From an uncultured Pelagibacteraceae bacterium (GTDB lineage Bacteria > Pseudomonadota > Alphaproteobacteria > Pelagibacterales > Pelagibacteraceae), in assembly GCA_902579105.1 (NCBI GenBank), contig CACHFM010000002.1, forward strand, positions 62,001 to 126,000: 64,000 bases of DNA, in the 5' to 3' direction. The notes beneath the pieces are model-generated. The model searched no databases. It saw nothing but the letters and a program-made list of their open reading frames with translations, and had not been told where the DNA came from. A program made the translations under genes and the position numbers. This document shows positions 1-64,000 of the stretch, in pieces (position 1 is the stretch's first letter; each line of letters begins with the position of its first letter).

Positions 1-242
1 TCATGAAGTAAAGCTGCAACAATTATTTCTTCACTTTCTCCATTATTATATGCTCTTGTCGCACACTGAAGAGAATGCTCTAGTCTAGAGATTTGATATC
101 CTTCTAAAGTTTCTGTAAGTCCAGACATAAATTTTAATATTCTTTCTGCAGTTTTATTAGCAAAGTTTTTTTCGTGTTTATCTAAAAAAAGATACTCTTC
201 TTTTGTACCATTTTTCATTTCGGTAAAGTTTACTTTTTTCAT
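1..242 (-). CDS. HD-domain phosphohydrolase-like protein (partial, N-terminal 80 residues)
   Basis: Only the N-terminal 80 residues are inside the window; the gene runs off the left edge. The frame opens with an ATG at 242 just 3 bases after the purF stop, so it is the last visible gene of the purF run. The visible part ends in VAALLH at the edge, the usual setting of the HD metal-binding motif, preceded by SRLEHSLQCATRA, which resembles the first conserved His block of small predicted HD phosphohydrolases (COG4341/PhnZ-like). Substrate and reaction cannot be told from this fragment. The family call is by motif memory only; the full-length gene to the left would settle it. Confidence 0.6.
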   Translation of the reverse strand, partial: MKKVNFTEMKNGTKEEYLFLDKHEKNFANKTAERILKFMSGLTETLEGYQISRLEHSLQCATRAYNNGESEEIIVAALLH

Positions 243-245
243 ATT

Positions 246-1727
246 TTAATTATTTGATGCGCTACTTAAAAGTGATAGTTGAGTGATCTTGTCGTCACCT
301 AACTCATCAATTGGTTTAACTGGGTAGTCACCAGTAAAATAGTGATCTGTTAACTGAGGATAATTATCATTTCTTTTTTCAAATCCAATTGCTTTATATA
401 ATCCATCAATTGAAAGAAATTTTAAAGATTTAGCACCGATGTATTTACAAATTTGATCATTCGTTTTGTTAGCGGCCAATAATTCTTTTTTTGTGGGAGT
501 ATCCACGCCATAAAAATCTGGATATCTTATTTCAGGGCAGGCAATTCTAACATGAACTTCTTTAGCTCCTGAGTCATATAACATTTTAACGATTTTATAA
601 GAAGTGGTTCCTCTTACTAATGAGTCATCTATTAAGATAATTTTCTTATTTTTAATAGTAGATTGATTGGCATTCAATTTTAATTTAACTCCTAAACTTC
701 TAATTTTTTGACTAGGCTCAATAAAGGTTCGACCTACATAATGATTTCTGATTAAACCGTGTTCAAAATTCATTTTTAGGTATTGTGCAAATCCTAGAGC
801 AGCGGCATTTCCTGAATCTGGAACAGGAACAACTATATCGGCATCAATATCATTTTCCTTGGCAAGTTCTTTTCCAATGCTTTTTCGATGTTCGTAAGCA
901 GTTTTGTTATCTATGATACTGTCAGGCCTTGAAAAATAAATATACTCAAATACGCAAGGTCTAACTTTTTTTAGAGGGAAGGGTTTAATACTTTTTAGTT
1001 TTTCATTTTGAATTAAAACAATTTCACCGTTTTCAACATTTCTTATAAACTTTGCGCCAATAATATCTAAAGCACAAGTTTCAGAAGCTAACACATAGCT
1101 TTTACCTAATTTTCCAATAACTAATGGTCTTATTCCATAAGGATCTCTAACACCAATTAAAGAGTTTTGGGTCAACATAACTAAAGCATAACCTCCTTGA
1201 ATTTGAAATATTGCATCTATTATTTTATCAATTGTTTTTGATCTTTTAGATTTTGCAATTAATTGGACAATTGTTTCAGTATCTGATGTTGTATAAAAAA
1301 TAGCACCTTCATCTACTAACTTTTTTCTTAAAGATATTGAGTTTGTTAAATTTCCATTATGTGAAATACCGATACCTCCTGCATTAGTATCAGCAAAAAA
1401 AGGTTGAATATTTCTTAAAGTATTTTCTCCAGTTGTACTGTATCTATTATGACCAATTGCATAATTACCTTTAAGGTTTTTAAGAATTTTTTCTTTATTA
1501 AAGTTATCACCTACTAAACCAAATCTCTTTTCTGAATAATATTTATTACCATCAAAAGTGACTATTCCACATCCTTCTTGTCCACGATGTTGAAGAGCGT
1601 GTAGGCCGAGTGCAGTTAATGCTGAAGCATCCTTTGTATTGCTAATTCCAAATACACCACATTCTTCTTTTAGTTTAGGATCAAAGCTCTTTAATTTTTT
1701 CTTTAGAATCTTGATATGTTTTTTCAT
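246..1727 (-). CDS. purF: Amidophosphoribosyltransferase (first step of purine synthesis)
   Basis: 493 aa. Converts PRPP and glutamine to 5-phosphoribosylamine in the cytosol. The N-terminal nucleophile hydrolase domain starts at ECGVFG with Cys23 as expected nucleophile, so a 22-residue leader must be removed to expose it. Further motifs are ALQHRGQEG and the PRPP loop IILIDDSLVRGTTS in the C-terminal half. The ATG at 1727 is the only usable start before Cys23, and it lies inside the end of cvpA (47-base overlap), pointing to translational coupling. A cvpA-purF pair is also classic in enterobacteria. purM and purN lie elsewhere in the window (19.4-21.0 kb). Confidence 0.96.
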   Translation of the reverse strand: MKKHIKILKKKLKSFDPKLKEECGVFGISNTKDASALTALGLHALQHRGQEGCGIVTFDGNKYYSEKRFGLVGDNFNKEKILKNLKGNYAIGHNRYSTTGENTLRNIQPFFADTNAGGIGISHNGNLTNSISLRKKLVDEGAIFYTTSDTETIVQLIAKSKRSKTIDKIIDAIFQIQGGYALVMLTQNSLIGVRDPYGIRPLVIGKLGKSYVLASETCALDIIGAKFIRNVENGEIVLIQNEKLKSIKPFPLKKVRPCVFEYIYFSRPDSIIDNKTAYEHRKSIGKELAKENDIDADIVVPVPDSGNAAALGFAQYLKMNFEHGLIRNHYVGRTFIEPSQKIRSLGVKLKLNANQSTIKNKKIILIDDSLVRGTTSYKIVKMLYDSGAKEVHVRIACPEIRYPDFYGVDTPTKKELLAANKTNDQICKYIGAKSLKFLSIDGLYKAIGFEKRNDNYPQLTDHYFTGDYPVKPIDELGDDKITQLSLLSSASNN

Positions 1728-2226
1728 TAGGAAATTCTTTTATAAGATAATTACTACCTTTTTTTAAATATGGAAAGATGTATGATTTATCTAAATTTGT
1801 TGGCCATTTATCATAATTATATACGATATGAATTCCCGAAAAAATACAAACAGAAATAATATATGCTCGAACGAATCCAAAAAGGAGTCCAAAAGTATTA
1901 TCTAAAGCTCCAACACCAGTATAACGAACTGCTTTACTTATTCCTTTATTGACCAATAAAACTAAAAAAATAACCACTACAAAAATTGCAATACCCAAAC
2001 TTACATCGAGAATGTATTCATTATCAATAATATCTTTAACATAAGGTTTTGCTTTTGGAAAAATAATTAAGGTTATTATATATGCCAATAGCCACTTAGC
2101 CATTGAAAGAATACTTAAGACAAAACCTTTTCTATAACAAGTTATTATAGAGAGGATAGTTAATATTAAATAAATTAAATCAATTATAGAAATAACTTCA
2201 TAAAAAGCCAAAAAATTCTCTAACAT
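1681..2226 (-). CDS. cvpA: CvpA family inner-membrane protein
   Basis: 181 aa with about four hydrophobic segments: residues 14-31, roughly 42-58, 74-96 and 105-126. This is the CvpA/colicin V production family, whose biochemical role is not well defined; in other bacteria it is linked to envelope homeostasis. The start codon overlaps the last base of the upstream RND gene stop (TAATG arrangement) and the 3' end overlaps purF by 47 bases. The C-terminal tail is charged and probably cytosolic. The family call rests on the topology, length and cvpA-purF neighbourhood, plus the GXXXGFVLSILSMAKW-like first loop. Confidence 0.85.
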   Translation of the reverse strand: MLENFLAFYEVISIIDLIYLILTILSIITCYRKGFVLSILSMAKWLLAYIITLIIFPKAKPYVKDIIDNEYILDVSLGIAIFVVVIFLVLLVNKGISKAVRYTGVGALDNTFGLLFGFVRAYIISVCIFSGIHIVYNYDKWPTNLDKSYIFPYLKKGSNYLIKEFPNEKTYQDSKEKIKEL

Positions 2227-4622
2227 TAAATTGATTTACTAAAAGGTTTAATAATTAAAATTAAAGATGGTAATAGAGTTAATACAGATATCATAGCGAG
2301 TAACATCGCTAGCCCAGTAAATAATCCAAAATATATTGTAGGTATAAACTTAGATAAAACTAAAATTGAAAAACCAAATACTATTGTTATAGAAGTATTT
2401 AAAATTGCTACGCCAACAGTGGAGTGACAAACTTTTAATGTTTTATTATAATCTTTGATTTTAGCGAATTCCTCTTTAAATCTGTAAATATAATGAATGC
2501 TATTATCAACAGCAATTCCAATTGTAATTGCAGCAATAGTAATGGTCATCATGTCTAATGGAATTTCTAACAATCCTATAATTCCTAATATAAAAAATGC
2601 GGCAATAAAATTTGGGACAACACCAATTAACGAAAGTTTAATATTTTTAAATAAAATTATAAACATAGAAAATATACCAATCATTACTAACCCTAGAGTT
2701 AATATTTGAGATTTGAATAAACTTTGTAATAAATTATTAAATAAAATTAAAATTCCACCAAGCTTATATTCATTTTCTTTTAATCCAATTTTATTTTTTA
2801 AATCAAAATTAATTTTATTAATTAAATCATTTCTTCTCAAATTTTCTTGAGAGTCTATAATTCTTAAGCTTATTCTAGCTTCGTTGTCTTCGATTGAAAT
2901 ATAAGGATCTACTATTTCATTTTTTATACTTTCGGGGATTTTAGAGTAAAGCACACCCATTTCTAGTGTGCCAAGGGGCTTATTATTATTTAATTGAGTT
3001 GCAACTTCGATTATAGAAGTAAAAGATAAAACTTTACCTATTTGAGGCAGACTATCTAAATAATTGTGAACAGATGCGATTTTATCAATTTTATCCTTTG
3101 TGAACCAATACTTTTCATCATTAGTTTCCTCTTCATCTCCCCAATCATCATATTCATCATCTTTAATTGAATCTTCTTTTTTTTTCATTTCAGGAAATTT
3201 TAAAATAACTTCTAATGGCGTTGTTCCACCTAATTCTTCATCTATAAGTTTCATTCCTTTATAAATTTCAGTGTTTTTATTAAAATAATTTATAAAACTA
3301 TTTTCAACTTCAAGCTTACTAATCCCAATAATGCTTAAAATTATTACTATTCCAGTTACTAAAAAAATATAGTTTTTATTTTTTAAAGAAATAGATCCTA
3401 AAACAGAAGTAATTTTAGAGTTTTGTTCTTTTTTAACAGAAATATTATCAGCTGACGTAAAGTTTAAAAGAGAAGGCAGTAAAGTAAAAGTTATAATGAA
3501 AGAAGTTATTAAGCCAAAAGTCATCATCCAACCAAAATCTATAATTGGTTTAATTTCACTGAATAGTAGTGATAAAAAAGCTAATATTGTTGTTAAGACC
3601 GTATAAAGTATTGGCCAAAACATTTTACTTGTTGTTAAAGAAATAATTTCAAAGTTATTTTTTGAAGGAAAATCTTTTTTGAGTTGTAAAAACCTTGTAC
3701 TCATATGAATATTCATCGCCATTGTTAAAATTAACATTAATGCAATAAAATTTGATGAGATGACAGTTACTTTCCAATTAAGTAGTCCAAGTAATCCCGT
3801 CATTATTACTACAGAGAATAAACAGCTACTTATAGGTACTATGATCCAAATAAGTTTTCTAAAAATAAACCATAATGTAGCAATAATAAATAAAAGGACA
3901 CCAATACCAAAAACGATTATATCACTCTTTATAAATGTCATCATGTCATCTGAAATCATTGGAACTCCACCAAGATAAATCTTTCCAACATCTCCATAGC
4001 TTTGAATAACTTGTCTGATTTCTAAAATATTTTGATGATTTTGTTTTTTAATTTTATCTTTATACTCCTCAATTTCTTCTTTTGATTTTGTTTCAATATT
4101 CTTTAATTTTTGATTTTGTTTAATATTGACAATAATACCACTAGTTTTTCCATCCTCGCTGATAACAAAGTTTCTAAAAACTGGACTATTTAAAATTTCC
4201 TTAAATCCTCTATCTCTATCTACATCTTCATCTTTTAAAGTTTTAAAATTTTTTAATCTTTCTTGCAGAGGAGCATCTGAATTATCTAATAATGGTATAT
4301 CCAATAAAGTTATGACACTATGAACCCAATTAAGACTTTGGATCTTATATTTTAAGCTTAGCAAATTATTAATTGATGTATCATTAACCATACCTTCATT
4401 GGGCGTATAGGTTAGAATTAAGAAATCTTTGGAACCATATCTTTCAGATATTTCTTTTAGGTAAGCTAAATCAGGATCTCCATCGATAAGTAAAGTCTCC
4501 GAAGAGGCATCTAATCTAAAATCTTTTGAATAATAACCAAAACTTAGAATAGAAATAATTAGTAGAGCAAATATTACTTTTGGATTTTTTAGAACAAAAT
4601 TTTGATATAAATGAGCAATCAT
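2226..4622 (-). CDS. RND superfamily (MMPL-type) exporter
   Basis: 798 aa. Topology is that of the RND superfamily: one N-terminal membrane segment (about residues 17-33), a large periplasmic domain, a block of five segments (about 230-390), a second lone segment (about 418-437), another periplasmic domain and a last block of five (about 640-795). The second half has GIAVDNSIHYIYRF, the usual RND TM4-like motif with the paired acidic residue. Such COG1033 proteins export lipids, hopanoids or hydrophobic compounds; the substrate here cannot be told. The second periplasmic domain carries an acidic insert (DDEYDDWGDEEETND). It sits between dnaB and cvpA, and no partner adaptor or outer-membrane channel is adjacent. 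Confidence 0.88.
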   Translation of the reverse strand: MIAHLYQNFVLKNPKVIFALLIISILSFGYYSKDFRLDASSETLLIDGDPDLAYLKEISERYGSKDFLILTYTPNEGMVNDTSINNLLSLKYKIQSLNWVHSVITLLDIPLLDNSDAPLQERLKNFKTLKDEDVDRDRGFKEILNSPVFRNFVISEDGKTSGIIVNIKQNQKLKNIETKSKEEIEEYKDKIKKQNHQNILEIRQVIQSYGDVGKIYLGGVPMISDDMMTFIKSDIIVFGIGVLLFIIATLWFIFRKLIWIIVPISSCLFSVVIMTGLLGLLNWKVTVISSNFIALMLILTMAMNIHMSTRFLQLKKDFPSKNNFEIISLTTSKMFWPILYTVLTTILAFLSLLFSEIKPIIDFGWMMTFGLITSFIITFTLLPSLLNFTSADNISVKKEQNSKITSVLGSISLKNKNYIFLVTGIVIILSIIGISKLEVENSFINYFNKNTEIYKGMKLIDEELGGTTPLEVILKFPEMKKKEDSIKDDEYDDWGDEEETNDEKYWFTKDKIDKIASVHNYLDSLPQIGKVLSFTSIIEVATQLNNNKPLGTLEMGVLYSKIPESIKNEIVDPYISIEDNEARISLRIIDSQENLRRNDLINKINFDLKNKIGLKENEYKLGGILILFNNLLQSLFKSQILTLGLVMIGIFSMFIILFKNIKLSLIGVVPNFIAAFFILGIIGLLEIPLDMMTITIAAITIGIAVDNSIHYIYRFKEEFAKIKDYNKTLKVCHSTVGVAILNTSITIVFGFSILVLSKFIPTIYFGLFTGLAMLLAMISVLTLLPSLILIIKPFSKSI

Positions 4623-4643
4623 TCAAGCTCTTTATATTGGAAT

Positions 4644-6062
4644 TTAGCTTAATTGAGTATCCTTAAATTTTGTAAATTGTTCTTCAAATTCTAGTGTTAC
4701 TTTACCAATAGGACCATGTCTTTGTTTACCAATAATTATTTCAGCTAAATGAGCAACTTCATTCATTTTTGCTTGCCATTCAGCATGTTCTACTGTTGCT
4801 TCTCTTGGCTCTTTTCTTTGTAAATAATATCCTTCTCTATACACAAACATAACAACATCAGCATCTTGTTCAATTGAACCTGATTCTCTCAAATCTGATA
4901 ATTGTGGTTTATGATCATCTCTTTGTTCCACTTGTCTTGAAAGCTGTGAAAGAGCAACAACAGGAACTGAAAGCTCTTTTGCAATAGCTTTAAGACCTTG
5001 TGTTATTTGGGAGATCTCTTGAACTCTGCCATCTTTATTGAAAGAAGTTCCTCTCATCAATTGTATATAATCAACAACAATCATATCAAGACCAAATAAT
5101 CTTTTAATACGTCTTGCTCTATTACTCATTGCAGCAATACTTAGTGCAGGAGTTTCATCAATATATAATGGAAGTTCTGATATATTTTTTGAAGTTTCTA
5201 AAAATTTGTCAAATTGTTCATCAGAGATTCTTCCCCTTCGAATATCATTTGATCTAATTCTTGCTTGTTCAGCTAAAATTCTAGTTGAGAGTTGTTCTGA
5301 CGACATTTCTAATGAAAAAAAAGCTACTGTTGATTTTTTACCACTGGTTTGTAATTTTTGAGCAGCATTAAAAGCAATATTGGTAGCAAGGGATGTTTTA
5401 CCCATAGAAGGACGGCCTGCTATAATTATCAAATCTGATTGATGAAGACCACCTAATCTATCATCTAAATCTCTCAATCCAGTTGGGACTCCAACTATAC
5501 CTTCTTCATTTTTATAAGCAGCGGATGCCATTTCAATTGTTTGTTTCATTGCTTCATCAAATTTAATAAGAGAGGAGCTAAATGAACCTTTTTCAGCAAG
5601 ATCAAATAATAATTTTTCAGAATTTTCAATAATTGTTTGTCCGTTAGTTTCAAGATCACTAAGCTTTGCATTATCGATTGTTTGTTCTGAAATCTTAATT
5701 AGTTCTCTTCTGACAAACATGTCATAAATTATTTTAGAGTATTCTATTGCTTGACGAATTGAAGTTGAAAATTTGGTAATTTTGACCAAATACTCAGGAA
5801 TATTAAGGTCATCTTTTTCATCTTCAAAATAATTTTTTAAAGTAATAGGATTTGCAAGCATTCCTTTATAAATTAGGCTTTCAACTGCTTCAAAAATTTT
5901 TTGATGCATTGGATCATAAAAATTAACACTAGATATAATTGTATTAATTTCATCAAAGATTTCATTACTTACTAGTATTGAACCTATAACTGCCTGTTCA
6001 GCTTCAATATTGTTGGGAAGTTCTTTAAATTGATCTTTAACGATGCTTAAATTATTTTCCAT
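4644..6062 (-). CDS. dnaB: Replicative DNA helicase DnaB
   Basis: 472 aa, normal length with no intein. The hexameric helicase unwinds DNA at the replication fork. The N-terminal DnaB domain (about residues 15-115) begins with the typical PNNIEAEQAVIGSIL. The RecA-like ATPase follows, with Walker A GRPSMGKT at 216-223, Walker B MIVVDYIQLM and the SIEQDADVV segment. It lies downstream of the rpsF-rpsR-rplI operon, as in most proteobacteria, separated from rplI by 68 bases. That spacer contains a long perfect inverted repeat that abuts the ATG, described separately. No good Shine-Dalgarno sequence is visible. Confidence 0.97.
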   Translation of the reverse strand: MENNLSIVKDQFKELPNNIEAEQAVIGSILVSNEIFDEINTIISSVNFYDPMHQKIFEAVESLIYKGMLANPITLKNYFEDEKDDLNIPEYLVKITKFSTSIRQAIEYSKIIYDMFVRRELIKISEQTIDNAKLSDLETNGQTIIENSEKLLFDLAEKGSFSSSLIKFDEAMKQTIEMASAAYKNEEGIVGVPTGLRDLDDRLGGLHQSDLIIIAGRPSMGKTSLATNIAFNAAQKLQTSGKKSTVAFFSLEMSSEQLSTRILAEQARIRSNDIRRGRISDEQFDKFLETSKNISELPLYIDETPALSIAAMSNRARRIKRLFGLDMIVVDYIQLMRGTSFNKDGRVQEISQITQGLKAIAKELSVPVVALSQLSRQVEQRDDHKPQLSDLRESGSIEQDADVVMFVYREGYYLQRKEPREATVEHAEWQAKMNEVAHLAEIIIGKQRHGPIGKVTLEFEEQFTKFKDTQLS

Positions 6063-6105
6063 ATAAACAATTTATAGAATTTATATTTTAATCTAAATTG
6101 TTTAT
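6063..6105. promoter_or_regulatory. 12-bp perfect inverted repeat directly upstream of dnaB start
   Basis: ATAAACAATTTA at 6063-6074 and its exact reverse complement at 6094-6105 flank a 19-base spacer. On the leftward transcript the distal arm ends at the base before the dnaB ATG (6062-6060). It may form a hairpin covering the ribosome binding region, act as a weak terminator after rplI, or be an operator. There is no GC in the stem apart from one pair per arm, so RNA stability would be modest. Which role applies is not known. Confidence 0.5.
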
Positions 6106-6130
6106 TTTTACTGGGGAAAAAAATGTATAA

Positions 6131-6589
6131 TTATTGTATGCTATCAGCTGATGTAACTTTGATTACTATTTCGGCATCAACTTCTGAGTGTAAAGAAATT
6201 TTTACTTTAAATCTTCCTAAAGACTTAATTTCCTCAACAGGTTGTATCATTGATGGTTTGATATCAATATTATTCTCATTTTGAATAAGTTTTGAAATTT
6301 CGGTTGGCTTTACTGATCCATATAATTCGTTATTTTCAGTACTTAGTTTTTTAATATCATATTCTTTACCATTAATTTTTTCTGAAATTTTAATTGCATC
6401 TTTTTTCTTTTCATTATCTTTTTTTGATAGCTCAGATTTAATTTTTTCAACTTGTAAAATATTTTCTTTTGAAGCATGTAAAGCTTTTTTATTGGCAATT
6501 AAAAAGTTTCTTGCATAACCTCTTTTGACATCTATAACTTCGCCTATAGATCCAATTCTTTTTACGTTTTCTAGTAAAACAACTTTCAT
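6131..6589 (-). CDS. rplI: 50S ribosomal protein bL9
   Basis: 152 aa. Begins with the hallmark MKVVLLENVKRIGSIGEVI and continues with VKRGYARNFLI, the conserved N-terminal globular domain that binds 23S rRNA. A long charged connecting helix follows (about residues 40-80), then the C-terminal domain with LYGSVKPTEI. Length is normal. Starts one base after the rpsR stop, so it is translated from the same transcript as S6 and S18. Confidence 0.97.
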   Translation of the reverse strand: MKVVLLENVKRIGSIGEVIDVKRGYARNFLIANKKALHASKENILQVEKIKSELSKKDNEKKKDAIKISEKINGKEYDIKKLSTENNELYGSVKPTEISKLIQNENNIDIKPSMIQPVEEIKSLGRFKVKISLHSEVDAEIVIKVTSADSIQ

Positions 6590-6590
6590 T

Positions 6591-6863
6591 TTAGATTAGT
6601 GCTAAATTTCTAGCTCTCTTAATTGAAAGAGACAATTCTCTTTGTTTTTTTTGACTTACATTTGTAATTCTTGAAGGTAAGATTTTTCCATTTTCAGACA
6701 TATATTTTTTTAACAATTTTATATTTTTATAGTCAATAGTTGGAGCATCTTTGACTGAAAGAGGACAACTCTTTTTAAATTTATATTTACTAGGTTGAAA
6801 AATACTTAGTTTTGCAAAATTACTTTGTTTATTTTTTTTATTTCGATTTTGTCTTTTTGGCAT
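6591..6863 (-). CDS. rpsR: 30S ribosomal protein bS18
   Basis: 90 aa. The conserved core [19 protein letters not shown] followed by [27 protein letters not shown] is the bS18 signature. S18 binds the 30S platform together with S6. It has a somewhat extended Lys/Asn-rich N-terminus of about 35 residues. Located between rpsF (2-base gap) and rplI (1-base gap) in the standard order. Confidence 0.97.
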
Positions 6864-6865
6864 AA

Positions 6866-7216
6866 TTAATCTTTGTTTAATTTTTTTTCACTATCTTCTT
6901 TTTTTGAAAAGTAATTAGTATCTAAATCAAATTTTTTAACTTTTACAGTTAAGTATCTTAATAATTTTTTATCAATTGACTCATTTTTTTCTAATTCATT
7001 TATAATATTCCCTGTACCTTTTATTTTAAAATGAATGTAGCTACCTTTTTTATTTTTTTTAATTAAGTGAGATAAGTTTAGCAATCCCCAATTTTCTGTT
7101 TTAACAATTTCACCCTCATGTTTTTTTACAATTTTAGAATATTTTTCTGTTAATTGCTTAATTTCACTGGGCGAAGTATCTTGTCTAGCTATAATAGTAT
7201 GTTCGTATAAATTCAT
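6866..7216 (-). CDS. rpsF: 30S ribosomal protein bS6
   Basis: 116 aa. Starts [19 protein letters not shown], with the conserved [25 protein letters not shown] core typical of S6. It forms a complex with S18 on the 30S platform. The C-terminal tail is lysine- and aspartate-rich. It is the first gene of the leftward operon; the 87-base gap before fabD must carry both divergent promoters. Confidence 0.96.
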
Positions 7217-7248
7217 TTATGTTCTTTAATAAAAAGTGAGGATATACT

Positions 7249-7276
7249 ATTATAAATGTTCAATTACAATAGTTAA
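7249..7276 (-). promoter_or_regulatory. Candidate sigma-70 promoter for the rpsF operon
   Basis: On the minus strand a TTAACT (-35-like, 7276-7271) and a perfect TATAAT (-10, 7254-7249) are separated by 16 bases. The predicted transcript start would be about 25 bases before the rpsF ATG. In such AT-rich DNA chance matches are frequent, so this is only a candidate. Confidence 0.4.
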
Positions 7277-7303
7277 AAAGGTAAAATAATTAGTTTTTTT
7301 TAT

Positions 7304-8230
7304 ATGTTTTCAGTAATTTTTCCAGGTCAAGGTTCGCAGGTTATTGGTATGGGAAAAGAGTTTTATGATAATTTTGATCCTGTTAAAAATTTATTTAAAG
7401 AAGCAGATGATTCACTTAAGTTTCCTTTATCAAAAATAATATTAGAAGGCCCGAAAGAAGAATTGGACTTAACTACAAATACACAACCAGCAATATTTTT
7501 AATTAGTTACTGTATTTTTAATATAGTTAAAAATGAATGCGGTATAAATTTAAATAAGGCAAGATATTTTGCTGGTCATTCTTTAGGAGAATATTCAGCT
7601 TTGTCGTGTGCTGGATATTTAAGTTTCTCTGACACTTTAAAGATATTACGGGCGAGAGGACATGCAATGCAAAATTCTATTCCAAATGGACAAGGTGGAA
7701 TGGTTGCAGTTTTAGGCTCAACTGTTGAGATTATTGAAAAAATATTAAAAGACAATAATCAGGAACTTAAAATTCAGATTGCAAATGACAATTCAGAAGG
7801 TCAAATTGTTTTAAGCGGTAAAAATGAAGATTTAGAAAATTTAATTTTAATTTTAAAGGAAAAATCAATAAAAAATATAAAATTACCTGTAAGCGCACCA
7901 TTTCATTCTACATTAATGAATAATGCAACGAAAATAATGATTGAAGAAATAGATAAACTAAATTTTAAAAGTGGTGAGAATACATTGATTTCAAATGTTA
8001 CAGCAGAAGAAATCTCAAATATTCAAGAACTTAAGGATCTATTAATTAAACAAATAGAAAATAGAGTTAGATGGAGAGAAAGCATTATCAATATGATTAA
8101 AAATGATATAAATCATTTTATTGAAATTGGGCCAGGTAAAGTTCTTTCTGGTTTGGTTAAAAGAATTAATAAAGATGTAAAAATTAATACAATTAACACT
8201 ATGGAAGATATTCAAAATTTAAAAATATGA
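7304..8230 (+). CDS. fabD: Malonyl-CoA:ACP transacylase
   Basis: 308 aa, normal length. Transfers malonyl from CoA to acyl carrier protein for fatty acid synthesis. Shows the N-terminal FPGQGSQVIGMGKEF, the nucleophile elbow GHSLGEYSA with Ser93, and the catalytic-His region APFHSTLM. Its stop overlaps the fabG start (ATGA at 8227), indicating coupled translation. It opens the rightward fabD-fabG-acpP-gmk run, divergent from rpsF. Confidence 0.96.
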   Translation: MFSVIFPGQGSQVIGMGKEFYDNFDPVKNLFKEADDSLKFPLSKIILEGPKEELDLTTNTQPAIFLISYCIFNIVKNECGINLNKARYFAGHSLGEYSALSCAGYLSFSDTLKILRARGHAMQNSIPNGQGGMVAVLGSTVEIIEKILKDNNQELKIQIANDNSEGQIVLSGKNEDLENLILILKEKSIKNIKLPVSAPFHSTLMNNATKIMIEEIDKLNFKSGENTLISNVTAEEISNIQELKDLLIKQIENRVRWRESIINMIKNDINHFIEIGPGKVLSGLVKRINKDVKINTINTMEDIQNLKI

Positions 8231-8964
8231 AAGATTTAAAAGATAAAAAAATTATAGTTACAGGTGCATCAGGTGGAATTGGAAATTCTATAATTAAAAA
8301 ATTAAGTGAAGTAGGTGCAAATATTTTAGCTTCAGGAACAAAGATTGAAAAATTAGAAGAATTAAAAAAAAATTTTAAAAATATTAAAATATTAAGATGT
8401 GATATTTCTGAAAGTAGTAAAATTGAAGAATTTATTGAAAATGCTACTAATGAACTAGGAGGAAGTTTAGACTGTATTATAAATAATGCTGGTATAGCTC
8501 AAGATAATTTAGCAATTAGAATGAGCTTAGAAGAATGGCAAAAAGTTATTAATGTTAATTTAACATCAACTTTTTTGATGAGTAAATTTGCAATTAAGAA
8601 AATGCTTAAAAACAAATCCGGTAAAATTATAAATATAACTTCTGTAGTTGGCCATACTGGTAATTTAGGACAAGTAAATTATACAGCTTCGAAAGCCGGA
8701 ATTATTGCAATGTCTAAAAGTCTAGCAATTGAATATGCTAAAAAAAATATTAATATCAATTGTATCTCACCAGGTTTTATTAAAACTGCAATGACAGATA
8801 AAATAGAAGACAAGTTTAAGGAAGCCATTATATCAAAAATACCTTCATTACGTCTGGGAGAGCCAGATGATATTGCAAATGCCGTACTTTTTTTAAGTTC
8901 AAATCAATCAAATTATATAAATGGAGAGACTTTACATGTTAATGGAGGCATGTATATGGCTTGA
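8227..8964 (+). CDS. fabG: 3-oxoacyl-[ACP] reductase
   Basis: 245 aa short-chain dehydrogenase. Reduces beta-ketoacyl-ACP with NADPH. The sequence shows the cofactor loop TGASGGIG (residues 12-19), the NNAG motif at 86-89, and the catalytic Ser139, Tyr152 and Lys156 (YTASK). The C-terminus is the typical GETLHVNGGMYMA. Its position between fabD and acpP makes FabG more likely than another SDR. Confidence 0.95.
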   Translation: MKDLKDKKIIVTGASGGIGNSIIKKLSEVGANILASGTKIEKLEELKKNFKNIKILRCDISESSKIEEFIENATNELGGSLDCIINNAGIAQDNLAIRMSLEEWQKVINVNLTSTFLMSKFAIKKMLKNKSGKIINITSVVGHTGNLGQVNYTASKAGIIAMSKSLAIEYAKKNININCISPGFIKTAMTDKIEDKFKEAIISKIPSLRLGEPDDIANAVLFLSSNQSNYINGETLHVNGGMYMA

Positions 8965-9012
8965 CAAAATAAGTTTTTAAACTATTAAGAATTTATAACA
9001 AAAAGGATCAAT

Positions 9013-9252
9013 ATGTCAGAAGACGTTTCAAGCAAAGTAAAAAAAATTGTAGCAGATCATTTGGGAATTGACGAAGCAAAGGTAACTGAAGAGTCTAGTT
9101 TTATAGATGATTTAGGAGCTGATAGTTTAGATACAGTTGAATTAGTGATGGCTTTTGAAGAAGAATTTGGATCTGAAATATCAGATAGCGAAGCTGAGAA
9201 GATTTTAACTGTAGGTGATGCAGTTAAGTTTATCGAAGGTAAAGCAAACTAA
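9013..9252 (+). CDS. acpP: Acyl carrier protein
   Basis: 79 aa acidic protein. Carries the growing acyl chain on a 4'-phosphopantetheine arm attached at Ser38 in the [10 protein letters not shown] motif. Preceded by a clear Shine-Dalgarno AAGGA. Only 8 bases separate it from gmk; the fabF and mltG genes that commonly follow acpP in alphaproteobacteria are not here. Confidence 0.97.
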
Positions 9253-9260
9253 TAAATTTA

Positions 9261-9893
9261 ATGCCATCAGAAAAAGATGGAGTGATGATAGTTTTATCCT
9301 CTCCTTCTGGAGCTGGTAAAACAACATTAGCAAGTATGTTATCTAAATTAGATAACTTTAAAGTTTCAATTTCTCATACTACTCGTCAACCAAGACTTTC
9401 AGAGACAAACGAAAAGGATTATTATTTCGTAAATGAAACTGAATTTAAGAGATTAATCAAAAATGAAGAGTTTCTTGAATACGCAAAAGTTTTTAATAAT
9501 TATTATGGAACAACAAGAACTCCAGTTATCAATGAGCTAGATAATGGAAAAAATGTTTTATTTGATATTGATTGGCAAGGCGCAGATCAAATAAAAAATA
9601 AAAGATTAGATTATAAATTAATAACTTTTTTTATACTACCACCCAGTAAAGAAGTTTTATTCAAAAGACTTTCCAATAGACACATGAAAGATAAATTGAT
9701 CGTTGAAGAGAGAATGAAACAGTTTGGAAGAGATGTATTACATTGGATAAATTATGATTATGTAATAATAAATGATAACCTAGAAAATTGTTATTTAAAA
9801 ATATTCAATTTAATTGAAGCAGAAATAAATAATGGCTCAAAAGATTATGATGTTGAATATGTTAGAAATCATGTTGAAAAATTAATTTCTTAA
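9261..9893 (+). CDS. gmk: Guanylate kinase
   Basis: 210 aa. Phosphorylates GMP to GDP. The P-loop [11 protein letters not shown] lies at about residues 13-23, followed by the GMP-binding signature with SHTTRQPR and YYFV, and [13 protein letters not shown]. Starts 8 bases after acpP. Its 3' end overlaps the convergent rsmA by 12 bases, leaving no room for a separate terminator. Confidence 0.96.
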
Positions 9894-10667
9894 ATTTTCA
9901 TAAATTTTTGTTAGTTCATAATAGGTATTAAAATCTAAGTTTTGAGGTCTTAAGTTAAGATCAATTTTTAATTTATGTAAAATTTTTTGATCATCATTAA
10001 AAAGTTGATTAAAAGGTTTTTTTATCATTTTTCTACGGTGATTAAAAAAAATCCTTGTAATTTTTTCTAAGTTTTTAGGGTTATTAATTTTTTCGAAATT
10101 TTTTTTGGGGGTAAAAAATAATAAAGTACTATCTATTTTTGGTTTAGGCGAAAAAGCTTCAGGCTTGATATCAAAAATTTTTTTAATATTTAGTTTCCAA
10201 TTTGCTAGAATTGATAATCTTCCATAAGTTGATGTATTAAAATCTGAAATAATTCTATCAGCAACTTCTTTTTGAAACATCAGTATAAGATAATCAAACC
10301 AAAAATTATTATCTAAATTAAGTATCCATTTACTTAAAATTTCAGTTGATATATTGTAAGGCAAGTTTCCAAATACAATTACATTTTCCTCAAATAAGCG
10401 GTTTTCGTCCACTTTTAAAATGTCGTCATTAATAATTATTATTTGGTTTTTAAAATTATTATTTAAATTAGATGCTAAAGATTTATCTTTTTCGATGACA
10501 ATTAATTTCTTTGGATTTTTTTTAAGAATATAAGAAGTTAAATTTCCTGTGCCAGGTCCAATTTCCAAAATATTTTTATTTTTAATTGGAATTATATTGG
10601 TAATTTCTTCTAAAATTTTTTTGTCGATTAGAAAATTTTGTCCTAGACTTTTTTTTGCTTTAATCAA
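9882..10667 (-). CDS. rsmA: 16S rRNA (adenine1518/1519-N6)-dimethyltransferase
   Basis: 261 aa (also called ksgA). Dimethylates two adjacent adenosines near the 3' end of 16S rRNA. Motifs: [16 protein letters not shown] at the N-terminus, the SAM-binding [12 protein letters not shown], and the catalytic motif [12 protein letters not shown]. The C-terminal domain has the usual [12 protein letters not shown]. Start codon overlaps the pdxA stop by 4 bases. Last gene of the leftward lptF-to-rsmA run. Confidence 0.96.
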
Positions 10668-11629
10668 TTTTTATCCATGAATGTAATAGCATTTACTAGA
10701 CTTAAAGGATTAGAAATATTTTTTCCTAACATTTTAATATTAGGCCCATGATCAGGCGATATTCTGATAAAAGGCAAACCTAAGGTAATATTTATTGCAT
10801 CATATTCATATATTGTTTTTAAAGGAGTTAGAACTTGGTCATGATACATTCCAACAATTACATCAAATTTTTTTCTATTATTTTTTAAAAAAATTGTATC
10901 AGCTGGATATGGACCTGAAACTTTGTATTTTAACTTAGTTAAATGTTTAATTGCAGGTTTTAAAATTTTTTCATCTTCATTGAATTTGTTAATACTTTCA
11001 CAGTGAGGGTTAAGGCCCAAAACAGCAATTTTTGGTTTAAAATTCCTGTATTTTTTGTAAAAATTATTAATTAATTGAATTTTTTCATAAAGTTTTTTTT
11101 TAGTAATTTTTTTTGCAACCATTTTTAAAGGAAGATGAGTTGTGACAGGACAAACAGATAATTTTTTATTATAAATTAACATAGCATTTTTTTTAGAATT
11201 AGTTTTTTTTGCAAGATATTCAGTGATACCAAGGTATTTTTTGTTCAAAAAATTTTTTTTGGAAATTGGTCCATTAATCAATTTACTACTTGTACCAAGT
11301 TTTATAAGTTTGAGAGCTTTATCAAATGATTTTTTAATATATAAATTTGATTTATTAGAAATTTTTTCAAATGCTTGTCTTGGATTATATTCAATATCTA
11401 TAAGATTAATATAGTTATTATTCAACTTATAATTATTAATACTTTTATAGTTTATCAATCTTATATCCATTCTAAATTTTAGTTTTTTCATTTGAAGTTT
11501 TAATAATTTTAAAGATGAAATTAAAATTATTGGGCTTTTGTATTTTTTATATTTTAAAGATTTAAAAAAAATTTCTAAAAAAATACTATTAGGTTCTCCA
11601 TTAATAATTATTATTGGTTTATTTTTCAT
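10664..11629 (-). CDS. pdxA: 4-hydroxythreonine-4-phosphate dehydrogenase (pyridoxal phosphate synthesis)
   Basis: 321 aa. Oxidises 4-hydroxythreonine phosphate in the DXP-dependent vitamin B6 pathway. Family motifs visible are TTHLPLKMV, LGLNPHCE, VGMYHDQVLTPLKT and the C-terminal RISPDHGPN; the three His residues in these motifs are the expected metal ligands. It is the usual surA-pdxA-rsmA order. Overlaps the surA 3' end by 11 bases. Confidence 0.93.
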   Translation of the reverse strand: MKNKPIIIINGEPNSIFLEIFFKSLKYKKYKSPIILISSLKLLKLQMKKLKFRMDIRLINYKSINNYKLNNNYINLIDIEYNPRQAFEKISNKSNLYIKKSFDKALKLIKLGTSSKLINGPISKKNFLNKKYLGITEYLAKKTNSKKNAMLIYNKKLSVCPVTTHLPLKMVAKKITKKKLYEKIQLINNFYKKYRNFKPKIAVLGLNPHCESINKFNEDEKILKPAIKHLTKLKYKVSGPYPADTIFLKNNRKKFDVIVGMYHDQVLTPLKTIYEYDAINITLGLPFIRISPDHGPNIKMLGKNISNPLSLVNAITFMDKN

Positions 11630-12560
11630 TAATTATGACATCTTTTTTTATTTTCTTAAAATATATGTTTGAATATTGATTAAGTTGTTGATTTTGTAAT
11701 GATCTTATTCTTAAGGTTAATTCTTTATCAATATCAATTTTTTTTTCAATTTCTTTTATATCTTTAACGCTTAATATTAAAAAGCCTCCTGGTATTAATA
11801 TTGGATTAGTATATTGCCCAATTTTAAGTTTTGATATTTCTGTTAATATTTTTTTATTTACAGAATTTTCATCAATCCAACCTAATTTACCTCCTGTTTT
11901 TGAAGTAGCAGAAATACTAAATATAGATGCTGTATTTTCAAAGCCTTGATCAGATATACTTTTTTTAATTTCGTTAAAAAGTTCTTTAGCTTTAATATTT
12001 TCATCAGCACTATATACAATTTCATAAAGAAGATATGAGTTTGATTTTATTTTGTTTAATTTAATTTCATTTCTTAGTTTTTCTTTATCAATATTTAATT
12101 TAGAAAAAAATTTTTTATAAATTAATTGGTTCCAAATAGCTTCATTTGTAAGCTTTTTTTTAATTGTTAAAAAATTAATATTAAGAGAACTTAAATAATT
12201 AAGAAATTCCTCTTTATCTTTAAGTCCAATATTAGTGTAAATTGATTTAATTATATTATCAAAATATTTTTCATTAATTTCGTTTTGATTATATTTTGAT
12301 ATTTCTATTTCTTTAATTTTTTCTCTAATTAATGAAGTTTTTGCAACTTCAAGTATTTTATTTTCATCTAAAGTTTTTAAATTTGGATTTAACGCTTTTA
12401 GATATTTTGCCTCATTATAGATATCAATATTTGTAATAATTTTATTATTAACTTTTAAAATTATTTTATTTTCAATTGATAAAACTTTTGAGTTAAAAAA
12501 AATAATTAAAATAAATAAAAAAAATAAATTTTTAATTGAATTTATTGATTTATTATTCAT
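11619..12560 (-). CDS. surA: SurA-like periplasmic peptidyl-prolyl isomerase/chaperone
   Basis: 313 aa. An N-terminal signal segment (about residues 10-27) is followed by a SurA N-terminal-like chaperone domain (KVNNKIITNIDIYNEAKYL) and a single parvulin-type domain near the end (SKTGGKLGWIDENSVNK, then LKIGQYTNPILIPGGFLILSV). E. coli SurA has two parvulin domains in about 428 aa; this one is shorter with one. It should help fold outer-membrane beta-barrels such as LptD, whose gene lies immediately upstream (7-base gap). Confidence 0.85.
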   Translation of the reverse strand: MNNKSINSIKNLFFLFILIIFFNSKVLSIENKIILKVNNKIITNIDIYNEAKYLKALNPNLKTLDENKILEVAKTSLIREKIKEIEISKYNQNEINEKYFDNIIKSIYTNIGLKDKEEFLNYLSSLNINFLTIKKKLTNEAIWNQLIYKKFFSKLNIDKEKLRNEIKLNKIKSNSYLLYEIVYSADENIKAKELFNEIKKSISDQGFENTASIFSISATSKTGGKLGWIDENSVNKKILTEISKLKIGQYTNPILIPGGFLILSVKDIKEIEKKIDIDKELTLRIRSLQNQQLNQYSNIYFKKIKKDVIINEK

Positions 12561-12567
12561 TAATGAT

Positions 12568-15273
12568 TTATTTTACCGATTGCTCAATTGATGTTAAAGG
12601 GTAGAAATTTATAGTAAACATCAATTTCTCTGAAGGTTTTAAATCTCTATCTTCATAATATGTTTTATTAAATCTAATACCTGCTGTTAGGCAATCATTT
12701 TTGTATTCATAAATTAAGTCATAATACTCTGTTAGATTAACTTCTCTATTTCTTCTTGTTTTAAAAGAAAGTGAATTTTCTTCATTAAAATTATATTTAC
12801 TAATATTTTCAAAAACGTTGGTATTTCCTAAATCTGAATCTTCTTCAATAAAATTAAAATTTGTTACAAAATTGTTTAATGATAAACCAAGTCCAATTGA
12901 ATTTTTTTCAAAATTTTGAATTTTATTATCAATTGAAAAATTATAATTTAAATTTAGAAATTCAAATACTCTGTAATCAACTTCTCCAAATAAGTTTGAG
13001 TTTTTTTTATTTAAAGTGGTTTGTGAAGGTATGTTGCTTTCAATGTCATCTCTAAATACTGAGGCTAATTTTATTTCTAAATAATTATCTTCATTTTCTT
13101 TTTTGTAGTCAATTCCAAGCGTTAAAGAGCTTCCAGATTCAAAGCTATCATCTAATCCAAGTCTATTTATATCAAAAATATTATTCATATTTATTTCTCT
13201 TTCACTGCTAGAATGGTCTTTCATATCGCCAGGATTAAATCGTAGTGATAATCTTGGTATTAAAAATTGACTGTTTGTCTCTGTTATTTTGATTAAAGGT
13301 AATTCAGAATTTAGCTCGATTAATGATTGTAATTCAATTTGTGGACTCGATTTATAATCAGTTACATTTTTGCCAACGCTATTTAAATTTTTCAAAAATA
13401 TATTCAAATTATTTTTTAAACCTAAGTTATGAAAAATTTTTTCATTTGTTCTAAAACTAATATCATTAATAATCCTAGATTTAAGATTATTAGTATTATC
13501 TAGGATATTATTACCTTTTGAATTCAAACCAATGTTTCCATAATTTGTTGATATTAAATTATTAGAATAATTATAGTAAGGTAAAATATATTGATATCGA
13601 TCACTTTGTTTTTTTGTCAAATCTTCATATACATCAGTTCCACCAGAAAATAAAAAATTTTCATGTTCTAAAAAAAAATCAAATCCAGAATTCAAAATAT
13701 CGTTATTTTTTGGTTTGATAATACTTTCTGATAAGTTATCACCAAATATTTTTAAATAAGTATCTTTATTTGTTCTTTCAAAAAATATATTTAAGTCACT
13801 TTTAATGAAGTTATCTAATTTAAGATTTTTTTCCAACCTAGCAAAAAAATGATTGATATTTTTCTTTTGATTAGTAGTTGAAGATTTATAACCACTAGTA
13901 ATACCAAAGTCTGCAATTATTGATGAATTTTCATTTTTTTGTCTAAATTCAGTTTGAATCATTTTAACATCATCTGAAAATAAAACTGGGCTAAAAGTTA
14001 AATCTTTATTTTTTGAAATTGCGTAGAAGTAAGGCACACTTATAGAGGATCCTAAAATATTAGAGTTGTTAAGTTTTGGTTGTAAAAAACCTGATTGTCT
14101 TTTTACCGTTGGATCTGGATGAAAGAATTTAGGAAAATAAAACACTGGAATATCATAAACTTTTAAAATTGCATCATTATAAATTAGTTGTTTTTTATTT
14201 TTATCATGTTTAATTTGAGATGCTTCCATTCTCCACGGTGGGCAGCTATCCGTTTTTTTACAACTTGTAAAAACAGCTTTTTTAACTGAAGTTATGTTGT
14301 CTTTTTTAGTAGAAGATACTCCATATAATCTTGGATCATTTTCAGGTCTATCAAAAAGATTTTTTTTTAATTTTATTTTTGTATTACCAGCTTTGAAATT
14401 TTTATTTTTTAAATTAAAAAAACCATTTGAAAAGTAGAGTTTATCACTTTTTCCTATAGGTAAACTCGAATTTTCAATAATTGATATCTCAGTACCTTTT
14501 AAAAATTCTTTTTTTATTTCATAATCAAAACTTCCAAGTTCATAAGTTGAAAAATTATCATCATTTATAATTGTTTTGTTAGAAGAATATAATTTCATTT
14601 CATCTATAAGAAAAGTTACATCTTTTGAGTAAAATTTGTATTTTGAAGCGATATATGCTTCAGTTTTTCCTTCTGAATATACTTTATATAAATTTTTGAG
14701 ATAGATGATTTTATCTGTATTAATAGTAATATCTTTATTTCTATCTTTTAATTGAACATTGCCGTTTGCAACTACTTTTTCTTCATTTTTTAAATATGAA
14801 ATTTCATTAGCATTAATATTAATATCTTTATTTTTATCTACTAACCGGACATCACCATTTGCAAATACATGTTCTTTACTTTTTAAATATGAAATTTGCT
14901 CAGTATTAATAATAATATTTTTACTTTTATCTTCTAACCGAACATTACCATTTGCAATTATATTTTCTTCATTTTTTAAATATGAAATTTTATCAGCATT
15001 AATTATAATATTTTTTTTCTTGTCTACTAGTTGAACATTTTTTGTTGCGATTAAAATATTAGTAATTTTATTATATTCAAAGTTTTCTGCTATTATAGAA
15101 ACCCCATCATTTGTAAATGCCTCTCCTCCATCGTAACCTTTAAATAAATTTCCGTCTTGCGTAATTTGTATTTCAGTTACATTAAAACTAAATATATCTT
15201 TAGAGTTTAAATTTGAAGTAAAAAACAAATTGATCAAGATATAGATAGAAATATATATAAATTTATTTTTCAT
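12568..15273 (-). CDS. lptD: LPS-assembly protein LptD (outer-membrane barrel)
   Basis: 901 aa. Inserts lipopolysaccharide into the outer leaflet of the outer membrane. After a signal peptide (about residues 1-24), residues 56-205 form the OstA/LptA-like beta-jellyroll region, here built of near-identical 31-residue repeats. The central conserved block TSCKKTDSCPPWRMEA followed by VYDIPVFYFPKFFHPDPT and RQSGFLQP is diagnostic. The last 500 residues are barrel strands. No LptE is adjacent. It sits between surA and lptG in the same operon, with its start overlapping the end of lptG by 11 bases. Confidence 0.93.
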   Translation of the reverse strand: MKNKFIYISIYILINLFFTSNLNSKDIFSFNVTEIQITQDGNLFKGYDGGEAFTNDGVSIIAENFEYNKITNILIATKNVQLVDKKKNIIINADKISYLKNEENIIANGNVRLEDKSKNIIINTEQISYLKSKEHVFANGDVRLVDKNKDININANEISYLKNEEKVVANGNVQLKDRNKDITINTDKIIYLKNLYKVYSEGKTEAYIASKYKFYSKDVTFLIDEMKLYSSNKTIINDDNFSTYELGSFDYEIKKEFLKGTEISIIENSSLPIGKSDKLYFSNGFFNLKNKNFKAGNTKIKLKKNLFDRPENDPRLYGVSSTKKDNITSVKKAVFTSCKKTDSCPPWRMEASQIKHDKNKKQLIYNDAILKVYDIPVFYFPKFFHPDPTVKRQSGFLQPKLNNSNILGSSISVPYFYAISKNKDLTFSPVLFSDDVKMIQTEFRQKNENSSIIADFGITSGYKSSTTNQKKNINHFFARLEKNLKLDNFIKSDLNIFFERTNKDTYLKIFGDNLSESIIKPKNNDILNSGFDFFLEHENFLFSGGTDVYEDLTKKQSDRYQYILPYYNYSNNLISTNYGNIGLNSKGNNILDNTNNLKSRIINDISFRTNEKIFHNLGLKNNLNIFLKNLNSVGKNVTDYKSSPQIELQSLIELNSELPLIKITETNSQFLIPRLSLRFNPGDMKDHSSSEREINMNNIFDINRLGLDDSFESGSSLTLGIDYKKENEDNYLEIKLASVFRDDIESNIPSQTTLNKKNSNLFGEVDYRVFEFLNLNYNFSIDNKIQNFEKNSIGLGLSLNNFVTNFNFIEEDSDLGNTNVFENISKYNFNEENSLSFKTRRNREVNLTEYYDLIYEYKNDCLTAGIRFNKTYYEDRDLKPSEKLMFTINFYPLTSIEQSVK
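14755..15033 (-). repeat. Three in-frame 93-bp tandem repeats inside lptD
   Basis: The unit starts recur at 15033, 14940 and 14847 (minus strand), exactly 93 bp apart, coding 31 residues each (about residues 81-173). The repeat core is I-x-YLK-x5-x-ANG-V-L-D-K-K/D-I-x-IN. More diverged units flank both ends (from about residue 50 and up to about 204). Conserved nucleotide stretches at equal phase, such as the CCATTTGCAA-like segments, argue for recent duplication by slippage or unequal exchange. Confidence 0.9.
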
Positions 15274-16336
15274 TAATTTTATAAGTCATTAAGAGTATTA
15301 TTAAAGTTAAAAATAATAAAGGCAACCATACTGAAAGAATGAAATGAATTTTTTCAGTTGCACCAAGAACGTTGAACAGATTATTTAAATAATAAATAAT
15401 TACACATAAAAATAAACCAATTGATATTTTTAAAGTATTGCTTTTAAACTTTTTACTATTTAACATTATAAGACTCGAGAATATAGTCATAAGAACTAAA
15501 TAAATAGGATAAGAGACTATTTTTTGAATCTGAATGTTCACATCTATGGTAGATAAATTTAATAAATCATAATTTTTTTTTAATTCTATTAATCCTAAAA
15601 AAGATAGAGATGATAAATTAGAAAATAATCCTTGAATTCTTTCATAATCAAAATTTGAAGAAATTTCTATCTGCTTTCTTTTTTCATTAGTATTTTGAAT
15701 AAAAATTTCTGGTTTAATTATAATCCAGTTGTTTGTTTTAATATCAATTTTTTGACTTTTGATATTTCTTATAACATTATAGTCCTTATCAAACTCAGTA
15801 ATGAAATTATCAACTAGATAATGCTCGTCAATTTTTGAAGAATTAATTATTAAAACTTTGTTATCAATTTTATCTCTTATCCAGAGTCCATTTTTGTTAA
15901 TTACTGCAAGATATTTTCCATCAGTAGTATAACTAGATTTTAGTTCTAAATAAAAGTTTTTTAAACTTGATGATGTATTATAAAATATACTAATTATAGA
16001 TAAACCAAGCAGCAAAGTAACCAAACTAATTATTATTTGTATTTTAGAATTCTTTAATCCAGAATATTTAAAAATTTGAATTTCATTATTATTAAATAAT
16101 TTAATATAAAATAATTGTGTAGATAATAAGAAAATGAAAGGAAAAATTTCAAAAATCATTGAAGGTGAGTTAAGCAAAGATAAATAAATTGGATAAAAAA
16201 TACTTATATTAATATCTTTAAAAAATTCTAGTTCTGTTAAAAGATTAATTATAAATACTAAACAAAATATTATTAGCATTACATAAAAAAAAGATTTTAA
16301 AAAAATATTAATAAGAAATTTAATATATGTTTTCAT
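15263..16336 (-). CDS. lptG: LPS export ABC transporter permease LptG
   Basis: 357 aa YjgP/YjgQ-family permease. Three N-terminal membrane segments and three C-terminal ones flank a periplasmic beta-jellyroll domain (about residues 130-255), the architecture of LptF/LptG. With LptF and LptB it extracts lipopolysaccharide from the inner membrane. lptB is not in the window. Translation is coupled to lptF (4-base overlap). LptF versus LptG is assigned by order: the second permease is normally LptG. Confidence 0.88.
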   Translation of the reverse strand: MKTYIKFLINIFLKSFFYVMLIIFCLVFIINLLTELEFFKDINISIFYPIYLSLLNSPSMIFEIFPFIFLLSTQLFYIKLFNNNEIQIFKYSGLKNSKIQIIISLVTLLLGLSIISIFYNTSSSLKNFYLELKSSYTTDGKYLAVINKNGLWIRDKIDNKVLIINSSKIDEHYLVDNFITEFDKDYNVIRNIKSQKIDIKTNNWIIIKPEIFIQNTNEKRKQIEISSNFDYERIQGLFSNLSSLSFLGLIELKKNYDLLNLSTIDVNIQIQKIVSYPIYLVLMTIFSSLIMLNSKKFKSNTLKISIGLFLCVIIYYLNNLFNVLGATEKIHFILSVWLPLLFLTLIILLMTYKINEK

Positions 16337-17475
16337 TTTAAAATTTTATTGAAATTAAATTTAAATCGAAAGTAAAAATATAAAAAAATTGTGCTAATGA
16401 TAGGTATTAAAATTATAACTAAATTATTGTAAAAATAATTATTTACAAATCTTAATGTCGATTCTGAAAATACAATTAAAAAAAATCCTAAAAGAAAAAC
16501 GATTAACCTATATTTTGAATAATTTATTTTTTCTTTAGAATGAACAATCAATAATAGTGCAAGAAGCATTAGAGCCGGTATGTACAATGGTATAACCAAT
16601 CTTTTATATAATTCAGCTGTTATATTAGTTAAATTTTTCATTTCACAATTTCTAACTCTTTCTTTAATTTTAATTTTATCTTTAATATTTTTGTCAGTTA
16701 AATTGATTAAACAATCAATGAGTTCTAAGGTTGTATGTTCTTGAGTTTTTGTAACTAGAATTGTATTAGTTGAAAATAAAGATAAATTAAATTCAGATTT
16801 TGAAAAACTAAAATTTGTTATTTTTTCATTAAATAAATTTGTATTTTCACCATTATATAATTCTAGAATCGCAACACCATTATTACTTTTAAAAATACCT
16901 TTTTTAGCATAAGTTATTTGAAAGTTATTTTCATCTGTATTTTTTTTTATATATATATTATTAAAATTACCATTTTCATCTTTACTTTCAGTATAGATTG
17001 TTAAATCATTTACAGCTGCATTAAATTTTTTAATTTTAATAAAATTATCAACAAAATTATAGTTAGATGTTCTGATAATTGTTCTTGCCATACTTTGTGA
17101 TTTTGGAACGATATATGCAGTTAAAATGATTTGAACTAGAAATATAAAAAGAGAAAATGATAAAAAAAAATTAACAAAAGAAATTTTATTAATTCCAAAA
17201 TTCCAATATATTAATAATTCATTTTTTATTTCATACTTAGCAATTACATATGAAAAACTAAAAAAAAATGCAAAGGGTAGTATTTTACTTACAATTTTTG
17301 GAAAATTTAATATTGCATAATTTAAATATACATCGTAACCACGACCATCATCAATTATTATATCTAGATAATTAACCGCTTGAATAACCCAAATAATAAT
17401 ACTTGTACTTATCAAGGCTATAAGGAAAAAAATTAAACAATCGGTTAAAAATTTTCTATATAGAATTTTTTTCAT
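16333..17475 (-). CDS. lptF: LPS export ABC transporter permease LptF
   Basis: 380 aa YjgP/YjgQ-family permease. Membrane segments at about residues 13-33, 60-78 and 103-123 precede the periplasmic domain; three more follow at about 290-310, 323-340 and 350-372. It heads the leftward LPS/outer-membrane operon and is divergent from pepA. The C-terminal half shows LYKRLVIPLYIPALMLLAL, a typical segment of the permease core. Confidence 0.88.
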   Translation of the reverse strand: MKKILYRKFLTDCLIFFLIALISTSIIIWVIQAVNYLDIIIDDGRGYDVYLNYAILNFPKIVSKILPFAFFFSFSYVIAKYEIKNELLIYWNFGINKISFVNFFLSFSLFIFLVQIILTAYIVPKSQSMARTIIRTSNYNFVDNFIKIKKFNAAVNDLTIYTESKDENGNFNNIYIKKNTDENNFQITYAKKGIFKSNNGVAILELYNGENTNLFNEKITNFSFSKSEFNLSLFSTNTILVTKTQEHTTLELIDCLINLTDKNIKDKIKIKERVRNCEMKNLTNITAELYKRLVIPLYIPALMLLALLLIVHSKEKINYSKYRLIVFLLGFFLIVFSESTLRFVNNYFYNNLVIILIPIISTIFLYFYFRFKFNFNKILK

Positions 17476-17503
17476 TGAAATATGATATTTTTATTCATAT
17501 ATA
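17475..17503 (+). promoter_or_regulatory. Candidate sigma-70 promoter for pepA
   Basis: TTGAAA at 17475-17480 and TATATA at 17498-17503 with a 17-base spacer. The predicted start of transcription near 17510 precedes the preferred pepA ATG by about 27 bases. It overlaps the first codon of divergent lptF. Sequence-only evidence. Confidence 0.45.
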
Positions 17504-17536
17504 GCATTCTACTCTTGTAGAGTGTATTTAAAATTT

Positions 17537-18994
17537 ATGACTGTTCAAATTAATTATAAAAATAGTATTTTAAAATCAAAGTCAGCTAATCTTATCTTAT
17601 TTGTTGATGAAAAATTCAGTATTAGTGCTTTAAAAAAATATATTTCAAATTCTGAATTTTCTTACATATCTGACTTATTAAAAACTAGTGATTTAAAAAA
17701 AGATATACTTTTTTTTGAAATAAATTCTAAAAAAACAATATTTTTAATGTCTATTAAAAAAGATTTAAAAATTTCTGATATAGAAAGTTTAGGTGCTAAA
17801 TTTCATGGTTACATAAATTATGATAAGAAAAGTGATTATTTAGTTAATTCAGATACTGTAAATAGTAAAATAGAAAATTTTGTAGGACATTTTCTGCATG
17901 GATTAAAATTAAAATCTTACGAATTTAATATTTACAAATCAAAAAAAGATAAAAGAATTATTTTTGTAAATGTTATTGGAAATAAAAATAAAATATCTAC
18001 TAAAACTCAGTTAAGATTTAGAGCGTTAGAAGAAGGAACTTTTTTTACAAGAGATCTTGTTTCAGAACCAGGAAATATTTTGCATCCTGATGAATATGCA
18101 AAAAGAATAAATTCACTAAAGAAGTTTGGTTTGAAGATAAATATTTATGATGAAAAAAAATTAAAAAAACTTGGAATGAATTCTTTACTTGGCGTAGGTC
18201 AAGGAAGTATTAGAGGTTCATATCTTGTAACGATGGAGTGGAATGGAGCAAAAAATAATTCTAAACCTTTAGGATTTGTTGGTAAAGGAGTTTGTTTTGA
18301 TACAGGAGGTATTTCACTTAAACCCGCAAAGTTCATGGAAGACATGACTTATGATATGGCTGGTTCTGCTGTAGTTGTTGGTTTAATGAAAAATCTTGCG
18401 TTAAGAAAAGCAAAAATTAATGCAGTTGGTGTTGTAGGGCTTGTTGAAAATATGCCAGGTGGCAACGCCCAAAGACCAGGCGATATTGTAAAATCATATA
18501 GCGGTAAAACAATAGAAATATTAAATACTGATGCAGAAGGCAGACTTGTTTTGGCTGACGCTTTAACATTTACTGAAAAAAAATTTAAACCCAAGTTTAT
18601 GGTTGATTTAGCAACTTTGACTGGTGCAATTATAGTCTCTTTGGGGTCTGAGTATGCAGGACTATTTTCAAACAATGATAAATTGTCTACACAACTATTG
18701 AATGCAGGTGAAAAAGTAGATGAAAAATTATGGAGAATGCCTTTACATAAAAATTTCGATAAACTTATAAATTCAAAAATTGCAGATATGCAAAATATAA
18801 ATTATGTAGGTGGTGCAGGATCAACAACTGCTGCACAATTTTTACAAAGATTTATTATAAACAAAACGCCTTGGGCACATTTGGATATTGCTGGTATGGC
18901 TTTCTCAAAATATGGAGGAGCTTTAAACTCAGGCGGTGCAACTGGTTATGGAGTAAGATTATTAAATAAATTAATAGAGGATAATTATGAGTAA
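17537..18994 (+). CDS. pepA: Leucyl aminopeptidase (M17 family)
   Basis: 485 aa from the ATG at 17537; a GTG at 17522 would add five residues but is less plausible because it is closer to the promoter and is not ATG. Cytosolic hexameric metallopeptidase that removes N-terminal residues. Signature residues for the two-metal centre are in VGKGVCFDTGGISLKP and the NTDAEGRLVLADAL motif. Divergent from lptF, as is common in alphaproteobacteria. Its stop overlaps the ndk start by 8 bases. Confidence 0.95.
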   Translation: MTVQINYKNSILKSKSANLILFVDEKFSISALKKYISNSEFSYISDLLKTSDLKKDILFFEINSKKTIFLMSIKKDLKISDIESLGAKFHGYINYDKKSDYLVNSDTVNSKIENFVGHFLHGLKLKSYEFNIYKSKKDKRIIFVNVIGNKNKISTKTQLRFRALEEGTFFTRDLVSEPGNILHPDEYAKRINSLKKFGLKINIYDEKKLKKLGMNSLLGVGQGSIRGSYLVTMEWNGAKNNSKPLGFVGKGVCFDTGGISLKPAKFMEDMTYDMAGSAVVVGLMKNLALRKAKINAVGVVGLVENMPGGNAQRPGDIVKSYSGKTIEILNTDAEGRLVLADALTFTEKKFKPKFMVDLATLTGAIIVSLGSEYAGLFSNNDKLSTQLLNAGEKVDEKLWRMPLHKNFDKLINSKIADMQNINYVGGAGSTTAAQFLQRFIINKTPWAHLDIAGMAFSKYGGALNSGGATGYGVRLLNKLIEDNYE

Positions 18995-19397
18995 TACTGA
19001 ACAAACATTATCAATTATTAAACCAGATGCAGTCGAAAGAAATTTAGATAATGAAATTAAGGAAATGTTCAAAAATGATGGTTTTACAATATTAAAAGAA
19101 AAAAAAATTCAAATTGAAAAATCTGAAGCTGAAAAGTTTTATAAAGTCCATGAAACAAAGCCTTTTTACAACGATCTTTGCTCATATCTTTCATCTGGCC
19201 CAATCGTTGTTATGGTCTTAGAGAAAGAAAATGCAATTCTTGCAAATAGGGAATTAATGGGAGCAACGAACCCTAATGATGCTAAAGAAGGCACAATTAG
19301 AAAAAAATATGGAATTTCTATTGATAAAAATTCAGTTCATGGATCTGATAGTGTTGAAAATGCTAAAATTGAAATAGATTTTTTTTTTAAAGACTAA
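18987..19397 (+). CDS. ndk: Nucleoside diphosphate kinase
   Basis: 136 aa. Balances nucleoside triphosphate pools by ping-pong phosphate transfer. The N-terminal TLSIIKPDAVERN and the active-site block NSVHGSDSVENA with the phosphorylated His are clear. Length is standard. Coupled to pepA at its start; its 3' end overlaps convergent purN by 11 bases. Confidence 0.97.
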   Translation: MSNTEQTLSIIKPDAVERNLDNEIKEMFKNDGFTILKEKKIQIEKSEAEKFYKVHETKPFYNDLCSYLSSGPIVVMVLEKENAILANRELMGATNPNDAKEGTIRKKYGISIDKNSVHGSDSVENAKIEIDFFFKD

Positions 19398-19968
19398 AAA
19401 TTTTTAAAATAGCTTTTGGATATAATTTGTGTTCTTCAACTAAAATTTTTTTAGCAAGTGTTTTAGGTGTCTCATTTTTATTTAATCTGACTTTTTTTTG
19501 AAGAATAATTTTTCCAGAGTCTAATTTAGAGTTCACAAAATGAACAGTACAACCAGAGAATTTCTCTTTATTTTTAATTGCTCTATAATGAGTATTTAAA
19601 CCTTTGAACTTTGGGAGAAGAGAAGGGTGAATATTTAATATTTTTCCATTAAAATTTTTAATAAAATTTTTTGATAAAATTTTCATAAAACCAGCTAGAC
19701 ATATAAAATTTATTTTATTTTTTTTTAATTCTAAAAGTATTTTTTTTTCAGCTAAATTTATATTCTTAAAATTAATTATTTTTTTTTTAATATTAAAAAT
19801 TTTTCCAAAAATTAAACCTTTTGCTTTAGAATTATTGGAAATAATTAGATCTATAGATATTGGTGATTTTTTAAGATTAGAAAATTTTATAAGATTTTTT
19901 AAGTTACTTCCTGTTCCTGAAATAAAAACTGCAGTTTTTATCTTTTTAGATCCAGCTAATATTTCCAT
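19387..19968 (-). CDS. purN: Phosphoribosylglycinamide formyltransferase
   Basis: 193 aa. Adds a formyl group from 10-formyl-tetrahydrofolate to GAR in purine synthesis. Motifs: AVFISGTGSNLKNLI at the N-terminus, ICLAGFMKILSKNFI, and the catalytic signature LNIHPSLLPKFKGLNTH followed by GCTVHFVNSKLDSG with the conserved Asn/His/Asp. Overlaps the purM 3' end by 23 bases. Confidence 0.95.
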   Translation of the reverse strand: MEILAGSKKIKTAVFISGTGSNLKNLIKFSNLKKSPISIDLIISNNSKAKGLIFGKIFNIKKKIINFKNINLAEKKILLELKKNKINFICLAGFMKILSKNFIKNFNGKILNIHPSLLPKFKGLNTHYRAIKNKEKFSGCTVHFVNSKLDSGKIILQKKVRLNKNETPKTLAKKILVEEHKLYPKAILKIFSL

Positions 19969-20974
19969 TTAACTTAATTTTATTTTTACCTTTGGTTATA
20001 TTGCCTATTACATAAGGCTTATAATGTTTAGAAAAATATTTTTTAATTTTATTAAAATTTTTGGGACTTATTATTAAACAAAAACCTACACCACAATTAA
20101 ATGTTTTAAGCATTTCTTTATCAGTTATTCCATTTTTTTTTAGCCATTTAAAAATTTTAGAAGTTTTAATTTTACTTAAATTTATTTCTGCAATCAAATT
20201 ATTTGGAATAATTCTTTTTACATTATCAGCTAAACCACCACCTGTTATGTTAGCACATCCATTAATTAAATTATTTTCAATCAAATTAAGCACTTCCCTA
20301 ACATAAATCCTGGTTGGCTTTAGTAGTTCAGTTTTTAAAAATTTATTTTTTTTAATATTAATTTTTTTTTGATTAATAAGGTATCTTACTAAAGAGTAAC
20401 CATTTGAATGAAGTCCATTTGATGGGACAGCTAATATTAAATCATTTTCTTTAATTTTATTTTTATCTAAAATCTTATTTTTGCTAACCACTCCGACTGC
20501 GAAACCTGCAATATCTAATTTACCTTTTTCGTAAGTACCTGGCATTTCAGCAGTTTCACCACCGACCAACTCACATCCAGATAGCTTACATCCTTTTATG
20601 ATTCCTTTAATAATAGATTTAAGTTTGATTAAATCAATTTTGTTAATAGATATATAGTCTAAAAAAATAAGAGGTCTTGCGCCCTGAACAATTAAATCGT
20701 TTACGCTCATTGCAACCAAATCAATTCCAATTTTATCATATCTATTAAGAATATTTGCAATTTCAATTTTGGTACCTACACCATCAGTACATGCAACAAT
20801 TTTTGGTTGTTTTATATTTATAGGTATATCTGATATCGAACCAAAACCACCAATATTTGAAAACTTTTTTTTGCCTTTTTTTTTTGATGAGATGGATGAA
20901 ATGAAATTAACAAAACTATCAGCAGCAGCAATATTAACTCCACTTTTTTTATAGGTAAATATTTTTTTATTCAT
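19946..20974 (-). CDS. purM: Phosphoribosylformylglycinamidine cyclo-ligase (AIR synthetase)
   Basis: 342 aa. Closes the imidazole ring of the purine precursor using ATP. Recognised by the N-terminal YKKSGVNIAAADSFV, ACTDGVGTK, and LVGGETAEMPG. It forms an operon with purN. The start lies only 11 bases from the start of the divergent DUF2066 gene, so its promoter must extend into that coding sequence. Confidence 0.96.
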   Translation of the reverse strand: MNKKIFTYKKSGVNIAAADSFVNFISSISSKKKGKKKFSNIGGFGSISDIPINIKQPKIVACTDGVGTKIEIANILNRYDKIGIDLVAMSVNDLIVQGARPLIFLDYISINKIDLIKLKSIIKGIIKGCKLSGCELVGGETAEMPGTYEKGKLDIAGFAVGVVSKNKILDKNKIKENDLILAVPSNGLHSNGYSLVRYLINQKKINIKKNKFLKTELLKPTRIYVREVLNLIENNLINGCANITGGGLADNVKRIIPNNLIAEINLSKIKTSKIFKWLKKNGITDKEMLKTFNCGVGFCLIISPKNFNKIKKYFSKHYKPYVIGNITKGKNKIKLNGNISWI

Positions 20975-20985
20975 TAGTATGTTTT

Positions 20986-22056
20986 ATGAAATTTAATTTT
21001 AATTTTAAGAAACTATATATTTATTTTTTATTTCTAGCTTTATTAAATATTTTTTTTTCCACAGATTTTGTTCGTGCTAAGACATTCTCTATCAATGATA
21101 TAGAAATATCTACTCCATTTGAGATTAATTTTAATAAAAACAATATAATCGATGAAGGGTTTATTTTAGCTTTTGATGAATTAATTCTATCTATTGTTCA
21201 AACCAAAGATCAAAAAAAACTTCAAAAAACTTCGCCAAGAATTATTAAAGGAATGATTGAAACTTTCTCTATTAATGAAGAAAAATTTATTGATGAAATA
21301 TATTATTTAAATTTGAATGTATCTTTTAATAAAAAGAAAATATTTGCTCTATTAGAAAAAAAAAATATATTTCCATCTTTACCTGTAAAAAAAGATATTT
21401 TTTTTATTCCAATAATTATTGATGAAAACAAAGATGAGATTTTAATGTTTTCAGAAAATTATTTATTTAATAATTGGAATTTAGATAAAAAAAAATATCA
21501 TTTACTTAATTATATTTTACCAACAGAAGATCTTGAAGATTTTAATTTAGTAAAAAGTAAATTAAAAAATTTAGAAAATTATGACTTTCAGCAAATAATT
21601 AATAAGTATAATTTAAAAGACTATATAGTTATGATTGTTTATAAAAATAATGATGAAATAAGAGTTATTAATAAAATAAATTTTAATAAGACCATGGATT
21701 TAAAAAATCTAAAATTTAAAAGTTTAAACTTTAATAGTGACAAGGATATCAAAGAATTTATTGAAAATTTTAAAACTTTATATGAAAATTATTGGAAAAT
21801 TAAAAATGAAATTAATACTTCTGTTAAATTACCCTTAATAGTTTCAGTCGAAAATAAGGAAAATTCAAAAATTTCTGAATTTGAAAAACAATTAACAAAT
21901 ATAGATTTAATATATGATTTTTATATTTTAAAATTTAATAACAAGAATAATGTTTATAAAATTATATTTAATGGTTCTCCAGATAAATTTTTAAAAATCA
22001 TGAATAAAAATAATTATGAATTTGATATTCAAAACCAGATATGGGTATTAAGATGA
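20986..22056 (+). CDS. Secreted DUF2066-like protein of unknown function
   Basis: 356 aa. A hydrophobic N-terminal segment (about residues 9-29, ending FVRA) looks like a signal peptide, so the protein is probably periplasmic. The rest is charged, with no membrane segments and no catalytic motif that I recognise. Placement between purM and hdaA matches the DUF2066 proteins found there in alphaproteobacteria; the family name is therefore partly by context. An upstream ATG at 20979 is out of frame and stops after five codons. Its stop overlaps the hdaA start (ATGA). Confidence 0.65.
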   Translation: MKFNFNFKKLYIYFLFLALLNIFFSTDFVRAKTFSINDIEISTPFEINFNKNNIIDEGFILAFDELILSIVQTKDQKKLQKTSPRIIKGMIETFSINEEKFIDEIYYLNLNVSFNKKKIFALLEKKNIFPSLPVKKDIFFIPIIIDENKDEILMFSENYLFNNWNLDKKKYHLLNYILPTEDLEDFNLVKSKLKNLENYDFQQIINKYNLKDYIVMIVYKNNDEIRVINKINFNKTMDLKNLKFKSLNFNSDKDIKEFIENFKTLYENYWKIKNEINTSVKLPLIVSVENKENSKISEFEKQLTNIDLIYDFYILKFNNKNNVYKIIFNGSPDKFLKIMNKNNYEFDIQNQIWVLR

Positions 22057-22715
22057 GAAATTTAAATCAGTTAATTCTTAAGTTTGATTATGAGAAAAAT
22101 TTTAAAGATCAAGATTTCTATCTTTCTAAAAGCAATGAATATTCATTTAAACTATTAAATAGTTGGCCAAAATGGCAAAAAAATTTTATAAATTTAATTG
22201 GAGAAAAATTCTCAGGAAAAACACATCTGGTAAATATATTTATTGAAAAATTTAAAGGTATAAAAATAAATGCAAGTGAAATAACTAATCAATCTTTAAA
22301 AAAAATAAAGTTCTTTGAGAACGTTGTTGTTGAAGATCTTGATAGACAAGTAGATGAAAATTTGTTTTTCACACTATTAAATATTATTGATCAGGACAAT
22401 AAATATTTAATTGTTACAACAAAAATTCCTATTGTTGATATTTCTTTTAAATTAGATGATTTAAATTCTAGATCTAAAAATTTTCTTTTATCTAATATCA
22501 AGAAACCCGAAGATGATTTAATGTTTGCATTAATTTTAAAAAACCTTTCAGATAGACAAATTTCTATAAATAAAAAGTTGATAGACTTTATTATCAAAAG
22601 AATTGATAGATCTTATGGTAAAATTTTTGATTTTATATATAAAATTGACGAAATTAGTTTAAAAAGAAAAAAACCAATCGATTTTAAAATTATAAAAGAA
22701 GCTTTAGGAGAATAA
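22053..22715 (+). CDS. hdaA: DnaA-related regulator HdaA (replication initiation control)
   Basis: 220 aa from the ATG at 22053, which overlaps the preceding stop as ATGA; an in-frame ATG at 22041 would add four residues. It resembles the DnaA AAA+ domain without the C-terminal DNA-binding domain. A degenerate Walker A GEKFSGKTHLVN and a Walker B-like VVVEDLD are present, followed by KKPEDDLMFALILKNLSDRQ resembling sensor-II regions. In Caulobacter, HdaA stimulates ATP hydrolysis on DnaA. aspS follows with no gap. Confidence 0.82.
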   Translation: MRNLNQLILKFDYEKNFKDQDFYLSKSNEYSFKLLNSWPKWQKNFINLIGEKFSGKTHLVNIFIEKFKGIKINASEITNQSLKKIKFFENVVVEDLDRQVDENLFFTLLNIIDQDNKYLIVTTKIPIVDISFKLDDLNSRSKNFLLSNIKKPEDDLMFALILKNLSDRQISINKKLIDFIIKRIDRSYGKIFDFIYKIDEISLKRKKPIDFKIIKEALGE

Positions 22716-24500
22716 TTGAATAAGTATAGAACTCATAACTGCAGTGAACTAAGAAAAAAAGATATTGGTAATACAATTTCTCTTTCTGGCTGGATAAATA
22801 AGAAACGAGATCATGGTAATTTGTTATTTATTGATCTTCGAGATAATTATGGAATTACACAGTGTATTATAGATAAGGGAAATAAAAACTTTTTAGATTT
22901 AGAAAAAACTCAACTAGAAACTGTCATAAAGATAGAGGGAAAAGTTGTTAATCGTTCAAATGAAACTATCAATAAAGATATCAAAACAGGAGAGATAGAA
23001 GTTGCAATTGATAAATTTGAAATTTTAGGTACATGCAAAGAATTACCAATGCCTGTTTTTAGTGATCAAGAGTATGCTGAAGAAATCAGATTAAAATATA
23101 GATTTTTAGATTTAAGAAGAAAAAAAATCCATGAAAATATAATTTTGAGATCTAAAGTAATTTCTTTTATCAGAGATGAAATGATTAAATTTGGTTTTTT
23201 GGAATTTCAAACACCTATATTGACCTCATCTAGTCCTGAGGGAGCAAGAGATTTTCTTGTGCCAAGTAGATTAAATCCAGGAAAATTTTATGCTTTACCT
23301 CAAGCACCACAACAATTTAAACAATTAATTATGGTTTCAGGATTTGATAAGTATTTTCAAATTGCACCTTGCTTTAGAGATGAAGATGCAAGAGCTGATA
23401 GAAGCCCAGGAGAATTTTATCAATTAGATTTAGAAATGTCTTTTGTTGAACAGGAGGATATTTTTAACGTTGTTGAAAAACTATTAGTTAATACTTTTAA
23501 AAAGTTTTCAAATAAAAAATTAATGTATAACAAATTTCCAAAAATTTCTTATTTAGATGCAATGTTAATGTATGGCACTGACAAACCAGACTTAAGAAAT
23601 CCTTTAATTATAAATGATATTACAGAAATTTTTACACGTGATGATGTATCGTTTGAAATTTTTAAAAAATTAGTGAAATCAGGTTCTAAAGTTAGATGTA
23701 TATCAACTAAAAATACAAAAGATAAACCCAGAAGTTTTTTTGATGGTATTGATAAGTGGGCAAAAGATGAAGGATATTCAGGTTTGGCGTATTTTACAAT
23801 TGAAAAAGATGGTGAACTTTCAGCAAAAGGCCCTATAGGAAAATTTTTTTCTAAGGAAGCTATAATGGAAATAATGAAAAAAACAAATTCAGAAGTAGGT
23901 GATAGCATCTTTCTTGCATGTGGGAAACAAAAAGAATTAGAAAAAATTACATCTCAAGCTAGAGATAAGATCGCTAATGAGTTGGAATTAATAGATGATA
24001 ATATTTTTGCTTTTTGTTGGATTGTAGATTACCCAATGTTTGAAAGGGATGAAATAACAAACAATATTAAATTTAGTCACAATCCTTTTTCTATGCCACA
24101 AGGTGACTTGAGTAATAAAAATTTAGAAAATCCTTTAGATATACTAGCTTATCAATATGATATTGTTTGTAACGGAATAGAACTTTCATCTGGTGCAATA
24201 AGAAATCACAAACCAGAGCTTATGTATAAATTATTTTCAATAGCTGGATATAATAAAAATCAAGTTGATGAAAAATTTACCGGGATGATTAATGCTTTAA
24301 GTTATGGTGCGCCACCTCATGGAGGAATTGCACCAGGTATAGATAGAATAGTCATGTTACTGGCTAATGAAAAAAATATTAGAGAAGTTACTATGTTTCC
24401 AATGAATCAAAATGCACAAGATTTAATGATGAATGCACCATCTGATGTTGATGAACAACAATTAAAAGAACTTAATCTTGCTTTAAAAATAAAAAAGTAA
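22716..24500 (+). CDS. aspS: Aspartyl-tRNA synthetase
   Basis: 594 aa class II synthetase. N-terminal anticodon-binding OB fold (about residues 1-110), catalytic core with motif 2 FRDEDARADRSPGEFYQLD and motif 3 GIAPGIDRIVML, and the bacterial GAD insertion in between. The start is a TTG that abuts the hdaA stop codon directly; the next residues NKYRTHNCSELR match the normal N-terminus. In bacteria lacking AsnRS or GlnRS it may be non-discriminating, which cannot be decided here. Confidence 0.97.
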   Translation: MNKYRTHNCSELRKKDIGNTISLSGWINKKRDHGNLLFIDLRDNYGITQCIIDKGNKNFLDLEKTQLETVIKIEGKVVNRSNETINKDIKTGEIEVAIDKFEILGTCKELPMPVFSDQEYAEEIRLKYRFLDLRRKKIHENIILRSKVISFIRDEMIKFGFLEFQTPILTSSSPEGARDFLVPSRLNPGKFYALPQAPQQFKQLIMVSGFDKYFQIAPCFRDEDARADRSPGEFYQLDLEMSFVEQEDIFNVVEKLLVNTFKKFSNKKLMYNKFPKISYLDAMLMYGTDKPDLRNPLIINDITEIFTRDDVSFEIFKKLVKSGSKVRCISTKNTKDKPRSFFDGIDKWAKDEGYSGLAYFTIEKDGELSAKGPIGKFFSKEAIMEIMKKTNSEVGDSIFLACGKQKELEKITSQARDKIANELELIDDNIFAFCWIVDYPMFERDEITNNIKFSHNPFSMPQGDLSNKNLENPLDILAYQYDIVCNGIELSSGAIRNHKPELMYKLFSIAGYNKNQVDEKFTGMINALSYGAPPHGGIAPGIDRIVMLLANEKNIREVTMFPMNQNAQDLMMNAPSDVDEQQLKELNLALKIKK

Positions 24501-24503
24501 AAG

Positions 24504-25328
24504 TTATTTTTTTCCTTTTAAGTTAATTTTAACATCTGAAAGATCGACAAGGTTTTTTTTATAGTTATTTCTAACAAAACCCTTACTAGTTATATCTTTA
24601 ACAATTTTTAATAATTGATTTTGATCTTCAGAATTATCTTCATCTAAAGTATTTATCTCATTAGCTCCGATTGATGGTGTGTGAGCCAGATCCTCTCTAT
24701 TTTGGTAAGAGATAGCAAGTTCTCTGAAAATATAATCTAATATTGAGCTTGCACTTAATATTCTATCGTTTCCTACAACATTTCCAGAAGGTTCAAATTT
24801 TGTACCAACAAATGCGCTGATAAACTCATCTAGAGGAACACCATATTGAAGACCAAGAGATACGGCTATAGCAAAATTGTTCATTAAAGCTTTTACTAAC
24901 TCACCTTCTTTGCTTGTATCAATAAAAATTTCACCAATTTTACCATCTTCGTATTCTCCAGTATGTAGATAAACTTTATGGTCCCCAATAGTTGCTTTTT
25001 GGATATAGCCTTTTCTTCTATCAGGCATTCCAAATCTTTTGCTACTTCTTTCAGAGGTTTTATTTAATTTAGTAATAATATTTTCTTTATTTTCGACTAT
25101 ATTTTCGTTTTTATTACTTATAATTTCGATTTTTTTATCTTTTACACCATTTTTTTCATTAGGATTAAGGCTTTTTGTTTTTCTATTATCTAATTTAACA
25201 TCAAGAACTTCATATTTACCATCATCTCTTTTTTCTAAATCTTTCAATTTTCTTTCACTAATATCATCTAGGTAATGATTAACTTTAAAAGTACAGGTGT
25301 AATAAGTTTCAACTAAATATTTTGCCAT
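24504..25328 (-). CDS. Free-standing protein resembling the C-terminal region of B12-dependent ribonucleotide reductase
   Basis: 274 aa. Residues about 99-215 ([19 protein letters not shown] through [34 protein letters not shown] and [15 protein letters not shown]) closely resemble the tail of class II NrdJ reductases, the TSCPD-type region. The catalytic barrel and the C-terminal Cys pair of full-length NrdJ are absent; the only Cys is at residue 12. The first 60 residues ([16 protein letters not shown]) and an Asn/Lys-rich linker are separate. Function unknown: possible regulatory or accessory subunit or relic. Monocistronic, with 117 bases upstream. Confidence 0.7.
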
Positions 25329-25445
25329 TTAACCTCAATAATTTTAATTTTAATTTGAATATTGAATCAATTTATTTATATACATATTCATATTTTAGTC
25401 TAATTTAAATTTTACAATTTTTAATTGAATAAATTATAAATTTTT

Positions 25446-25805
25446 ATGTTGACACTTTTTAAAAAAATTTTCACTTGGTGGAATCAAGATACTTTTGGAA
25501 CTAGATTAAAGACAATTTTTTTTGGTAAATTTATTGGTAAAGATGATTCAGGAAATATGTATTACGAAAGTAAAAATGGTAAAAGGTGGGTTATTTATTC
25601 AAATACTGTAGATGCATCAAAAATACCTGTAGAGTGGTATTCTTGGATACATTATATGCCTAACAAAATTCAAACAAACCATAATCTTGATAAATATGAC
25701 TGGCAAAAACCACATCAATCTAATTTGACTGGTACTGAAGATGCCTATTATCCAAATAAAAATAAAAATGGAAACAAAAAAAAATATTCAAGTTGGAAAG
25801 AATAA
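25446..25805 (+). CDS. NADH:ubiquinone oxidoreductase NDUFA12-family subunit
   Basis: 119 aa. Accessory complex I protein shared between alphaproteobacteria and mitochondria (B17.2 family). The sequence shows FGKFIGKDDSGNMYYESK, KRWVIYS and VPVEWYSWIHYM-like segments typical of the family, and a C-terminal Asn/Lys-rich tail. The nuo operon is not in the window; in alphaproteobacteria this gene is regularly placed apart, next to the DUF2155 gene, as here. Confidence 0.9.
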   Translation: MLTLFKKIFTWWNQDTFGTRLKTIFFGKFIGKDDSGNMYYESKNGKRWVIYSNTVDASKIPVEWYSWIHYMPNKIQTNHNLDKYDWQKPHQSNLTGTEDAYYPNKNKNGNKKKYSSWKE

Positions 25806-26175
25806 ATATATATTATTTTTTTTTACTTTCTTAGTTTATTTTTCTTTTATCAATTTCTCAAATACTCAAAATAAACTAGAAGGATCTTATACTGATATAA
25901 AGATTTTAGATAAAATAAGTTCTAAGAATACTTTACTTGAATTAAAAAATGGAGAATTGATTACATATAACGATCTATCAATTAAAAGTTTAAAGTGTAA
26001 AAACTCAGAGTTTGATGATGATCCTGAAATTACAGCATATATTCAAGTAAAAGATTTAACTAATAAAAATAATGATGAAGTGTATATATTTAATGGATGG
26101 ATGTTTTCATCAAGCCCATCAATAGTACCTTTTGATCATCCTGTTTATGATATTTGGTTAATTAGTTGTTATTAA
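25768..26175 (+). CDS. Exported DUF2155-family protein
   Basis: 135 aa from the ATG at 25768; an in-frame ATG at 25741 would add nine residues. Either start overlaps the NDUFA12 gene by 38 bases or more, because no later ATG/GTG/TTG precedes the hydrophobic signal segment (YILFFFTFLVYFSFI). The mature part has VYIFNGWMFSSSPSIVPFDHPVYDIWLISC, the recognisable DUF2155 end. Function unknown; the gene is a conserved neighbour of NDUFA12 in alphaproteobacteria. It converges on accC with shared TTAA stop bases. Confidence 0.8.
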   Translation: METKKNIQVGKNKYILFFFTFLVYFSFINFSNTQNKLEGSYTDIKILDKISSKNTLLELKNGELITYNDLSIKSLKCKNSEFDDDPEITAYIQVKDLTNKNNDEVYIFNGWMFSSSPSIVPFDHPVYDIWLISCY

Positions 26176-27509
26176 ACTATAGTATCTTTATCAAGCCAGC
26201 TTACATTGAAGTCAGAATTTATAAATTTTTTATGATTTAATAGTTTTTTATGAAGCGGGATAGTTGTTGTGATTCCTTCAATTACAAACTCATCTAAAGA
26301 TCTATTCATTCTTTGAATAGCTTCAGTTCTATTTCTACCGTGACAAATCAATTTACAAACCATACTGTCATAGTATGGAGTTACTTTATAACCTTGAAAT
26401 ATCGAACCATCTACTCTTGTTCTAAAGCCTGATGGCTGATGACACATTTGAATTATACCAGGTGAAGGTTGAAAGTTTTTGCTTGCATCTTCTGCGTTAA
26501 TTCTACATTCAATTGCGTGGCCTCTTGGCATTATATCACTTTGTTTTAATGCTGTATTTCCTGTAAAAGCAATCCAAATTTGTTCTTTAATAATATCTAT
26601 TCCAGTAACCATTTCTGTAACTGGGTGTTCTACTTGAACTCTTGTATTCATCTCTAAAAAATAAAATTTTTCATCTTCATAAATAAATTCAACTGTTCCA
26701 GCTCCCATATAATCGATTTTGGACACCATATTGACTGTTTTTTCAAAAAGTTCTTTTCTAATTTCATCATTTAAAACTGGACTAGGAGTTTCCTCTATTA
26801 ATTTTTGATGTCTTCTTTGGACTGAACAATCTCTTTCATGCAGATGAATAACTCTATTTTTTCCTGCTAAAATTTGAACTTCAATATGTCTAGGATTTTG
26901 AAAAAATTTTTCTATATATACCTCATCATTACTAAAGTATTTTTGTGCTTCCAGTTTTGCTGTAGAAAATAAAGTTTCAAATTCTTCTTCTTTATAAACA
27001 ATTTTCATACCTTTGCCACCACCACCGCCTGATGCTTTAATTAAAACTGGAAAACCGATTTTTTTACATAATTCTTTTGCTTGTTTTATATCTTTAATTC
27101 CACCTTCAGAGCCTTCTATTACTGGTAATCCATTTTCTTTAGCTATTTTTTTTGCTTGAATTTTATCTCCCATCATTTCGATTGATTTTGAAGATGCTCC
27201 AATAAATTTTATTTTATTTTCTTCAAGTATTCTTGCAAAATTAGCATTTTCAGACAAAAAACCATATCCGGGATGCACAGCTTCAGCATTTGTAAGTTCT
27301 ATCGCTGACATTAAAGCAGGAATATTTAAGTAACTATTTGCAGGTTGATGGGATCCTATACATACACTCTCATCTGCCATTCTAACATGCATGCTTTCTC
27401 TATCAACATCAGAGTGAACGGCAACTGTTTCAATTCCCCATTCCTTACAGGCTCTAATAATTCTAACTGCAATTTCTCCACGGTTTGCAATTAAAATTTT
27501 TTTAAACAT
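26172..27509 (-). CDS. accC: Acetyl-CoA carboxylase, biotin carboxylase subunit
   Basis: 445 aa. Carboxylates biotin on AccB using ATP and bicarbonate. Clear motifs: KKILIANRGEIAVRIIRA, HPGYGFLSEN, the glycine-rich ATP lid KASGGGGGKGM, ERDCSVQRRHQKLIEE and FLEMNTRVQVEHPVTE. Length matches the free-standing AccC rather than the longer propionyl- or pyruvate-carboxylase alpha subunits. Follows accB after 3 bases. Confidence 0.96.
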   Translation of the reverse strand: MFKKILIANRGEIAVRIIRACKEWGIETVAVHSDVDRESMHVRMADESVCIGSHQPANSYLNIPALMSAIELTNAEAVHPGYGFLSENANFARILEENKIKFIGASSKSIEMMGDKIQAKKIAKENGLPVIEGSEGGIKDIKQAKELCKKIGFPVLIKASGGGGGKGMKIVYKEEEFETLFSTAKLEAQKYFSNDEVYIEKFFQNPRHIEVQILAGKNRVIHLHERDCSVQRRHQKLIEETPSPVLNDEIRKELFEKTVNMVSKIDYMGAGTVEFIYEDEKFYFLEMNTRVQVEHPVTEMVTGIDIIKEQIWIAFTGNTALKQSDIMPRGHAIECRINAEDASKNFQPSPGIIQMCHQPSGFRTRVDGSIFQGYKVTPYYDSMVCKLICHGRNRTEAIQRMNRSLDEFVIEGITTTIPLHKKLLNHKKFINSDFNVSWLDKDTIV

Positions 27510-27512
27510 TAT

Positions 27513-27947
27513 TTATTCAAGAATAATAATAGTTTGACCAAACTCGACAGGTTGACCATCTTCTACACACACTTCTTTTACAACACCATCAGATGTTGAA
27601 GGCACATGATTCATTGTTTTCATTGCTTCAACGATCATTATAGTATCACCTTTTTTAATTTTTTTTCCAATTTCAACAAATTTTTTCGCTCCTGGTTCTG
27701 GAGCGTGATATGCAGTTCCGATAATTGGAGATGTAATTTCTATTCCTGTTTTGACATTGGTTTTACTTGTAAGATTTTCTTTTTGAGAATTTAAATTTGG
27801 TGTCTCTAAAGCCGACTGATTATTAATTGACAAATTATTTTTTGATACTTTAATTTTTTTATCTTTCTCAGTAATTTCTATTTCTGTTAGATTAAATTCA
27901 TCTAAATATTCAGTTAGTTCTTTAATAATACTTTTATCAATTTTCAT
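27513..27947 (-). CDS. accB: Acetyl-CoA carboxylase biotin carboxyl carrier protein
   Basis: 144 aa. The C-terminal biotinyl domain holds VEAMKTMNHV with the modified Lys110; a flexible Asn/Ser/Lys-rich linker (about residues 35-65) separates it from the N-terminal helix MKIDKSIIKELTEYLDEFNLTEIEI. Fits the aroQ-accB-accC order, overlapping aroQ by 11 bases. Confidence 0.96.
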   Translation of the reverse strand: MKIDKSIIKELTEYLDEFNLTEIEITEKDKKIKVSKNNLSINNQSALETPNLNSQKENLTSKTNVKTGIEITSPIIGTAYHAPEPGAKKFVEIGKKIKKGDTIMIVEAMKTMNHVPSTSDGVVKEVCVEDGQPVEFGQTIIILE

Positions 27948-28383
27948 TTTTTAAGATCTTTTGGATGGAAATTATGGCCAAAATATAACCTTCTGTTCCT
28001 AAACCAAAAATTCCTCCAGTAGCTATATCGCTTATAAGAGATTTATGTCTAAATTTCTCTCTTTTATAGATATTTGAAATATGTAATTCAATTATAGGTT
28101 TTTTAAATAAATCTAGAGCATCTCTTATTGCAACCGATGTATGAGTGAATCCAGCAGCATTAATTATCATTCCATCGTAATTTTTTCTGGCATCTTGTAT
28201 TAAATTAACCAACTCTCCTTCAATATTTGATTGAGAAAATTCTAAATTAATTCCGATCTCTTTAGCTTTTTTTAAACAATTATCCTTTAAATCTTTAAAA
28301 TTCATAGAACCATATTGTGATTGTTCTCTTTCTCCTAATAGATTAAGATTTGGACCATTAATAATAATAATTTTATTATTCAT
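27937..28383 (-). CDS. aroQ: 3-dehydroquinate dehydratase, type II
   Basis: 148 aa. Third step of the shikimate pathway. Family motifs are GPNLNLLGEREQSQYG, containing the catalytic Tyr, then NAAGFTHTSVAIRDAL, ELHISNIYKREKFRHKS and GLGTEGY. Heads the leftward aroQ-accB-accC operon, divergent from thiS with 16 bases between the start codons. Confidence 0.96.
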   Translation of the reverse strand: MNNKIIIINGPNLNLLGEREQSQYGSMNFKDLKDNCLKKAKEIGINLEFSQSNIEGELVNLIQDARKNYDGMIINAAGFTHTSVAIRDALDLFKKPIIELHISNIYKREKFRHKSLISDIATGGIFGLGTEGYILAIISIQKILKNEN

Positions 28384-28399
28384 TCAGCATTTATATACG

Positions 28400-28618
28400 A
28401 TGAAAAAAATAAAAAAAATAAAAATTAGGGTGAATGGTAAAGTTAAATCTATATCTAAAGATTATAAAATGTCAGATTTGGTTAAAAATCTCAAAATACC
28501 AATAAAAAAAGTAGCAATTGAACTTAATCAAGAAATAATAGATAAAAAAAAAATTAATAAAATTTATGTTAAAAATAATGATAAAATTGAAATAGTTCAT
28601 TTTATTGGAGGTGGCTAA
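28400..28618 (+). CDS. thiS: Sulfur carrier protein ThiS
   Basis: 72 aa. Ubiquitin-fold sulfur carrier for the thiazole ring of thiamine. It begins with a basic stretch, then IRVNGKVKSI, and ends FIGGG; the terminal Gly-Gly is normally adenylated and converted to a thiocarboxylate. It is directly followed by thiG, whose ribosome-binding sequence lies in the Gly codons. ThiF, ThiO and ThiE genes are not adjacent. Confidence 0.9.
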   Translation: MKKIKKIKIRVNGKVKSISKDYKMSDLVKNLKIPIKKVAIELNQEIIDKKKINKIYVKNNDKIEIVHFIGGG

Positions 28619-28622
28619 TTTG
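28607..28622 (+). promoter_or_regulatory. thiG ribosome-binding site inside the ThiS Gly-Gly codons, with TTG start
   Basis: GGAGG at 28607-28611 is a strong Shine-Dalgarno sequence and simultaneously encodes the terminal glycines of ThiS. It lies 8 bases before a TTG at 28620-28622, which is the first start candidate after the thiS stop (28616-28618). Earlier in-frame TTG (28605) and GTG (28611) codons lie within the Shine-Dalgarno itself. Confidence 0.7.
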
Positions 28623-29393
28623 AAAAAAGATAATTTTATAATTGCAAAAAAAAAATTTAGCTCAAGGTTAATAGTTGGAACAGGCAAATATAAAAGTATG
28701 TCGGAATGTGCAAAGGCAATAAAATTATCAGGAGCTGAAATTGTAACTGTAGCTGTTAGAAGGGTAAATATTATAGATAAAAAAAAACCTCTTTTAATGG
28801 ATTATATTGATCCAAAAAAAATTACATATTTACCAAATACGGCAGGATGTTTTAATTCAAAAGAAGCTTTAAGGACACTTAGACTGGCTAGAGAAATAGG
28901 TGGTTGGAAATTAGTAAAATTAGAAGTGTTAGGTGATAAAAAAAATTTATTTCCAGATATGATTGAAACATTAAAATCTACAGAAGTTCTTGCTAAAGAA
29001 GGGTTTAAGGTAATGGTTTATTGCAATGATGATCCATTAATGGCAAAACGATTAGAAAATTCTGGAGCTGATGCAATAATGCCTTTAGCAGCTCCAATTG
29101 GCTCAGGTTTAGGTATTCAAAATAAAATTAATATTCAAATTATAAGAAAACAAACTAAACTTCCTTTAATAATTGATGCAGGATTGGGACAAGCTTCAGA
29201 TGCGGTAATTGCAATGGAATTAGGATGTGATGGTGTATTGGTTAATACAGCAATAGCAAAAGCAAAAAAACCTTATGAAATGGCACTTGCATTTAAGAAT
29301 GCAGTTATATCAGGAAGGCAGTCTTTCAAATCTGGCAGAATAAACAAAACTTTAATGGGCTTACCGTCTTCTCCCACCAAAGGTATTATTTAG
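28620..29393 (+). CDS. thiG: Thiazole synthase
   Basis: 257 aa from the TTG at 28620. TIM-barrel enzyme combining deoxyxylulose phosphate, dehydroglycine and ThiS-bound sulfur to form the thiazole phosphate. Motifs: FSSRLIVGTGKY, VTVAVRRVN, NTAGCFNSKEALRTLRLARE, the Schiff-base Lys in KLVKLEVLGD, and NTAIAKAKKP. The gene pair thiS-thiG is coupled. The 3' end overlaps convergent RNase E gene by 8 bases. Confidence 0.95.
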   Translation: MKKDNFIIAKKKFSSRLIVGTGKYKSMSECAKAIKLSGAEIVTVAVRRVNIIDKKKPLLMDYIDPKKITYLPNTAGCFNSKEALRTLRLAREIGGWKLVKLEVLGDKKNLFPDMIETLKSTEVLAKEGFKVMVYCNDDPLMAKRLENSGADAIMPLAAPIGSGLGIQNKINIQIIRKQTKLPLIIDAGLGQASDAVIAMELGCDGVLVNTAIAKAKKPYEMALAFKNAVISGRQSFKSGRINKTLMGLPSSPTKGII

Positions 29394-31158
29394 TTTTTTT
29401 ATAAAATTTTTTTTTAAAAGGTTTTTTTAGAACTTTTTTATTAACAATTTTATTTTCTGTTTTTTGTTGCTCTAAATTTTTTAATTTTTTAAAATGTTCA
29501 ACTAATTCGATTGTTTTTTTAGATTTGTTTTGAATATTAATTATGTATTCAGGTATTATAAGTGTAGAGTCACTAATAATATCTATTTTCATTTTATTTT
29601 TTTTTTCAAAATAATTTAAATCATCTATAAAATTTTCTTTTAAAAAATCAGAAATTTTTTCACAAACTCTCAATTCTACAATTTTAGCCTTGTTGATAAC
29701 TGCTTTTAATTCTACAGTTTTCAGCAATTTTTGTGCAAATGATTCATGAGAAAGAGCCACTTCCCATTTAACTGCACTTTCTCTTAGACGTTGTCTTGAC
29801 ATTTCTAAAAGACCAAAATTACTTATTCTTCCAATTTGAATACGTGCTCTATCTTTTCTGCATTTTTCCTTAATTTTTTTCTCAACCAATCTTCTATTCG
29901 AGTAGCTTAGCATATCAATAAAATCTATTATAATTAAACCTGATAAATCTCTGATTTTAATTTGTCTTGCAATTTCTTCAGCTGCTTCAATATTAGTATC
30001 TAATGCCGTGCTTTCAACATTCTTACCCTTTATTGAACTCCCAGAGTTTATATCAATAGAGACCAAAGCCTCTGTTGGATTAATTACTAAATAACCTCCA
30101 GATTTAAGTTTTATTTCAGAGTCAAATATTTGATTTAGTTTTTGTTCAATATTTTTTTCTATAAATAATGGAACTTTACCTCTATATTTTTTTATTTTTT
30201 TTACATTTGAAGGCATTATCATTTTCATAAATTTTTGAGCTTTTTTATAACCTTCGTTACCTTCAATAATTATATTTTTTGTATTATCATCAAACATATC
30301 TCTTAAAGTTCTTTTAATAATTTCACTTTCTTGATGAATTAAAGATGGAGCTATTGAGTTAATAGCTGTAGTTTTAATTTGATCCCATGTATTAATAAGT
30401 GTTTCTAAATCGCTATTAATTTCATTTTTTGTCTTATTGCTACCGGCAGTTCTTACAATTAATCCCATTTCTTTTGGAATTTCAATTTCATTTAAAATAG
30501 TTCTAATTTTTTTTCTATCAGCAGGATTAAATATTTTTCTTGAAATACCTCCACCCTTAGGGGTATTAGGCATTAAAACAATATATTTTCCGGCTATTGA
30601 AATAAACGTGCTAAGAGCTGCACCTTTTTGGCCTCTCTCATCTTTTAGAACTTGGACAAGAATAACTTGATTTGGTTTTATAACTTCTTGTATTTTATAT
30701 CTTTTAAATTTTAATTTAGTTCCTTTTTTTTTTTCTTTTTCTACATCAAAAATTTCTTTTTCGTTAGTCTCATCTGGCATTTCTTTTTCAATAGGATCAT
30801 CAACTTCAAGTTTTCCTTTAGCAATACTTTCTTCATCTTTGGCTTCAACTTCTTTTGAAAGTTCTTCTCTTGCTCTTTCTTCCTCTTGTTTGATTTTATC
30901 TAAGTCAGCCTTTGGAATTTGATAATAGTCTGACTGAATGTCATTAAAAGATAGAAATCCATGTCTTTCTCTTCCAAAATCTACAAACGCAGCTTGAAGA
31001 GAGGGTTCTATTCTACTTACTTTACCAAGGTAAATATTATTTTTGATTAAGTTATTTTTTAAACCTTCGTATTCGTAATCTTCAATATTTTCTGCAGATT
31101 TAAGAACAACTCTAGTCTCATTTGGATGCGAAGCATCGATAAATAAATTTTTTTCCAT
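29386..31158 (-). CDS. rne: Ribonuclease E/G family endoribonuclease, lacking the zinc-link cysteines
   Basis: 590 aa, far shorter than E. coli RNase E (about 1060 aa). An S1 RNA-binding domain (NIYLGKVSRIEPSLQAAFVDFG, about residues 40-65) is interrupted by an acidic/basic insert at about 85-155, then the 5'-sensor and DNase I-like catalytic part with VSIDINSGS and LIIIDFIDM carrying the two catalytic Asp residues. After EMSRQRLRES, where a CPxCxGxG zinc-link normally follows, no such cysteines exist. It ends in a short basic tail (KKPFKKKFYKKTK) instead of a long scaffold. Convergent with thiG. Confidence 0.88.
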   Translation of the reverse strand: MEKNLFIDASHPNETRVVLKSAENIEDYEYEGLKNNLIKNNIYLGKVSRIEPSLQAAFVDFGRERHGFLSFNDIQSDYYQIPKADLDKIKQEEERAREELSKEVEAKDEESIAKGKLEVDDPIEKEMPDETNEKEIFDVEKEKKKGTKLKFKRYKIQEVIKPNQVILVQVLKDERGQKGAALSTFISIAGKYIVLMPNTPKGGGISRKIFNPADRKKIRTILNEIEIPKEMGLIVRTAGSNKTKNEINSDLETLINTWDQIKTTAINSIAPSLIHQESEIIKRTLRDMFDDNTKNIIIEGNEGYKKAQKFMKMIMPSNVKKIKKYRGKVPLFIEKNIEQKLNQIFDSEIKLKSGGYLVINPTEALVSIDINSGSSIKGKNVESTALDTNIEAAEEIARQIKIRDLSGLIIIDFIDMLSYSNRRLVEKKIKEKCRKDRARIQIGRISNFGLLEMSRQRLRESAVKWEVALSHESFAQKLLKTVELKAVINKAKIVELRVCEKISDFLKENFIDDLNYFEKKNKMKIDIISDSTLIIPEYIINIQNKSKKTIELVEHFKKLKNLEQQKTENKIVNKKVLKKPFKKKFYKKTK

Positions 31159-31256
31159 AATAATTTGATTGATTGATTCATTTTTTAAATGTTAATAAAA
31201 TTTTGTTTAATATCCTGCCTTATCTTTAACAAATTCCAAGATATAATGGAAATAAA

Positions 31257-33593
31257 ATGAATAAGTATTTTAAAAATTTATTGATTATTTTAGCTAGTTT
31301 TCTTTTATTATTAAGCATTTTAATTTTTGCTATATTATGGACTTATTCTAACAAGATTCCCGATTATAAATTTCTAAAAAATTATAAACCGCCCGTTTCT
31401 AGTAAGGTTTATTCAGGTAATGGAGAATTAGTTGCTGATTTTTCTAAAGAAAAGAGAATATTTGTTCCATATAATTCAATACCAAAAAACGTAATTTATT
31501 CATTTTTATCAGCCGAAGATAAAAATTTTTTTTCACACCCAGGTGTTGATGCAAAAGGAGTATTAAGAGCATTTATAAATAACGTTTCTAATATTATTTT
31601 ATCAAAGAGACTTGAAGGAGCATCAACAATTACTCAACAAGTAGCTAAAAATTTTTTATTAACTAATGAAGTAAGTTTAAATAGAAAAATTAAGGAAGCA
31701 ATACTGGCATTTAGAATAGAAAGATCCTTATCAAAAGAAAGAATTTTAGAATTGTATTTAAACCAAATTTACTTAGGCAGTGGTGCATATGGTGTAGCCG
31801 CAGCTAGTCTAGAATATTTTGATAAATCAATTAGAGATCTGAATTTTGCTGAGTCTGCATTATTAGCAGCACTACCAAAAGCACCAAGTAGATATAATCC
31901 TTATAGAGACATTGAATTAGCTAAATTTAGAAGAAATTTAGTTTTAAAAAATTTACTTGATAATAAGTATATTAATAATCGATTATATCAAAAACTTCAA
32001 AATGAAAAAATAAGTTTAAATAAAAAGAAAAAAGTTTTTTTAGAAGATACACAATATTATATTGAAGATGTTAGAAAAAGTGTAATTGAAACTTTTACAT
32101 ATGATAAAGTTTACAAACAGGGTTTTAATATTAATACACCTATTAATTTAAAATTACAAAAAATTGCAACTGAGTCACTTAGGGATGGTCTGATTTTGTA
32201 TGATCAAAGGAAAGGTTGGCGAGGTGCTTTGACTAATAAAAAATATACAAAAGATTGGAGCACCAATTTAAATCAATTTAAATTAGAGAAATCTATTAAT
32301 TGGAAATTGGCAATTGTAAAAAAAATAAATAAATTTTCAACTGAAATTGAAACAGAAGATAAATTAAATGGAAAAATTCAATTTAAAGATATTTCTTGGA
32401 CTAAGAAAGAATTTAGAAAATTATTTAAACTCGGCGATATAATTTATGTAAAAAAAATTAATGATAATAATTATAGTTTAAAGCAATTACCTAAGGTAAA
32501 TGGTGGTATGGTTGTAATGGATCCATATACAGGAAGAGTTTTAGCTTTATCTGGAGGTTTTAGTTTTAAAAAAAGTGAATTTAATAGAGCAACACAAGCC
32601 TTGAGACAGCCAGGTTCAGCTTTTAAACCATTTGTTTATGCATTAGCTTTGGAAAATAATTATACTCCTACTTCTTTAATTTTGGATGCTCCATTAGTTT
32701 TAGATCAAGGTGAAGATTTGAAGATGTGGAAACCTGAAAATTATGGAAAAAAATTTTATGGTCTTTCCACACTTAGAATTGGCTTGGAGAAATCTAGAAA
32801 TTTAATGACCGTTAGAATAGCTAAAGATCTGGGCTTAAACAAAATTATCAATTTTTCTAAAACTTTAGGAATTTATGATAATCCTGAAGAACTTTTATCA
32901 ATTTCATTAGGTTCAGCTGAAACAACCTTATTAAAACTTACATCAGCATATTCTGTTTTTGTAAATGGAGGTAAGCTAGTTAAACCTATCTTAATAGATA
33001 GAATACAAGATAGTGAAGGAAAGACTATTTTTAATAATGAAAAAAGAAAATGTATAAATTGTGAAAAAATTTCATATTTAGGAAAAGATTATCCAAGTAT
33101 ACAAGATAATTATAAGCAAATATTTTCGCCACAAACATCATATCAAATGACTTCAATTTTAGAAGGGGTTGTTCAAAGAGGAACTGGAAAAAAATTAAGA
33201 GATTTAAATTTAAATATAGCTGGCAAAACTGGAACTACGAATAAGAATACCGATACTTGGTTTGTAGGTTTTACATCAAATTTTTTAGTTGGTGTTTATG
33301 TTGGATTAGATAATCCAACACCCTTAGGAAGATACGAAACAGGATCTAAAACTGCATTACCAATTTTTAAAGATTTTATAAAGAAAACAGTAAAAAAATC
33401 AGAAGCAAGACCATTTAAAGCAGCCAAAGGAACTATCATGATGGTAGTAGATCCAGTTACTGGAGAAAAAGCAAAATTTTCATCTAAAAATACAATTATT
33501 GAGATTTATAAAGAGCAAAATGTAATTAATGGAAAAGTTTTAAATTTAAATAGTAATAGATTAGATGCTAATAATATATTAAAGTTTTATTAA
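31257..33593 (+). CDS. mrcA: Penicillin-binding protein 1A (bifunctional peptidoglycan synthase)
   Basis: 778 aa. Single N-terminal membrane anchor (about residues 9-30), then the family-51 glycosyltransferase domain with SAEDKNFFSHPGVD, the catalytic Glu, and GASTITQQVAKN. The transpeptidase domain shows the SxxK nucleophile in PGSAFKPF, an SRN motif (KSRNLMTVR) and KTGTTNKNTD. Peptidoglycan polymerisation and crosslinking in the periplasm. A TATAAT at 31242-31247 lies just before the ATG. The stop overlaps the prfB start (TAATG). Confidence 0.95.
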   Translation: MNKYFKNLLIILASFLLLLSILIFAILWTYSNKIPDYKFLKNYKPPVSSKVYSGNGELVADFSKEKRIFVPYNSIPKNVIYSFLSAEDKNFFSHPGVDAKGVLRAFINNVSNIILSKRLEGASTITQQVAKNFLLTNEVSLNRKIKEAILAFRIERSLSKERILELYLNQIYLGSGAYGVAAASLEYFDKSIRDLNFAESALLAALPKAPSRYNPYRDIELAKFRRNLVLKNLLDNKYINNRLYQKLQNEKISLNKKKKVFLEDTQYYIEDVRKSVIETFTYDKVYKQGFNINTPINLKLQKIATESLRDGLILYDQRKGWRGALTNKKYTKDWSTNLNQFKLEKSINWKLAIVKKINKFSTEIETEDKLNGKIQFKDISWTKKEFRKLFKLGDIIYVKKINDNNYSLKQLPKVNGGMVVMDPYTGRVLALSGGFSFKKSEFNRATQALRQPGSAFKPFVYALALENNYTPTSLILDAPLVLDQGEDLKMWKPENYGKKFYGLSTLRIGLEKSRNLMTVRIAKDLGLNKIINFSKTLGIYDNPEELLSISLGSAETTLLKLTSAYSVFVNGGKLVKPILIDRIQDSEGKTIFNNEKRKCINCEKISYLGKDYPSIQDNYKQIFSPQTSYQMTSILEGVVQRGTGKKLRDLNLNIAGKTGTTNKNTDTWFVGFTSNFLVGVYVGLDNPTPLGRYETGSKTALPIFKDFIKKTVKKSEARPFKAAKGTIMMVVDPVTGEKAKFSSKNTIIEIYKEQNVINGKVLNLNSNRLDANNILKFY

Positions 33594-34688
33594 TGGAAGA
33601 TAAATATCAAAATTACAAAAAAGAAATAGAAAAAATTAATCAAAGAGTTAAGGAGTATCTTTGAAAAAAATGATATCTATTCAAAATTAAAATTAATTAA
33701 TAAAAAAATGTTAGATGCCAATTTCTGGCATGATAAAAATAATTCCAAAAATATAGTTAAGGAAAAAAAATTATATGAGGATTTGATTAATTCATACAAT
33801 GACTCAATTAATAAATTAAAAGATTTGAATGATTTAAATGAATTAGCTTCTGAAGAAAATAACCAAGTAGTTCATAAAGAAATATTAGAAAACATAACAG
33901 ACTTAAGAAAAATTGTAAAAAAAAATGAAATCAAATGTTTTTTGTCTAACGAGGCAGATTCTCTTGACTGTTATGTAGAAATTCACGCAGGTGCTGGTGG
34001 AACTGAAAGCCAGGATTGGGCAGATATGTTAAGAAGAATGTACTTAAAATGGTCTTATCAAAAAAATTTTAAATCAAATTTAATTAGCGAACATAAAGGC
34101 GATGAAGCAGGAATAAAATCATCTACAATAAAGATTGAAGGTGCTTACGTATTTGGATGGTTAAAAAAGGAGACTGGAATTCATAGATTGGTGCGAATAT
34201 CTCCATTTGACTCAGGTGCAAGAAGACATACAAGTTTTGCAAGTATTTGGGTATATCCAGTAGTAGATGAAAATATAAATATTGAAATAATTGAAAAAGA
34301 CTTAAGAATAGACACATATCGTTCTAGCGGTGCAGGCGGTCAGCATGTTAATACAACTGATAGCGCAGTAAGAATAACACATATTCCGTCTAAAATTGTA
34401 GTGCAGTGTCAAAACGAAAGATCACAACATAAAAATAAAGAAACATGTATGAATATGTTAAAAGCAAGATTGTATGATTATGAAATTAAAAAGAAAGAAA
34501 AGGAAGGCCAAAATATGGAAAACTCTAAATCAGAAATTGGTTGGGGTCATCAAATAAGATCTTATGTGCTACAACCTTATAGACTTGTAAAGGATAATAG
34601 AACTAATTTTGAAAGCACTAGCCCCGATAAAGTTCTGGATGGTGAACTTGATGATTTTTTAGAGCAATCTCTATATCAAAATAAATGA
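33593..34688 (+). CDS. prfB: Peptide chain release factor 2, expressed by programmed +1 frameshift
   Basis: 364 aa after recoding: 23 codons in the first frame from the ATG at 33593, an in-frame TGA at 33662-33664, then a +1 shift onto GAA at 33663 and 341 further codons to the stop ending at 34688. RF2 recognises UGA and UAA stops and triggers peptide release. The sequence shows the SPF recognition tripeptide (VRISPFDSGARR) and the catalytic GGQ loop (SSGAGGQHVNTTDSAVR). Length equals the family norm only if the frameshift is counted. Overlaps mrcA and asmA-like neighbours by 1 and 4 bases. Confidence 0.96.
33650..33664 (+). promoter_or_regulatory. RF2 programmed +1 frameshift signal
   Basis: An internal Shine-Dalgarno-like AAGGAG (33650-33655), spacer TAT and slippery CTT followed by the in-frame TGA (33662-33664) reproduce the well-known prfB autoregulatory site, with the same 3-base spacer as E. 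coli. Low RF2 lets the ribosome pause at TGA and slip forward one base, so RF2 regulates its own synthesis. Confidence 0.95.
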
Positions 34689-37108
34689 AAAAAAATATTT
34701 TAAAATATCTTTTAATTACTTTTGGAGTTTTATTGATTATAATATCTTATTTAACCTTAGTTGGTTTAGAAACTGAAAAATTTAATAATCAAATTAAAAG
34801 TAAGGTTTTAGAAACAAATAGCAATTTAGATCTAGAACTAAAAAAAATAAAATTAACTTTAGATCCATTAAATTTTAAAATTAATGCCAAAACAATCGGT
34901 GCAAAAATAATTTATCAGAAAAAACAATTAGAATTGGAATATATAAAAACTAAAATTTCATTAAATTCATTAATTAAAAATAAATTTGTTTCATCAAATT
35001 TAGAATTATCAACTAGATCTATATTATTAAAAGATTTAGTAACTTTTTTTAGAGCAATAAGTAATAGATCAGAATTATTTATTTTAGAACAAATTATCAA
35101 AAAAGGACATGTAATAGTTAATGCAAAAATAAATATTGATGAAAAAGGTAATATAAAAAAAGATTTTGAAATAAACGGACTATTAAAAGACGGAAAATTA
35201 AATTTATTAAGTAACTATAATTTTGATAAAATAAATTTTAATTTAAACATAAAAAATAATACTTTTAATTTTAAAGATATAAATTTTACAACTAATAAAA
35301 TAGATTTTTTCTCAAATAATTTAAAAATTACAAAAAATAAAAATGATTTATTTTTTGAAGGGAAAGTTCAGAATAAAGACACCTTTTTAAACAAAGAATT
35401 AATTGAATTAATAAAATTAAATTTAAACAATTTAAATTTAATTAACACTAAGTTTAGTTCAAAAAATAATTTTTCTTTTATTATTAATAATAAGTTTAAA
35501 TTAAAAAATTTAATATTAAACTCAGAAATACTTATTAAAGAAAGTGAATATAAAAAGCCTATTTTATTAAATGAATATTTTCCAGAAGTTAACGATTTAA
35601 TTTATTTAAAAGATCATGAAATTAAATTGTCATATAAAAAAGATAATTTTTCTGCAAAAGGAAATGGAAAGATTAAAATACAGGAAAAATTTGATGAAAT
35701 TGATTATTTGATTACAAAAAAAGGAAAAGATTTTAATTTTGTTTCTAATATTTTCTTAAGTGAATTAAATATAAAAAATCAAATATTTATAAAAAAATTT
35801 TTCCCAAATATAAAAGGTACGATTGATTTAAATGATCATAAAATCAAAATAAAATTTAATAAAAATAATTTATCTTTTGACGGAAAAGGTAGAATTAAAT
35901 TAGATAAAGAGTTTGATAAAATAAGTTATTATGTTTCAAAAAATGGAAATAATTTTGAATTTGATACTAATTTAAATTTAGATAAAACTTTATTAAAAAT
36001 TGATAATTTAAATTTTAAAAAAGACAATAAATCAAAAGCACAAGTTTTTATTCTCGGTAATTATAAAATAAATAGTGAATTGACTTTTAATAAGGTCAGT
36101 ATTTTATCTAAAGATAATAGAATCCTATTGAGAAATTTTTTGCTAGATAAAGAAAATGTGATTGTTAAATTTGATAAAATAGATTTAGATTATATTGATA
36201 CTGAGCTTAAAAAAAATCAATTTATTATTCGAAGAATAAAAAATAATAATTACGAATTAAATGGATCAATATTTAATGCTAACAGTTTAATTTCAGAATT
36301 GCTGGAAGGTAATGATGATCAAGAATTAAAAATTTTTAAAAATAATTTAAATTTAACTTTAAATCTAAGTGAAACTTATATTGATGATGATAGTTTATTA
36401 AAAAATTTAAAAGGAGATATTCAAATAAAAGATAATAAAGTTTTTAATGCTAATATTTCAGCTTTTTTTTCAAATAACGAAAATTTAACTTTCACGATAA
36501 AGACTAATAATAATGAAAAAATTACTACTTTATTTTCTTCTAGAGCAAAACCATTAGTTCAAAGATACAAGTTTATTAAAGGTTTTAAAGATAGTGATGA
36601 TGGATACTTAGATTTTTTTTCTTCTAAAAAGGAAGGTATTTCGAATTCTAAGTTGATTATAGATAATTTTAAAGTGAAAGAAATTCCTGCTTTAGCAAAG
36701 TTGTTGGCTCTTGCTTCTTTACAAGGAATAGCAGATTTATTAACTGGAGAAGGTATTAGATTTACAGATTTTGAAATGAAATTTGCAAATGAAAAAAAAC
36801 TTATGAAAATAGAAGAATTATATGCAATCGGCCCAGCAATATCGGTGTTGATGAGTGGTTATATTCAGGAGGATGAACTTATTAGTTTAAGAGGCACTTT
36901 AGTTCCAGCAACAACTATTAATAGATCAATAGCTTCAATACCATTAATTGGAGATTTACTTATTGGAAAGAAAGTTGGAGAAGGAGTTTTTGGAGTGAGT
37001 TTTAAAATTAAAGGACCTCCAAAAGATTTAGAAACAACCGTAAATCCAATAAAGACTTTAACACCTAGGTTTATAACAAGAACATTAGAAAAGATTAAGA
37101 AAAATTAA
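34685..37108 (+). CDS. AsmA-like envelope protein (DUF3971/YhdP-type, probable intermembrane lipid transport)
   Basis: 807 aa. One N-terminal membrane anchor (about residues 7-26) followed by a long periplasmic beta-rich region. The C-terminal part, from LIIDNFKVKEIPALAKLLALASLQGIADLLTG to GVFGVSFKIKGPPKDLET, resembles the AsmA_2/DUF3971 family. Two similar segments of about 80 residues occur at about 305-390 and 370-460 (NDLIYLKDHEIKLSYKK versus KGTIDLNDHKIKIKFNK). Such proteins are thought to bridge the two membranes for lipid movement. Precedes convergent tyrS with a 4-base stop overlap. Confidence 0.72.
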   Translation: MKKNILKYLLITFGVLLIIISYLTLVGLETEKFNNQIKSKVLETNSNLDLELKKIKLTLDPLNFKINAKTIGAKIIYQKKQLELEYIKTKISLNSLIKNKFVSSNLELSTRSILLKDLVTFFRAISNRSELFILEQIIKKGHVIVNAKINIDEKGNIKKDFEINGLLKDGKLNLLSNYNFDKINFNLNIKNNTFNFKDINFTTNKIDFFSNNLKITKNKNDLFFEGKVQNKDTFLNKELIELIKLNLNNLNLINTKFSSKNNFSFIINNKFKLKNLILNSEILIKESEYKKPILLNEYFPEVNDLIYLKDHEIKLSYKKDNFSAKGNGKIKIQEKFDEIDYLITKKGKDFNFVSNIFLSELNIKNQIFIKKFFPNIKGTIDLNDHKIKIKFNKNNLSFDGKGRIKLDKEFDKISYYVSKNGNNFEFDTNLNLDKTLLKIDNLNFKKDNKSKAQVFILGNYKINSELTFNKVSILSKDNRILLRNFLLDKENVIVKFDKIDLDYIDTELKKNQFIIRRIKNNNYELNGSIFNANSLISELLEGNDDQELKIFKNNLNLTLNLSETYIDDDSLLKNLKGDIQIKDNKVFNANISAFFSNNENLTFTIKTNNNEKITTLFSSRAKPLVQRYKFIKGFKDSDDGYLDFFSSKKEGISNSKLIIDNFKVKEIPALAKLLALASLQGIADLLTGEGIRFTDFEMKFANEKKLMKIEELYAIGPAISVLMSGYIQEDELISLRGTLVPATTINRSIASIPLIGDLLIGKKVGEGVFGVSFKIKGPPKDLETTVNPIKTLTPRFITRTLEKIKKN

Positions 37109-38334
37109 TCTACTTCAATTTTTATGTGCCTTTTTTTTCCGATAGAAAGTTTAAGGTAATTTTCATTAAATAATTTTTTAGTAATAGTTAATTTTTCATC
37201 AGTTATAATTTTGTCATTTATCTTAATTGCATTCCCTTTAATCAACCTTCTTATTTCGCTTTTAGAGTTTTCAAATTTAGATAATATTACAAGATCTATT
37301 ATGTTCATTTTTATATCAATATCTTTTTCTTTAATTTTAATAGAGGGCAAAGTAGAACCAAGTGAATTTCCTGAAAATGCTTCTTTTGCTGCTTGTTCTG
37401 AATTTTGAGCTGCTTTTTTACCATGAAGCATAGAAGTAGCTTCGTTAGCTAATTTAATTTTAAGTTTATTTATATCATCATCTTTAATTTCATTTATTTC
37501 TTCAATATTTAAGTCAGTGAACATTTTTAAAAATTTAATTACATCATTGTCATCAATATTTCTCCAAAATTGCCAATAATTATATGCTGATAATAAATTT
37601 TTATCTAACCAAATAGCACCATTTTCTGTCTTGCCCATTTTTGCTCCTGAGGCTAATGTTATAAGAGGTGTGGTTAAACCAAAAGCTTGATTATTAGAAT
37701 ATCTTTTAATTAGCTCTGTTCCATTAACAATATTTCCCCATTGATCAGAACCGCCAATCTGTAAATCACAATTTTCCTTTTTATTTAATTCTAAAAAATC
37801 ATAAGCTTGTAAAATCATATAGTTAAATTCCATATAGCTTAAAGATTGTTCTCTATCTAATCTAGTTTTTACACTTTCAAAAGTAAGCATTTTATTTATT
37901 GTAAAGTGTTTTCCAATATCTCTTAAAAAAGAAATATAATTCAATCCTTTAAGCCAAGAATAATTGTTTACAAATATAGGTTTGGTTTTTGGATCATTAT
38001 TATCAAGATAATTTTTTAATATTTTTTCAATATTTTTTATATTTTTCTCTATTTCTTTTTCACTTAAAATTTTTCTTGTTTTATCTTTACCCGAAGGGTC
38101 GCCAATTCTGGTTGTTCCCCCTCCAATTAACACTATAGGTCTATGTCCATGCTTTTGCATTAATCTCAAACACATTATTTGAAGCAAACTACCAACATGA
38201 AGACTTTCGGCAGTACAATCAAAACCTATATATCCTTTGATTTTTTTTTTATCTAACAACTTAGATAATTCATTCTCACTTGTACATTGATAGAAATATC
38301 CTCTATCTTTAAATTCTTTTAAAAATTTATTCAT
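37105..38334 (-). CDS. tyrS: Tyrosyl-tRNA synthetase
   Basis: 409 aa class I synthetase. Motifs: GFDCTAESLHVGSLLQI (HIGH region as HVGS), GGGTTRIGDPSGK, GSDQWGNIVNGTELI, and a KMSKS-type loop seen as AKMGKTENG. A C-terminal S4-like RNA-binding domain (SKSEIRRLIKGNAIKIND) is present. Stop codon shares TTAA with the AsmA-like gene. Divergent from anmK with 47 bases between. Confidence 0.96.
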   Translation of the reverse strand: MNKFLKEFKDRGYFYQCTSENELSKLLDKKKIKGYIGFDCTAESLHVGSLLQIMCLRLMQKHGHRPIVLIGGGTTRIGDPSGKDKTRKILSEKEIEKNIKNIEKILKNYLDNNDPKTKPIFVNNYSWLKGLNYISFLRDIGKHFTINKMLTFESVKTRLDREQSLSYMEFNYMILQAYDFLELNKKENCDLQIGGSDQWGNIVNGTELIKRYSNNQAFGLTTPLITLASGAKMGKTENGAIWLDKNLLSAYNYWQFWRNIDDNDVIKFLKMFTDLNIEEINEIKDDDINKLKIKLANEATSMLHGKKAAQNSEQAAKEAFSGNSLGSTLPSIKIKEKDIDIKMNIIDLVILSKFENSKSEIRRLIKGNAIKINDKIITDEKLTITKKLFNENYLKLSIGKKRHIKIEVD

Positions 38335-38381
38335 ATGTCTATAGTTCTACAATATACAATATTTGATAAAAAAAAATAAGA

Positions 38382-39539
38382 ATGGGAAAGATATATACAG
38401 CATTAGGATTAATGAGCGGAACCTCAATGGATGGAGTGGATGCTTCAATAATAAATTCAGACGGTAATAGAGATTATTCAATAAAATTGAACAAATATTT
38501 TGAGTATGGAGACGAACTTCGACAAAAGCTAATAAATATTAGATCAAAAATTTTTATGATCGATCATCTAAAAGCTTATTTTAATGAAATCAAAGATTTG
38601 GAAAGAGAAATTACATTATTTCACGCAAATTCTGTAAATGAAATTCTTGATACATCTAAAATAGAAGTAGATTTATTAGGTTTTCATGGTCACACAATAT
38701 TTCATGATAGTAAGAAAAAAATCACTAAACAGTTAGGAGATGGAAAATTACTATCTCAATTAACAAAAAAAATGGTTGTTTATGATTTTAGACAAAATGA
38801 TTTAAAAAATGGAGGTCAAGGTGCACCATTAACACCTATTTTTCATAATGCTATGGCTAATAAGTTTTTAAAAAAAGAGCTAAGCGAGTCTTGTTCAGTA
38901 AATATTTTAAATATTGGAGGAATTTCAAATATTACACAAACTGTTAAATGGGATGAGTTAAGTATACCATATCAAACTATCAAAGCTTGTGATATTGCAC
39001 CAGGAAATTGCTTAATTGATGAATGGGTAAGAAAAAATTCAAAAAATAAATATGATAATGACGGAGAACTTGCTTCAATTGGCAAGACTGACGATTTGAT
39101 TTTAAATCAAGCCTTAGAAAATTTTAATATTGATTCACATTATGAAGAATCTTTGGATATTAATGACTTTGATATATCTTTTGCAAAAGGTCTTTCTCTA
39201 GAAAATGGAGCTTCTACTTTAACAGATTTTACAGCAACACAAATTACAAAAGCCTTAGTTTATTTTAGAGGTTCTTCAAAAAATACAATATGGTTAGTTT
39301 GTGGCGGTGGGAGAAAAAATAAATATTTGATGAAATCGATCGCTAGTCAAGTTGTGGAAGATTTAAATAAAATAGTTTTACTTCCTGTAGAAAAATATGG
39401 AATTGATGGAGATTTTGTGGAGTCACAAGCATTTGCTTATTTAGCTATCAGATCTTTTTTGAATTTACCTATTTCATTTCCAAATACAACAAGATGCAAA
39501 GGACCAACTACTGGTGGAACATTAGTAAAAAATTTTTAA
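38382..39539 (+). CDS. anmK: Anhydro-N-acetylmuramic acid kinase
   Basis: 385 aa ASKHA-fold kinase. Phosphorylates and opens 1,6-anhydro-MurNAc from cell-wall turnover, allowing reuse of muropeptides. Motifs: LGLMSGTSMDGVDASI at the N-terminus, LLGFHGHTIFHD, YDFRQNDLKNGGQGAPLTPIFH, and the C-terminal GIDGDFVESQAFAYLAIR. Neighbour of tyrS as in many proteobacteria. Shares TTAA stop bases with the convergent hydrolase. Confidence 0.95.
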   Translation: MGKIYTALGLMSGTSMDGVDASIINSDGNRDYSIKLNKYFEYGDELRQKLINIRSKIFMIDHLKAYFNEIKDLEREITLFHANSVNEILDTSKIEVDLLGFHGHTIFHDSKKKITKQLGDGKLLSQLTKKMVVYDFRQNDLKNGGQGAPLTPIFHNAMANKFLKKELSESCSVNILNIGGISNITQTVKWDELSIPYQTIKACDIAPGNCLIDEWVRKNSKNKYDNDGELASIGKTDDLILNQALENFNIDSHYEESLDINDFDISFAKGLSLENGASTLTDFTATQITKALVYFRGSSKNTIWLVCGGGRKNKYLMKSIASQVVEDLNKIVLLPVEKYGIDGDFVESQAFAYLAIRSFLNLPISFPNTTRCKGPTTGGTLVKNF

Positions 39540-40192
39540 TACAGAGCTGTTTCTTTTTTAATATATTTATTTAAAGTTTTTTTTAGCACATCTTCCGTTT
39601 TCGAAAAAAAATGATTAGCTTCACTAATTTTTTGAAATTCAACTTTAATTCCTTTTTGTGAACTTAGTCTTTTGTCTAATTCAGAAATATGTTCTATTGG
39701 AACCAATTCATCTTTTTTTCCATAAATTATCAAACCTGATGTTGGACAAGGAGATAAAAAAGAAAAATCGTAAACATTTGGTTGAGGTGATATTGCAACA
39801 AATCTATTTATTTCTGGTCTTCTCATTAATAACTGCATAGCAATTAGGGATCCGAAAGAAAAACCAGATACCCAACACTGTGAATTATCAAAATTTTCAC
39901 GTTCTAGCCAATCAAGAGAAGCAGCTGCATCGGCTAGTTCACCCTGACCATTATCAAATTCTCCATCACTTTTACCTACACCTCTAAAATTAACTCTACA
40001 AACAGAAAAATCGTTATCAACAAAGGTATGAAAAGTATCAACTACAACTTTATTATTCATTGTTCCACCATACTGAGGGTGAGGCTGTAGCACCAATGCA
40101 ATTGGAGATGTGTTTTTTTTACTCTTATAATATTTAGCTTCAAGTCTGCCTGCAGGGCCAGGAATAAATATCTCTAAAATTTTATTATCCAT
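39536..40192 (-). CDS. Alpha/beta hydrolase, COG2945-type
   Basis: 218 aa, no signal peptide. The nucleophile elbow is GFSFGSL with Ser in the middle; the acid is likely the Asp in GKKDELVPIEH and the base the His in EANHFF. It starts IFIPGPAGRLEA and has LQPHPQYGGTMNNKVV, both typical of this family. Substrate unknown. It lies divergent to the SUF regulator with 136 bases between, which carry the SUF promoter. Confidence 0.85.
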   Translation of the reverse strand: MDNKILEIFIPGPAGRLEAKYYKSKKNTSPIALVLQPHPQYGGTMNNKVVVDTFHTFVDNDFSVCRVNFRGVGKSDGEFDNGQGELADAAASLDWLERENFDNSQCWVSGFSFGSLIAMQLLMRRPEINRFVAISPQPNVYDFSFLSPCPTSGLIIYGKKDELVPIEHISELDKRLSSQKGIKVEFQKISEANHFFSKTEDVLKKTLNKYIKKETALY

Positions 40193-40276
40193 ATGCGCTA
40201 TTGACTATTATTCTCAAAAAAAATGTACGTTTATCACATGTCAGCGACAATATGTTAGTTTTTTTTTAAACACTAA

Positions 40277-40297
40277 ACTTGACCAATTTAGTCAAGT
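40277..40297 (+). promoter_or_regulatory. Palindromic operator overlapping the SUF promoter (probable IscR-type site)
   Basis: A perfect 7-bp inverted repeat ACTTGAC and GTCAAGT is separated by CAATTTA (21 bp in total, 40277-40297). It covers the -35 element and most of the spacer, the classical position for a repressor. Being directly upstream of the Rrf2-family regulator gene, the simplest reading is autoregulation, and iron/Fe-S control of the whole suf operon. Confidence 0.7.
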
Positions 40298-40306
40298 ATG
40301 TATAAA
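40279..40306 (+). promoter_or_regulatory. Sigma-70 promoter of the iscR-suf operon
   Basis: TTGACC (40279-40284) and TATAAA (40301-40306) with a 16-base spacer are the best promoter match in the window. Transcription would begin near 40313, followed by an AAGGG ribosome-binding sequence and the ATG at 40329. The overlapping palindrome suggests repression. Confidence 0.65.
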
Positions 40307-40328
40307 AAGCCATATTTTAAGGGTAAAA

Positions 40329-40754
40329 ATGAAACTTACATCAAAAGGAAGATATGCCGTAATGGCATTAATGGATTTAGCAAGGTTTGATAGCATCAAC
40401 CCTGTATCATTAAGAGACATATCTTTGAGACAAGGCATATCATTAGATTATTTAGAACAAATTTTTTCTAAATTAAAGAAAAATGAAATAGTTAAAAGTA
40501 TTAGAGGTACTCAAGGAGGTTATGTTCTTAATAAAAATCCAAACGAAATTAAGTTAACAAATATTTTTCATGCAGTAGATGAAAAAGTTAAAACTGTTCA
40601 GTGTAAAAAAGAATCAAAAAAAGGATGCAATGGTAAGTCTACAAAATGTATAACCCACAATCTTTGGGATGAACTTGAAAATCATATAAATAGTTTTTTT
40701 GATAAAAAAAGTTTAGAGGACTTAATAAAAAATCAAAAAGAAAATAGACTGTAA
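40329..40754 (+). CDS. iscR: Rrf2-family Fe-S-responsive regulator (IscR-like) of the suf operon
   Basis: 141 aa. Winged-helix N-terminus [18 protein letters not shown] and [25 protein letters not shown] with the recognition helix, then [11 protein letters not shown]. Three Cys for an Fe-S cluster are spaced C-x7-C-x6-C ([18 protein letters not shown]), slightly wider than the C-x5-C-x5-C of E. coli IscR. Expected to sense cluster status and control the downstream genes through the palindrome at 40277. One base separates it from sufB. Confidence 0.88.
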
Positions 40755-40755
40755 G

Positions 40756-42198
40756 ATGGACAATAGAGAAAAAGAAATAGAAAATTTAAAAGATTACAAA
40801 TATGGATTTTCAACTGATATTGAAAATATTCAAGCACCAAAAGGATTAAATGAAGATGTAATTAAATTTATTTCAAATATTAAAAAAGAACCGGAGTGGA
40901 TGCTTAAGTTTAGATTAAAAGCGTTTGAGAGATTTAAATTATTAAAAGAACCTAATTGGCAGAAACCAAAATATCCAAAAATTGATTATCAAGATTTATA
41001 TTACTACTCAGCCCCAAAAAGCATGAAAGACAAACCAAAGAGTTTAGATGAATTAGATCCAAAACTTTTGGAAACTTATAAAAAACTTGGTATTCCTCTT
41101 CAAGAGCAAGCTAGACTAAACGGAATTGCGGTAGATGCGGTATTTGATTCTGTTTCAGTTGCAACTACTTTTAAAGATGAACTTACTAAGAAAGGTATTA
41201 TATTTTGTCCTATATCAGAAGCTATTCAAAAACACCCTGAACTTGTAAAAAAATATTTAGGAACTGTAATTCCAACTACTGATCATTTTTTTGCAACTCT
41301 AAATTCTGCAGTTTTCACAGATGGCTCTTTTGTTTATATCCCCGAAGGAGTTAGATGTCCTATGGAATTATCAACTTATTTTAGGATCAATGCATCTAAT
41401 ACTGGTCAATTTGAAAGAACTTTGATTATAGCTGATAAAGGAAGTTATGTTAGTTATTTAGAAGGCTGTACTGCTCCAATGAGAGATGAAAATCAATTAC
41501 ACGCAGCAAATGTTGAATTGATAGCTTTAGATGATGCTGAAATAAAATATTCAACAGTACAAAATTGGTATCCTGGCGACAAAGATGGAAATGGAGGAAT
41601 TTATAACTTCGTAACAAAAAGAGGTTTATGTAAAGGTAAAAATTCAAAAATTTCTTGGACACAGGTAGAAACAGGATCTGCAATAACTTGGAAATACCCA
41701 AGCTGTATTCTTAAAGGAGACAATTCTATTGGAGAATTTTATTCAATTGCAATTACAAATAATCATCAAAAAGCAGATACTGGTACAAAAATGATCCATT
41801 TAGGGAAAAACACTAAGAGTAAAATAATATCAAAAGGAATTTCAGCAGGAAATTCAGACATGACTTATAGAGGCTTAGTTGACATTTCATCAAAAGCCAA
41901 AAACTCAAACAATTATACTCAATGTGACTCATTATTAATGGGCAATAAATGCGGAGCTCATACAGTGCCATACATTAAAAATAAAAATTCAGAGTCAAAT
42001 ATTGCACATGAAGCAACAACGTCCAAAATCAGTGAAGAACAATTACATTATTGTCAGCAAAGAGGTTTAAGTTCTGAAGAAGCAGTTGGATTAATTGTGA
42101 ATGGGTTTTGTAAAGAGGTTTTGCAGCAACTTCCTATGGAATTTGCAGTGGAGGCACAAAAACTAGTAGGTATTAGTTTGGAAGGAAGTGTAGGGTAA
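40756..42198 (+). CDS. sufB: Fe-S scaffold complex subunit SufB
   Basis: 480 aa. Forms the SufBC2D complex that builds Fe-S clusters. Highly conserved stretches include [44 protein letters not shown] and ARNNY-like [36 protein letters not shown]. The C-terminal Cys-rich region is intact. Its stop overlaps the sufC start (TAATG). Confidence 0.97.
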
Positions 42199-42932
42199 TG
42201 CTAAAAATAAATCAATTAAATGCAAAAATTGACAATAAAGAAATTTTAAAAGGATTTTCTCTAAATATAAATCCTGGAGAAGTGCATGCTATAATGGGTC
42301 CAAACGGATCTGGTAAAAGTACACTATCAAATATTTTATCAGGTAAAAAAGGATATGAAATATCAGGAGAAGTTCTTTTTGAAGAAAAAGATTTGTTTGA
42401 ACTTGAAACAGAAGAAAGAGCTCATAAAGGTATTTTTTTAGCATTTCAATATCCATTAGAAATTCCAGGTGTTAATACAAATATATTTTTAAAAACATCT
42501 TTAAATGCAATTAGAAAAGCTAGAGGAGAAAAGGAACTTGATGCAATTGAATTTTTGAAATTAGTAAAAAAAAAATCAAAAGAATTAAAATTTGATGAAG
42601 AAAAATTAAACAGACAATTAAATGTTGGTTTTTCTGGTGGAGAAAAAAAGAAGAATGAAATTTTACAAATGTCATTGTTAGCTCCAAAATTATCAATTTT
42701 AGATGAAACAGACTCAGGTTTAGATATTGATGCTTTAAAGATAGTTGCAGAAGGAGTTAATACATTAAGAGATAAAAAAAATTCGTTTTTAATTATTACT
42801 CATTATCAAAGGTTACTTGATTATATAAAACCAGACTTTGTTCATGTTTTGATGAATGGAAAAATTGTTAAATCTGGAGGACCAGATCTAGCTATTGAAT
42901 TAGAAAAAAAAGGATATGAAAATTTTAATTAG
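42198..42932 (+). CDS. sufC: Fe-S assembly ATPase SufC
   Basis: 244 aa ABC-type ATPase. Walker A GPNGSGKST, signature NVGFSGGEKKKNEILQM (SufC has SGGE), Walker B LSILDETDSGLD and the His of ITHYQRLL. Not a transporter: it drives SufB/SufD conformational change. Followed immediately by sufD with no spacer. Confidence 0.97.
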   Translation: MLKINQLNAKIDNKEILKGFSLNINPGEVHAIMGPNGSGKSTLSNILSGKKGYEISGEVLFEEKDLFELETEERAHKGIFLAFQYPLEIPGVNTNIFLKTSLNAIRKARGEKELDAIEFLKLVKKKSKELKFDEEKLNRQLNVGFSGGEKKKNEILQMSLLAPKLSILDETDSGLDIDALKIVAEGVNTLRDKKNSFLIITHYQRLLDYIKPDFVHVLMNGKIVKSGGPDLAIELEKKGYENFN

Positions 42933-44180
42933 ATGAAAGAACAATTACAAAAAGATTTTGAAAATATTATCAAAAATTTAAGCTTATCTCAAAAAGATAT
43001 TGAAATAAAAAAATTTTGTTTAGATAATTTTATATACAAAGGTTTTCCAAATAGAAAAGAAGAAGATTGGAAATTTTCTGATCTTAATCAAATAATAAAA
43101 AAAAATATTGGAGAATTGAGTTTTTATAGTGATTATACATCTACTAACAAAGTTGATACTTCTGTATTTGTAGATGGGCTAGAGCATAATAAAATAGTCT
43201 TTATAAATGGTAGAATTGAAAAAATTGATTTTGATTATGAAAAAAAAGACCAAATAGAAATAATTGATCAGTCAGAAACTATTAATAAATTCAATAATCA
43301 CAATTCTTTGTCTGATTTAAATAATGCCTTTACCAATAAATCATTTAAAATATTGGTTAAAAAGAGCTATCAATTAGCAAAACCTCTTATTATTTATCAC
43401 ACAACTAATTCTAAAATTTGGTCTAAAAATATAAATTTAAAATTAGATTTTGAACTAAATAAAGATAGTTCATTAAGAGTAATTGACTTATTTAATGATA
43501 CTTCTGAAAAAAACTTTTTGAATATTTTTTACAATTTCGATTTAAAAGAAAACGCAGTTTTAAAAAATTATAAAGTAGATAAATTTGAAAATAAAAATAT
43601 TAAGTATTCGTTTAATAATATTGAACAAAACAAAAATAGTATTTCAGAAACATTTATTTTGTCTTCAGGATCAAATTTTTTTAAAAATGAGATTAATTGT
43701 AATTTAAAAGGAGAATATTCATCAGCTTTTGTCAATGGTATTTGTTCTCTTAACAATGATAAACATCATGAAATTAGAACCATAATAAATCATTTAACGG
43801 AAAATACGAAAAGCTATCAACTAATAAAAAGTGTTTTAGAAGAAAGCTCTAAAGCAGTGTATCAAGGAAAAATATTTGTTAATTCTAAAGCACAAAAAAC
43901 AGACGGATACCAACTTAGTAAGGCAATATTATTAAATAAAGATTCAGAGTTTAATGCAAAGCCAGAACTAGAAATTTATGCTGATGATGTTAAGTGTTCG
44001 CATGGTTCAGCGTCAGGTAGTTTAAATGAAGACTCTATATTTTATTTAATGTCTAGAGGGTTAAGTTATCATCAATCTAGAGAATTACTAATTAATGGTT
44101 TTTTACTTGATGTGGTAGAAAAAATAACTGACCCAGAAATAAAAAATTTAATTAAAAATATGATTGGAATTAAAGAATGA
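42933..44180 (+). CDS. sufD: Fe-S scaffold complex subunit SufD
   Basis: 415 aa. Diverged paralogue of SufB that completes SufBC2D. The N-terminal RKEEDWKFSDLNQI and the C-terminal core from VYQGKIFVNSKAQKTDGYQLSKAILL to ADDVKCSHGSASGSLNEDSIFYLMSRGLS are family hallmarks; the middle is low-complexity and variable. The stop overlaps sufS (4 bases). Confidence 0.94.
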   Translation: MKEQLQKDFENIIKNLSLSQKDIEIKKFCLDNFIYKGFPNRKEEDWKFSDLNQIIKKNIGELSFYSDYTSTNKVDTSVFVDGLEHNKIVFINGRIEKIDFDYEKKDQIEIIDQSETINKFNNHNSLSDLNNAFTNKSFKILVKKSYQLAKPLIIYHTTNSKIWSKNINLKLDFELNKDSSLRVIDLFNDTSEKNFLNIFYNFDLKENAVLKNYKVDKFENKNIKYSFNNIEQNKNSISETFILSSGSNFFKNEINCNLKGEYSSAFVNGICSLNNDKHHEIRTIINHLTENTKSYQLIKSVLEESSKAVYQGKIFVNSKAQKTDGYQLSKAILLNKDSEFNAKPELEIYADDVKCSHGSASGSLNEDSIFYLMSRGLSYHQSRELLINGFLLDVVEKITDPEIKNLIKNMIGIKE

Positions 44181-45397
44181 ATATTGATCATATAAAAAAA
44201 GAATTTCCAATTTTTGATGAAAAAATTCAAAATAATGATCTGGTTTATCTAGATAGTGCAAATTCATCTCAAAAACCAAAAATTGTAGTAGATAGGATTA
44301 ATGAATTTTATACAAAGCAATTTTCTAATGTTGGTAGAAGTGTTCATTATCTTGCTGTAGCTGCAACTAATTTGTATGAAAATACCAGAACTTCTATGCA
44401 AAGATATATTAATGCAAAAGATAAAAATGAAATTGTATTCACTAAAGGAGCAACTGAAGCTTTAAATTTGGTTGCAAATACATTAGGTCAAAATTACCTA
44501 AAAGAGGGAGATGAAGTGCTAATTACAGAACTTGAACATCATTCTAATTATGTTCCTTGGCATTTCTTAAGAAAATCAAAAAATATAAAAATCAATTTTG
44601 CTGAGATAAATGAAGTAGGTGAAGTAACTCTTGAAGAAATTGAAAAAAAAATAACACCTAAAACCAAAATAATATCAATTACTCATTTATCTAATGTAAC
44701 AGGTGCTATTTTGCCAGTGAAAGAAATAACCGATATGGCACACTCAAAAGGAATAATCGTAGTTGTTGACGGATGTCAAGGAGCCCCACATTTAAAATTA
44801 GACATGCAAGATTTAGATTGTGACTTCTATGCAATCTCTTGTCATAAAATGTACGGACCAACTGGTCTAGGAGTTTTATATGGTAAGAAAAAATGGTTAG
44901 AAGAGCTCCCTCCTTATCAAGGTGGAGGAGGCATGATAAATGAAGTCAAAAAAGATAGAATTACTTATGGTGATTTACCAAATAAGTATGAGGCTGGGAC
45001 AATGGCTACAGCGCAAGTTATTGCATTTGATCAATCAATAAAATTTTTAGAGAGTATTGGAATTGAAAATATTATGAAACATGAAGCTGAATTAATTGAA
45101 TATGGCCAAGAATTGTTACAAAAGAATAATTCAGTTAAACTTTTAGGTAATCCTAAAAATAAAGGTGGAGTATTATCTTTTATTTTAGAAGGTGTTCATC
45201 CACATGATATTGCTACTATATTGGACGAAGATGGCGTAGCTATCAGAGCAGGACATCATTGCTGTCAAATTTTACATGATAAATTAGATATTCCAGCTAG
45301 CGCAAGAGCTTCAGTTGGAGTCTATAATACCAAAGAGGATTTAGACCAACTTAATGACTCTATTAATAACTGCAAAAAAATATTTAATTTAAAATGA
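44177..45397 (+). CDS. sufS: Cysteine desulfurase SufS
   Basis: 406 aa PLP enzyme that takes sulfur from cysteine. N-terminal LVYLDSANSSQKPKIVVD, the PLP lysine in ISCHKMYGPTGLGVLYGK, and the persulfide Cys in RAGHHCCQI. Overlaps both sufD and the following scaffold gene by 4 bases. No sufE is present nearby; the SufU-type protein downstream may serve as sulfur acceptor. Confidence 0.96.
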   Translation: MNIDHIKKEFPIFDEKIQNNDLVYLDSANSSQKPKIVVDRINEFYTKQFSNVGRSVHYLAVAATNLYENTRTSMQRYINAKDKNEIVFTKGATEALNLVANTLGQNYLKEGDEVLITELEHHSNYVPWHFLRKSKNIKINFAEINEVGEVTLEEIEKKITPKTKIISITHLSNVTGAILPVKEITDMAHSKGIIVVVDGCQGAPHLKLDMQDLDCDFYAISCHKMYGPTGLGVLYGKKKWLEELPPYQGGGGMINEVKKDRITYGDLPNKYEAGTMATAQVIAFDQSIKFLESIGIENIMKHEAELIEYGQELLQKNNSVKLLGNPKNKGGVLSFILEGVHPHDIATILDEDGVAIRAGHHCCQILHDKLDIPASARASVGVYNTKEDLDQLNDSINNCKKIFNLK

Positions 45398-45858
45398 ATT
45401 TAAAAGAACTTTATCAAGAAATAATATTAGAACACGGCAAGAACCCGAGAAATCTTCGTAAGACTGAGAATTTTAATAAAGATGCAAAAGGGAACAATCC
45501 ATTGTGTGGTGATAATGTTCATGTTTATTTAAAATTAAATGGACAAAAAATTGTAGAGGATATCTCTTTTGAAGGAAGTGGATGCGCTATTTCGATGGCT
45601 TCGGCTTCTATAATGACAGATTTAATTAAAGGAAAAAATGAACATGAAGCTAAAGAGATTGTGGAAGATTTTCTAGGAATGATTAAGGAAAATCCAGAAT
45701 TAAAATCAGAAAATTTAAAAGAAGATGAAAAAACTAAATTAATGTGTTTATCTGGTGTTAAGCAATATCCAATGAGAGTTAAGTGTGCAACTTTATCTTG
45801 GCATACCTTGGTATCTGCTTTTGATAATAAGAGAGAAGAGATTAAAACCGAGAATTAA
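45394..45858 (+). CDS. sufU: SufU/IscU-type Fe-S scaffold or sulfur-transfer protein
   Basis: 154 aa. The three conserved Cys positions are in NPLCGDNV, GSGCAISMAS and MRVKCATLSWHTL. An insertion of about 18 residues (about 95-115) before the third Cys, rich in Asp/Lys/Glu, is typical of SufU rather than IscU. SufU usually receives sulfur from SufS with a Zn at this site. Translated after sufS by ATGA overlap. Confidence 0.93.
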   Translation: MNLKELYQEIILEHGKNPRNLRKTENFNKDAKGNNPLCGDNVHVYLKLNGQKIVEDISFEGSGCAISMASASIMTDLIKGKNEHEAKEIVEDFLGMIKENPELKSENLKEDEKTKLMCLSGVKQYPMRVKCATLSWHTLVSAFDNKREEIKTEN

Positions 45859-45862
45859 AAAT

Positions 45863-46162
45863 ATGTCGAAAAAAGAACAAATCATTGAAGAAATAAGAAA
45901 AATTTATGATCCTGAGTTACCAGTGAATATCTACGAATTAGGATTAATTTATGATATAAAAGTTGAAAATGAAAAGTTTGCTAAGATAAAAATGACTTTA
46001 ACTACACCAAATTGTCCAGTTGCAGAAAGTCTACCTAAAGAAGTAAAAGAGGGAGCTATGCAAGTAGAAGGTATAGAAGATGTTGATCTTGAATTAGTTT
46101 GGGATCCTCCATGGAATAAAGACATGATGTCAGAAGCAGCGAAGTTAGAATTAAATTTATAA
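45863..46162 (+). CDS. sufT: SufT/PaaD-like DUF59 (MIP18) Fe-S maturation protein
   Basis: 99 aa from the ATG at 45863; upstream in-frame codons read through the end of sufU and are not part of the gene. It has YDPELPVNIYELGLIYDI, TTPNCPVAESLP and VWDPPWNKDMMS, typical of the SUF-associated DUF59 protein. Thought to help maturation of particular Fe-S proteins. Its stop overlaps the next start (TAATG). Confidence 0.92.
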   Translation: MSKKEQIIEEIRKIYDPELPVNIYELGLIYDIKVENEKFAKIKMTLTTPNCPVAESLPKEVKEGAMQVEGIEDVDLELVWDPPWNKDMMSEAAKLELNL

Positions 46163-46497
46163 TGAATCCTATAATTAAATTAAGCGATAATGCAGCGTTA
46201 AGAATAAAAGATATTATGTCTAATGCCGAAAAAGACTTCCTAGGCGTAAGAGTTTCAGTTAAATCAGGAGGTTGTGCAGGAATGTCTTATGTTATGGAGT
46301 ATACCAAAGAAGTAAATCCAAATGATGAGATAATAGAAGATAAAGGAGTTAAAGTTTTTGTCGATTCGGCAGCTATTATGTATTTGCTTGGCACTGAAAT
46401 GGATTACAAAAAAGATGAATTATCTTCATCTTTTGTTTTTAATAATCCTAATGAAACTGAGCGATGTGGCTGTGGTGAGTCATTTAAAATAGAGTAA
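46162..46497 (+). CDS. sufA: A-type Fe-S cluster carrier (SufA/ErpA/IscA family)
   Basis: 111 aa. The three cluster-binding Cys are in SGGCAGMSYVMEYT and the C-terminal CGCGESF. Delivers assembled clusters to target proteins. It closes the operon of eight genes. IscA, SufA and ErpA cannot be separated by sequence here; the operon position suggests SufA. Confidence 0.92.
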   Translation: MNPIIKLSDNAALRIKDIMSNAEKDFLGVRVSVKSGGCAGMSYVMEYTKEVNPNDEIIEDKGVKVFVDSAAIMYLLGTEMDYKKDELSSSFVFNNPNETERCGCGESFKIE

Positions 46498-46515
46498 GTT
46501 GTAATTCCTGTTATT

Positions 46516-46545
46516 TGCATATCAGTATTGCATGATATGCATATC
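46516..46545. promoter_or_regulatory. Palindrome and TGCAT cluster upstream of the small ORF
   Basis: An inverted repeat GCATATCA (46517-46524) and TGATATGC (46533-46540) with an 8-base loop. TGCAT occurs three times in 27 bases (46516, 46529, 46538), and TGCATATC recurs at a 22-base interval, about two helical turns. It ends 18 bases before the small ORF start. Likely an operator or dimer-binding site; binding protein unknown. Confidence 0.45.
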
Positions 46546-46562
46546 TAAGATACAGTTATTAC

Positions 46563-46733
46563 ATGAACAAATTTGAATTTAAAAATCTTGTTAAAGACCT
46601 TAAAAATTCTTTAAAAGAAAAATCTTTTTTTAAAGAACTAAGAAAAGAAGTAGAAACTGGAGCCAACGGCACTCAGGACTACGTACTCAAAAAAGGTATT
46701 AACAAAAATAAAATTGCAACAACTAGACAGTAA
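46563..46733 (+). CDS. Small lysine-rich hypothetical protein (56 aa)
   Basis: ATG at 46563 to TAA at 46733. The protein reads MNKFEFKNLVKDLKNSLKE at the start, then a Phe-Phe/Lys-rich helix and ends in ATTRQ. Predicted amphipathic helix in residues about 4-30; no Cys, no membrane segment. I recognise no family. Between sufA and convergent glnA, with its own palindromic upstream region and only 9 bases before the glnA stop. Shortness leaves its reality open. Confidence 0.45.
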   Translation: MNKFEFKNLVKDLKNSLKEKSFFKELRKEVETGANGTQDYVLKKGINKNKIATTRQ

Positions 46734-46742
46734 TTTTAATTT

Positions 46743-48149
46743 TTAACTACTATAATACATGTCAAACTCAACTGGGTGAGGAGCATGTTCAAACTTGTGA
46801 ATTTCTTCAAATTTAAGAGCAATGTAAGCATCAATTTGATCATCTGTAAATACACCACCTTGAGTTAAGAAGCTTCTATCTTTATCTAAAGATTCCATTG
46901 CCTCTCTTAAAGATCCACATACTGTAGGAATACGTTCAACCTCTTTTGCTGGCAATTCATACAAATCTTTGTCAAAAGATTTTCCTGGATTAATTTTCTT
47001 TTTTATTCCATCAAGTCCTGCCATTAACATTGCTGCAAAAGTTAGATAAGGATTTCCAGCTGCATCAGGAAATCTAATTTCACATCTTGCACCTTTTTTA
47101 CTTAATGTAATCGGTATACGACATGATGCAGATCTGTTTCTAGCTGAATAAGCTAGAAGAACAGGTGCCTCAAAACCTGGGATTAATCTTTTATAACTAT
47201 TTGTTGTTGAATTGGCAAAAGCATTAATTGCTTTAGCGTGTTTTAGAATTCCACCAATATAATGAAGTGCAGTCTTAGAAAGTCCAGCATAAGCGTTACC
47301 AGAAAAAACTGGAGTATTACCTTTCCAAATCGATTGATGAATGTGCATACCAGAACCATTGTCGCCTGCAACAGGTTTTGGCATAAAAGTTGCGGTTTTT
47401 CCAAACGAGTGTGTAACCATTTGAACAACGTACTTATACAATTGAACGTTATCAGCTTGATCAACAAGAGTTCCGAAATACATTCCTAATTCATGTTGGC
47501 TTGGAGCTACTTCATGATGATGTTTTTCAACCTTAATTCCAACTTCTTTTAAATTTTTAAGATACTCGCTTCTCATATCTTGTTCGCTGTCAACTGGAGG
47601 TACAGGGAAATATCCACCTTTTACTGGAGGTCTATGACCCATATTTCCATTATCATATTCTTTACCCGAATTGTATGGACCTTCTTTACTATCAATTACA
47701 AATCCACATTCGTTCATATCATTTTTAATTCTAACATCATCGAATACAAAAAATTCTGGCTCAGGACCAAAAAATGCCTTGTCACCAATGCCCGATGTTT
47801 TTAAATATTTTTCAGCTTTTTTTGCAATTCCTCTTGGATCCCTTTCGTAAGGACTTTTCTTAACTGCATCAAGAATATCACAAAACAAAACAACTGTATT
47901 ATGAGATGTAAAAGGATCCATAAACATTCTAGCAGTATCAGGTTTTAATATCATGTCAGATTCATTAATAGCTTTCCAGCCAGCAATAGAAGATCCGTCA
48001 AAAAATACTCCGTTCTCCAACATATCTTTATCTACGACACCAGAGTCCATAGTTAAATGTTGCAACTTACCTCTTGGGTCTGTAAATCTTAAATCTACAA
48101 ATTCTGCTTCTTTAGTTTTTATAAATTTTAAAACATTTGCTGCGGTCAT
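46743..48149 (-). CDS. glnA: Glutamine synthetase type I
   Basis: 468 aa. Assimilates ammonium into glutamine. Motifs: DGSSIAGWKAINESDM, the ATP/glutamate-site PVAGDNGSGMHIHQSIW, and the C-terminal KDLYELP whose Tyr is the adenylylation site of type I-beta enzymes, suggesting regulation by GlnE. A good Shine-Dalgarno AGGAG lies at 48159-48155. No glnB gene is next to it, which differs from many alphaproteobacteria where glnB precedes glnA. Confidence 0.97.
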   Translation of the reverse strand: MTAANVLKFIKTKEAEFVDLRFTDPRGKLQHLTMDSGVVDKDMLENGVFFDGSSIAGWKAINESDMILKPDTARMFMDPFTSHNTVVLFCDILDAVKKSPYERDPRGIAKKAEKYLKTSGIGDKAFFGPEPEFFVFDDVRIKNDMNECGFVIDSKEGPYNSGKEYDNGNMGHRPPVKGGYFPVPPVDSEQDMRSEYLKNLKEVGIKVEKHHHEVAPSQHELGMYFGTLVDQADNVQLYKYVVQMVTHSFGKTATFMPKPVAGDNGSGMHIHQSIWKGNTPVFSGNAYAGLSKTALHYIGGILKHAKAINAFANSTTNSYKRLIPGFEAPVLLAYSARNRSASCRIPITLSKKGARCEIRFPDAAGNPYLTFAAMLMAGLDGIKKKINPGKSFDKDLYELPAKEVERIPTVCGSLREAMESLDKDRSFLTQGGVFTDDQIDAYIALKFEEIHKFEHAPHPVEFDMYYSS

Positions 48150-48227
48150 TTTGTCTCCTATATAATTTTGTGAGTGATAATTAACAAAATAATTAAAATA
48201 AATATTGCTTATTTAATTAATAACACC

Positions 48228-48263
48228 TATGCAATTTTCACATAAGTGGTGTATTTATGCAAT
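48228..48263. repeat. Direct repeats of TATGCAAT in the glnA/ybaK intergenic region
   Basis: TATGCAAT occurs at 48228-48235 and 48256-48263, 28 bp apart, inside the 131-base divergent spacer. Between them lie ACACC and GGTGT-like halves (48224-48228; 48248-48252). Could be regulator binding sites for glnA; no sigma-54 GG-N10-GC element is visible. Low-confidence regulatory interpretation. Confidence 0.35.
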
Positions 48264-48280
48264 AATATTTAACATAATTT

Positions 48281-48763
48281 ATGAATTCAATTTTAAACAA
48301 AGAGCCTGTTAAAAGAGCAGAAAAAGCGCTCAAAGAATTTGATGATAATCTCTATATTGAGTGTTTAGAAAAAACTGCAAGAACAGCAAACGATGCTGCC
48401 ACAGCTTTAAGTTGTAAGGTCGGCGCTATAGTCAAGAGTTTGTTATTTAGAACACAAAGTACCTTTTTTTTATGTTTAGTGTCAGGTGACAAAAAATGTT
48501 CTCTAAATAAACTCAAGAAAATTTTAGGTGAAAAAGATATTTCAATGGCAAATGCAGATCAAGTTAAGGAAATTACTGGCTATACAATTGGTGGAGTTTC
48601 ACCTATAGGACATATAAATAAAATTAATATTTTAATAGATAAAAATTTAGATAGATTTGATAAAATTTTTGCAGCCGCAGGTCATCCTAATTGTATTTTT
48701 AAAATTAATTTTGAACAATTAGTAAAACTAACTAACGGCAAGATTGAAGAAATAACTGAATGA
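48281..48763 (+). CDS. YbaK/ProXp-type aminoacyl-tRNA deacylase
   Basis: 160 aa YbaK/EbsC-family domain. Shows AATALSCKVGAIVKSLLFR and GYTIGGVSPIGH with the conserved Gly-Gly-x-Ser-Pro and Lys residues. These proteins hydrolyse mischarged tRNA, often Cys-tRNA(Pro) or Ala-tRNA(Pro); exact specificity unknown. Overlaps the EamA gene by 4 bases; divergent from glnA. Confidence 0.9.
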   Translation: MNSILNKEPVKRAEKALKEFDDNLYIECLEKTARTANDAATALSCKVGAIVKSLLFRTQSTFFLCLVSGDKKCSLNKLKKILGEKDISMANADQVKEITGYTIGGVSPIGHINKINILIDKNLDRFDKIFAAAGHPNCIFKINFEQLVKLTNGKIEEITE

Positions 48764-49653
48764 GACAACCAAAATTAATTGATTATATATTATTAACTTT
48801 ATTAGCATTAATTTGGGCTTCAGCTTTTTTTAATATTAAAATAGCAACTTATTCTTTTGGACCAGTCACAATTGCTTTCTTAAGAGTTTTGTTTGGAGCA
48901 ATTCCAATTCTTCTTCTTTGTTATTTTAAAAATATAAAGATAGAAGCCTTTTCAAAAGATTGGCATTGGTTTGCAATGATAGGATTTATTAATTTAGTAT
49001 TACCATTTTTTTTAATAGCTTATGGAGTTAAGTCAGTTCAAAGTAATTTAGCTGCAATATTAATGGCTACCACACCATTGAGTGCAACAGTACTAAGTCA
49101 TTTTTATACTAAAAATGAAAAATTTAATTTAATAAAAACATTTGGAGTTTTAATTGGATTTTTTGGAGTAATTTTTTTATTTTCAGATAATCTTTTGATT
49201 AATAAAAGTAATTTTGTTTCAGCTTTATTAATTTTATTAGGTTCAACATGTTATGTAATTGGAGGATTATTAACTTTAAAAATTAGTAAGAAAAAAAACG
49301 AAAATGTAACAGGATCAATATTGATTTGGGCAACTTTAATTTTAATACCACTTGTAAGTTTTACAGAGCAACCTTGGCAAGTAATTCCAAGAACCGATTC
49401 ATTAATTTCAGTTATCTATTTAGGAGTTGTTCCTACTGGTTTAGCCTGGTTGTTAAGATTTAGAATTTTAAAAAATAATGGTTTAATATTTCAAGCTCAA
49501 GTAGCTTATTTGATTCCAATTTTTGGTGTTATTTTGGGATATATATTTTTAAAAGAGTTAATTACTATTAAAGTTTTGATTTCTTTAATAGCTGTTTCTG
49601 TAGGCATTTATTTTGTTGGAAAAGCAGATAGTAGAAAATTAACTAATTTTTAA
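48760..49653 (+). CDS. EamA/DMT-family transporter
   Basis: 297 aa with about ten hydrophobic segments in two EamA repeats: the first opens with LLTLLALIWASAFFNIKIA, the second with ALLILLGSTCYVIGGLL. Likely a metabolite exporter or uptake permease; the substrate cannot be inferred. Coupled to the YbaK gene. Its end overlaps the convergent tauE-like gene by 15 bases. Confidence 0.9.
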   Translation: MRQPKLIDYILLTLLALIWASAFFNIKIATYSFGPVTIAFLRVLFGAIPILLLCYFKNIKIEAFSKDWHWFAMIGFINLVLPFFLIAYGVKSVQSNLAAILMATTPLSATVLSHFYTKNEKFNLIKTFGVLIGFFGVIFLFSDNLLINKSNFVSALLILLGSTCYVIGGLLTLKISKKKNENVTGSILIWATLILIPLVSFTEQPWQVIPRTDSLISVIYLGVVPTGLAWLLRFRILKNNGLIFQAQVAYLIPIFGVILGYIFLKELITIKVLISLIAVSVGIYFVGKADSRKLTNF

Positions 49654-50382
49654 ACCCATTCTTATTGCAACAAAAAGTACAAGTAATGCAGTAATTACAA
49701 CAAGTGTTCTGTTAGAAAATATTTTTAAATTTAAAAAGTTTCCGATTTGACCACCAATTAAAACAATTAAAAATAGAGGCCAATATTCTGATAATTTATC
49801 AATTACATTTCCTTTAGTTAATTGACCCATTACTCCTGCTAAAGAGTTTGTAAGAATAAATAACGACGCAGTTGTGGCAATTTTTTTTGGATCGGCTGCC
49901 CTTAATAGAAAAAGAATTGGACTTAAAAATATTCCTCCTCCAATACCTACTATTCCAGATACCAAACCCAGAATTGATCCAATTATAAAAGAAATATAAT
50001 TTGGTAATTTTTTATATTTATTATTATTTTGACTAAATAATTTATTTTGAAATAATAAAAGTAAACCTGCAATCGTAAGTACAAAAAAGAGAATGAATTC
50101 AAATAATTCTTTTTCAATAGAGATTGAACCACCTATAAATGCAAAAGGAATCGATCCTATAAGAAAAGGAATTAAAAGTTTTAATGAAAAGTTACCTGCT
50201 TTTACATAATTTATTGAATTTCCAGAAACTACTAAAATATTACAAAAGAGTGCAATTAGTGGAAAAATGTAATATGGAACTTCCCAAATCAACAAAAGAG
50301 CAAGATAAGTAGATCCTCCACCAAAGCCAACACTTGAATATAAAATTGCTGTTACAAAGAATAAAGTTAATAATATAATCAT
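49639..50382 (-). CDS. TauE/SafE-family sulfite/anion exporter
   Basis: 247 aa with seven to eight membrane segments. The sequence has VGFGGGSTYLALLLIW near the N-terminus and LVSGIVGIGGGIFLSPILFLL in the middle, the two glycine-rich repeats of this family. Members export sulfite, sulfoacetate or other organosulfur anions. Nothing adjacent defines the substrate. Divergent from moaB with only 14 bases between start codons. Confidence 0.9.
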   Translation of the reverse strand: MIILLTLFFVTAILYSSVGFGGGSTYLALLLIWEVPYYIFPLIALFCNILVVSGNSINYVKAGNFSLKLLIPFLIGSIPFAFIGGSISIEKELFEFILFFVLTIAGLLLLFQNKLFSQNNNKYKKLPNYISFIIGSILGLVSGIVGIGGGIFLSPILFLLRAADPKKIATTASLFILTNSLAGVMGQLTKGNVIDKLSEYWPLFLIVLIGGQIGNFLNLKIFSNRTLVVITALLVLFVAIRMGLKIS

Positions 50383-50396
50383 ATTAAAGAAAATTT

Positions 50397-50897
50397 ATGC
50401 AAGTTAACATAGCTTTATTAACTGTAACAGATACTAGGACTTTTGATAATGATAAATCAGGAGCCATACTCGTTAGTAAAATTAAAGAAGCTAATCATCA
50501 TTTGGTTGATAGAAAGATATGCAAAGACGATAAAAAAGATATTGTTATAATTTTAAAAGAATGGATTAATCAAAAAAATATTGATGTTATTATTACTACA
50601 GGAGGTACAGGCTTAACAGGTCGTGATATTACTCCTGAAGCACTTGAGGAAATTGCAGATAAACATATTCCTGGATTTGGAGAAATTTTTAGAAATATTA
50701 GTTTAAAAACTGTTGGCACTTCTTCAATTCAATCTAGAGCTTGTGCCGTGCTATCTGGTGGAAAATATATTTTTGCATTACCTGGTTCTTCTGGTGGTGT
50801 AACTGATGCTTGGGAGGGTATTTTAAAACATCAATTAGACATTAAACATAAACCTTGCAACTTCGTAGAGCTATTCCCACGATTGAAAGAAAAGTAA
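50397..50897 (+). CDS. moaB: Molybdopterin adenylyltransferase-family protein MoaB
   Basis: 166 aa MoaB/Mog fold. TVTDTRTFDNDKSG at the N-terminus, the GTTGGTG-type TTGGTGLTGRDITPEAL, then LPGSSGGVTDAW. Activates molybdopterin by adenylylation before molybdenum insertion. Located beside but on the opposite strand to the moaA-moaC-moaD-moaE block; its stop abuts the DUF1244 stop exactly, with no gap. Confidence 0.92.
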   Translation: MQVNIALLTVTDTRTFDNDKSGAILVSKIKEANHHLVDRKICKDDKKDIVIILKEWINQKNIDVIITTGGTGLTGRDITPEALEEIADKHIPGFGEIFRNISLKTVGTSSIQSRACAVLSGGKYIFALPGSSGGVTDAWEGILKHQLDIKHKPCNFVELFPRLKEK

Positions 50898-51143
50898 TTA
50901 TTTCTGATATTTTTCTTTCCATTCAGAGTAAGGCATTCCATAAATGTGCTTTCTAGCATCAGGATCAGAAATAGTAATTCCTTTTTTCTCCGCTTCTTCT
51001 CGGTACCATCTAGACAAACAATTTCTACAAAAACCTGCAAGATTCATTAGATCAATATTTTGAACATCTTTTCTTTCATCTAGATGCTTTACCAATCTTT
51101 CAAGAGTTGCTGATTGTATTTCTTTTTTTGTTTTATCATCCAT
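50898..51143 (-). CDS. DUF1244-family small protein
   Basis: 81 aa. Matches the DUF1244 family by DVQNIDLMNLAGFCRNCLSRWYREEA and YGMPYSEWKEKY. The FCRNC Cys pair could bind a metal. Function unknown. It is the last gene of the run moaA to msrQ and overlaps msrQ by 8 bases, so it is cotranscribed with it; a functional link is not established. Confidence 0.9.
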   Translation of the reverse strand: MDDKTKKEIQSATLERLVKHLDERKDVQNIDLMNLAGFCRNCLSRWYREEAEKKGITISDPDARKHIYGMPYSEWKEKYQK

Positions 51144-51720
51144 AATTGATATCTTTCTTTTTTATTCTAATTCTTAAAGCAAGCAAAACAAGTATAATTA
51201 AAGAGTAAATTAATGGTTTAAAAAAAATAGTTTTTGATAACCATATATAATGAAGAGATCCAAAAACTGCAATTACGTATATTAATTTATGTATTTTTTT
51301 CCAATTATGTTTTAATAATTTTATCATTTTTTGGGAAGATGTAGCAGCCAAAGGTATTAGTAATAACCAAGCTGAAAAGCCAATATAAATATATTTTTTT
51401 TTCAAAACATCATTTAAAATTGGGTCCCAATCAAACCTATAATCTAATCCTACATATATTAGTAAGTGTACTGTCGCATAAAAAAAAACATATAAACCCA
51501 ACATTCTTCTAAACTTTGTCCAAAAATTAAACGGAGTGAATCTTTTAAGTGGACTCATAGCCAAAGTTAAACAAATAAAGATTAAAGTCCATTCACCAAA
51601 ATGGTGCATAATTTTTTTTATAGGTTCTGGTCCTAATTCATCAAAGTATATATTTAATGAGATAGCAGCTAAAGGCCAAAGACATAAAATAAAAACTATT
51701 ACTTTAAAATATTTTATCAA
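51136..51720 (-). CDS. msrQ: MsrQ, membrane haem subunit of periplasmic methionine-sulfoxide reductase
   Basis: 194 aa, six membrane segments of the ferric reductase-like YedZ family. Haem-ligand His candidates lie in HHFGEWTLIFICL, FFYATVHLLIYVGLD and KIHKLIYVIAVFGSLHYIW. Passes electrons from the quinone pool to MsrP. Six bases downstream of msrP and within one operon. Also known as YedZ. Confidence 0.93.
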   Translation of the reverse strand: MIKYFKVIVFILCLWPLAAISLNIYFDELGPEPIKKIMHHFGEWTLIFICLTLAMSPLKRFTPFNFWTKFRRMLGLYVFFYATVHLLIYVGLDYRFDWDPILNDVLKKKYIYIGFSAWLLLIPLAATSSQKMIKLLKHNWKKIHKLIYVIAVFGSLHYIWLSKTIFFKPLIYSLIILVLLALRIRIKKKDINYG

Positions 51721-51726
51721 TTTAAT

Positions 51727-52638
51727 TTAAAAATTTTTTTTTAAATCCATTTCAGAGTAAAGATGAGCGACTTCATCACCATATCCGTTGAACATCGTTG
51801 TCGGAATTCTTTCACTTATGATACCTGATCCAATTACTCTTTCTGATGCTTGAGACCATCTAGGATGGTCAACTCTAGGGTTCACATTTGAATAAAATCC
51901 ATACTCTTTTGGAGACGCTCTCATCCAAGACGAAGTTGGCATTTTTTCTACTAATTTAATATTAACAATTACTTTTGTACTTTTAAATCCATATTTCCAA
52001 GGAACTATTAATCTTAATGGAGCTCCATTTTGATTTGGAAGTTCTTTACCATAAAGACCCGTAACTAAAGTTGTTAATGGATGCATCGCTTCATCAATTC
52101 TTAAACCTTCAATATAAGGCCATTTAAGAATAGGATAACGTTGTCCTGGCATTTGTTCAGGATCATATATAGATGTAAATTTAACAAACTTAGCTTTGCT
52201 TGTCGGCGCTGCCTTTTCTAAAAGCTTGCTTAAAGAAAATCCTAACCAAGGTATAATCATTGACCATCCTTCAACACATCTCAATTTGTAAATTCTTTCT
52301 TCAATTGGAAATATATTTTTTATTTCTTCAGCGGTTAAAGTAATTTTCTTTTTTACCTCACCATCAATAGTTATATTCCAAGGTTTTGTTTTAAAGTTTT
52401 GAGATTTTTCGACAGGATCGTTTTTTTTTGTTCCGAATTCATAATAGTTATTGTATGTGGTAATATATCTATATTCTGTAATTTTATTCTCTAAATTATC
52501 ATTTGATGCAAAAGCTGGATTAATTAAGTTTTGACCAATAAACATTGAGCCTGCTGATAAGCCTAGTTTCTTAACAAAATCTCTTCTTTTTTTGTATATT
52601 TTTTCAGGAGTTATTTCTGAATATTTAATTTTTTTCAT
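51727..52638 (-). CDS. msrP: MsrP, molybdenum-dependent methionine-sulfoxide reductase catalytic subunit
   Basis: 303 aa. Begins with a Tat export signal (KKRRDFVKKLG then a hydrophobic stretch to about residue 43, PAFA). The molybdenum-ligating Cys is in KLRCVEGWSMIIPW. Repairs oxidised methionines on periplasmic proteins. The preceding gene moaE overlaps it by 14 bases, so Mo-cofactor synthesis and the enzyme using it are transcribed together. Also known as YedY. Confidence 0.95.
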   Translation of the reverse strand: MKKIKYSEITPEKIYKKRRDFVKKLGLSAGSMFIGQNLINPAFASNDNLENKITEYRYITTYNNYYEFGTKKNDPVEKSQNFKTKPWNITIDGEVKKKITLTAEEIKNIFPIEERIYKLRCVEGWSMIIPWLGFSLSKLLEKAAPTSKAKFVKFTSIYDPEQMPGQRYPILKWPYIEGLRIDEAMHPLTTLVTGLYGKELPNQNGAPLRLIVPWKYGFKSTKVIVNIKLVEKMPTSSWMRASPKEYGFYSNVNPRVDHPRWSQASERVIGSGIISERIPTTMFNGYGDEVAHLYSEMDLKKNF

Positions 52639-53077
52639 GAATTATTGGATTCCCTTTTAACCAAGCACTTTCGTTATTATTATAATGTTCTTTTTTCCAA
52701 ATTGGTGATCTTTTTTTTATTTCTTCAATTATATATCTTGATAAAATATAAGCTTCATCACGGTGCTTACAGGCAACAGCAATGATTATACTTATTTCTC
52801 CAATATTTAAATATCCTTTTGCGTGCTCGATAAATACAGCTTTGTCTTTTATATTTAAATTATGTTCAGTCTCATTGTAGATTTCTTTAAAACTTTTAAT
52901 AACCATTTCATCATGACTGTCATAAGTAATACCAGTTACAATTTGGTTATTGTTTTGAATACGTACTGTACCAGTGAAAAAAATTGAAGCACCATATTCA
53001 GAGGAAGCTATAAAATTTTCTGCTTTAGAAATAGATAATTTATTATCTTTTGAATTAATTATTTTTGTATGAAGCAT
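52625..53077 (-). CDS. moaE: Molybdopterin synthase large subunit
   Basis: 150 aa. Together with MoaD inserts two sulfurs into cyclic pyranopterin phosphate. Contains YGASIFFTGTVR, ACKHRDEAYILSRYIIEEIKKRSPIWKKEH, including the active-site Lys. Starts at the base where moaD ends (1-base overlap) and overlaps msrP at its 3' end. Confidence 0.95.
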   Translation of the reverse strand: MLHTKIINSKDNKLSISKAENFIASSEYGASIFFTGTVRIQNNNQIVTGITYDSHDEMVIKSFKEIYNETEHNLNIKDKAVFIEHAKGYLNIGEISIIIAVACKHRDEAYILSRYIIEEIKKRSPIWKKEHYNNNESAWLKGNPIIHEKN

Positions 53078-53346
53078 TAACCTCCTCCGATAGGCGGTAT
53101 AATAGCAATCTTTTCGTTTTTTGTTATTTTATAATTGTCGCTTATGATATTATTATTTTTTGAACAAAAAGCTGATGAATTTACTATTTTTTTAAAATTT
53201 TCATTACCACTAAAATTTTTGTCTAAATAATCTAATATTTTTTTTTTAATATCTTTAATTGTTGAATTTTCATTTACTTCTAATTTTAATGAATTTTTAT
53301 CACTAAAATCTCTACTAGCACCAAATAGCTCTATTTCTATTTTCAT
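53077..53346 (-). CDS. moaD: Molybdopterin synthase sulfur carrier subunit
   Basis: 89 aa ubiquitin-fold protein that ends IAIIPPIGGG with the essential terminal Gly-Gly. The N-terminal IEIELFGASRDFSDKNSLKLEV is typical. Its thiocarboxylated C-terminus feeds MoaE. Same principle as ThiS elsewhere in the window (28.4 kb), but clearly the molybdenum version by context. Confidence 0.92.
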   Translation of the reverse strand: MKIEIELFGASRDFSDKNSLKLEVNENSTIKDIKKKILDYLDKNFSGNENFKKIVNSSAFCSKNNNIISDNYKITKNEKIAIIPPIGGG

Positions 53347-53356
53347 TTTATTTATA

Positions 53357-53902
53357 TTAAAATAAATCTTTCAAAAATTTTGGTAATCCATCTGGATTTT
53401 TCCACAAACCACTTTTGCCACCTTCTTTAATCAATAGCTTAACGTTATCAATTTTAAGATGAGGATTAACTATTTTGCTTAAATCATAAATTGTAATTAG
53501 CGCAGCATTCACTCCCATAATTGCTTCCATTTCTACACCAGTTTTTGCATAGGCAGATACAACACAAAAAACTTCAATTGAATTATCATTATCATTCATA
53601 ATAATTTTAGTCGCCGTATGATCTATTGGCAATGGATGACAAAGAGGTATTAACTCACTTGTTTTTTTTACACCTAATACAGCTGAAACCTCTGCTAAAG
53701 TGATTGGATCTCCCTTTGGCATTTTTTTGTTTTTAATTAGTTCAAAAACTTTAACGCCAACATAAATCTTTCCAGAAGCTAAGGCTCTTCTAAATGTTTC
53801 TTTTTTAGAAGAAACATCAATCATATTAAATGAGTTTTTTTTAAATATTTCTTCTGCCCAATCTTTTAATTCATCTTGTTTTACTATTTTTAATTTAGTC
53901 AA
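53357..53902 (-). CDS. moaC: Cyclic pyranopterin monophosphate synthase accessory protein MoaC
   Basis: 181 aa. Second enzyme of molybdopterin synthesis. Signatures: MIDVSSKKETFRRALASG, SELIPLCHPLPIDHT, and VEMEAIMGVNAALITIYDLSK. Starts directly after the moaA stop without spacer. The N-terminus MTKLKIVKQDELKDWAEE is slightly longer than typical. Confidence 0.96.
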   Translation of the reverse strand: MTKLKIVKQDELKDWAEEIFKKNSFNMIDVSSKKETFRRALASGKIYVGVKVFELIKNKKMPKGDPITLAEVSAVLGVKKTSELIPLCHPLPIDHTATKIIMNDNDNSIEVFCVVSAYAKTGVEMEAIMGVNAALITIYDLSKIVNPHLKIDNVKLLIKEGGKSGLWKNPDGLPKFLKDLF

Positions 53903-54895
53903 TTATCCTCCAGTTTTAGACAAATTTTTAGTGGAACCTGTTTCACCAAGTTCTAAGTAGTGTGATTCTTTTTTAAATTGCATTTGTTTTAATATAAGAT
54001 CTTTTAATTCATTAAGTTGATCATCTCTTTGCAGTAAATGCCTAACACTTATTCCAGTATTTCCAAATAAACAAAGTCTTAGATCTCCTCTAGATGTAAT
54101 TCTTAAACGATTACAAGTTTTACAAAAATCTTTTGAATAAGGTGCAATTATTCCAAATTTACCTTGATATTCAGGATTTATATAATTTAAAGAGGGACCA
54201 GCATCTTTTCCAAAAGTTTGATAAATCCATTTATTATTTCTTAAGTAGTCCTTAAATATTTCTGAAGAAATATGATATTTTTTAAAATATTCCAAGTTAT
54301 CGCCGGTTTGCATTAATTCTATATATCTAAAATCGATTTTATTTTTTTGAATAAATTTTGACCATTCATCAAAATCTTTTCTTGATGAATTGATTTTATT
54401 TAAAAGAACAGCATTGATTTTAATATTTTCAAATCCAAGGTCTTGTAAATTTTTTATTCCATTTAATATTTCTGGTAATCTATCATGGCCAGTAATATTT
54501 TTAAAATTTTCACGGTTAAGACTATCTATACTTATATTTATTCCATTTAAACCACTATCGACTATCAATTTTGCTTTTTTATCTAGATGATACCCATTTG
54601 TTGTAATTACAACTTTTTTTATTCCACTTTCAAATTTTAAAATATTAATAATTTCAAAAAAATCTTTTCTTACCGTTGGTTCTCCACCAGTAATTCGGAT
54701 TTTATTTACTCCTAATTCAGAAAAACATTTTGAAAGACGCTTAATTTCATCCAAATGAAGAAATTTTCTGTTATCACTTTTGTCAATTTGATAACCGTTT
54801 GGTAGACAATATCCACATTTAAAATTACAAACATCTGTAATTGACATTCTAATATAAGGAAATGTTCTGCCGAAACTATCTTTAAGAATATTCAT
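53903..54895 (-). CDS. moaA: GTP 3',8-cyclase MoaA
   Basis: 330 aa radical-SAM enzyme, first step of molybdopterin synthesis from GTP. N-terminal cluster motif CNFKCGYC (Cys23, Cys27, Cys30), RITGGEPTVRKD, and a second cluster FCKTCNRLRITSRGDLRLC near the C-terminus. It ends in Gly-Gly (LSKTGG), as functional MoaA requires. First gene of the leftward Moco/msr run, divergent from phyH with a 36-base gap. Confidence 0.97.
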   Translation of the reverse strand: MNILKDSFGRTFPYIRMSITDVCNFKCGYCLPNGYQIDKSDNRKFLHLDEIKRLSKCFSELGVNKIRITGGEPTVRKDFFEIINILKFESGIKKVVITTNGYHLDKKAKLIVDSGLNGINISIDSLNRENFKNITGHDRLPEILNGIKNLQDLGFENIKINAVLLNKINSSRKDFDEWSKFIQKNKIDFRYIELMQTGDNLEYFKKYHISSEIFKDYLRNNKWIYQTFGKDAGPSLNYINPEYQGKFGIIAPYSKDFCKTCNRLRITSRGDLRLCLFGNTGISVRHLLQRDDQLNELKDLILKQMQFKKESHYLELGETGSTKNLSKTGG

Positions 54896-54931
54896 ATGTT
54901 ATAATTTATATTATATTCTAAATGAAATAAC

Positions 54932-55771
54932 ATGAATAAAATTCTTTCTGAAAATGAAATTCGACAGTTTAGAGAGGAAGGTGCTGTTTTTCTTAAGAAT
55001 AAATTTAATATTAATTGGATAAACAAACTTAAAAAAGGTATTGAAAGAGATATTAATAATCCAAGTCCTAGGTTTAAATCCCATACAATAGAAAAAAATG
55101 TACCAGCATATCTTGAAGATTATTGGACTTGGCATTTAATCCCAGAATTTAAAGAATTTGTTTATAACTCTCCATATGCTCAAATAGCTTCAGAATTAAT
55201 GTCAGCTAAAAAGATTAACTTAGTTATGGATAATTGGTTTTTAAGAGAAGCAGGGTCTAAATCATCAACTCCATTTCATCACGATATTAGTTATTTTGAT
55301 ATGGAAGGCACTATGTGTGTTTTATGGTTACCATTGCAACCAACAAAAAAAAATGAGGGAGTTTCTTGGGTTAAAGGATCTCATTTATGGAATAAATTAT
55401 TTTTAAGAGTTTTGTTTAAAGATGGACACAAAGTTGAAGGTGATGAGTGTATTGTAAATGGCAAAAAGTATGAATTACCACCAGATATTTTAAGTAATAA
55501 AAATAAATATGAATTTCTGCAATGGGACTGTGATTTAGGTGATGCAGTTATATTTGATATGAGAACTCTTCATGGAACTTTAAGTGAAACTATTCCTAAA
55601 AAAACTTTAAGTCGTTACACTTTAAGAGTAGCAAAAGAAGGTGCAAAAATTAGCTACGACGGTGATTGGACTAGCTTTAATTATAGAAAAGCCATGCAAG
55701 ATGCAGGATATAAAAACGGTGATATTGTTGACGGAAAAATGTTTCCAACTCTTTATGAAGTTACTAGCTAA
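54932..55771 (+). CDS. Phytanoyl-CoA dioxygenase (PhyH)-family Fe(II)/2-oxoglutarate oxygenase
   Basis: 279 aa. The metal-binding facial triad is likely His and Asp of FHHDISYFD with the distal His in TLHGTLSET; the Arg near the end (SRYTLRVA) may bind 2-oxoglutarate. Substrate unknown; many marine PhyH proteins act on small organic molecules. Placed next to the inositol-type dehydrogenase genes, with stops overlapping the convergent iolG-like gene (CTAA). Confidence 0.88.
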   Translation: MNKILSENEIRQFREEGAVFLKNKFNINWINKLKKGIERDINNPSPRFKSHTIEKNVPAYLEDYWTWHLIPEFKEFVYNSPYAQIASELMSAKKINLVMDNWFLREAGSKSSTPFHHDISYFDMEGTMCVLWLPLQPTKKNEGVSWVKGSHLWNKLFLRVLFKDGHKVEGDECIVNGKKYELPPDILSNKNKYEFLQWDCDLGDAVIFDMRTLHGTLSETIPKKTLSRYTLRVAKEGAKISYDGDWTSFNYRKAMQDAGYKNGDIVDGKMFPTLYEVTS

Positions 55772-56781
55772 AATTTAATTTTCTCTAATTTTTTTGTTTT
55801 TAAAGATTTAGCAGCTGTCTCTGCCAAAATTAATGATAATCTACCATCTTCAAAATTTGCCAACGGTTTAATATTTTTTTTACTGAGTTTTGCTAAATCA
55901 TTTAACTGAATTTTGTAAGCTTCAGAATATCTTTCAATAAAAAAATTTTTAAAGGTAGATTTATTGTTGGTTGAATTTTTAGAATAAAAGACAGTCTCTA
56001 GATCTCTTTGATTATCAGAAATTATCATGCCTTTAGAGCCAAAGAGCTCAATTCGTTGATCATATCCAAAACTACAATGTCTGGAGTTTGTTATGATGCA
56101 TTGCACTCCTTTTTTTGTTTTCATCACAACAGTAGCTAGTTCTAAATCTTTAATTTTTTTAAATTTTTTATCTATGAAATATTCACCTGTCGCAAATAAA
56201 CAATTAAATTCATCTGATCCAGCATAATATCTGGCTAAATCAAAATCATGAATCATCATGTCTTTAAATATGCCACCAGATGTCTTTAAATAGTTGAACG
56301 GAGGCGGGGCAGGGTCACGGCTTGTTATTATTATTTTTTCCAACTTACCTATTTTACCTTTGAGTAAATTTTTTTTTAAAGAGTTATGAGCGGGATCATA
56401 TCTTCTGTTAAAGCCAATTTGTATTTTTGGATTATATTTTTCAATAATTTTTTTGCATTCATTAATTTTTTTTAAGTTTAAGTCCAAAGGTTTTTCACAA
56501 AAAACGGTTTTTTTATTTTTAACTGCTTCTTTTATAAATTTTAAATGAGTTTTAGTACTTGTAGAAATAAAAATACTTTTAATACTTTTATCCTTAAAAG
56601 CTACAGAAGGACTTTCAATAGATGTAGATTGATATTTTTTAGATAATTTTTTTGATAATTTTTTATCTATATCAAAAATATATTTTAAATTAAATTCAGG
56701 ATGATTAATTAAATTTTCAGCATGCATTTGACCAATTCTTCCAAGGCCAAATAAAGCAATATTTATTATATTTTTGTCCAT
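55768..56781 (-). CDS. iolG: Gfo/Idh/MocA-family dehydrogenase, inositol 2-dehydrogenase-like (IolG)
   Basis: 337 aa. Rossmann NAD(P) motif GLGRIGQMHAENL, catalytic Lys in FCEKPLDLN, and the segment TSRDPAPPPFNYLKTSGGIFKDMMIHDFDLARY, which closely resembles inositol 2-dehydrogenase. Would oxidise myo-inositol to inosose in the cytosol. Overlaps the second Gfo/Idh gene by 16 bases; IolE, the next pathway enzyme, lies within 1.2 kb. Related sugar dehydrogenases cannot be fully excluded. Confidence 0.78.
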   Translation of the reverse strand: MDKNIINIALFGLGRIGQMHAENLINHPEFNLKYIFDIDKKLSKKLSKKYQSTSIESPSVAFKDKSIKSIFISTSTKTHLKFIKEAVKNKKTVFCEKPLDLNLKKINECKKIIEKYNPKIQIGFNRRYDPAHNSLKKNLLKGKIGKLEKIIITSRDPAPPPFNYLKTSGGIFKDMMIHDFDLARYYAGSDEFNCLFATGEYFIDKKFKKIKDLELATVVMKTKKGVQCIITNSRHCSFGYDQRIELFGSKGMIISDNQRDLETVFYSKNSTNNKSTFKNFFIERYSEAYKIQLNDLAKLSKKNIKPLANFEDGRLSLILAETAAKSLKTKKLEKIKF

Positions 56782-57899
56782 CTTTTTCTTTTAGAAGAAA
56801 TTTTACATGCATTTATAAACTTAGCAGTTTCTAATCCCTCATCTTCATTTGGGTAAAAAAATCTTTTTTTAGATTTAGTTCTTAATGAGTCAGAAAATTC
56901 TCTATAAATATTTGCAAAAGCATCTAAATATCCTTCAGGATGGCCAAATTTAATTCTTGAAAATTTTTTGGATAATTTTGCATTATAAAATCCTCGTTCA
57001 AGTAATTTAACAGCTCCTTTACTGGGATTTAATTTTAAATAACCAGGGTCATTTTGCACCCATTCCAAACTACCTTTAGAGCCAAATATTCTTATTCTTA
57101 AACCGTAAATACCACCTTTGGCCATTACACTTGTCCAGAGCATTCCTTTGGCTCCATTAGTAAAGTTGATCATTACTTGAGCATTGTCATCCATTTTAAT
57201 TTTATTTGAAATTTGTTTTATATCAGCAAATACTTGTTTTCCTTTTAATCCAGAAATATATGTTGCAAGATGATATGCATGAGTTCCAATTTCATTAAGC
57301 ACAGCTGAAGTTCCAACTATTTTATTATCTATTTTCCATTTTAATTTCTTTTTTGCATTTTTAGAAGTTATCTTTATTCCTTCAGACCAGTCTTGAACAT
57401 ATTCTACGTTAACATATTCAACTTTGCCGATTTTACCTTTTTCAATCAATACTTTAGCCTCTCTAACCATAGGATAAGATGAATAATTATGAGTTAAGGC
57501 ATATTTAATTTTTTTATTAGATTTTATTTTTTTATATAATTTTTTAGCTTGATCTATATTTCCAGCAAAAGGCTTGTCGGAGATAATGTGAATATTTTTA
57601 TCAATAAATTTTTCTGCTATAATTTGGTGACTTCCAGGAGGTGTCATTATTGAAACAACCTGAATACCATCATTTCGTTTAGATTCTTTGTCTGCCATTT
57701 CTTTATAGTTCGTGTAACATCTGTCTTTTGAAATCCCCATATTTCTTCCAAAACTTATTGATAATTTTGGATTTCTTGAAAAAACACCTGCAACTATTTC
57801 ATAACGATTATCAAATCTTGCAGAAATTCTATGTACATGACCAATCCAAGATTTTGGACCTCCACCAACTATTCCTAAAGATAATATTTTTGTTTTCAT
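56766..57899 (-). CDS. Gfo/Idh/MocA-family oxidoreductase of the inositol locus
   Basis: 377 aa from the ATG at 57899. The open frame extends upstream to 58178, but that extension runs antisense through the iolE gene and is rejected. N-terminus LGIVGGGPKSWIGHVHRISA is the variant Rossmann motif found in inositol-associated members; IISDKPFAG holds the catalytic Lys and NEIGTHAYHLATYISG the His. Reaction unknown; perhaps epimerises or oxidises an inositol derivative. Divergent from iolE with 40 bases between start codons. Confidence 0.85.
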   Translation of the reverse strand: MKTKILSLGIVGGGPKSWIGHVHRISARFDNRYEIVAGVFSRNPKLSISFGRNMGISKDRCYTNYKEMADKESKRNDGIQVVSIMTPPGSHQIIAEKFIDKNIHIISDKPFAGNIDQAKKLYKKIKSNKKIKYALTHNYSSYPMVREAKVLIEKGKIGKVEYVNVEYVQDWSEGIKITSKNAKKKLKWKIDNKIVGTSAVLNEIGTHAYHLATYISGLKGKQVFADIKQISNKIKMDDNAQVMINFTNGAKGMLWTSVMAKGGIYGLRIRIFGSKGSLEWVQNDPGYLKLNPSKGAVKLLERGFYNAKLSKKFSRIKFGHPEGYLDAFANIYREFSDSLRTKSKKRFFYPNEDEGLETAKFINACKISSKRKRWTKI

Positions 57900-57939
57900 T
57901 GTGTTTACAGTTTCATATATCATAACAAAAAGAAATATT

Positions 57940-58839
57940 ATGTCAGTAAAATTAGGAATAGCACCCATAGCTTGGAGCAATGATGACATGCCTGAACTAG
58001 GAGGGAACACTCCTTTAGAACAATGTCTTTCAGAAGCAAATGAAGCTGGATTTTCAGGAATAGAGTCTGGAGGTAAATTTCCAAAAAAATCTGAAGAACT
58101 TATTCCTTTATTAGAAAAATATAATTTAAAATTATGTTCAGGATGGTATGGAGCAAATTTAAGAAAAAATTCAGTCAAAGAAGAAATAAAATCAATTCAA
58201 GAGCAACTAAAACTTTTTCAAGATTGTAAAGCACCCTGTATAGTTTTTGCAGAAGTTTCTGATTCAATTGCAGGTGATCCTAATAGACCTTTGTCAACTA
58301 GACCTCAAATGGACAAAGAAGAGTGGATTATTTTTTGTAAAAAAATTTCAGAAATAGGAAAGTATCTAGAAGATGAAGGTATGCCATTAGCTTATCATCA
58401 TCATATGGGAACAGTAATTGAATCACAAAGAGATACAGAAAGATTGCTAGAAAACACCAAAGATCAAGTTAAACTAATTCTAGATACTGGACATATGCTT
58501 TTTGCTGGAGGTAATTCTATTGAAGTAGCTAAAAATTTTAAAGAAAGAGTTATTCACGTTCATTGTAAAGATATGAGAAAACATATTTTAGATAGATCAT
58601 TGAAAGAAGATTTAAGTTTTCGCCAAGCTTTTTTGGAGGGTGCTTTCACTGTTCCAGGAGATGGTTGTATTAATTATGAACCGCTTTTAAAATTTTTAAA
58701 AGAAAATTACTATAATGGTTGGCTTGTGGTAGAAGCAGAACAGGATCCAGCTAAAGCAAATCCATTAAAATATGCAAAAATAGGTTACAACTATTTATTT
58801 AATGTTTGTAAGAATATTAATTTAGAAATTACTTTATAA
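57940..58839 (+). CDS. iolE: Inosose dehydratase IolE-like
   Basis: 299 aa from the ATG at 57940 (an upstream GTG at 57901 would add 13 non-conserved residues). AP-endonuclease/xylose isomerase-like TIM barrel. GIAPIAWSNDDMPELGG and GFSGIESGGKFP, plus AYHHHMGTVIES, LILDTGHMLFAG and HVHCKDM, are IolE hallmarks and metal ligands. Converts inosose to a diketone. Its end overlaps the convergent dehydrogenase gene by 6 bases. Confidence 0.88.
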   Translation: MSVKLGIAPIAWSNDDMPELGGNTPLEQCLSEANEAGFSGIESGGKFPKKSEELIPLLEKYNLKLCSGWYGANLRKNSVKEEIKSIQEQLKLFQDCKAPCIVFAEVSDSIAGDPNRPLSTRPQMDKEEWIIFCKKISEIGKYLEDEGMPLAYHHHMGTVIESQRDTERLLENTKDQVKLILDTGHMLFAGGNSIEVAKNFKERVIHVHCKDMRKHILDRSLKEDLSFRQAFLEGAFTVPGDGCINYEPLLKFLKENYYNGWLVVEAEQDPAKANPLKYAKIGYNYLFNVCKNINLEITL

Positions 58840-59799
58840 TTTTATTATTTTTGATTTTTCTAATTTATCATCAAAAAAATCGATAATATTTTGAATTGTT
58901 TCTTTAGCCATTCTCACCATACACTCTTCTGTAAATGCGGCTGTATGTGGACTTAAATAAACTTTCTCATTTTTTAAAAGTGGATTATTATTTTCAGGCG
59001 GTTCTTTTTTAAATACGTCTATAGCAGCTCCAAAAATTAAGTTTTCATTTAAAGCTTTATCAAGATCTTCTTCATGAATAATTCCACCTCTTGCTGCATT
59101 TATTATAATACAATTTTTCTTCATTGTTTTTAATAAATCATAATTAATTAAATTTTCTGTTTTATCTGTTAAAGGCATATGAAGAGATATAACATCCATT
59201 ATTTTTATTGCTTCCATAAGATCTTCTACTTTTTTTCCACCTAGTTCTTCGATTTTATCTTTTTTAACAAATGGATCGTATACAAAGATATTCATTTCAA
59301 AGCCTAAACATCTTTTAATAAGAGCTTTTCCAATTCTTCCAAACCCCATTATGAGAAAATTTTTTTTCCATATTTCTATTGTTTTAGGTAATTTATTTCT
59401 GTCTTTAAAATTTCCATCCCTAACAGTTTTGTCAAATAAATCCTTTCTTTTTGCAATATTTAACAAAACAAACATTACATGCTCTGAAACTGTTACAGCA
59501 TTAGCATTAGCAGTTATTGCAATTTTTATATCTTTTTCTTTAGTTTTTTTTAAATCAATATTGTCATAACCAACTCCATGTCTTGAAATAATTTTAAGAT
59601 TTTTTGCTTCTTGAATTACCTCTCCAGGTAATTTTGCAATTCTAATGGATGCACCATCGCAATCTTTTATTTTAGACTTTAAATTTTCTACCGATACATC
59701 TTCAGTAACTTCAACATCAAAATTAGGATGATTATTAATTAACTCCATTCCTTTTTCATGAACTTTTTGAATAATTAATATCTTTTTTTTGCTACTCAT
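58834..59799 (-). CDS. D-2-hydroxyacid dehydrogenase (SerA-like)
   Basis: 321 aa. NAD-binding loop IMGFGRIGKALIKRCLG and the catalytic set Arg (INAARGGIIHEEDLDKAL), Glu and His (SPHTAAFTEE). Length lacks the extra ACT domain of long phosphoglycerate dehydrogenases. The substrate is unknown; position next to iolE and the TRAP operon suggests a hydroxy acid produced or imported in that pathway. Divergent from dctQ across a 110-base gap. Confidence 0.87.
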   Translation of the reverse strand: MSSKKKILIIQKVHEKGMELINNHPNFDVEVTEDVSVENLKSKIKDCDGASIRIAKLPGEVIQEAKNLKIISRHGVGYDNIDLKKTKEKDIKIAITANANAVTVSEHVMFVLLNIAKRKDLFDKTVRDGNFKDRNKLPKTIEIWKKNFLIMGFGRIGKALIKRCLGFEMNIFVYDPFVKKDKIEELGGKKVEDLMEAIKIMDVISLHMPLTDKTENLINYDLLKTMKKNCIIINAARGGIIHEEDLDKALNENLIFGAAIDVFKKEPPENNNPLLKNEKVYLSPHTAAFTEECMVRMAKETIQNIIDFFDDKLEKSKIIKL

Positions 59800-59909
59800 A
59801 AATATAAATAACTTTTAATGAAGGCATTTTTAATACGAAAATTATCTAATAAAGTAAATTAGTTTTTTATTAAAGTTGTAATTATTTAATTATTAAAATA
59901 GATTTAGCT

Positions 59910-60506
59910 GTGAATTTGACAATTAAAACTCTTTTATTCTTTTTTAATTTACTGGAGAAAATAAATACATTTTTTTTAAGAATTGGCAGACAATTTGCTT
60001 GGATAGCAATATTTTTGATGGTTGTTGTCATAATAATACAAGTTTTTTTTAGGTATGTATTAAATAACGCTTTGCCCTGGCCTGATGAGTTAGCTAGATT
60101 TTTAATGCTTTGGATGACAGGCCTAATTGCTCCATCAGCCTATAGATGGGGAGGTTTTGTATCTATTGATATTTTAGAAAGATTTTTACCTAAATTATTA
60201 TCAACTTTATTAACTATTTTTATTTTGTTTGTTTCATTATGTGTTTTAGTAATTGGCTTTGAACTAGGCTTAAAACATATTAATGCAGGCTGGATATTTA
60301 ATTCATCATCAATAAAAATTCCTTTTCATTTGATAGGTGGAAAAACTGAACCAATAAAATTAGCTTGGATGTACATGTCTTTGCCAGTTGGTATTGTTTT
60401 TTTAATATCAGTGAATATTGAATTAATTTTTCGAAAGATACTTACTAATTTTACAAAATTAGAATTACCTGAAGATTTTGATAAACAAAAACTGGAGGTC
60501 AAGTAA
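59910..60506 (+). CDS. dctQ: TRAP transporter small membrane subunit (DctQ)
   Basis: 198 aa, four membrane segments (about residues 32-52, 62-77, 101-122 and 148-168). The pattern FRYVLNNALPWPDELARFLMLWMTGL is typical for DctQ. The start codon is GTG at 59910, with an in-frame Asn-Leu next. Its stop overlaps the dctM ATG by 1 base. Together with dctM and dctP it forms a sodium-coupled uptake system. Confidence 0.92.
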   Translation: MNLTIKTLLFFFNLLEKINTFFLRIGRQFAWIAIFLMVVVIIIQVFFRYVLNNALPWPDELARFLMLWMTGLIAPSAYRWGGFVSIDILERFLPKLLSTLLTIFILFVSLCVLVIGFELGLKHINAGWIFNSSSIKIPFHLIGGKTEPIKLAWMYMSLPVGIVFLISVNIELIFRKILTNFTKLELPEDFDKQKLEVK

Positions 60507-61795
60507 TGTTAATTTGGTTTCTCCCTTTGTTTTTATTATTTCTATTAATCGGATTACCAGTTTTTTTTGGTCTTCTTGCTGCACCTGGAATTTTACTTTT
60601 ATTAAATGACCAAGCTAGAGATGGAGCAATGCTATATAGAAATATTTATAATGGAATAGATAGCTTTCCTTTAATGGCTATTCCATTTTTTATGTTAGCG
60701 GGTGAATTGATGAATAGAGGTGGAATTACACTTCGATTGGTAGAGTTTAGTCAGGCAATGATGGGACATTTAAAAGGAGGTTTAGCTCATGTTAATGTTT
60801 TGACATCAATGTTATTTGCAGGGTTATCTGGTTCAGCAGTAGCAGATACATCTGCAATTGGATCAATGTTAATTCCAGCAATGGAAAAACAAGGTTACAC
60901 AAGAAAATTTGCAGCAGCTATTACAGCAGCAAGTTCTGTTATTGGACCAATAATTCCTCCATCAGGAATTATGATTATATATGCATATGTGATGGGAGAG
61001 AGTGTAGCAGCTTTATTTTTAGCTGGGATTGTGCCTGGAATTTTAGTTGGGGTTAGTTTGATGATCACAATTAAATTTATGTCTAAAAGATATAATTTTC
61101 CAGCTGTGACCAAAAAAACTACATGGAGTCAAAGAGGTAAAGCATCTCTTAAAGCTTTTTTCCCTTTAATGACACCTGTAATAATTTTAGGAGGAATACT
61201 AGGTGGAATTTTTACTCCTACAGAAGCTTCTGCTGTTGCTGCAGCGTATGCAATGTTTATAGGTTTATTTGTTTTAAAATCTTTAGAGTGGAGAGAGATA
61301 CCAAAAGTAATGACAAAAGCTGCAATGGTATCTTCAGTTGTTCTTTTGTTAGTAGGTGCAGCAATGGCTTTTAAAACTGTAGTAAGTTTATCCCATGCAC
61401 CAGAGTATCTTGCTCAGTTTGTTTTAGGATTAACTGAAAACCCTTACATTTTATTATTTCTTATAAATATTTTATTATTTATTGTTGGAATGTTTTTAGA
61501 TGCAGGTCCTGCAATAATAATTTTAGGACCTATCCTAGGACCAGTTTTTGTAGAACTTGGTGTTCATCCTGTTCATTTCGCAATAATAATGTCAGTTAAT
61601 TTAACAGTTGGTTTAGCAACACCACCAATGGGTCTTGTACTTTTTGTTGCTTCTTCTGTATCTGGTGAAAGGGTTGAAACAATAGCAAAAGCCATATTGC
61701 CCTTCTTGGTTGTGGAAGCTATAGTGATTTTTTTAATAACATATTTTCCATCAATCTCTATGGCTATACCTTTACTAACAGGTTTTGCAAAATAG
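60506..61795 (+). CDS. dctM: TRAP transporter large membrane subunit (DctM)
   Basis: 429 aa, about 11-12 membrane segments. Conserved segments are IPFFMLAGELMNRGGIT, GLSGSAVADTSAIGSMLIPAM, ASSVIGPIIPPSGIMIIYAY and NLTVGLATPPMGLVLFV. It is the transport channel. Transcribed with dctQ; 91 bases separate it from dctP. Confidence 0.95.
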   Translation: MLIWFLPLFLLFLLIGLPVFFGLLAAPGILLLLNDQARDGAMLYRNIYNGIDSFPLMAIPFFMLAGELMNRGGITLRLVEFSQAMMGHLKGGLAHVNVLTSMLFAGLSGSAVADTSAIGSMLIPAMEKQGYTRKFAAAITAASSVIGPIIPPSGIMIIYAYVMGESVAALFLAGIVPGILVGVSLMITIKFMSKRYNFPAVTKKTTWSQRGKASLKAFFPLMTPVIILGGILGGIFTPTEASAVAAAYAMFIGLFVLKSLEWREIPKVMTKAAMVSSVVLLLVGAAMAFKTVVSLSHAPEYLAQFVLGLTENPYILLFLINILLFIVGMFLDAGPAIIILGPILGPVFVELGVHPVHFAIIMSVNLTVGLATPPMGLVLFVASSVSGERVETIAKAILPFLVVEAIVIFLITYFPSISMAIPLLTGFAK

Positions 61796-61871
61796 CTTGT
61801 AAATTTCTTTATTAATAAGCCAATAGACTCTCAAATCTTATTTAAGTATAGTTTTATACATAAATATTTAA

Positions 61872-61879
61872 AGAGAGGG
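61872..61879 (+). promoter_or_regulatory. Strong ribosome-binding site for dctP
   Basis: A purine-rich AGAGAGGG precedes the ATG at 61887 by 7 bases, clearly stronger than the weak or absent sites in front of most genes in this window. It fits high expression of the periplasmic binding protein relative to the two membrane subunits. Confidence 0.6.
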
Positions 61880-61886
61880 GATAATT

Positions 61887-62939
61887 ATGATTAAACTTAT
61901 AAGATCATTTTTTTCATTATTATTCTTGATTGGATTTACAGCATCAGTTTCTGCTGCAGATTACAATTTAAGAATGACAATGAACTCTAATGATCAAGAT
62001 GAAGACTATGATGGTGCAGTAGTTTTTAAAAACTATGTTGAAGCGGCATCAAACGGTAAAATAGCTGTAGAGCTTTTTGTAGGTACTCAACTTTGTTCAA
62101 AAGGTGCGGAGTGTTTACAAGGTATATCTGATGGAAGTATTGATATTTACATATCTACATCTGGAGGAGCTGCAGGAGTATTCCCATATGTTCAAGTTTT
62201 AGATCTACCATATTTAATGGCAGATGACAGAATTGCTGAAGATGTAATGCAAGGTGATTTTGTTAGAACTATGAGAAAAATGGCTCTTAAAGATTCTAGT
62301 AACTCAATCAGACTAATGACAATCGGAAATACTGGTGGATGGAGAAATTTTGCAAATACTAAAAGAAGAATTGCAAATCCATCTGACATGAAAGGTTTAA
62401 AAATTAGAACTGTAGTAGCTGATTTACCTCAAGAGCTTGTAAAAGCTTTAGGCGCATCACCAACTCCTATTCCATGGCCTGAACTATTTACATCATTTCA
62501 AACTGGTGTAGTTGAAGGTTCTAAAAATGGAATAACTGACATTATGAACATGAAGTTTCCTGACGCAGGTCTAAAGTATGTTACATTAGATGGTCATGCA
62601 TACATGGGAGCACTATGGTGGATGAACAATGCAAAATATGAATCAATGTCAAAAGAACTTAAAAAAGTTGTGACAGATGGATTTTATGCTTTACAACAAG
62701 CAACTTTCGCATCTCCAAAGAGAAAATCAATCAAAGCTTATGAAGATTTTGTAGCGGGTGGAGGAGATCTATATGTTCCTACTCCAGATCAAAAAGCTAG
62801 CTTTAAAAAAGCTGCTAGCCCAGTATACGATTGGTTTAAATCTAACGTTAAAGGCGGTGGAGAAATCTTTAACGCTTTAACTAGTGCAGTTGCTGATGCA
62901 GAGAAAAGAGCATCAAGTGGTTACAATAAAGATTTATAA
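61887..62939 (+). CDS. dctP: TRAP transporter substrate-binding protein (DctP)
   Basis: 350 aa. Signal peptide of about 23 residues ends at SVSAA. The conserved Arg expected to bind substrate carboxylate is in KGLKIRTVV, and TPIPWPELFTSFQTGVVEGSKNGITD is the typical DctP region. Ligand unknown; carboxylate-bearing compounds are expected. Base composition of this gene is visibly less AT-rich than many neighbours, usual for highly expressed genes. Followed by a hairpin terminator at 62958. Confidence 0.94.
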   Translation: MIKLIRSFFSLLFLIGFTASVSAADYNLRMTMNSNDQDEDYDGAVVFKNYVEAASNGKIAVELFVGTQLCSKGAECLQGISDGSIDIYISTSGGAAGVFPYVQVLDLPYLMADDRIAEDVMQGDFVRTMRKMALKDSSNSIRLMTIGNTGGWRNFANTKRRIANPSDMKGLKIRTVVADLPQELVKALGASPTPIPWPELFTSFQTGVVEGSKNGITDIMNMKFPDAGLKYVTLDGHAYMGALWWMNNAKYESMSKELKKVVTDGFYALQQATFASPKRKSIKAYEDFVAGGGDLYVPTPDQKASFKKAASPVYDWFKSNVKGGGEIFNALTSAVADAEKRASSGYNKDL

Positions 62940-62957
62940 TATTTAACAATTTTAATG

Positions 62958-62976
62958 GGGCGGATTTAATTCGCCC
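62958..62976 (+). terminator. Hairpin after dctP, possible bidirectional terminator
   Basis: GGGCGGA at 62958-62964 pairs with TTCGCCC at 62970-62976 around a TTTAA loop (7 pairs, one G-T). It is one of few GC-rich hairpins in the window. The following TATTATC is only a weak T-tract. It lies between the stops of convergent dctP and the Sel1 gene, so it may serve both. Confidence 0.6.
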
Positions 62977-62978
62977 TA

Positions 62979-63449
62979 TTATCTAAAAGGATATATCCAA
63001 GATTTATAATCTTTTATGAGTATATGAGCTTTTTCAATTTGATCAGGGGTCATTTTTTTAATAACTTCTTCTTGAGAAATTGCAGCATCAGGATCTCCGC
63101 CTATAGCAGACAAACCATACCACATGTAAGCTCGAACAAGATCAGGAGCAGGAAGTCCTCTTCCAATTTCGTAATACCAACCAACACCAGATTGAGCACC
63201 TGGATGACCTTTCATAGAAGATCTGAGATACCATTCGAAAGCTCTAACATCATCTCTTTCAACACCAAGACCCATAGCATACATAATTCCAATAAGTTCT
63301 TCGGCATCAGCATTTCCAGATCTAGCCGCTGGCATAAGCTCTTCCATAGCTTCTTTAAATTTTCCTTCTTCCATCAAATCTCTAGCATTTTCAATTTCTG
63401 CAAAAACTATAGAAGGAATAAACAAAATTATAAAAATATATTTAATCAT
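62979..63449 (-). CDS. Sel1-repeat secreted protein
   Basis: 156 aa. Signal peptide of about 17 residues (ends VFA). Two to three Sel1-type TPR repeats: GNADAEELIGIMYAMGLGVERD, DVRAFEWYLRSSMKGHPGAQSGVGWYYEIG, then DLVRAYMWYGLSAIGGDPDA. Such proteins are protein-interaction scaffolds in the periplasm; partner unknown. Its start codon lies inside the leader of the divergent cytochrome frame. Confidence 0.85.
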   Translation of the reverse strand: MIKYIFIILFIPSIVFAEIENARDLMEEGKFKEAMEELMPAARSGNADAEELIGIMYAMGLGVERDDVRAFEWYLRSSMKGHPGAQSGVGWYYEIGRGLPAPDLVRAYMWYGLSAIGGDPDAAISQEEVIKKMTPDQIEKAHILIKDYKSWIYPFR

Positions 63450-63455
63450 TTAAAA

Positions 63456-64000
63456 ATTATATTCTTTATAATTCTATTTTTAAATTCAGTAAATAAAACA
63501 TATGCTATTGAATTACCAAAACCATTAACTAAAGATGATTTTCATAAAGTTGATATAGAAAAAGTTAAAATTGGTAGACTTTTATTTCATGATAAAATTT
63601 TATCAGCAAATCGTAATATTGCTTGTGCAACTTGCCATAGCCATGATTTAGGAGGCTCAGATGGACTTTCATTAGGTATTGGAGAGGGTGGTATTGGTAT
63701 TGGGCTAAATAGGACTGCTGGCACTGGAGCTGATAGAATTAAAAAGCGAATTCCTAGAAATGCCTTAGCTTTATGGAATTTAGGATTTAAAGATATAAAT
63801 ACTTTATTACATGATGGAAGAGTAACTAAATCGAATATATTCGGTAATAACTTTAATACTCCAGCCCAAGAAGCTCTACCAAAAGGTCTTGATAATATTG
63901 TTGCAGTTCAGGCATTATTTCCAATGACAAGACAATTTGAGATGGCAGGCAATCCAGGTGAAAATGAAATAATAGGTTTAGTTTCAAAAGTTGGAAAAGA
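63456..64000 (+). CDS. Di-haem cytochrome c peroxidase-like protein (partial, start codon unclear)
   Basis: Runs off the right edge. A leader of about 16-20 hydrophobic residues (LKIIFFIILFLNSVNKTYA) precedes mature IELPKPLTKDDF. The first haem motif CATCH (codons 63624-63638) follows IGRLLFHDKILSANRNIA, typical of the CcpA/MauG family, and NALALWNLGFKDINTLLHDGR matches too. No ATG, GTG or TTG exists in frame near the leader; an ATT at 63456 or ATA at 63438 is the least bad start. The second haem is beyond the window. Confidence 0.72.
   Translation, partial: MIFFIILFLNSVNKTYAIELPKPLTKDDFHKVDIEKVKIGRLLFHDKILSANRNIACATCHSHDLGGSDGLSLGIGEGGIGIGLNRTAGTGADRIKKRIPRNALALWNLGFKDINTLLHDGRVTKSNIFGNNFNTPAQEALPKGLDNIVAVQALFPMTRQFEMAGNPGENEIIGLVSKVGK

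Follow-up and report, generated by a model that had tools for sequence, protein, structure and literature searches.

The question raised by this locus is why the N-terminal arm of an LptD, the outer-membrane protein of lipopolysaccharide (LPS) assembly, should be built in part of near-identical 93-bp tandem units, and what a change in their number would mean for the bridge that carries LPS to the outer membrane. The jellyrolls of LptF, LptC, LptA and LptD are joined at their edges to form a single lipid A groove (PMC6164715). The DNA analysed here (the window) is a stretch of 64,000 nucleotides from an uncultured Pelagibacteraceae (SAR11) bacterium, with a G+C content of 26.5%.

The lptD gene and its surroundings

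The lptD gene lies on the minus strand at 12568–15273 and encodes 901 residues. The barrel places the protein in the LptD family: NCBIfam PRK03761 matches at 7.6e-20 over the start of the domain, a match that stays under the 683 bits set as the curated cut-off for the whole protein. LptD sequences from the PDB match at 7.6e-11, and a Foldseek comparison of the full-length model with LptDE structures gives E-values down to 1.8e-30 and TMt up to 0.74 (full-length entries). The LptDs of E. coli, Klebsiella and Pseudomonas (5iv9, 8h1s, 4q35) have the same barrel and the same kind of N-terminal jellyroll. A signal peptide occupies residues 1–24 (15202–15273, minus strand), judged from the sequence and from a modelled helix at residues 4–19 with low pLDDT at 19–25. 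It is followed by the periplasmic beta-jellyroll, residues 25–318 (14320–15201, minus), and by the barrel, residues 319–901 (12571–14319, minus), which is delimited by the strand pattern of the model. Pfam LptD_N scores 13.8 bits on this protein, under its cut-off of 20.4, and reaches the cut-off in the whole-genome search; both LptD_N and NCBIfam LptA are too weak for counting units in such AT-rich sequences.

Two LptF/LptG-family permeases are encoded upstream on the same strand, at 15263–16336 (PF03739, 2.6e-35) and 16333–17475 (PF03739, 5.8e-40). Downstream, 11619–12560 (minus) encodes a SurA-like periplasmic peptidyl-prolyl isomerase (PF00639, 7.9e-10), which is probably surA to judge from its position and domain. 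Also on the minus strand, an intact ksgA/rsmA-like frame of 262 residues at 9882–10670 has no ATG near its start, and ATG-only calling recovers just its last 132 residues.

A tandem array in the N-terminal arm

The highest-scoring tandem array of the window, detected by Tandem Repeats Finder, lies at 14708–15029 and has a period of 93, 3.5 copies, 81% matches and no indels; its score is 399, against 71 for the next-best array. A chance origin was ruled out, since the top 84-bp self-match has 73 identities and 500 codon shuffles of this region reach 55 at most (mean 47). In the protein, the array resolves into three recent in-frame units covering residues 86–178 (14740–15018, minus strand). Unit 2 comprises residues 86–116 (14926–15018), with strands at 89–99 and 104–115; unit 3 comprises residues 117–147 (14833–14925), with strands at 120–130 and 135–146; and unit 4 comprises residues 148–178 (14740–14832), with strands at 151–161 and 166–177. 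Units 2 and 3 are identical at 79/93 bases and 20/31 residues, units 3 and 4 at 72/93 and 17/31, and units 2 and 4 at 78/93 and 20/31. The array is flanked by two diverged units, which follow the same pattern but are older. Unit 1 (residues 55–85; 15019–15111, minus) is identical to unit 2 at 51/93 bases, and unit 5 (residues 179–209; 14647–14739, minus) to unit 4 at 58/93.

A preliminary description of the locus had reported an exact 93-bp phase of at least three highly identical units between diverged flanks. The phase, the number and the flanks are borne out, yet no copy is exact, and the high identity amounts to 77–85% in DNA and 55–65% in protein. The interval it gave, 14755–15033, does cover three units but runs 15 bp out of the protein phase.

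The arm as one modelled jellyroll

The full-length AlphaFold model, built on 70 Pelagibacteraceae LptDs, has a pLDDT of 88.3 that rises above 90 over the array, and in it each unit contributes two beta-strands to an unbroken run. Modelled alone, the arm is predicted to form one continuous jellyroll (pLDDT 93.7, pTM 0.87). It is of the OstA/LptA type and matches structures of both LptA and LptC. Stretches of about 130 residues superpose by Foldseek on LptA 2r1a with TMt 0.80–0.81 and rmsd 1.9–2.6 Å; the fold is common to LptA (2r1a, 2r19) and these parts of the arm. The placement of the units in the LPS-receiving jellyroll of LptD, and the continuity of that jellyroll through the array, as the preliminary description had supposed, both agree with the models. 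The repeat units belong to LptD and not to a free-standing, single-jellyroll LptA.

Each unit would add one rung to a single open-ended jellyroll, so that the length of the arm can change without breaking the fold. Beta-strands are generally spaced 4.7–4.8 Å apart, and by this general figure, which is not a measurement on the model, a two-strand unit would add some 9–10 Å.

Age of the units

Synonymous divergence (dS) between the units of the window is 0.12 (units 2 and 3), 0.26 (3 and 4) and 0.23 (2 and 4). For the window gene and its nearest relative, L134, dS amounts to 0.86 over the barrel and to 0.51 over the units. Since the inter-unit values lie below these, units 2–4 are younger than the split from L134, and the duplication is recent, as had been proposed. 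A rival reading takes the units for an ancient OstA-like structural repeat: a jellyroll is intrinsically repetitive, and the same pattern occurs weakly in units 1 and 5 and in the proteins with the shortest arms (+0, below). The reading is true for units 1 and 5. It is false for units 2–4, where the low dS and the near-perfect DNA copies seen in several relatives speak against it, and as an account of the array it is very improbable.

The duplication was also thought to have lengthened the arm, and this is not borne out by comparison with close kin. Five of the six near relatives (L134, L002, L003, L033 and L004) carry five units, just as the window gene does, and L032 carries four. Recent events in this clade consequently replaced units and added no length. 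Such replacement at fixed number is a pattern of concerted evolution and not of net growth. Units 3 and 4 of L134 are identical to each other at 92/93 bases, unlike those of the window; L134 has homogenised its own units independently of the window gene. The units of L002, L003, L033 and L004 are well diverged from each other. Between the units of the window, nonsynonymous divergence (dN) is much the same as dS, a sign that the choice of residues within a rung may be only weakly constrained.

Unit numbers across the Pelagibacteraceae

For 155 distinct Pelagibacteraceae LptDs, N-terminal length was taken as the distance to a conserved motif where the barrel begins, with the best-scoring domain as anchor. 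It moves in steps of about 31 residues, from 0 to +6 units. There are 89 proteins in class +0, 4 in +1, 40 in +2, 12 in +3, 7 in +4, 2 in +5 and 1 in +6; a few lie between steps, and the counts are not unbiased, loci having been picked partly for long frames. The window gene is a +3 member in which units 2–4 were recently duplicated or homogenised. The standard deviation of length is 43 residues in the N-terminal part and 16 in the barrel. On a tree of 131 barrels, built from the part of LptD after residue 316, a minimum of 24 changes is required to explain the unit numbers, gain and loss not being distinguished. Sister species can differ (L014 has +4 and L017 +6; L162 has +0 and L164 +2); the genome collections hold one genome per species, so the unit counts compare species.

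Exact or near-exact duplications of one unit (93 bp) were found in L114, L078, L134 and L101, with nearly four almost perfect copies in L114 and L078, and duplications of two units (180 bp) in L157, L154 and L014. Both kinds recur in separate lineages. Among the best repeats, two-unit steps (180–186 bp) outnumber one-unit steps by 28 to 8, and even unit numbers are commoner than odd ones.

Tandem repeats are prone to misassembly, and most of the relatives are represented by draft assemblies from single cells or metagenomes. Nevertheless, that assembly produced the array is hardly credible: the units of the window differ at 14–21 of 93 bases, the array lies inside a 134-kb contig, and the +6 form is present in a one-contig genome (G035).

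Apparent absence of LptA

LptA, which takes LPS across the space separating the two membranes, is regarded as an essential and conserved Lpt component and is a drug target (thanatin). In the genome of the window, on contig C1 (L175, 1471–2042), lptC ends at 2040 and lptB starts at 2042, behind kdsD. The order kdsD-lptC-lptB with no gene between was seen in every Pelagibacteraceae LptC locus examined, across several genera; in these loci lptA is not found between lptC and lptB, and the slot is closed. All 15 loci of the sister family, which belongs to the same order, read kdsD-lptC-lptA-lptB, with an LptA of about 149 residues, and one of the LptA frames from these loci reaches the curated LptA cut-off. 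A profile was made from the alignment of the sister family's LptA and run against 142 Pelagibacteraceae genomes that are at least 90% complete. It found no free-standing LptA; its matches are frames of LptD and LptC size, plus one frame of 378 residues in G234. The outcome with TIGR03002 is the same for 53 Pelagibacteraceae genomes; in the sister family, where it scores even true LptA near its cut-off, this model detects LptA in 23 of 25 genomes. A 119-residue match to the LptA profile in G146 is LptC cut at a contig end and was rejected as LptA. The 378-residue frame in G234 (C1, 278640–278822; 7.2e-5) is possibly a broken or divergent LptD; the LptD match of that genome is weak.

On these sequence searches the Pelagibacteraceae appear to lack LptA. 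Alternatively, LptA may be present and have escaped the searches through strong divergence or an unusual position, the long arm of LptD being an addition to it. The near-cut-off scores of TIGR03002 in the sister family would allow this, as would weak matches such as the G234 frame and a 276-residue frame in G005 (E 0.11). However, no locus has a gap between lptC and lptB that could hold the gene, and in 142 genomes the profile made from the nearest family with LptA returns only LptD, LptC and the single G234 frame, so we regard a hidden LptA as improbable. With LptA apparently absent, the longer bridge that had been proposed from the repeats takes on a different meaning.

Arm length compared with LptA-bearing relatives

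The conserved motif used for the length measurements lies at residues 123–130 in the LptDs of the sister family, mostly at 104–187 in other Alphaproteobacteria, and at 185–401 (median 222) in the Pelagibacteraceae. The arm of the window LptD has about 290 residues, whereas the anchor of LptA-bearing relatives is near residue 125. Even the shortest Pelagibacteraceae arms are 60–100 residues longer than those of the sister family. In rungs, the excess comes to about two to three at the least and reaches about nine in the +6 form. A fusion of lptA to lptD was considered and ruled out. The first 105 or so residues of the arm match the arm of the sister family's LptD at 1.4e-13 and LptA at 2.6e-6, which argues for an expansion of LptD's own arm.

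The link between loss of LptA and the long arm is one evolutionary contrast, that between the Pelagibacteraceae and their sister family. Five other alphaproteobacterial genomes (G783, G787, G789, G795 and G796) are without a clear match to a free-standing LptA, and their LptD arms are of more or less the usual length. They do not support the idea that a long arm regularly follows from loss of LptA, and the two are not linked generally.

A proposed bridge without LptA

We think it probable, by a modest measure, from the sequences and models above, that the expanded jellyroll of LptD does the job of LptA in the Pelagibacteraceae and changes its length by duplication of units. The parts of the bridge would then be LptB2FG together with LptC at the inner membrane, and LptD at the outer one. 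Tandem 31-residue units of strand, turn and strand, each encoded by 93 bp, would extend the N-terminal jellyroll of LptD. With no LptA, the arm of LptD would be the only partner left for the edge of LptC; the extended arm would reach LptC directly, and LptD would supply its own receiving domain together with the groove that LptA provides elsewhere. In-frame duplication, deletion and conversion between units would alter the length of the arm and leave the fold intact. The repeats, the ladder of unit numbers and its recurrence, the lptA-less slot and the longer arm are read from sequence, and the continuous jellyroll from the model. Direct contact of LptC with LptD, movement of LPS over the extra rungs and any function of arm length are inferred. 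On the grounds of its fold, its length and the absence of LptA, the arm is a putative LptA analogue that would bind LPS and join LptC to LptD. The broader proposal is more tentative: the SAR11 bridge may be a two-part LptC-LptD structure without LptA, whose rungs, added and deleted by tandem duplication, make it a genetically adjustable envelope spacer.

Neutral turnover would explain the repeats without any function of length. Extra rungs would be tolerated, AT-rich units would slip or convert, and loss of LptA would be a separate event of streamlining. The near equality of dN and dS between the units of the window fits weak constraint on added units and counts against the bridge, and the frequent changes in unit number, even between the sister species named above, agree with neutrality too. 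However, large variation is confined to the N-terminal domain, the frame and the unit boundaries are kept, and the shortest arms still exceed those of the sister family by 60–100 residues, as if a minimum length were under constraint. The relation of dN to dS thus favours tolerated turnover, and the minimum arm length shared by all members favours constraint; taken whole, neutral turnover is unlikely, though the strongest of the rival explanations. A further point against the bridge is the spread from 0 to +6 units: envelope widths would have to differ greatly, or surplus length be tolerated.

Expansion of LptD is not the only modular way to lengthen an LPS bridge. LptA does so by head-to-tail oligomers (PMC6164715), whereas the repeat of the window is covalent, within one polypeptide, and part of LptD. 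Other Alphaproteobacteria have long LptA-like frames; those with two TIGR03002 matches measure 277–444 residues, and the frames of G774, G785, G790, G794, G758, G782 and G754 measure 277–392, most of them with two consecutive LptA matches. Such double-length LptA suggests another route, which would lengthen the bridge in one chain; there the extension lies in a retained LptA and is made of whole-domain units, while in the Pelagibacteraceae it lies in LptD and is made of 31-residue rungs. The LptD of Borrelia burgdorferi (BB0838) has a long predicted beta-taco domain, residues 76–293; in contrast to the Pelagibacteraceae as proposed here, this organism keeps LptA (BB0465) and is without LPS, and its LptD is not known to carry tandem units such as those of the window LptD (PMC10353723). 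In open-access papers we found neither the ladder nor the loss of LptA described, nor any that treats LptD in Pelagibacter.

Our study suggests that the preferred reading, an LptD arm in the place of LptA, would carry meaning beyond this locus. A family very abundant in the ocean and apparently without LptA would mean that a continuous jellyroll is all the bridge requires, whichever protein provides it. Its ladder of unit numbers offers natural length variants of one essential machine, so that the matching of bridge length to the width of the periplasm becomes directly testable.
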